Shown: positions 1 to 20,836 of the stretch, one piece after another | Layout: each line of letters begins with the position of its first letter | Position numbering within the stretch: position 1 is the first letter of the stretch | NCBI GenBank assembly: GCA_019057975.1 | Contig: JAHLWJ010000042.1 | Coordinates: 1-20,836, forward strand | Length of the DNA: 20,836 nucleotides | Direction of reading: 5' to 3' | Origin: Promethearchaeota archaeon | Lineage (GTDB): Archaea > Asgardarchaeota > Lokiarchaeia > Sigynarchaeales > SOKP01 | Translations under genes and position numbers: made by a program | The notes under the pieces: model-generated | Seen by the model: the letters and a program-made list of their open reading frames with translations, nothing else | What the model was told of the DNA's origin: nothing | The model's database searches: none

Positions 1-61
1 TAAATCTTTTCCCTTTGAAATTTTTAATTGAGATTGTTCATTACAATTATTGAAGCTATTT

Positions 62-2374
62 ATGGTTGATTTCGAAGAATTTTTACGTTATTTAAAGTCT
101 CAGGAGTATTATCATAAACAAATATATCATATTGAGCATATTCCTGAGCACAAAGCTCAATATAGTGTTTTAGAAAAACCATTACGAAAACGACTTCAAC
201 GTTGGTTGGACGATAACAACATTAGACTATGGCGTCATCAAGCAGATGCAATAAATTTAATTCTTAAGGGTAAGAACACTGCTATTGTAACTTCTACCGC
301 ATCTGGAAAATCATTGTGCTATAATCTTCCTGTTTTACAATCAATACTCGAAGAACCAAAAATGACAGCACTTTATCTCTTCCCAACTAAAGCATTAGCT
401 AGAGATCAATTTACTGTTCTATCGCAGCTTTTAGCGGGAACAAATATAAAGCAAAACAGGATTGGGGTTTATGATGGAGATGTAGAAGCTAATGAAAAGA
501 GACTTATATTAACTAATGCTAATATAATTATTACAAATCCCTATGGGCTTCACTTTTATTTACCTTGGTTTAAACAAAAATGGAGGAGAATCTGCCAAAA
601 TCTAGAATATATTATTTTGGATGAAATTCATATTTATAGAGGGATATTTGGTTCTAATTTCGCTCTGTTGCTCAGAAGATTAAAAAGAATGCTTAACACA
701 TATAATGTAAAACCTCAATGGATCTTATCTAGTGCTACAATTAATAATCCCAAAGGTTTCTGCGAAAAACTAATTGGAGAAGAGTTTGAGGTTGTAGATA
801 GAGATGATTCTCCATCAGGAACTAAAAAAGTTATCTTATGGGATTTGCCCTATGACGAAATTTCAAAAAAGTATCGTTCACCGCACCAAGAAACTAAAAA
901 TCTTTTTCTTAGTCATTTGAAGTTTAAGGGTGGAATACAAACATTAACCTTTACATTATCAAGAAAAATGGCTGAATTACAAACAATATGGACAAGAGAC
1001 GCTATCCCCGTTTTAAAAGATAAAATTTTTAGTTATCGGGCTGGAATTAGTAAATCTAAAAGGAGAGAAATAGAGCAAAATTTTAAAAATAAAAAGATTT
1101 TAGGTATAAGTTCTACTAATGCTCTTGAATTAGGAATTGATATAGGTTCTTTAGATGCTACGATAAGTTCTGGATTTCCAGGAACGATCTCAAGTTTCAA
1201 ACAACAGATAGGACGCTCTGGTAGAGGAACTGATCTCTCCATTTCAACTCTTATTCCAATGCCAGATCCATTAGATTTATTTTATATCCATAATCCTGAT
1301 CAATTGTTTGGCCCTATCCAAGAAGAAATTCTTATTACTTTAAATAATAAATATATTATAAAAAACCATTTATGCTGTGCTTCAAAAGAGATCCCTATTA
1401 AGGTTGATGAGTATAAGAAATTTGGAGTTCTTGAAAAAGATTTTTTTATAGAATGTTTGGAAGATTTGGTTTCAGAATCTTTACTTATGAAAAGAGGAGA
1501 TCGTTATTATTGGAATAGCGACTTCTTTCCAAATGAAAAATATGGGCTAAATAATCTTTCAGCGAGAAGTTATAAGGTAATATTAAGATCAGGCTCAAAT
1601 AAAGAACTCTTAACTGTCGAGGATGAAAGTTTTGTATTTCGAGATTTACACCCAGGTGCAGTATATCTTTACGAAGCTGAATCATATATTGTAGATGAGC
1701 TTGATTTAAAGGAGAAAATGGTATATCTTTCTAAATCAAATGTGGATTTTTATACTCAGTCTTTAAAACATACAGATATTACCCCTCTCGATATATTATA
1801 CCAAAATAAAGGCGGATTAAATAATAAGATAGAATCTTATTTTGGAAATGTAAAAGTAGAGCATGAATATTATTCCTATAAAGTAATTGATATATTAACC
1901 CAAGATATACGCTCGAGACATCCATTGGAGGATATTCCGATCATCACATTTGAGTCAATGGCTTTATGGTTCACTATACCTTTTGAACATCAAAAAGAAT
2001 TGGAACTGGCGGGCTATGACCTTGGAGGAACTATCCATGCTATAGAACATGCTATGATTGCGATGTCACCAGCTTTAGCTCAAATTTCTCGATGGGATTT
2101 AGGAGGGGTTTCAATAGATTTCGATCCTGTCAAGCAACAACCAATAATTTACATCTATGATGCTTATAGGGGAGGTATTGGTATATCAGAGATGTTATAT
2201 TTTAATCTTAATGAATTAATGAAAATTGCATATAAATTAATTAATTCTTGTAATTGTAATACTAAGAATGGATGCCCTGCCTGTATAATGTCACCAAAAT
2301 GTGGAAATTCAAACGACCCTTTAGACAAAGCCGGTGCCTTGTTTCTATTAGATAAGCTTATTGATGGAATTTAA
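62..2374 (+). CDS. DEAD/DEAH-box helicase with C-terminal DUF1998 (Hrq1/MrfA-like)
   Basis: A superfamily 2 helicase related to eukaryotic Hrq1 and bacterial MrfA, a family of 3'-5' DNA helicases implicated in DNA repair. Numbering from a possible TTG start at 50, the Walker A motif TASGKS is at about residues 83-88, the DEIH box at 191-194, SSAT (motif III) at about 227-230 and QIGRSGRG (motif VI) at about 386-393. The C-terminus has a cysteine cluster (C734, C736, C742, C745, C751) with the pattern CxC...GCPAC...CGN that is characteristic of DUF1998 and probably binds metal. ATG at 62 is preferred to the TTG four codons upstream, because neither has a clear ribosome-binding site. At about 770 residues it has normal family length and is intact. 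The family assignment is secure; a repair role is inferred from relatives. Confidence 0.9.
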   Translation: MVDFEEFLRYLKSQEYYHKQIYHIEHIPEHKAQYSVLEKPLRKRLQRWLDDNNIRLWRHQADAINLILKGKNTAIVTSTASGKSLCYNLPVLQSILEEPKMTALYLFPTKALARDQFTVLSQLLAGTNIKQNRIGVYDGDVEANEKRLILTNANIIITNPYGLHFYLPWFKQKWRRICQNLEYIILDEIHIYRGIFGSNFALLLRRLKRMLNTYNVKPQWILSSATINNPKGFCEKLIGEEFEVVDRDDSPSGTKKVILWDLPYDEISKKYRSPHQETKNLFLSHLKFKGGIQTLTFTLSRKMAELQTIWTRDAIPVLKDKIFSYRAGISKSKRREIEQNFKNKKILGISSTNALELGIDIGSLDATISSGFPGTISSFKQQIGRSGRGTDLSISTLIPMPDPLDLFYIHNPDQLFGPIQEEILITLNNKYIIKNHLCCASKEIPIKVDEYKKFGVLEKDFFIECLEDLVSESLLMKRGDRYYWNSDFFPNEKYGLNNLSARSYKVILRSGSNKELLTVEDESFVFRDLHPGAVYLYEAESYIVDELDLKEKMVYLSKSNVDFYTQSLKHTDITPLDILYQNKGGLNNKIESYFGNVKVEHEYYSYKVIDILTQDIRSRHPLEDIPIITFESMALWFTIPFEHQKELELAGYDLGGTIHAIEHAMIAMSPALAQISRWDLGGVSIDFDPVKQQPIIYIYDAYRGGIGISEMLYFNLNELMKIAYKLINSCNCNTKNGCPACIMSPKCGNSNDPLDKAGALFLLDKLIDGI

Positions 2375-2553
2375 GAACTATTAAAAGATTTCACCAGTAT
2401 TCATCAAGATCTATTTATTTTCTTGATAATTATTAGCAGAAATTAAAATTTGAATTTAATGTTAAATTTTTAAGGAGTAAAAACAATATTATACTTAATA
2501 TTAGCATTAACCTATTCTATTAGGTAATTTGTTAATTAAAATTCAAAATCGTA

Positions 2554-3099
2554 TTGAATCAGGTATTTGGGTTGTCAACTGATTTCACTTTTAAGATTGT
2601 TATATTTGGAGATTCTCAAACAGGAAAAACTACCTTAACTCATAGATTCTTAACGAACCTTTTTAAGAATGATATCCAAATGACCCTAGGAGTAGATTTT
2701 TTACTTAAATCAATTGAAATGAATGGTGAAAATGTCAAACTCCAGATTTGGGATTTTGCTGGTGAAGAAAGGTTCAGATTTCTTTTTCCTTCTTATATCA
2801 GGGGGGCTAATGGAGCAATTTTTATGTATGATATTACTAATTATGGCTCACTGGCTCATGTAGATGATTGGTTTGAAATTGTTGAAAAAGAAATTGAACG
2901 TGATATACCAATAATCTTTGTTGGTGGAAAAACTGATTTAATACATCTTAAGGAAATTTCAACAAGAAAAGCAATGGAAGTAGCAAAGTCAAAAAATGCA
3001 GATGGTTTTATAGAATGCTGCTCAAAAACAGGAGAGAATATCCATAAGGTATTTGATTTGTTAACGAGATTAATCCTAAAGGATAGAATATCTTCTTAA
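2554..3099 (+). CDS. Ras/Rab-like small GTPase with altered Gln61 and NKxD positions
   Basis: A single-domain Ras-superfamily GTPase of 181 residues with motifs in canonical order: G1 GDSQTGKT at 19-26, switch I Thr44 in MTLGVDF, G3 WDFAGEE around 66-72, G4 GGKTD at 124-128 and G5 CCSKTG at 155-160. Two departures stand out. The catalytic Gln (Ras Gln61) is Glu71, and the Asn of NKxD is Gly125. Both suggest altered hydrolysis or nucleotide affinity, though nothing here tests that. There is no C-terminal Cys for prenylation and no signal peptide. No ATG lies upstream in frame. The start is TTG at 2554, or TTG at 2572, which would give a shorter N-terminus directly before beta strand 1. Asgard genomes encode many such GTPases, and the cellular role is unknown. 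Confidence 0.88.
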   Translation: MNQVFGLSTDFTFKIVIFGDSQTGKTTLTHRFLTNLFKNDIQMTLGVDFLLKSIEMNGENVKLQIWDFAGEERFRFLFPSYIRGANGAIFMYDITNYGSLAHVDDWFEIVEKEIERDIPIIFVGGKTDLIHLKEISTRKAMEVAKSKNADGFIECCSKTGENIHKVFDLLTRLILKDRISS

Positions 3100-3193
3100 G
3101 TTGAGGCTCGTTTTTATTAATTTAAATCAAACTAATAAGAAATTATGATTCATTAAAGCAATTCTTTTAAAAAAAAAGAACTTTCTAGAAAAT

Positions 3194-3700
3194 ATGAGCA
3201 AAAAATCAGAATTAAAATGGGTTGATCTTGTATCTCCTACAATGAGCCCAGATGATTATTTAAAAGAGTATGGAGACAAAATCGAATTTAACTATAAAAC
3301 CTATGAACCAAAAGTAGATGTATTGGAGAGAATTAAAGATCTATTAGAGAAAAAGAACGAGAAATTAAAGATTGTATCATTAGGTGCTGATTGGTGTCCA
3401 GATTGTAACAGAAATGTACCAAGGATGATTAAAAATATTGAGACTATAAAATCAACTAATATTGATCTAAGAATTTTATATGGAATAATAGTAAACGCCC
3501 TTCATAAACCAGGGGAAACTATATGGCATAAAAAGCGTTCTCCACCAGAAGCTCTTGATCCTAAATTTGATTTAAAGAAAATTCCGACATTTTACTTCTT
3601 CAATAGTAATGATGACCTTATTGGTGTTATTGTAGAAAACCCAAAATGGGAATCTACACTCGAAGAAGATCTCCTTGAAATCTTAGAAAATAAGCTATAG
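3194..3700 (+). CDS. Thioredoxin-fold protein with WCPDC active site
   Basis: A 168-residue cytosolic protein with a thioredoxin-like fold. The redox motif WCPDC is at residues 67-71 after a hydrophobic strand (IVSLGADWC), and the cis-proline that packs against it is Pro131 in KKIPTFYFF. Both active-site cysteines are present, so dithiol-disulfide chemistry is expected. About 55 N-terminal residues precede the core, and there is no signal peptide or membrane segment. It starts at ATG 3194, 94 bases after the GTPase gene on the same strand. The in vivo partner cannot be told from sequence. The thioredoxin-fold assignment is strong, the exact subfamily is not. Confidence 0.85.
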   Translation: MSKKSELKWVDLVSPTMSPDDYLKEYGDKIEFNYKTYEPKVDVLERIKDLLEKKNEKLKIVSLGADWCPDCNRNVPRMIKNIETIKSTNIDLRILYGIIVNALHKPGETIWHKKRSPPEALDPKFDLKKIPTFYFFNSNDDLIGVIVENPKWESTLEEDLLEILENKL

Positions 3701-3799
3701 AAAATTTATAAAAGTTTCGAAAAATATATTGCCTCAATATGTTTTAACAGTAATCTCTTAGTTTTTAAGATTTAGCAGTACAAATTTTCACATAAATCA

Positions 3800-4522
3800 A
3801 TGCCTAATGGAGATGAAACGGTTTTGTATGGTTTTAAAAGTTTAATGTATCGCAGTGGTTGGCTCTACAATGCAATAACAAGAAGACTTTATGACCAAGA
3901 TAAAAAGTTTTTAACAATTGCTAAACTAATCGGTAAAGGCCCAAAAAGAGTTTTAGATTTGCCGTGTGGTACAGGATATTTGATGCGTTTCTTGCATCCT
4001 TTGATTGAATATGAAGGTGTTGACCTAAATCATCGATTTTTGAAACGGATTAAGAATAAAGAGTTAAAAAAGCGGAACATAAAACTAAAAAAAATAGTTT
4101 TAAAACAAAAGGACATTTTCGATTTTCAAGATTATTCAAGAGAAAAATTCGATGTCATTGTCATATCTGATGTTTTGCATCATGTTTACCCAAAACATGT
4201 TGAATTAATTAACATGGCTAAGGAGTCCGCACGAAAAATAATTATATGTGAACCGTATGCTGTAAAACCAAAAGAAATCAATGCTCGAGATAGACTATTT
4301 AAAATTATCATTTATTTTGGGAAATTTTTACCTATATCTATCATCAAAATCATTGATTTTCTTTTTCTGGATAATGATGGGATTAACCCCTATCATAAGA
4401 GAGGTAAGTGGAGTTTTGATTTTAAAAGTCTTAAAGAATTTTACAAAACTATGGGATTTAACCGTAGTTTTTGTTTAATGGACGAATATATTGGAGTTTG
4501 GGAATCATTAGTTCCCCTTTAA
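3800..4522 (+). CDS. Class I SAM-dependent methyltransferase
   Basis: A 240-residue Rossmann-fold methyltransferase. Motif I VLDLPCGTGY at about 51-60 binds S-adenosylmethionine. An acidic residue at the end of strand 2 (GVDLN, Asp75) would contact the ribose. ISDVLHHV at about 122-129 fits motif IV of small-molecule methyltransferases of the Methyltransf_11/25 type. A C-terminal lysine-rich segment and KSLKEFYKTMGF follow. The substrate cannot be predicted. The start is ATG 3800. It lies 65 bases upstream of the permuted GTPase on the same strand, but an AT-rich TATA-like stretch between them suggests that the GTPase has its own promoter. Confidence 0.85.
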   Translation: MPNGDETVLYGFKSLMYRSGWLYNAITRRLYDQDKKFLTIAKLIGKGPKRVLDLPCGTGYLMRFLHPLIEYEGVDLNHRFLKRIKNKELKKRNIKLKKIVLKQKDIFDFQDYSREKFDVIVISDVLHHVYPKHVELINMAKESARKIIICEPYAVKPKEINARDRLFKIIIYFGKFLPISIIKIIDFLFLDNDGINPYHKRGKWSFDFKSLKEFYKTMGFNRSFCLMDEYIGVWESLVPL

Positions 4523-4552
4523 TTAGAAAAAACTTCAAATAAATAATATAAA

Positions 4553-4569
4553 ATATATAAATAAATTTA
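4553..4569 (+). promoter_or_regulatory. TATA-like promoter element for the permuted GTPase
   Basis: An uninterrupted A/T stretch containing TATATAAATAAA is centred about 25-28 bases before the TTG at 4588. This is the spacing expected for an archaeal TATA box driving a leaderless transcript. No Shine-Dalgarno motif lies before that TTG. The background is so AT-rich that this is suggestive only. Confidence 0.4.
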
Positions 4570-4587
4570 TTATATTAACAAAAGTAT

Positions 4588-5244
4588 TTGAGTTCTCTTT
4601 TGAAATTAACTCTCAGTCTGTGGGATATAGCCGGTCAAGAACGATTTGAGTTCTTTAAAACAGACTTTTTTAGTGGAGTTGCTGCAGTTGGTCTAATTTT
4701 CGATTTATCTCGACCCGATACTTTTGATTCAATCGAAGAATATTTTGATGACATACGTGAACGGTCTGGAAATATCCCAATTATTTTAGTGGGTAACAAA
4801 AATGATTTGAAAAAAGACATTGGAGAGACTATTCCTCGCGAAAAAATAATACAAATGGTAAATCAATATAATCTTTTTGAATATATTGAAACATCCGCAT
4901 TAGAAAGCAAAAATGTTTATAAATTGTTTTATCGATTAGCTCTAACAGCGTTATTAGATACAAAACCAAGGTTAGGGGAAGTCATTGATTCAAATCATTT
5001 TAGATTCAAAATATTACTTATAGGAGCGGCAGCTGTTGGAAAGTCCTCGTTGATTGATTCATTTGTTAATAAGGAATTTGAAGAATCATATAAATTAACC
5101 ATAGGGTTAGACTTTATGATTCAAGATCTTGAAATTGAAGAAGAAGATATCCCAAAAGAAACGTTTAATTTGATTAAAAATTCAGTTAAATCCTATAAGA
5201 AGCGAATTAAAAAAATTGGTAAAGCAGAAGAACCAGCTCATTAG
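4588..5244 (+). CDS. Circularly permuted Ras-like small GTPase (motif order G3-G4-G5-G1-G2)
   Basis: A 218-residue Ras-superfamily domain in permuted order. It opens at beta strand 3 with G3 WDIAGQERF at 12-20, then G4 NKND at 70-73 and G5 ETSALE at 101-106. After a linker of about 30 residues comes beta strand 1 with G1 GAAAVGKSS at 146-154 and the switch I Thr171 in TIGLDF. It ends with an acidic stretch and a lysine-rich helix. The cut lies between beta strands 2 and 3. Every signature residue is kept, including Gln17 (Ras Gln61), so it should bind and hydrolyse GTP. The 65 bases upstream and 33 downstream leave no room for missing halves, so this is not a frameshifted gene. The start is TTG 4588 or TTG 4600. 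The same motif order is known from eukaryotic cpRAS domains. Its function is unknown. Confidence 0.88.
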   Translation: MSSLLKLTLSLWDIAGQERFEFFKTDFFSGVAAVGLIFDLSRPDTFDSIEEYFDDIRERSGNIPIILVGNKNDLKKDIGETIPREKIIQMVNQYNLFEYIETSALESKNVYKLFYRLALTALLDTKPRLGEVIDSNHFRFKILLIGAAAVGKSSLIDSFVNKEFEESYKLTIGLDFMIQDLEIEEEDIPKETFNLIKNSVKSYKKRIKKIGKAEEPAH

Positions 5245-5277
5245 TTCTAAGATATTCATCTTATTGCAGCAGTATCC

Positions 5278-6297
5278 TTAAGAAAATATATATTTTTCAT
5301 AGTTATGCTTACAGGGATAGCCTATTGTCGCCAATAATTGAATTGTATCTGATTCCTTATTAATCTCTGTTATCCAGTAATATATCGTGCCACTTTTTAT
5401 TCCATCAAATTCAACATGGTTACATACTCCCTCTTTATGGGAACTAAGAAATTTAATTACTTCATTCTTGGTTATTTTACTCTTCCTGTTTTCAAGAAAA
5501 TTCTTAACTTTATTGAATCGTTCCAAACTATTAGGAAAAACTAACGCTGGATCAGAAAACTCTTTCAAGGATTCAGCCTGATAATGATTTGTGCTAAATA
5601 AATAATCATTTTTAGCATAAGATACCGCCACATGCGAGGGTGAAGTTTCTACTCGTGCAAAATTATTTTCTTTATCTGCAATCATAAAGATATGTCCTCT
5701 TACATGAGGTATTTTCTCAAGAAAAGATACTGCTTCTTCTGTAGTACGACAATTATCCAGAATCCATCTACTGGATAAATTCACTCGGATTCCCGGTTGC
5801 CATTTACCATTGTAATCTCCAGCAATGAGTATAGCAATTGCTAATCCCGCTTCATTTTTTCCCCCATAGGTTCCTATCATATGATCTGAAAATGATATAC
5901 TTTTCAATTTTCCCTCTGGATGAATGAAACTGATTTCACAAAATTTCTGGAAGGATACATCCCAATCATAATTACGAGCAAAGATGGGAAAACCTGATTC
6001 TGTTAGATCGCTTCCAATCACAAAAACCGTACATCCACCCTCTTGAGGATTAAAAAACTCAAATCCTAAGGCTAATAAAAATGCTTCCATAGATTCCAAA
6101 TCATAATTCCCCCCAGCACAAAAGCCTTTTATTTCTTCAAGTAAATCTGGAATATATTGCTTTGCAATTTCTTTACATTGACGACTAAATTCTAATTTTT
6201 CTGGAGTATAAGGTGGTGGCTGGAAAAAACGCTTAACTTGAGAACCAACTTTAAAACCTATATCATAATAACTTCCAGTGATATTATTACTTTTCAT
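5278..6297 (-). CDS. C45-family Ntn hydrolase (isopenicillin-N acyltransferase-like)
   Basis: A 339-residue cytosolic Ntn hydrolase of the C45 peptidase/acyl-CoA:6-aminopenicillanate acyltransferase type. Members are autocatalytically cleaved before an N-terminal Cys that then serves as nucleophile in amide hydrolysis or acyl transfer. Here the Gly-Cys site is GGCTVFV, with Cys89 as the predicted nucleophile, followed by the family motif FARNYDWD with Arg108, Asn109 and Asp111. An N-terminal helical segment with YDIGFKVG precedes it. There is no signal peptide. The start is ATG 6297. It faces the plus-strand GTPase, with only 33 bases between the two 3' ends. The physiological substrate is unknown. 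An N-acyl amide or peptide amide is plausible. Confidence 0.82.
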   Translation of the reverse strand: MKSNNITGSYYDIGFKVGSQVKRFFQPPPYTPEKLEFSRQCKEIAKQYIPDLLEEIKGFCAGGNYDLESMEAFLLALGFEFFNPQEGGCTVFVIGSDLTESGFPIFARNYDWDVSFQKFCEISFIHPEGKLKSISFSDHMIGTYGGKNEAGLAIAILIAGDYNGKWQPGIRVNLSSRWILDNCRTTEEAVSFLEKIPHVRGHIFMIADKENNFARVETSPSHVAVSYAKNDYLFSTNHYQAESLKEFSDPALVFPNSLERFNKVKNFLENRKSKITKNEVIKFLSSHKEGVCNHVEFDGIKSGTIYYWITEINKESDTIQLLATIGYPCKHNYEKYIFS

Positions 6298-6439
6298 TCT
6301 ATTAACCCAATACTATTTCTTTAAATTGGTTTTATATAAGAGATTATATAATTATAAAAATCTTATGTGATAATAAGATGATATAGAAAAAAAACAAATT
6401 ATCATATCCTATTTAATTTAATATTATTTGGTGTTAAAA

Positions 6440-6661
6440 ATGAGTATTGAACAACTTGAGGAGCAAAAAGAAGAATTATTGGACAAAATAGAAGCTCTTG
6501 AAGAAAAATGTGACACACTCCCAATCTGTGAAGAGGATGATGGATGTAAAAAATGTGAAACCTACGCAGAAATAGAATCACTTTCTGCAAAGGTGGAAGA
6601 AGTAGAAAATAAAATCGAGAAGCTATTGGGAGAAGACGAAGATGATGAAGATGAAGATTAA
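6440..6661 (+). CDS. Small acidic coiled-coil hairpin protein with four cysteines
   Basis: A 73-residue protein not recognised as any named family. Two heptad-like, Glu/Lys-rich helices (about 3-23 and 42-63) flank a Cys-rich turn with C24, C30, C36 and C39 (C-x5-C-x5-C-x2-C). The last ten or so residues are almost all Asp/Glu. The layout suggests a helical hairpin whose tip binds one zinc, with an acidic tail. ATG 6440 is chosen. In-frame TTG 6428 and GTG 6431 lie just upstream, but they would add residues before the helix without a ribosome-binding site. Its codon use resembles its neighbours, and the strongly periodic helices argue that it is a real gene. Confidence 0.7.
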   Translation: MSIEQLEEQKEELLDKIEALEEKCDTLPICEEDDGCKKCETYAEIESLSAKVEEVENKIEKLLGEDEDDEDED

Positions 6662-6748
6662 GTAATTAAAATTAAAAAAATTAATAAAAATTATATTTTC
6701 CTTTCTTTTCTTATTTATAATATCTTTAGTATGAAAAAATTAGAAAGA

Positions 6749-8050
6749 CTATAAGTTTTTGAATAGTCTCCTCAACCCGCGTGACATGATCAGCTTTTGG
6801 ACTTCCTTTGTGCCCCCAACGACTTCTAATATACGCGATACACCAATATAGTCATGCATTAAGGTATTATCACACACGCCTGCTCCACCCATTAAATTTG
6901 CTGTTTCAAAGCATACTTCCTTGGCTAATGAAGCACAATTATATTTATACTGGCTTGCGGAAGAAATCATTGATTGAGCTACCTGATCGGGTAATTGACC
7001 TTTATATTTTTCATTTTTCTCATCATAAGTTTCAGCAAATTTTAGAACTCCATGAGTCATCCCAGTGGTTTTAGCCCATAAATCTGCTAATGAAAAACCA
7101 ACCCCTTGAAAAAGTAATATCTCCTTTTCAAATTGTCTTCTCATGTTAGCATAAATAACTGCATGCGCTAATGCCCCCCAACAAGCACTTATACATCTCA
7201 CTGCGATTGCTATTCTTTCAGGAATTAAACCCTCAAATAGGTGTTCTCTTCCTTTCCCAACTCCTCCCAATACGTATTCCTTTGGAACTCTTAAATTCTC
7301 AAGATATTCCTTTCCTATAAAAAGTTTGGGAGTCCATGGAATATTAACCCGTTCTATCGTCCATCCGGGCCAAGATGTATTAATTAAAAATTGAGCCATG
7401 ACGTTTCCATTGCTTTCCTCAGCCGTAGCATAGGAAACCGCCCATTTCGACTTAGGAGCATTTGTATTAAAAATCTTGGTTCCATTAAGAAGAAAAGAAC
7501 CATCTTCCTGCTCTTCACATGTAGTTTGCTGATGTACTGCATCAGAACCTCTTTCTGGTTCAGTAATCAATAGACACCCCACTTCTTGGCCTGTGACAAG
7601 TTCTTTTAAAGCTTCTAGCCTAACAGGAATATTTTCATGATGTGCGTAGATTGGATTAATACAAATAACAGTTGCGCCAGTACTCATCGCAAATTGAGGA
7701 TCGAAATTATCCAGAGCAAGAATTCTCATAAATTCTATAGCAATTCCAAAATCCTCATAATTTAAATCGATACATTCATATGGAGTTTGGCGGGTTATAT
7801 ATCCTTCTTTCCCAAAATCAGGAACCCAATCGTAAATATCCTCATCGGGTCCATGTGTGATCTTATTTTTGGTTTCATAATTTAGGCAGAATTTTTGAGC
7901 TTGCTCAAGAAAATTATATTGTTGGTCAGATAAAATTACTCTTAGATTATCTCTTACGAATTTATATCTATTTTCAAGACTAAGTTTCTCTAAAATTTCA
8001 TCATTTATTACTTGAGTTTTATATCGCTTTTTTTCACTCATTTCAACCAT
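6749..8050 (-). CDS. Acyl-CoA dehydrogenase (IVD/LCAD-type catalytic base)
   Basis: A 433-residue flavoprotein of the acyl-CoA dehydrogenase family, which introduces the alpha-beta double bond in acyl-CoA thioesters and passes electrons to ETF. TEPERGSDA at about 163-171 and the RQFEKEILLFQGV stretch at about 305-317 match FAD and substrate-binding segments. MGGAGV...HDY at about 387-401 precedes the C-terminal domain. At the position of the medium-chain enzyme's catalytic Glu the sequence is GGT (Gly412), whereas Glu278 in LIPERIAIA matches the base of isovaleryl- and long-chain enzymes. The start is ATG 8050, with a second ATG at 8041. It is about 60% identical by eye to the enzyme at 10451-11734. 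The chain length used is unknown. Confidence 0.9.
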   Translation of the reverse strand: MVEMSEKKRYKTQVINDEILEKLSLENRYKFVRDNLRVILSDQQYNFLEQAQKFCLNYETKNKITHGPDEDIYDWVPDFGKEGYITRQTPYECIDLNYEDFGIAIEFMRILALDNFDPQFAMSTGATVICINPIYAHHENIPVRLEALKELVTGQEVGCLLITEPERGSDAVHQQTTCEEQEDGSFLLNGTKIFNTNAPKSKWAVSYATAEESNGNVMAQFLINTSWPGWTIERVNIPWTPKLFIGKEYLENLRVPKEYVLGGVGKGREHLFEGLIPERIAIAVRCISACWGALAHAVIYANMRRQFEKEILLFQGVGFSLADLWAKTTGMTHGVLKFAETYDEKNEKYKGQLPDQVAQSMISSASQYKYNCASLAKEVCFETANLMGGAGVCDNTLMHDYIGVSRILEVVGGTKEVQKLIMSRGLRRLFKNL

Positions 8051-8099
8051 ATTTTCAATTTTTTAATTATTAAAATGTTTGATAGAAATATTATTTTTT

Positions 8100-10343
8100 T
8101 CAATTCGGTATTAATTTAAATGTTCCTTCGAGGTTTTTAGAAATTGTTTCTCTAGTGAATAATAAAGGAACATATTTCCCTTTTACCCATAATTTCATTA
8201 AATCGTTGTAATGCTTATGAAAAGGTAACCCTAATTGACCTCCAGGAATTACTCCTATAGATTTATCCCAATCAGCTAGATCGTGGATTTGACGAAATGA
8301 TGGTCCAACGATAACTTCATAGTTATTCAATGGATCAAAAAATGCATTATTCAAAGTGTTTGCATCTCCTCCAATTTTGAATGGCCTTATATTTAATATT
8401 TTAGCTTCCTCATTAACTTGAGAAAATGGGTGTGTAAGAGTTACTTTATGTAAATTTCCCCATTTCCATTTGGTAACTTCTGAAGAAAATTTTTCTGATA
8501 AGAAGATAATTGTTTTTTCGAGTGCTGTAAATAAAATTTGTTCAAGCTCATCAACTTTTCCATCATATAATTTAAAGAGTCTCTCAAGTTCAAATGGATT
8601 GGACGTTAAATGAATTTCAAAAAGTTCTTTTCCTATTAGAGGAACTAAGATGGCTTTTAGGGTTTCTTGACACCATATTTTGTATATCGTACCAGCAACA
8701 CTATTTTTCGTCAAAAAGTAATCCCAATTTTCTAGTAGTGAAATAAGTTCCTTATGAACCTCTGTATGTGCTTTGGCTTTTATATATTTCAGCATCTTAG
8801 GTAGAAATTCTGGTGCTTCTTCTGTAAAATAATCTAGTTGGTAATTTTTAAAATCTTGAATGGAGAAAATTTCTTTTGATTGGAGTAAGTTTTTAATTCT
8901 TTTTTGACGATAAGGTTTAGCTCGATCTTGAGCTATTAAAACACCATTAGGGGCTTTATTTTCATTATAGTTAGCTGTGTAAACGAATCCATGCTCGGGA
9001 TTGTATATTGAAAACATTTTTTCAAAGGGTACTAATCCACTCCAATTAAATTTCTCATCTGTACCAGGACTCACTGTTGCTCCATCTCCATATTTCCGTA
9101 AAGGAAGCTTTCCTCCATGTTGATGACCAATATTCCCCTCTATATCACCATATATAAAATTCTGGGGCGTGATCGTTAATTTACTCAAAGCTTCACGAAA
9201 TTCACTCCAATTGGATGCTATATTAATCATTCTAAAACCCTCTATTGTTTCTTCTAGATTTACTCTATAACTAGTCCAGCATAAAGCATATTTCCCTGGA
9301 AGATTAATTTTATGAACTTTTGTCTGAAGTTCAAAATACTCTACAACCGGCCCGAATTTGGAAAACTTTACTTTAAAATCGATCGGTTCAGGATTATCTT
9401 GAACTCTAATCGGTTCATCACTAACCTTAAAATCAACCCATTTCCCATTGTATTTGTATTGGTTTTCATTTTCAGGATTTATTTCTAATTTAAAGAGATC
9501 AACATTATCCGATGTTACAGTTGTTGCACCCCATGCGATATTTTCATTATGTCCCAACACGACACTAGGTACTCCCGGGAAAGATGAGCCAATAGTATTC
9601 AAACCCGGACAACTTAAATGCATAAGGATCCAAATCGCAGGAAGTGTAAGTGGTAAGTGAGGGTCATTCGCTAATAAAACAGCTCCTGATTCTGATTTAT
9701 GGGGGCTAACAGCCCAACCGTTACTACCCAATGGGGTTTCTACTTTTGCTCCAGAATAAAGTGGAATAAGCTTATCTGCCATCTCAAGACCCAAATCCAT
9801 AATTAATTGTTCACGTAATAGTTCTAGAATATAACTCCAACCACCTAATCCCCACTCTATAAAACTCATAATTCGAAGAGAATCTTCTAAGCTCCATTCT
9901 TGAAGTTTAATATTTAGAATGGCGAATTCGATAGGTGGATTTTGAGTTGCTTTTTTAATACCAGCATTTACTCCTTCCACATATGAATTTAAACCTTTCA
10001 ACGTTTCATTATTAGGGTATTTCCTCAGATTTTCCGCAGATTTTTTTGCGATTCGATGCAAACCAATTATTCTATAATGCTTATCCATATCAATTGTAGT
10101 TTCTCCAACGATTTCAGATATACTTCCTGATGTAACTCTCTTAAAAAACTCTAATTGCCATAATCTATGACTTGCATGAACATATCCTTGAGCAAAGTAT
10201 GCTTCATCAACTGAATTTGCATAAATATGTGGGATACCCCATTTATCCCATAAAATTTCAACCTCGTCTTGAATTCCCTTTACTTTTTCTGAACCAGATA
10301 CGGCTGGAAACGCGTTTTTTGCAATGTTAAGTAATTCTTCCAT
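8100..10343 (-). CDS. Penicillin acylase-family (S45) amidase
   Basis: An approximately 747-residue Ntn hydrolase of the S45 family, which includes penicillin G acylase and acyl-homoserine-lactone acylases. The alpha-chain opens with VEILWDKWGIPHIYANS and GYVHASHRLWQLEFF, both hallmarks. The cleavage site and nucleophile are in PLGSNGWAVS, with Ser at about residue 207. Conserved beta-chain blocks follow, such as LGHNENIAWGATTV. It ends with LGLPFHKHYNDLMKLW. Unlike most bacterial relatives, no signal peptide or N-terminal membrane segment is visible, so it should act in the cytosol. ATG 10343 is chosen over the in-frame TTG 10349. It lies between two acyl-CoA dehydrogenase genes on the same strand, 49 bases from the downstream one, suggesting release of acyl chains that are later oxidised. 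The substrate is unknown. Confidence 0.88.
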   Translation of the reverse strand: MEELLNIAKNAFPAVSGSEKVKGIQDEVEILWDKWGIPHIYANSVDEAYFAQGYVHASHRLWQLEFFKRVTSGSISEIVGETTIDMDKHYRIIGLHRIAKKSAENLRKYPNNETLKGLNSYVEGVNAGIKKATQNPPIEFAILNIKLQEWSLEDSLRIMSFIEWGLGGWSYILELLREQLIMDLGLEMADKLIPLYSGAKVETPLGSNGWAVSPHKSESGAVLLANDPHLPLTLPAIWILMHLSCPGLNTIGSSFPGVPSVVLGHNENIAWGATTVTSDNVDLFKLEINPENENQYKYNGKWVDFKVSDEPIRVQDNPEPIDFKVKFSKFGPVVEYFELQTKVHKINLPGKYALCWTSYRVNLEETIEGFRMINIASNWSEFREALSKLTITPQNFIYGDIEGNIGHQHGGKLPLRKYGDGATVSPGTDEKFNWSGLVPFEKMFSIYNPEHGFVYTANYNENKAPNGVLIAQDRAKPYRQKRIKNLLQSKEIFSIQDFKNYQLDYFTEEAPEFLPKMLKYIKAKAHTEVHKELISLLENWDYFLTKNSVAGTIYKIWCQETLKAILVPLIGKELFEIHLTSNPFELERLFKLYDGKVDELEQILFTALEKTIIFLSEKFSSEVTKWKWGNLHKVTLTHPFSQVNEEAKILNIRPFKIGGDANTLNNAFFDPLNNYEVIVGPSFRQIHDLADWDKSIGVIPGGQLGLPFHKHYNDLMKLWVKGKYVPLLFTRETISKNLEGTFKLIPN

Positions 10344-10450
10344 TCTCAATTCATCTATTATTGTAATTATTCTATACTAATATTAAATGAATTAAAAGGA
10401 GTTATAATTTCATTTTAGAGTGATCAACTAAAAAAAGAAAAAAATGGATT

Positions 10451-11734
10451 TTAAAGCATCTTGAATAATTGACGTAACGCAAGACTCATAATATACTGTT
10501 GGATCTGTCTACTACCTCCAAGAATCTCTTGTATTCTTGAGATGTTTACATAATCATGCATCATTGTATTGTCACTTAGTCCAGCGCCACCCATCAGATT
10601 GGCAGCTTCATAACATACTTCGTTTGAAAGTTTTGTACAATGATATTTAAATTGAGAAGCGCTAGCAACCATAGCTCTGCTAATATTTGAGGGTATCTGT
10701 CCGCCAAATTTCTCTATCTTTTTATCATATTCTTCACAGAATTTTAATATACCTAGAGTCACGTTGGTAGTTCTAGCCCAAAGATCAGTTAGTAAAAACC
10801 CTACACCCTGAAATTTTAAAATTTCTTGATCGAATTGCTTTCTCATATTTGCATAGATTGCAGCATGGGACACAGCACCCCAACATTGGGATATGGCTCC
10901 ACACGCAATTCCTATTCTTTCAAGGACTAAACCTTCGAATAAATGTTCTCTTCCTTTACCAATTCCACCTAGTACATATTCCTTTGGTACTCTTAAGTTC
11001 ACGAAGTGCTCGTGCCCTAAATACAGTTTAGGCGTCCAAGGAATATTCACCCGTTCGCAAACCCAACCATCCCAGGATGTGTTAATTAAAAATTGTGCCA
11101 TGAGATTTCCATTATTTTTTTCAGCAGTGGCATATGCTACAGCCCATTTAGATTTGGGTGCGTTAGTATTAAAAACCTTTTCTCCGTTAAGGATAAAACT
11201 TCCATCCGCTTGTTCCTCACATAATGTCAATTGATGGACAGCATCTGAGCCTCTTTCAGGTTCAGTTATACATATGCATCCACAAGCTTCTCCCGTCACT
11301 AATTCTTTTAAAGCTTCAAGTCTCGCGGGAATATTTTCATGGTGATCAACTATTGGATTTATAGATAAAACTGTAGCACCGCTTCCCATTGCGAATTGAG
11401 TATCAAACATATCAATTGCTAAATATCTGAGAAAGTCCGATACTGCACCATAGTATTCATAATTTATATCAACCATCTCAAAGTTATGGGCTCTCGTTAT
11501 ATATCCTTCAGCCCCAAATGCCGGAATCCAATCATACACATCTTCTTCTGGCCCGTGAGTAATATTATTCTTCTTTTCGAACCTCATGCAAAATTTCTGA
11601 ACCTTTTTAAGGAATGAGAACTGCTCTGGTGATAATATAGCCATTAAATTGTTATTTAAGAAATTATATCGATTTTTCAGGTTAAGTTTTTCTAAAATTT
11701 CGTCATTTATAACTTGGTTCATATATTTAGACAT
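10451..11734 (-). CDS. Acyl-CoA dehydrogenase, paralogue of the 6749-8050 enzyme
   Basis: A 427-residue acyl-CoA dehydrogenase closely similar throughout to its neighbour two genes downstream. Family motifs include TEPERGSDA at about 157-165, a RKQFDQEILKFQGV stretch near 298-311 and MGGAGLSDNTMMHDY near 381-395. The medium-chain catalytic Glu position is Gly406 (GGS). Glu272 in LVLERIGIA is the predicted base, as in isovaleryl-CoA and long-chain enzymes. The start is ATG 11734. The pair probably arose by duplication around, or before insertion of, the S45 amidase gene. Differences near the substrate pocket cannot be interpreted without a structure. Confidence 0.9.
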   Translation of the reverse strand: MSKYMNQVINDEILEKLNLKNRYNFLNNNLMAILSPEQFSFLKKVQKFCMRFEKKNNITHGPEEDVYDWIPAFGAEGYITRAHNFEMVDINYEYYGAVSDFLRYLAIDMFDTQFAMGSGATVLSINPIVDHHENIPARLEALKELVTGEACGCICITEPERGSDAVHQLTLCEEQADGSFILNGEKVFNTNAPKSKWAVAYATAEKNNGNLMAQFLINTSWDGWVCERVNIPWTPKLYLGHEHFVNLRVPKEYVLGGIGKGREHLFEGLVLERIGIACGAISQCWGAVSHAAIYANMRKQFDQEILKFQGVGFLLTDLWARTTNVTLGILKFCEEYDKKIEKFGGQIPSNISRAMVASASQFKYHCTKLSNEVCYEAANLMGGAGLSDNTMMHDYVNISRIQEILGGSRQIQQYIMSLALRQLFKML

Positions 11735-11821
11735 AAATTAAACCCCTAATTAATTAAATTAAGAAATATCAATTTTTGTAAATAATAATTTTATTAATGA
11801 AATAATTACTCCAATAGTGAA

Positions 11822-11841
11822 AAAAGTAAAATTACTTTTTA
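11822..11841 (-). terminator. AT-rich inverted repeat followed by a T-run
   Basis: AAAAAGTAA and TTACTTTTT form a 9-base perfect inverted repeat with a 2-base centre. On the minus strand it ends in six Ts. It lies about 90 bases past the stop of the longin/roadblock gene and about 90 before the acyl-CoA dehydrogenase start. It could therefore terminate the former or serve as an operator for the latter. Confidence 0.3.
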
Positions 11842-11930
11842 ATTTTTGCAAAAAGATATAAGATTCGTTTAAAATTTATTTATGAAATCGTTAATAATAT
11901 ACTTTTTTCGAACATAAAAACGCAAAATAT

Positions 11931-12683
11931 TCAGCAAATTAGCTTCTGTAGTCTATTTGAAAACCGTTTTGAGATTACAAGGCCAGTTTCAAACGGGCAA
12001 TTACTCTTAAATAGAATAACTGAGATAAAATGTTTATCAATTCCGGTTAATGAGAGTACCCCAAATTTTTCTAGAGATATGAGTTCATTTACTCTATAGT
12101 TTCCAGAAAGAAATCTTCCCTCTAAGAGTCTAACAATTTCTTGAAGTATACCTTGCTCTAAATTAGATACAATTACTCTTCCAGTTTGAGTTAATAATGC
12201 AGAAGATACAACAAAAGAAGAAAATGTATGCAACTCATTAAAGACATTTAATAAATCATTCTTAATATCATCTGAAACCAGTTGATTTCCATTTTCCATT
12301 ATGTTATCAATATTCTTTTCGAAATCTAAGAATCTAGAAATTTCACCATCATAGTTATCAGTCAATAAATTTAAATCAAATTTGTTAAGGAATTGATTTT
12401 TAATTTCTCTTAATTGATTTCTAAGTTCAACTAAATTATCTGTTCTATCGCTAAATAAAGCAAAAAGTAGTTCATCCTGCTTTATTTTTTCAATTTCGAA
12501 AATAAATCGAAAAAGACCTACTTCTATTTCAGATAATTCTTCAGTTTTTAGAGTTTGTTTTACAAATGAAAAAATCGCACTTAGAAAACTGCTCGTTAAT
12601 TTTACGTTGAAAACATCTTCATAAGCCTTATAAAAGATTAATTCGCCTGTGTTCCCTTTCATTATGAAGATATTTTTGATCAT
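11931..12683 (-). CDS. Longin-like domain plus roadblock/LC7-like domain protein
   Basis: A 250-residue protein that looks like two trafficking-type modules. Residues 1-100 have the strand-turn-strand opening typical of longin domains (IKNIFIMKGNTGELIFYKAY) followed by alternating helix and strand with FRFIFEIEKI. A charged, mostly helical linker follows to about 150. Residues 155-250 have the hairpin SALLTQTGRVIVS, a helix LQEIVRLLE, then FGVLSLTG and FISVILFKS strands with a final helix, which is roadblock/LC7 architecture. In eukaryotes and bacteria both folds are platforms for small GTPases, so a role with the Ras-like proteins in this window is plausible but inferred. The start is ATG 12683. 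Domain calls come from pattern recognition and should be checked by profile search. Confidence 0.6.
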   Translation of the reverse strand: MIKNIFIMKGNTGELIFYKAYEDVFNVKLTSSFLSAIFSFVKQTLKTEELSEIEVGLFRFIFEIEKIKQDELLFALFSDRTDNLVELRNQLREIKNQFLNKFDLNLLTDNYDGEISRFLDFEKNIDNIMENGNQLVSDDIKNDLLNVFNELHTFSSFVVSSALLTQTGRVIVSNLEQGILQEIVRLLEGRFLSGNYRVNELISLEKFGVLSLTGIDKHFISVILFKSNCPFETGLVISKRFSNRLQKLIC

Positions 12684-12916
12684 TTAACTCAATAGATTCG
12701 ATGATAAATAATTTAAATTGCCTTAATATTTTTGTAATAAAAGTTTAGATATAAAAATCCTCTTATTATTCAGTTTCTTAAGGTAAAAGCAACACACATT
12801 TGTAAAAAGGTTAATTATGTCCTATGACAATAATCGAGAAAGATTTTTTAATTGAATTTTAAACTATATTTATGATTTTCTTCATCGGATATTGCCAAGC
12901 TTAAAATATTTCTTTA

Positions 12917-13675
12917 TTAAAATCCATCAAATTTAGCCCATTCATCTTCCTCTTCAGCCTCATCTTCATCATCGGTATATTCTTCAACTTCGTCGCTTTT
13001 GTAGCTTTCAGGAGTTTCTTCCTCAAATTCATCAAATTCTTCCTCGAAAGTAATCGACGTTCCTATATCGGTTATAATTTCCGCTGAAACTTTTATTTCA
13101 AGTACTGGTGCTTCTACACGTCTCTTCTTTTCCACTAATTTTAGGTAATCCCCATGAATTTTGATAGTTATAGGGGTTTCTTCTTGTAATAGTCGGACAA
13201 CGACTTCTTCACTTGCACTCGAGTCGTGAGGCATACGCATTACAAGTGCTCTTGCACCTTCAAATACTCCACTTATTATTTCAACAATATCTCCACCTTC
13301 TAAATATTCTGTTACACTCCTTGGTAATAGTACATGTTTAAGTTCGATTAACTCTATATTTTGGACTATTCTACCTTTGATGTGTGGGATGCCTTGAACG
13401 GCTATTTGGACCTCCCTCTTGGTCGGAGCCTCGAAAAAAATGTACCCTGGCAACAGAGGGCTTATCAGCATAGCTCTGATATCAGGTATTATATCTAAGA
13501 TCTTAAATCGATAAAAAATCTGCTTTAAAATATTGCTTTCTTGATTTATAGTTGTTCTTACCGCAAATAGGGTTGTTAACTCTTGTTTTTCTTCAAATGA
13601 TTCCATCGAGTAACTTTCATCTATCTTAAGTTCCTTATTACCATTTTCTTTTGATTCTTCACTTTGGTCTGGCAA
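12917..13675 (-). CDS. spt5: Transcription elongation factor Spt5 with acidic tails
   Basis: The archaeal Spt5/NusG homologue that binds the RNA polymerase clamp with Spt4 and raises processivity. The NGN domain runs from about 34 to 120 with the signature LLPGYIFFEAPTKREV and the IPHIKGRI segment. The KOW domain spans about 125-185 (GGDIVEIISGVFEGARALV). Archaeal Spt5 is usually about 150 residues. This one has 252, because of an acidic N-terminal stretch of about 30 residues and a C-terminal tail from about 210 that is mostly Glu/Asp and ends EWAKFDGF. The likely start is TTG 13675, since an in-frame stop lies just upstream. ATG 13606 would remove the N-terminal tail but keep the NGN domain. 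It is transcribed in the same direction as aIF1A upstream, with a 183-base gap. Confidence 0.88.
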   Translation of the reverse strand: MPDQSEESKENGNKELKIDESYSMESFEEKQELTTLFAVRTTINQESNILKQIFYRFKILDIIPDIRAMLISPLLPGYIFFEAPTKREVQIAVQGIPHIKGRIVQNIELIELKHVLLPRSVTEYLEGGDIVEIISGVFEGARALVMRMPHDSSASEEVVVRLLQEETPITIKIHGDYLKLVEKKRRVEAPVLEIKVSAEIITDIGTSITFEEEFDEFEEETPESYKSDEVEEYTDDEDEAEEEDEWAKFDGF

Positions 13676-13728
13676 TTCTTTTCACGAATCTTATTTGAAT
13701 TTAGGTTTTTAATAAATTTTAAAGAAAA

Positions 13729-13744
13729 ATTAGTATATACTAAT
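13729..13744. promoter_or_regulatory. 16-bp perfect palindrome upstream of spt5
   Basis: ATTAGTATATACTAAT is self-complementary over 16 bases and lies 54 bases before the spt5 start, with a TATATA core. It could combine a TATA box with a dimeric repressor site. AT-rich background makes palindromes easy to find, so weight is low. Confidence 0.3.
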
Positions 13745-13858
13745 ATGGGATTACTAAATTATAAAATTTTGCTTTCAACGAGTTTCTCATTATTAGACAT
13801 TTGAACCTTGTGCAAGCAGAATTTTAAATTAATTGTTCTATAAAGACATTAGTGTCAA

Positions 13859-14263
13859 CTAAAATTGAATATTATCAAGATCTAATATCTGAGGAATCTT
13901 TCTATTACGCTCAAGCCAAGAGATTTCTGCTCTTGTATATCTCCATGAAATTTCGCATTTACCTAATTTATCTTTGACTTCAGTCTCCCATTCCCACGGA
14001 TTTACAATTACTAAGTCTCCACGCCTAACCCATACTCGCTTTTTTATTTTACCACGAATTCTACCTATTCGATGCTTTCCGTCTTCACAAAACACTCGCA
14101 TTCTCTCCCCACCGAGGATTTCAACAACGATTGCGAACATTTCACCTAGTCTTTTACTCGGGAATTTAACTCTTGTTATAACGGGTGCTCCATACCCTTT
14201 TCCTCCTCTTCCTCCTCTTCCTCCTTTTCCTCTTTTTCCGGGTTTCCCTTTTTTTTTTGCCAT
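13859..14263 (-). CDS. Translation initiation factor 1A (aIF1A/eIF1A)
   Basis: A 134-residue initiation factor of the eIF1A family, an S1/OB-fold protein that binds the A site of the small ribosomal subunit and promotes scanning or mRNA accommodation. The OB fold covers about 42-90, with MFAIVVEILGGERMRVFCEDGK, RIGRIRGKIKKRVWV and GDLVIVNPWEW. These are near-diagnostic family blocks. A helical C-terminal segment with CEISWRYTRAEISWLE follows. The first 25 residues are Gly/Arg/Lys-rich (KRGKGGRGGRGGKGYG), longer and more repetitive than the usual basic tail. The start is ATG 14263. The upstream cupin gene ends 42 bases before it on the same strand. Confidence 0.95.
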   Translation of the reverse strand: MAKKKGKPGKRGKGGRGGRGGKGYGAPVITRVKFPSKRLGEMFAIVVEILGGERMRVFCEDGKHRIGRIRGKIKKRVWVRRGDLVIVNPWEWETEVKDKLGKCEISWRYTRAEISWLERNRKIPQILDLDNIQF

Positions 14264-14305
14264 AATTATTCTTTAATATATTATTTTTAATTTGGAAATT
14301 TAAAT

Positions 14306-14578
14306 TCAAATTTTATCTTCAGGTTTATATTCTCCCTTAATAAAAATTATTTTTATATGTTTATCCGAATCATTTCTTATATTATGCATCTCCTCAACTT
14401 CGCATAAAAACACAATCCCTTGTGGTGCGGGATACTCCTTATCATCAATAATCATTATTCCATCCCCTTCAACGAAGTAAAATGTTTCATCTATTATCTT
14501 ATGTCCATGTGCTTTATCACCCATCAATTCTCCGGGTTTGAGTAATATAATTCCCCAGTCTATCGAGGGCCCCCGCAT
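14306..14578 (-). CDS. Small cupin-domain protein (true N-terminus probably at 14641)
   Basis: A single-domain cupin. HGHKIIDETFYFVEGDG supplies the first cupin motif (two His and a Glu as likely metal ligands), and EEMHNIRNDSD supplies the second motif's His. With ATG 14578 the protein is 90 residues. In-frame coding continues upstream for 21 codons, including KVHETDFEYRGGESGVKYL, typical cupin N-terminal sequence, until a TGA at 14648-14650. No ATG, GTG or TTG exists in that extension. An ATT at 14641 sits 5 bases after GGTGAT, the same Shine-Dalgarno context as the cupin at 18332. I therefore think translation begins at ATT 14641, giving 111 residues, but report the conventional start. The ligand or reaction is unknown. 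Confidence 0.78.
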   Translation of the reverse strand: MRGPSIDWGIILLKPGELMGDKAHGHKIIDETFYFVEGDGIMIIDDKEYPAPQGIVFLCEVEEMHNIRNDSDKHIKIIFIKGEYKPEDKI

Positions 14579-14646
14579 AAGATATTTTACTCCAGATTCT
14601 CCCCCTCTATATTCAAAATCTGTTTCATGAACTTTTTTAATTGTAA

Positions 14647-14652
14647 ATCACC
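14647..14652 (-). promoter_or_regulatory. Shine-Dalgarno GGTGAT supporting an ATT start
   Basis: GGTGAT, complementary to the conserved 3' end of archaeal 16S rRNA (GGAUCACCUCC), lies 5 bases before the ATT at 14641. It overlaps the in-frame TGA stop, so the cupin reading frame cannot begin further upstream. Confidence 0.5.
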
Positions 14653-14768
14653 AATGGAGTAAATAGTGTTATAAAACAAATTATCTAGAGTAAATTATAA
14701 ATCTTACCTATTATAAAGAGATTCATAGTTTATTATAATAAATTTCACGACTTTGGAAAAATTGAAAA

Positions 14769-14773
14769 GGTGA
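14769..14773 (+). promoter_or_regulatory. Shine-Dalgarno GGTGA fixing the alcohol dehydrogenase start
   Basis: GGTGA ends 5 bases before ATG 14779. The alternative GTG at 14770 lies inside this motif, so ATG 14779 is favoured. Confidence 0.6.
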
Positions 14774-14778
14774 AAGAA

Positions 14779-15966
14779 ATGATCCACTCTTTTAGTTTTG
14801 CAAGAATTCCCAATATAATTTTTGGTGCTGGAAAGTTAAATGAACTATATGATATTATTCCAAAATTTGGAAAAAATATTCTTTTTATAATTGGTGAGAA
14901 TTCACTAAAAAAATCTGGTAAATGGGAAGAAATTACATCCAATATAGAGTGTAAATCTTTCAATTATTCACTAATATCCATTTCTAATGAACCAGCGGCA
15001 ACGATTATTGATGAAGTTGCAACGAAGTTTCGAAAGAAAAATGTTGAATTGGTGGTTGGTATAGGTGGTGGCAGTGTCACTGATGCAGGTAAAGCAATCT
15101 CAGCAATGATTCCAAAAGAAGATTCGATTAAAAACTATTTAGAAGGCGTTGGTAGTAAAACTCATGATGGGAAAAAAATTCCTTATATTGCAATTCCAAC
15201 AACTTCTGGTACTGGAAGCGAGGCTACCAAAAATGCAGTCATTAGCGAGATTGGACCTAAAGGCTTCAAAAAATCCTTACGACATGATAATTTAATTCCC
15301 AATGTTGCACTAATTGATCCAGAGCTTATAATTCCGTGTCCTCCATCAATTTCAGCAGCATGTGGAATGGACGCTTTTACTCAATTACTCGAAGCCTATG
15401 TATCACCTAAAGGGAGTCCAATGACAGATGCTTTAGCTTTTAGTGGTATGAAATATATAAATAAAAATTTATTATCAGCATGTTCAAGTGGAGCATCTAA
15501 TATCGGAGTTCGAACTGCAATGGCATATGCATCACTTATGTCTGGAATTACTCTAGCAAATGCGGGATTAGGGATTGTTCATGGATTGGCTGGACCTATT
15601 GGGGGATTATTCGATATTCCTCATGGTGTTATATGTGGTACCCTTTTAGCAGAAGCTACAAAAATAAATATAAAAAAACTACAAGAGCTGGGCTCTAGTG
15701 GAAAAGAAGGGCTAAGAAAACATGCCGATATTGGAGCATTATTATCAGGTAATAAATTTGTAGAACAAGGAAAAATTGATGAATATTGCAGAATTTTAGG
15801 CGATATTATTGATGGATGGACTCAAGACTTAAAACTGGAACGACTAGGTAAATATGGCATAGCTATTGGAGATATTAAAAAAATTGTAGACAAGGCGGGA
15901 TTAAAAAATAATCCTGTTAATTTAAGCAAAAAGGATATAGAGACTATTCTGATAAATCGACTTTAA
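14779..15966 (+). CDS. Iron-containing (group III) alcohol dehydrogenase
   Basis: A 395-residue NAD(P)-dependent dehydrogenase of the iron-activated type, interconverting alcohols and aldehydes or ketones. The coenzyme-binding GIGGGSVTDAGKAIS lies at about 95-109, followed by PTTSGTGSEAT. Numbering from the GTG three codons upstream, the metal-binding region has Asp201 in GMDAFTQLLEAYVS, His271 in GIVHGLAGP and His285 in DIPHGVICG. The position that is His in FucO-type enzymes is Gln205, as in a recognised subset of the family, so the metal site may differ. The gene is intact and of normal length. The substrate is not predictable. It is convergent with the GTPase at 15988, with about 20 bases between stop codons. 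Confidence 0.9.
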   Translation: MIHSFSFARIPNIIFGAGKLNELYDIIPKFGKNILFIIGENSLKKSGKWEEITSNIECKSFNYSLISISNEPAATIIDEVATKFRKKNVELVVGIGGGSVTDAGKAISAMIPKEDSIKNYLEGVGSKTHDGKKIPYIAIPTTSGTGSEATKNAVISEIGPKGFKKSLRHDNLIPNVALIDPELIIPCPPSISAACGMDAFTQLLEAYVSPKGSPMTDALAFSGMKYINKNLLSACSSGASNIGVRTAMAYASLMSGITLANAGLGIVHGLAGPIGGLFDIPHGVICGTLLAEATKINIKKLQELGSSGKEGLRKHADIGALLSGNKFVEQGKIDEYCRILGDIIDGWTQDLKLERLGKYGIAIGDIKKIVDKAGLKNNPVNLSKKDIETILINRL

Positions 15967-15987
15967 AAAAAATATGAAAATAAGCCC

Positions 15988-16497
15988 CTAAAGATTTTTA
16001 ATAATTTCTTTTGCTAATAATCTAAAAGCCAAATTCACGTTTGCACCAGTTTTCGAAGAAATTTTTAAATATTTAAAAAAATCATACTTCTTTGGAAAGC
16101 TCCGCGCAAATTTTTCATCGATAGTAATCGATTCAGTCAAATCCCATTTAGAACCTAAGAAAATTATCGGAATTCCTGGATTTTCACCTCTACAAATATT
16201 AACCCATTGTTCAATATTTTCTAAGCTAGATGGTCGCGTGAGGTCAAAAAGCAAAAGAGCACCTTTAGCACCGACAGAGTAATCTTTTAATAAAGGTCTG
16301 AAATGATCTTGTCCACCAAAATCCCAGACTTGCAAATTAATTGTTTCTCCTTTAATATAAGTTTCTTTGATGAAGAATTCTACACCAAGTGTCATTTTTG
16401 TGTCTGCCAAGAATCTATCCTTCACATATCGATAAAGAAGCGTTGTTTTTCCTACACCTCCATCTCCAGCTGTGATTATTTTAAGTAATTTGGGCAT
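15988..16497 (-). CDS. Ras-like small GTPase with SKxD motif
   Basis: A 169-residue Ras-superfamily GTPase. G1 GDGGVGKT is at 11-18, the switch I Thr at 36 (MTLGVEF), G3 WDFGGQDHF at 58-66 with the catalytic Gln63 present, G4 SKWD at 116-119 and G5 ISSKTG at 146-151. Ser replaces the Asn of NKxD, reminiscent of the TKxD of Rho/Rac proteins. No C-terminal Cys is present. ATG 16497 is chosen because the upstream TTG at 16518 adds only seven residues. It is clearly paralogous to the GTPase at 17529-18050. Downstream partners are unknown. Confidence 0.9.
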   Translation of the reverse strand: MPKLLKIITAGDGGVGKTTLLYRYVKDRFLADTKMTLGVEFFIKETYIKGETINLQVWDFGGQDHFRPLLKDYSVGAKGALLLFDLTRPSSLENIEQWVNICRGENPGIPIIFLGSKWDLTESITIDEKFARSFPKKYDFFKYLKISSKTGANVNLAFRLLAKEIIKNL

Positions 16498-16626
16498 TCT
16501 AAACCACCATATTAACAATTTGATGCATTAATTTAATTATTCAGGGATTAAATTATAAATTGTTTTAATAATATATAAGAAATTTAGATTAAAATTTATA
16601 TGTAGTATTTTTTCTTAAGTACTTTA

Positions 16627-17058
16627 TTAAACTCTTTCTATTGATAAGTATTTTCTTTGTCGCAGGAAAATTGTATTTATACTTGATAGTCTTGCTTTCC
16701 TACGTAATTCAGAATCGTTTGTGGCAAGAAAAACAGTCGGATATTTATCTTTTAGTTCAGTTATCTTTCTGATCAAATAATCATCTGTTGTTTCCTCTTC
16801 TTGTTTAATATCATTAACAAAATCAAAATTATACTTATTCTTATTATTTTCCAAATACAATAACCCAGAATTAAGTAACCTTATGAATTTTGTTGATTTT
16901 GGTTCCCTTTTCTTTTTTGCCTCAAGTTCATTAAGAATTTGTTGAAAAATTACAAATTTAAGGTTTCCATCCAAATTATCCCTTATCTCATTTAAATAAT
17001 CGATTTTAAACTGAAAAGGAAGTAAAATGAAATTTGAATCAATTACTATTAGGTTCAT
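16627..17058 (-). CDS. PIN-domain protein, Fcf1/VapC9-like predicted RNase
   Basis: A 143-residue PIN-fold protein resembling archaeal relatives of the rRNA-processing nuclease Fcf1/Utp24. It opens MNLIVIDSNFILLPFQF with Asp7. Glu44 or Glu46 follow in ILNELEAKK. Acidic residues Asp92 and Asp93 in TTDDYLI and Asp115 in LATNDSELRRKA complete a plausible metal-binding set. These features predict endonuclease activity on RNA, perhaps pre-rRNA. ATG 17058 is preferred to the TTG at 17088, which would add ten residues before the first strand. No antitoxin-like gene overlaps it, so a toxin role is less likely. It lies between a zinc-ribbon protein and a GTPase gene on the same strand. Confidence 0.78.
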   Translation of the reverse strand: MNLIVIDSNFILLPFQFKIDYLNEIRDNLDGNLKFVIFQQILNELEAKKKREPKSTKFIRLLNSGLLYLENNKNKYNFDFVNDIKQEEETTDDYLIRKITELKDKYPTVFLATNDSELRRKARLSSINTIFLRQRKYLSIERV

Positions 17059-17153
17059 ATTAGACTTCAATAAGTCTGTCGCTCTCAAATTTTTCTTGAT
17101 AAAATTTTGTTAATATAATTTATTTTGAATTATAAAACTTCAATATATTGGAC

Positions 17154-17474
17154 TTAATAATAATATTCCCTTAACACTAAATCATTATCTACACACTCGA
17201 CACAGACCCATTCTTTCTGCCTCGGGAAATAGACCATGTCATTGTTATTTACACTACAAATCGAACACTGGCAGATTGATTTTTTAAAGGATTGTCTGAA
17301 TTTTTCTAATTCGCGTAATAGCTCGATCTGTTTCTCTCCCTCAACACCAAGCCAAAGGACCTTTATAACAAACTCTTGATCGCGGAACATGTGAATTAAA
17401 ATAACTCTAAGGTTGTATCGTAAATTTCTTAGACACGGATCTTTAATAATAACTCTTTTAATCTTCTTTAACAT
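17154..17474 (-). CDS. Uncharacterised small protein with C-terminal zinc ribbon
   Basis: A 106-residue basic protein not assigned to a named family. The N-terminal 60 residues are strand- and helix-forming and rich in Lys/Arg, with LIHMFRDQEFVIKVLWLG and a helix EKQIELLRELEKFRQ. The C-terminus holds a zinc-ribbon-like knuckle pair, CQCSIC (C68, C70, C73) and CVEC (C91, C94), separated by 17 residues. ATG 17474 is used, with a TTG immediately before it. It lies 54 bases downstream of the GTPase gene at 17529 and 95 bases upstream of the PIN gene, all on the minus strand, so co-transcription is possible. Its role is unknown. Confidence 0.7.
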   Translation of the reverse strand: MLKKIKRVIIKDPCLRNLRYNLRVILIHMFRDQEFVIKVLWLGVEGEKQIELLRELEKFRQSFKKSICQCSICSVNNNDMVYFPRQKEWVCVECVDNDLVLREYYY

Positions 17475-17528
17475 CAATAAGACAATAAAAATACATGTAT
17501 AAATAATTAGATTTCGATTAAAATAAAA

Positions 17529-18050
17529 CTAATACGTTTGTCTTTCTAAAATTTTCTTTGTCAACTTACTGAAAGCTTGACCTACATTTTCGCCTGTTTT
17601 TGATGAGATTTTCAAGAAATCAATAAGGTTAAATTCTTCAAGAAACGATAGTGCATAATCGTCATCAACTTGAATTTCATCAGCTAAGTCCAGCTTAGTG
17701 CCTAGAAAAAGAACGGGAAGGCTTGGGTCCCCTTTCCGTACTATGTTAAGCCATTGCTCCAAATTTTCTAAGCTGGACATCCTTGTGAGGTCGAACATAA
17801 GCATTGCTCCTTTTGCACCTAGAACATAGCTTTCAAGCAAAAATCTAAACCTCTCTTGACCTCCAAAATCCCAGAGCTGCAGGGTGCATTGATTCCCATT
17901 GATCTCCGTCTCTTTCAAAAAGAATTCCACACCTATCGTCATTCGAGTATTTGCTGAGAATTTCCCTTCCACGTACCTATGTAGGAGCGTTGTTTTTCCA
18001 ACTCCCCCTTCCCCGGCTGTTAAGATTTTTAGTATGAACTTCTGTGGCAT
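17529..18050 (-). CDS. Ras-like small GTPase with Rho-type TKLD motif
   Basis: A 173-residue Ras-superfamily GTPase. G1 GEGGVGKT is at 13-20, the switch I Thr at 38 (MTIGVEF), G3 WDFGGQERF at 60-68 with Gln65, G4 TKLD at 118-121 and G5 ISSKTG at 148-153. Thr in place of the Asn of NKxD matches Rac/Rho proteins, which bind GTP normally, so activity is expected. There is no lipidation Cys. It starts at ATG 18050. Its paralogue at 15988-16497 shares the DFGGQ, SKTG and LFDLTR stretches, and the two bracket the zinc-ribbon and PIN genes. Confidence 0.92.
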   Translation of the reverse strand: MPQKFILKILTAGEGGVGKTTLLHRYVEGKFSANTRMTIGVEFFLKETEINGNQCTLQLWDFGGQERFRFLLESYVLGAKGAMLMFDLTRMSSLENLEQWLNIVRKGDPSLPVLFLGTKLDLADEIQVDDDYALSFLEEFNLIDFLKISSKTGENVGQAFSKLTKKILERQTY

Positions 18051-18319
18051 TCTTACAATCTCTCTTTATTTGTTGGATGAAATTTTTAAAAAGTTAATCT
18101 TTTGGAGGTTCTTGAATAGATTAAATTTTTTTTTGTTATAATTATAATCTCTTTACGAATTAATATTCTTTAGTTAATCGAAAATTTAAAAATTAATTTT
18201 AAAAATATTCTTTTATTTTTGATTTTTATTCTTTTTTCTAAATATAATTCAATAATAAACAATTTCAAAATAAATTTTATTAATATGGAATAATATTTTC
18301 TACCAGTCTCTTTTAAAAA
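18051..18319. other. AT-rich divergent intergenic region
   Basis: This stretch separates the minus-strand GTPase from the plus-strand cupin and must hold both promoters. It consists of A/T runs with many TATA-like words. I see no RNA gene, no repeat and no convincing open frame. Confidence 0.5.
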
Positions 18320-18325
18320 GGTGAT
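18320..18325 (+). promoter_or_regulatory. Shine-Dalgarno GGTGAT of the cupin gene
   Basis: GGTGAT ends 6 bases before ATG 18332. It shows that this genome uses the GGTGAT motif, which is the comparison used for the ATT start proposed at 14641. Confidence 0.6.
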
Positions 18326-18331
18326 TTAAAA

Positions 18332-18625
18332 ATGAAAATGAAAAAGAAAATACCTACAGAAGCTGATTTGAAAAGATTAGAAGTAGAATCATGGGGTACT
18401 TGGAGCAAGGAAGTGAGCGAATTTGATTGGTCTTATGGGGATACAGAAACGTGTTATATACTTGATGGTGAAGTAGAAGTAACTGACCCCGCATCAGGAG
18501 AGAAAATTGAATTTAAGAAGGGCGATCTGGTTCAGTTTGAAAAAGGATTAAAATGCGTTTGGAATGTGAAAAAACCAGTTAGGAAATATTTTAATTTTGA
18601 TTTGAAATTTGGAGATATTGATTAA
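18332..18625 (+). CDS. Small cupin protein (Cupin_3/EutQ-like)
   Basis: A 97-residue cupin of the Cupin_3 type, the fold found in EutQ and ureidoglycine aminohydrolase relatives. It has VESWGTWSKEVSEFDWSY at the N-terminal side, then CYILDGEVEVTD as the core strand pair and FKKGDLVQFEKGLKCVW as the second motif, which lacks the usual His set. Metal binding is therefore uncertain. The start is ATG 18332, set by the Shine-Dalgarno motif. A run of ten Ts directly after the stop probably ends the transcript. The substrate is unknown. Confidence 0.82.
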   Translation: MKMKKKIPTEADLKRLEVESWGTWSKEVSEFDWSYGDTETCYILDGEVEVTDPASGEKIEFKKGDLVQFEKGLKCVWNVKKPVRKYFNFDLKFGDID

Positions 18626-18634
18626 ATTCAAATC

Positions 18635-18644
18635 TTTTTTTTTT
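18635..18644 (+). terminator. Oligo-T transcription terminator
   Basis: Ten consecutive Ts begin 10 bases after the cupin stop codon. Archaeal RNA polymerase terminates on such U-tracts without needing a hairpin, and none is obvious here. Confidence 0.6.
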
Positions 18645-18737
18645 AACTTTATCTTCTTACATAAATAAAAGGTTGTAAATCTATAAAGAGCGTTAATTAT
18701 AAATATGTATTATTAACTAACCTTATCTTGATTTAAT

Positions 18738-19211
18738 ATGGAAGATTATATACCTTTTGGTTTGAGTGATTTTAAAGTAGAACAATTAGGTTTTGTGTAT
18801 AAGGATATTAGACAACAAGCTAAAATAATGGAAACTTTCTTTGGTATTCCAAAATTTACTATACTAGGCCCTTTAGAAATGGACATCACTTACCGTGGGA
18901 AGCAGACAAAATGGACTGTGTCTGGAGCATTTGGACGATTATTTAATAATGTTGAGGTTGAATTAATACAAGTTGAAAGTGGGGAATGTATTCATAAAGA
19001 ATTTTTAGATCAGGGGAAAGAAGGATTCCACCATGTTCGTAGTTCTGTTGATGACTTAGAAACAGTAATAGAAAAGTTTAAAGAAGAAGGCATTGGTGTA
19101 CTACAAAAAGGTAGAATAGTAAGTTCAAATTATGCATATATGGACACAGAAGCCCTATTAGGAATAATCCTTGAATTTTCAGCAACAAAAAGGGGAAGAA
19201 GGAAAAGGTAA
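18738..19211 (+). CDS. VOC/glyoxalase superfamily protein
   Basis: A 157-residue vicinal-oxygen-chelate protein, similar in layout to methylmalonyl-CoA epimerase and glyoxalase I. The first module has VEQLGFVYKDI, with Gln16 where most members have the first His ligand, and VEVELIQVESGE with Gln78. The second has GFHHVRSSVDDLE (His98/His99) and LLGIILEFS (Glu146). Three of four metal ligand positions are therefore filled in the usual way and one is altered. A basic tail KRGRRKR ends the protein. The start is ATG 18738. A fatty-acyl or dicarbonyl substrate is possible, but the reaction cannot be named. Confidence 0.78.
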   Translation: MEDYIPFGLSDFKVEQLGFVYKDIRQQAKIMETFFGIPKFTILGPLEMDITYRGKQTKWTVSGAFGRLFNNVEVELIQVESGECIHKEFLDQGKEGFHHVRSSVDDLETVIEKFKEEGIGVLQKGRIVSSNYAYMDTEALLGIILEFSATKRGRRKR

Positions 19212-19228
19212 ATTTCTAATAATTTAAT

Positions 19229-19771
19229 TCACGCAAATCTTTGCTTTTCTTTATGCTCTTTTACGGAAATTTCCCGTTCACTAAGTCTATCAAGTTTGAT
19301 TAAAGTGTCTTGAATTGTTTTAATTTCTAATCTAGTATTAATTTTATAATTTTTCAAATTATCAAGCATTTCCTTTTCATTATAACCTTCATTGTAAACT
19401 TCCTTGAATGCATTAATGGTATCTTGATGGTAACAGACGTATTGTTTGTTTAAGAATACTATCAACATTTTTTTTTTCTTTTGATTTTGAGATAATTCAA
19501 ACATCTCATCTCTGATTCTCTTAATCGGTTTTTTAAGCTTTCTAGCAATCAACTCATCTTCGATCTTGTAAAATTTTTTCATAAATCTGTGGAGTTTATT
19601 TTTAAAAAAGAGTCTTGGAATATATGATAGCAAAAACATCACTAATGTTATTCCCGCCATCCAAATTGCAGCAATTGGATTAAAAAATGCTATTATAATA
19701 ATTATTATTACAAGGATTAAGAACCATCTTCGTCCAATACTTTTGAAAACAACTATATATTTTTTTGGCAT
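19229..19771 (-). CDS. Uncharacterised membrane-anchored protein
   Basis: A 180-residue protein without recognised homology. Two hydrophobic segments lie near the N-terminus, one around residues 17-29 (FLILVIIIIIIAF) and another around 33-50 ending SYIP. Positive residues flank both. The remaining roughly 130 residues are strongly charged and mostly helical, with KKKKMLIVFLNKQYVCYH in the middle and a Glu/Lys-rich C-terminus. A membrane hairpin with a long cytosolic domain is likely. ATG 19771 is used, and a GTG six codons upstream is the alternative. It lies immediately downstream of the terminator of the 5S rRNA gene on the same strand. Confidence 0.65.
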   Translation of the reverse strand: MPKKYIVVFKSIGRRWFLILVIIIIIIAFFNPIAAIWMAGITLVMFLLSYIPRLFFKNKLHRFMKKFYKIEDELIARKLKKPIKRIRDEMFELSQNQKKKKMLIVFLNKQYVCYHQDTINAFKEVYNEGYNEKEMLDNLKNYKINTRLEIKTIQDTLIKLDRLSEREISVKEHKEKQRFA

Positions 19772-19822
19772 ATTTTTCCAATTTACCACTATTAATTATA
19801 ATATACTTATAATTGATCACAT

Positions 19823-19850
19823 AAAAAAATTATTTTTAGACAAAGTCTAA
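19823..19850 (-). terminator. Terminator of the permuted 5S rRNA gene
   Basis: On the minus strand TTAGAC-TTT-GTCTAA forms a 6-bp hairpin (19836-19850), followed by an A-rich spacer and seven Ts at 19823-19829. It lies about 27 bases after the closing stem of the 5S RNA. Confidence 0.6.
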
Positions 19851-19876
19851 TATCTTTAAGGGAAGTAAATTAGGTC

Positions 19877-20056
19877 TAACCACATAAATAAGCGTTTCCG
19901 GGTTCAGATGGGTCCGGGTATTATCCTTATAAACCATGACCGTAAGCGAACTTACAGATTGAGGTTTCCCACAGACTTTCTACTGCAGTACTATCCTGCA
20001 ACGCTTAATAGTTTAACTTCCGGCGCTTTACTGAATGTTATAAATTTATGTGGTTA
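19877..20056 (-). rRNA. 5S ribosomal RNA, circularly permuted
   Basis: Read on the minus strand, the 3' half of a 5S rRNA comes first and the 5' half second. The 3' half contains CCGGAAGU, AAGCGUU, AGUACUG and GUGGGAAACC, all 5S signatures. The 5' half contains ACCCGGACCCAUCUGAACCC, the helix III and loop C signature. Helix I is CUUACGG (19940-19946) with CUGUAAG (19951-19957), capped by UUCG at 19947-19950. Helix II is AUGGUUUA (19930-19937) with UAAACUAU (20008-20015). Helix V is UUGcAGG with CCUCAA. Helix IV is CUGCAG with CUGUGG. The new ends pair perfectly over 13 bp (20044-20056 with 19877-19889). An inner 5 bp follows (20024-20028 with 19890-19894), with a 15-base bulge. Exact mature ends are not known. 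No 16S or 23S gene is nearby. Confidence 0.88.
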
Positions 20057-20074
20057 TAAAACCACGGATTTACC

Positions 20075-20084
20075 ATTTAATAAG
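20075..20084 (-). promoter_or_regulatory. TATA-like box of the permuted 5S rRNA gene
   Basis: CTTATTAAAT on the minus strand is centred about 25 bases before the outer closing stem (20055/20056). This is the canonical archaeal TATA-to-start spacing, and it supports transcription starting at the permuted 5' end. Confidence 0.45.
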
Positions 20085-20090
20085 TACGGT

Positions 20091-20107
20091 TATTTACAAT
20101 GTAAATA
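20091..20107. promoter_or_regulatory. 17-bp palindrome upstream of the 5S promoter
   Basis: TATTTACA and TGTAAATA form a perfect 8-base inverted repeat around one base. It lies just upstream of the 5S TATA-like box and about 110 bases before the plus-strand membrane protein gene. The form suits a dimeric winged-helix regulator. Confidence 0.4.
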
Positions 20108-20215
20108 CCTTCTTATTAGGTAATGAGTAAGTAGAAATAATAAAGACTAGTAATTAAACTTTTTTATGGAAAAAGGCAAAATTTAAAAAGAGTAAACTAA
20201 AATAAGCTCTAGAAT

Positions 20216-20779
20216 ATGATATTTCAATTAATCATCCAAGAGGTTCAGTGGTACCAGTATTTAATAAATATTTTAATCACAATTATCGGGAGATTACTTG
20301 ATTTACTTAGTACGCGGTATGTGTCGAAAGAATTAAAATTAGAGACAAATAAATTGGCTCAACGTATTGGATGGAAAGGAATGGTTTTGATGCAGATACC
20401 CATAGTAGTTTTAGGGGCATTAGACTTCTATCTCAGCTTCTTTATTTTATGGTGGAGTGTATTCCTTTTTGCCAATAATATAGAAGGTAGTTGGTATATA
20501 AAAGAAGCTGGAGAAGCAAAATATCATAAAGAATTAGAGTCTCGAGTAAAGAAATCTACTGTATGGAAAATCCTATTCAGCGAAATTTCATATGTTATAA
20601 AATTTTCATTAGCAGGGATTTTTATAATTATTTTTTTGTTTATATACAATGATTTATTGGCTGTATTTTTGATTTGTTTAGCCTTAATCATACAAGGAAT
20701 CTTTGGGGCAATTAGCTCAATTTCTTATCTTCTTAATTTGAAAAAAAGTGAACATCTGGAAGATAATGATTCAGATTAA
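20216..20779 (+). CDS. Uncharacterised multi-pass membrane protein
   Basis: A 187-residue membrane protein with about four hydrophobic segments: around 12-32, 57-87 (possibly one long or two short), 125-145 and 147-172. The loop after the first segment, DLLSTRYVSKELKLETNKLAQRIGWKG, is charged and looks conserved-type, with Asp and Glu residues next to the membrane. The C-terminus is short and acidic (EHLEDNDSD). No transporter or enzyme signature is recognised. The start is ATG 20216 and the gene is complete within the window. The last 57 bases of the window are AT-rich without a gene. Confidence 0.65.
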   Translation: MIFQLIIQEVQWYQYLINILITIIGRLLDLLSTRYVSKELKLETNKLAQRIGWKGMVLMQIPIVVLGALDFYLSFFILWWSVFLFANNIEGSWYIKEAGEAKYHKELESRVKKSTVWKILFSEISYVIKFSLAGIFIIIFLFIYNDLLAVFLICLALIIQGIFGAISSISYLLNLKKSEHLEDNDSD

Positions 20780-20836
20780 TACAAAATATTTTATTCTAAT
20801 TTCTCAATTACTCGTGAATACTTTTTTATTCCTTTG

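Follow-up and report, generated by a model that had tools for sequence, protein, structure and literature searches.

Few RNAs are as conserved as 5S rRNA, which in cytoplasmic ribosomes is generally regarded as a linear molecule whose natural ends pair with each other. A mitochondrial 5S rRNA with swapped halves was reportedly described by Valach et al. in 2014 (mtPerm-5S, Rfam RF02547); its halves are exchanged as in the gene described here, but it is organellar and not archaeal chromosomal, and we know of no bulge-helix-bulge (BHB) motif for it. In the case of the SRP RNA of Thermoproteus tenax, as in that of the 5S rRNA considered here, a universal non-coding RNA has a permuted gene. The leader and trailer of the SRP RNA form a BHB that is cut by the splicing endonuclease, the junction restores a loop and a canonical gene was not identified (PMC4731332); the same pattern is predicted for the 5S rRNA. 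Circle and cleavage of the SRP RNA were shown by RNA-seq and an enzyme assay (PMC4731332), whereas those of the 5S rRNA are predicted from sequence, and the SRP form is described for two Thermoproteus species (PMC4731332), whereas the 5S form is found in 137 of the 227 genomes of a phylum and is not always broken at the same point.

The permuted tRNA genes known from archaea and algae also place the 3' half first and are processed through a circular intermediate, probably by the tRNA splicing enzymes (PMC7758197). The 5S gene shares with them the 3' half ahead of the 5' half and, by prediction, the circle and the splicing enzymes; the tRNA circle, however, is reopened to give functional ends, whereas in the 5S rRNA a UUCG loop seals the natural ends and there is no sign of reopening. 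Archaeal 16S and 23S rRNAs are processed by EndA and RtcB at BHB motifs through circular intermediates, with circular 23S rRNA in ribosomes, and circular 16S and 23S transcripts occur in Asgard archaea also; in the pure cultures studied, according to that paper, 16S and 23S rRNA are processed by way of circles and 5S rRNA is not (PMC12918454). EndA/RtcB, the BHB and rRNA circles would be common to these systems and the 5S rRNA, the difference being that the 16S and 23S genes are in normal order whereas the 5S gene is permuted. A permuted 23S rRNA has been described in Pyrococcus furiosus (PMC7758197), circular 5S isoforms are on record for two Sulfolobus species and for Halobacterium, where they were interpreted as possible degradation products (PMC12558985), and in a viable E. 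coli strain the sole 5S rRNA is circularly permuted inside the 23S rRNA, openings in loop C or D having been designed (PMC7283268). As for the Asgard archaea, 5S genes of circularised Heimdallarchaeum genomes were not predictable with existing HMMs, according to the authors of those genomes (PMC8813620), and a 5S gene has been reported in two other Asgard genomes (PMC9723677). A search of open-licence PMC articles by literal matching, which covers no preprints and few subscription journals, listed no paper that describes a permuted archaeal 5S rRNA in its title or the opening of its abstract, and the phrases 'circularly permuted 5S', 'permuted 5S' and 'circular 5S rRNA' were absent.

The window, by which we mean the whole stretch of 20,836 nucleotides analysed, contains a 5S gene on its minus strand that reads as the 3' half, a UUCG loop and the 5' half, within a 13-bp closing helix made up of AACCACATAAAT/ATTTATGTGGTT and one T-A pair. 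This is the order that the first-pass annotation had claimed, and its coordinates (3' half 20017-19951, UUCG 19950-19947, 5' half 19946-19896, minus strand) were recovered, as was the fusion of the natural ends by UUCG on helix I; the limits that it gave, 19877 and 20056, are the exact ends of the closing helix. As far as sequence and model evidence go, a chromosomal, circularly permuted archaeal 5S rRNA gene is established. Its parts, all on the minus strand, are the following, R1 and R2 being the models described below.

19877-20056, minus: predicted precursor of leader, 3' half, loop, 5' half and trailer; ends inferred from the closing helix
19896-20017, minus: predicted excised and circularised 5S rRNA of 122 nt, from the BHB geometry; folded as a circle
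19951-20017, minus: 5S 3' half with loop B', 3' strand of helix II, helices V and IV, loop E and 3' strand of helix I (R1 and R2 matches)
19947-19950, minus: UUCG tetraloop linking the natural 3' and 5' ends (sequence)
19896-19946, minus: 5S 5' half with 5' strand of helix I, helix II, helix III and loop C (RF00001 piece, R1, R2)
19951-19957, minus: helix I, natural 3' strand (covariation)
19940-19946, minus: helix I, natural 5' strand (covariation)
20044-20055, minus: outer closing helix, 5' strand (sequence; similar outer repeats in contigs L001, L003 and L005)
19878-19889, minus: outer closing helix, 3' strand (sequence)
20024-20028, minus: BHB flanking helix, 5' strand AAGCG (motif reading)
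19890-19894, minus: BHB flanking helix, 3' strand CGCTT (motif reading)
20020-20023, minus: BHB central 4-bp helix, 5' strand CCGG (motif reading)
19898-19901, minus: BHB central 4-bp helix, 3' strand CCGG, also 3' strand of helix III (motif reading)
20017-20019, minus: first 3-nt bulge AA↓G, predicted cut 20018/20017 (motif reading, cut rule)
19895-19897, minus: second 3-nt bulge AA↓A, predicted cut 19896/19895 (motif reading, cut rule)
20076-20084, minus: tentative TATA-like element CTTATTAAA, about 25 nt upstream of the closing helix (sequence)

Across the 112 permuted loci defined below, 26 have their best TATA-like 8-mer at 60-69 nt upstream of the core, versus about 9 in shuffles, which is a modest enrichment; the best-scoring 8-mer of the window sits elsewhere than CTTATTAAA.

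A search of the window with the whole of Rfam at the gathering threshold gave no match. The standard linear model RF00001, applied to the unrotated sequence at E <= 10, recognizes two pieces, one of 17.4 bits (5' half) and one of 13.5 bits (3' half), and the gathering score of 38 is not reached by the gene as written; a linear model does split or miss the gene, as had been anticipated from the first reading of the sequence. The rotated model, R2, was made from canonical Asgard 5S genes, of which 21 were rotated in silico by script and 16 aligned, with no permuted sequence in its training. It matches the window at 19897-20018 on the minus strand over model positions 1-124 of 124, with 60.5 bits and an E-value, rough as for such models generally, of 1.6e-12 (77 kb searched). 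The rotated model therefore scores higher than RF00001 does on the separate halves, as the first-pass annotation had expected of a genuine 5S rRNA. On each of the 14 other permuted loci given to it R2 scored at least 61.8 bits, versus at most 43.7 bits on the four canonical loci given, although rotated forms of all four had served to train it. The mtPerm-5S model (RF02547) is absent from the Rfam matches of the window at E <= 10, and membership in that family was rejected for the carriers too, since none of six carrier genomes passed the cut-off of 39 (best score 15.8 bits).

The same order was met in other genomes. A DNA pattern for it, scanned over 84,980 species genomes, gave five matches: three in genomes titled Lokiarchaeota or Lokiarchaeia, one in an archaeon (isolate Dive96_bin3.136) and one in a bacterium (L004, Opitutaceae), which by its sequence is a chance match, has no R1 match at E <= 10 and was rejected as a carrier. 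Another canonical 5S gene in the same genome had been named at the outset as a test of the permuted reading; the answer is partial and comes from the relatives, as RF00001 passes its cut-off in none of the four archaeal genomes that match the pattern. We then considered the 227 genomes of the phylum of G001, which we call Asgard because G001 contains the Lokiarchaeota contig L001. The permuted model R1, built from 15 permuted cores (window included, flanks excluded), called permuted all 20 loci taken up because of weak linear-model matches, 10 of which were in its training and 10 not, and in that comparison it separates permuted loci (at least 69.8 bits) from 30 loci found by RF00001 (at most 38.6 bits). 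Counting full-length R1 matches of at least 52 bits, 137 of the 227 genomes carry a permuted 5S gene, the weakest locus counted being that of G010 (52.0 bits), whereas RF00001 passes its cut-off in 64; both forms are present in 5 genomes, and neither passes its threshold in 31. It should be noted that the genomes are related, and that carrier and locus counts are consequently not independent. In 132 of the 137 carriers there is no linear 5S over the cut-off, and in 125 of them there is a single R1 match at E <= 1. By eye, the linear matches in the five overlaps look bacterial-like in three genomes (G045, G113, G134), are a partial match on the genome's own permuted gene in G034, and lie on a foreign-looking archaeal contig in G017. 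Several other genomes also have the permuted order within one contig, of 1.4 to 4.9 Mb in length, and the DNA neighbouring the gene is conserved in L001 and L003. Relatives thus share the order, and its disappearance in long-read assemblies, named at the outset as a ground for refutation, is not what these long contigs show.

Outside the phylum, RF00001 passes its cut-off in 63 of 67 genomes, which were reached through relatives of G174 and taken as other archaea. No permuted 5S was found with R1 among these 67, where the two best R1 matches were inspected singly, and the four genomes without an RF00001 match have no R1 match at E <= 1e-4 either. Two candidates were rejected: of the R1 matches in G291 and G254 (50.5 and 49.6 bits), one runs across two tandem canonical copies and the other overlaps a canonical gene. 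Within the phylum, variants were also seen. Loci L143 and L158 (G128, G111) hold a permuted 5S with extra hairpins, for example in loop C or on helix I or IV, and L135 (G057:C510:3679-3951) has two tandem permuted 5S genes 41 nt apart that differ in helix II, an array that can also be read as a canonical 5S with an intron.

Despite the permutation, the five helices can be formed, as the first-pass annotation had stated, and they covary. In an alignment of 61 sequences (55 distinct permuted ones), 93.0% of the cells of helices I-V are standard pairs versus 63.8% in shuffles, the first figure being inflated by the fitting of the alignment to the 5S structure. Two-sided changes occur in 31 of the 35 helix pairs, a level that 0 of 500 shuffles attained, and pairing falls to 35-43% when partners are slid by 1-3 columns. 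Compensatory change thus conserves helices I to V in the 55 distinct permuted sequences, within this structure-fitted alignment. When the 122 nt of the window are folded as a circle, helices I, II and III form around the 5S junction, and they are absent when the same sequence is folded as a line; hairpins with other pairing take the place of the canonical helices IV and V. Of six other circles folded, five give most 5S helices as circle or line alike, and L055 misfolds both ways. The free optimum of the precursor is -48.7 kcal/mol and lacks the BHB motif, and the fold in which the motif is enforced has -48.6 kcal/mol; the two being equal in energy, folding energy is neutral on the motif. The 3' CCGG strand is common to the BHB and helix III, so that the two would compete.

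On the minus strand, the ends of the gene read AAGCG-CCGG-AA↓G (20028-20017) and CCGG-AA↓A-CGCTT (19901-19890), the arrows marking predicted cuts, which amounts to two 3-nt bulges, one on each strand, with a helix of 4 bp between them. The flanking helix has 5 bp and is followed by a one-sided 15-nt loop and then by the outer helix. Splicing endonuclease cuts each bulge between the second and third base. Under this rule, positions 20017-19896 (122 nt) would be freed and GAACCCGGAA joined to GUUAAAC, giving an unbroken canonical helix III/loop B sequence that is not contiguous in the genome. The consensus given for the splicing endonuclease has the same build, a centre of 4 bp and two bulges of 3 nt (PMC7714728).

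Of 122 R1 matches, 6 were dropped for short flanks before flanks of different loci were paired for comparison; a further 4 rows (L121 twice, L160, L167), which either were not permuted or had a different type of break, were removed after that, which left 112 loci. The strict motif, with at least 4 flanking pairs, is found in 57 of the 112 versus 655 of 13,340 mismatched-flank pairings. These loci include 43 flanking-helix sequences, 14 central-helix combinations and more than one register, and in 51 of the 57 the predicted join brings back the canonical spacing GANC-N6-GYYAA, the spacing being longer by one in the other 6. Hence, a leader-trailer BHB whose predicted join would restore the canonical 5S is present in the window and in 56 other loci of the 112. 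When the restored product was required first, 9 loci without the anchor motif, the loop-C loci described below among them, dropped out; all nine pairs were then found in 52 of 103 loci versus 2.9% of mismatched pairings, and at least 8 of 9 in 75 of 103 versus 11.8%. Many of the 55 of 112 loci in which the strict motif is absent appear relaxed by eye, with 3 of 4 central pairs, a hairpin in the flank or another break point, and some are without a clear motif. A looser, wider BHB search was abandoned in favour of these more constrained tests because its background was too high (at least 10 pairs in 84 of 112 natural versus 715 of 2,379 mismatched pairings). The machinery is encoded in relatives of the window genome: EndA (PF01974) passes its cut-off in 226 of the 227 genomes, and RtcB is present in 11 of 12 genomes tested, the match in the twelfth lying at a contig end.

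Based on these data, we propose that the permuted transcript is cut at the BHB by EndA and sealed by RtcB into a 122-nt circular 5S rRNA that enters the ribosome, a reading to which we assign a probability of about 0.83. Transcription would start from a small promoter-like element, the splicing endonuclease EndA would cut each bulge between the second and third base, RtcB would ligate the ends into a closed 122-nt circle, and this circle would enter the ribosome. Processing into a circle is a prediction, and the mechanism best supported here; excision by EndA and ligation by RtcB are likely, as for the permuted SRP RNA of Thermoproteus, and the circle is likely to be the sole 5S rRNA of the carrier genomes. 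The BHB motif, the likely circular product and the wide spread go beyond what had been read from the window at first.

If the conserved unit is the circle and not the transcript, the break point of the gene can shift without a change of product. In five related genomes (L149, L152, L155, L156, L157; G119, G120, G123-G125) the gene begins within loop C and not within helix III; the motif there is CTGG/CCGG, its bulges are AA↓C and TC↓A, and its flanking helix, GCG/CGC, is short. Cut at this motif, at places picked by hand from it, these loci would give circles of 121 nt, the length predicted for L001, and 102 to 105 of 122 aligned positions are identical between them and the L001 circle. The sequence ACCCGGTCCCATCCGAACCCGGAAGTTAAAC, which spans both junctions, is letter-identical between the five genomes and L001. 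Flanked by no more than about 3 pairs, these motifs do not pass the automatic tests, which anchor on helix III, and the five cases may go back to one event. That the length and the junction stretch of the predicted circle are kept despite the moved break is to be expected if the selected product is a circle. By eye, L146 (in loop C) and L160 (before helix III) look like further cases of a moved break point; L160 (120-300, minus; G087:C63) holds a permuted 5S with seemingly a third break point and AAA bulges on both sides, and at 48.0 bits G087 was left out of the count.

The circular reading has to be weighed against one without ligation, in which the functional permuted 5S is a linear molecule that begins and ends in helix III or loop C, the flanking helices serving only to protect these ends or being trimmed. 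Either copy of CCGGAA, the 5' or the 3' one, would be able to close helix III with no splicing, E. coli lives with its engineered permuted 5S inside the 23S rRNA (PMC7283268), 55 of the 112 loci have no strict BHB, and the circular 5S isoforms of Halobacterium were taken as possible degradation products (PMC12558985), which speaks against a circular 5S. We nevertheless find a linear product unlikely: the 4-bp centre with its two 3-nt bulges recurs across 14 central and 43 flanking sequences, far above mismatched flanks, and with the moved break in five genomes the junction region of the predicted circle is kept, which a linear product would not need.

Two other explanations bear on the gene itself. 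One takes the permuted copy for a pseudogene or a mobile remnant and lets a divergent canonical 5S serve the ribosome; this might seem to fit the 31 of 227 genomes with neither form over threshold and the 5 with both, but it is very improbable in view of the compensatory change in all five helices, the single R1 match in 125 of 137 carriers, the 132 genomes in which a permuted 5S is present but no linear one passes the cut-off, and the bacterial-like, foreign or partial nature (by eye) of the linear matches in the five overlaps. An assembly artefact, namely a chimeric join of a canonical gene, would be conceivable where genomes are metagenome assemblies, as many here are; the recurrence of the order in 137 divergent genomes, including single contigs of 1.4-4.9 Mb, and the conserved neighbouring DNA of L001 and L003 leave it hardly any credibility.

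With regard to the origin of the permuted order, a quick RpoB tree of 82 genomes, which is a single-gene, midpoint-rooted tree with long branches, requires 4 changes between the 5S forms, a number as low as which was seen in 0 of 500 shuffles; with 4 changes, a single origin of the permuted form is not shown by this tree. Permuted genes occur in the Lokiarchaeota, in those branches of the tree that split off deepest, and in a genome of 1.4 Mb that we take to be Odinarchaeum-like. Canonical-order 5S genes with inserts were also observed. One, in L121 (200-480, minus; G017:C117, ~8277-8414) and also in L173, is interrupted at the same place in helix III by an insert of 23 nt; in L121 this insert is centred on CACG/CGTG, with GA↓A and AA↓A as its bulges and with a hairpin, and is perhaps a spliced BHB intron. 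By eye, its contig carries archaeal RNA polymerase genes and may belong to a foreign archaeon in an Asgard bin. It is plausible that this type of gene is the precursor state of the permuted order, since duplication of a canonical 5S with a BHB insert would give that order. For the SRP RNA, Plagens et al. likewise suggest that the permuted genes arose from a form in which the introns were simple BHB introns (PMC4731332). The other, in L167 (220-420, minus; G212:C15:39893-40044), has about 34 nt inserted directly after GUUAA in loop B, which may be an intron or an expansion segment.

In the remainder of the window, Ras-family GTPases, Spt5 and eIF1A support an Asgard origin, and so does a DNA identity of 95.6% over 1,127 bp with the Lokiarchaeia contig L005, which has the same gene. 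Four Ras-family small GTPase genes lie within 20 kb (2554-3099 and 4588-5244 on the plus strand, 15988-16518 and 17529-18050 on the minus strand), as is typical of Asgard archaea. A penicillin-amidase-family protein (640 bits) is encoded at 8100-10349 on the minus strand with acyl-CoA dehydrogenase genes on both sides, and an AAT acyl-transferase is encoded nearby, at 5278-6297.

Taken further, the circular reading would mean that in the ribosomes of most Asgard archaea the mature 5S rRNA is a covalently closed circle without ends, made by the tRNA-splicing machinery, that selection acts on the circle only while the gene start drifts round the ring, and that the canonical linear 5S genes of some lineages are relics or secondary re-linearisations; we lean towards this wider view with some reserve. 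The permuted 5S bears on the gap in Asgard 5S prediction stated in the literature (PMC8813620), and for the two Heimdallarchaeum genomes this explanation is possible. A linear RNA model undercounts a universal gene here, with 137 genomes carrying the permuted form versus 64 with a standard-model match. If a permuted and probably circular 5S rRNA is indeed the only one detectable in much of the phylum regarded as nearest to eukaryotes, the accepted view of how archaeal ribosomes are made would have to be revised, with a part in 5S rRNA production for the splicing endonuclease and for RtcB.
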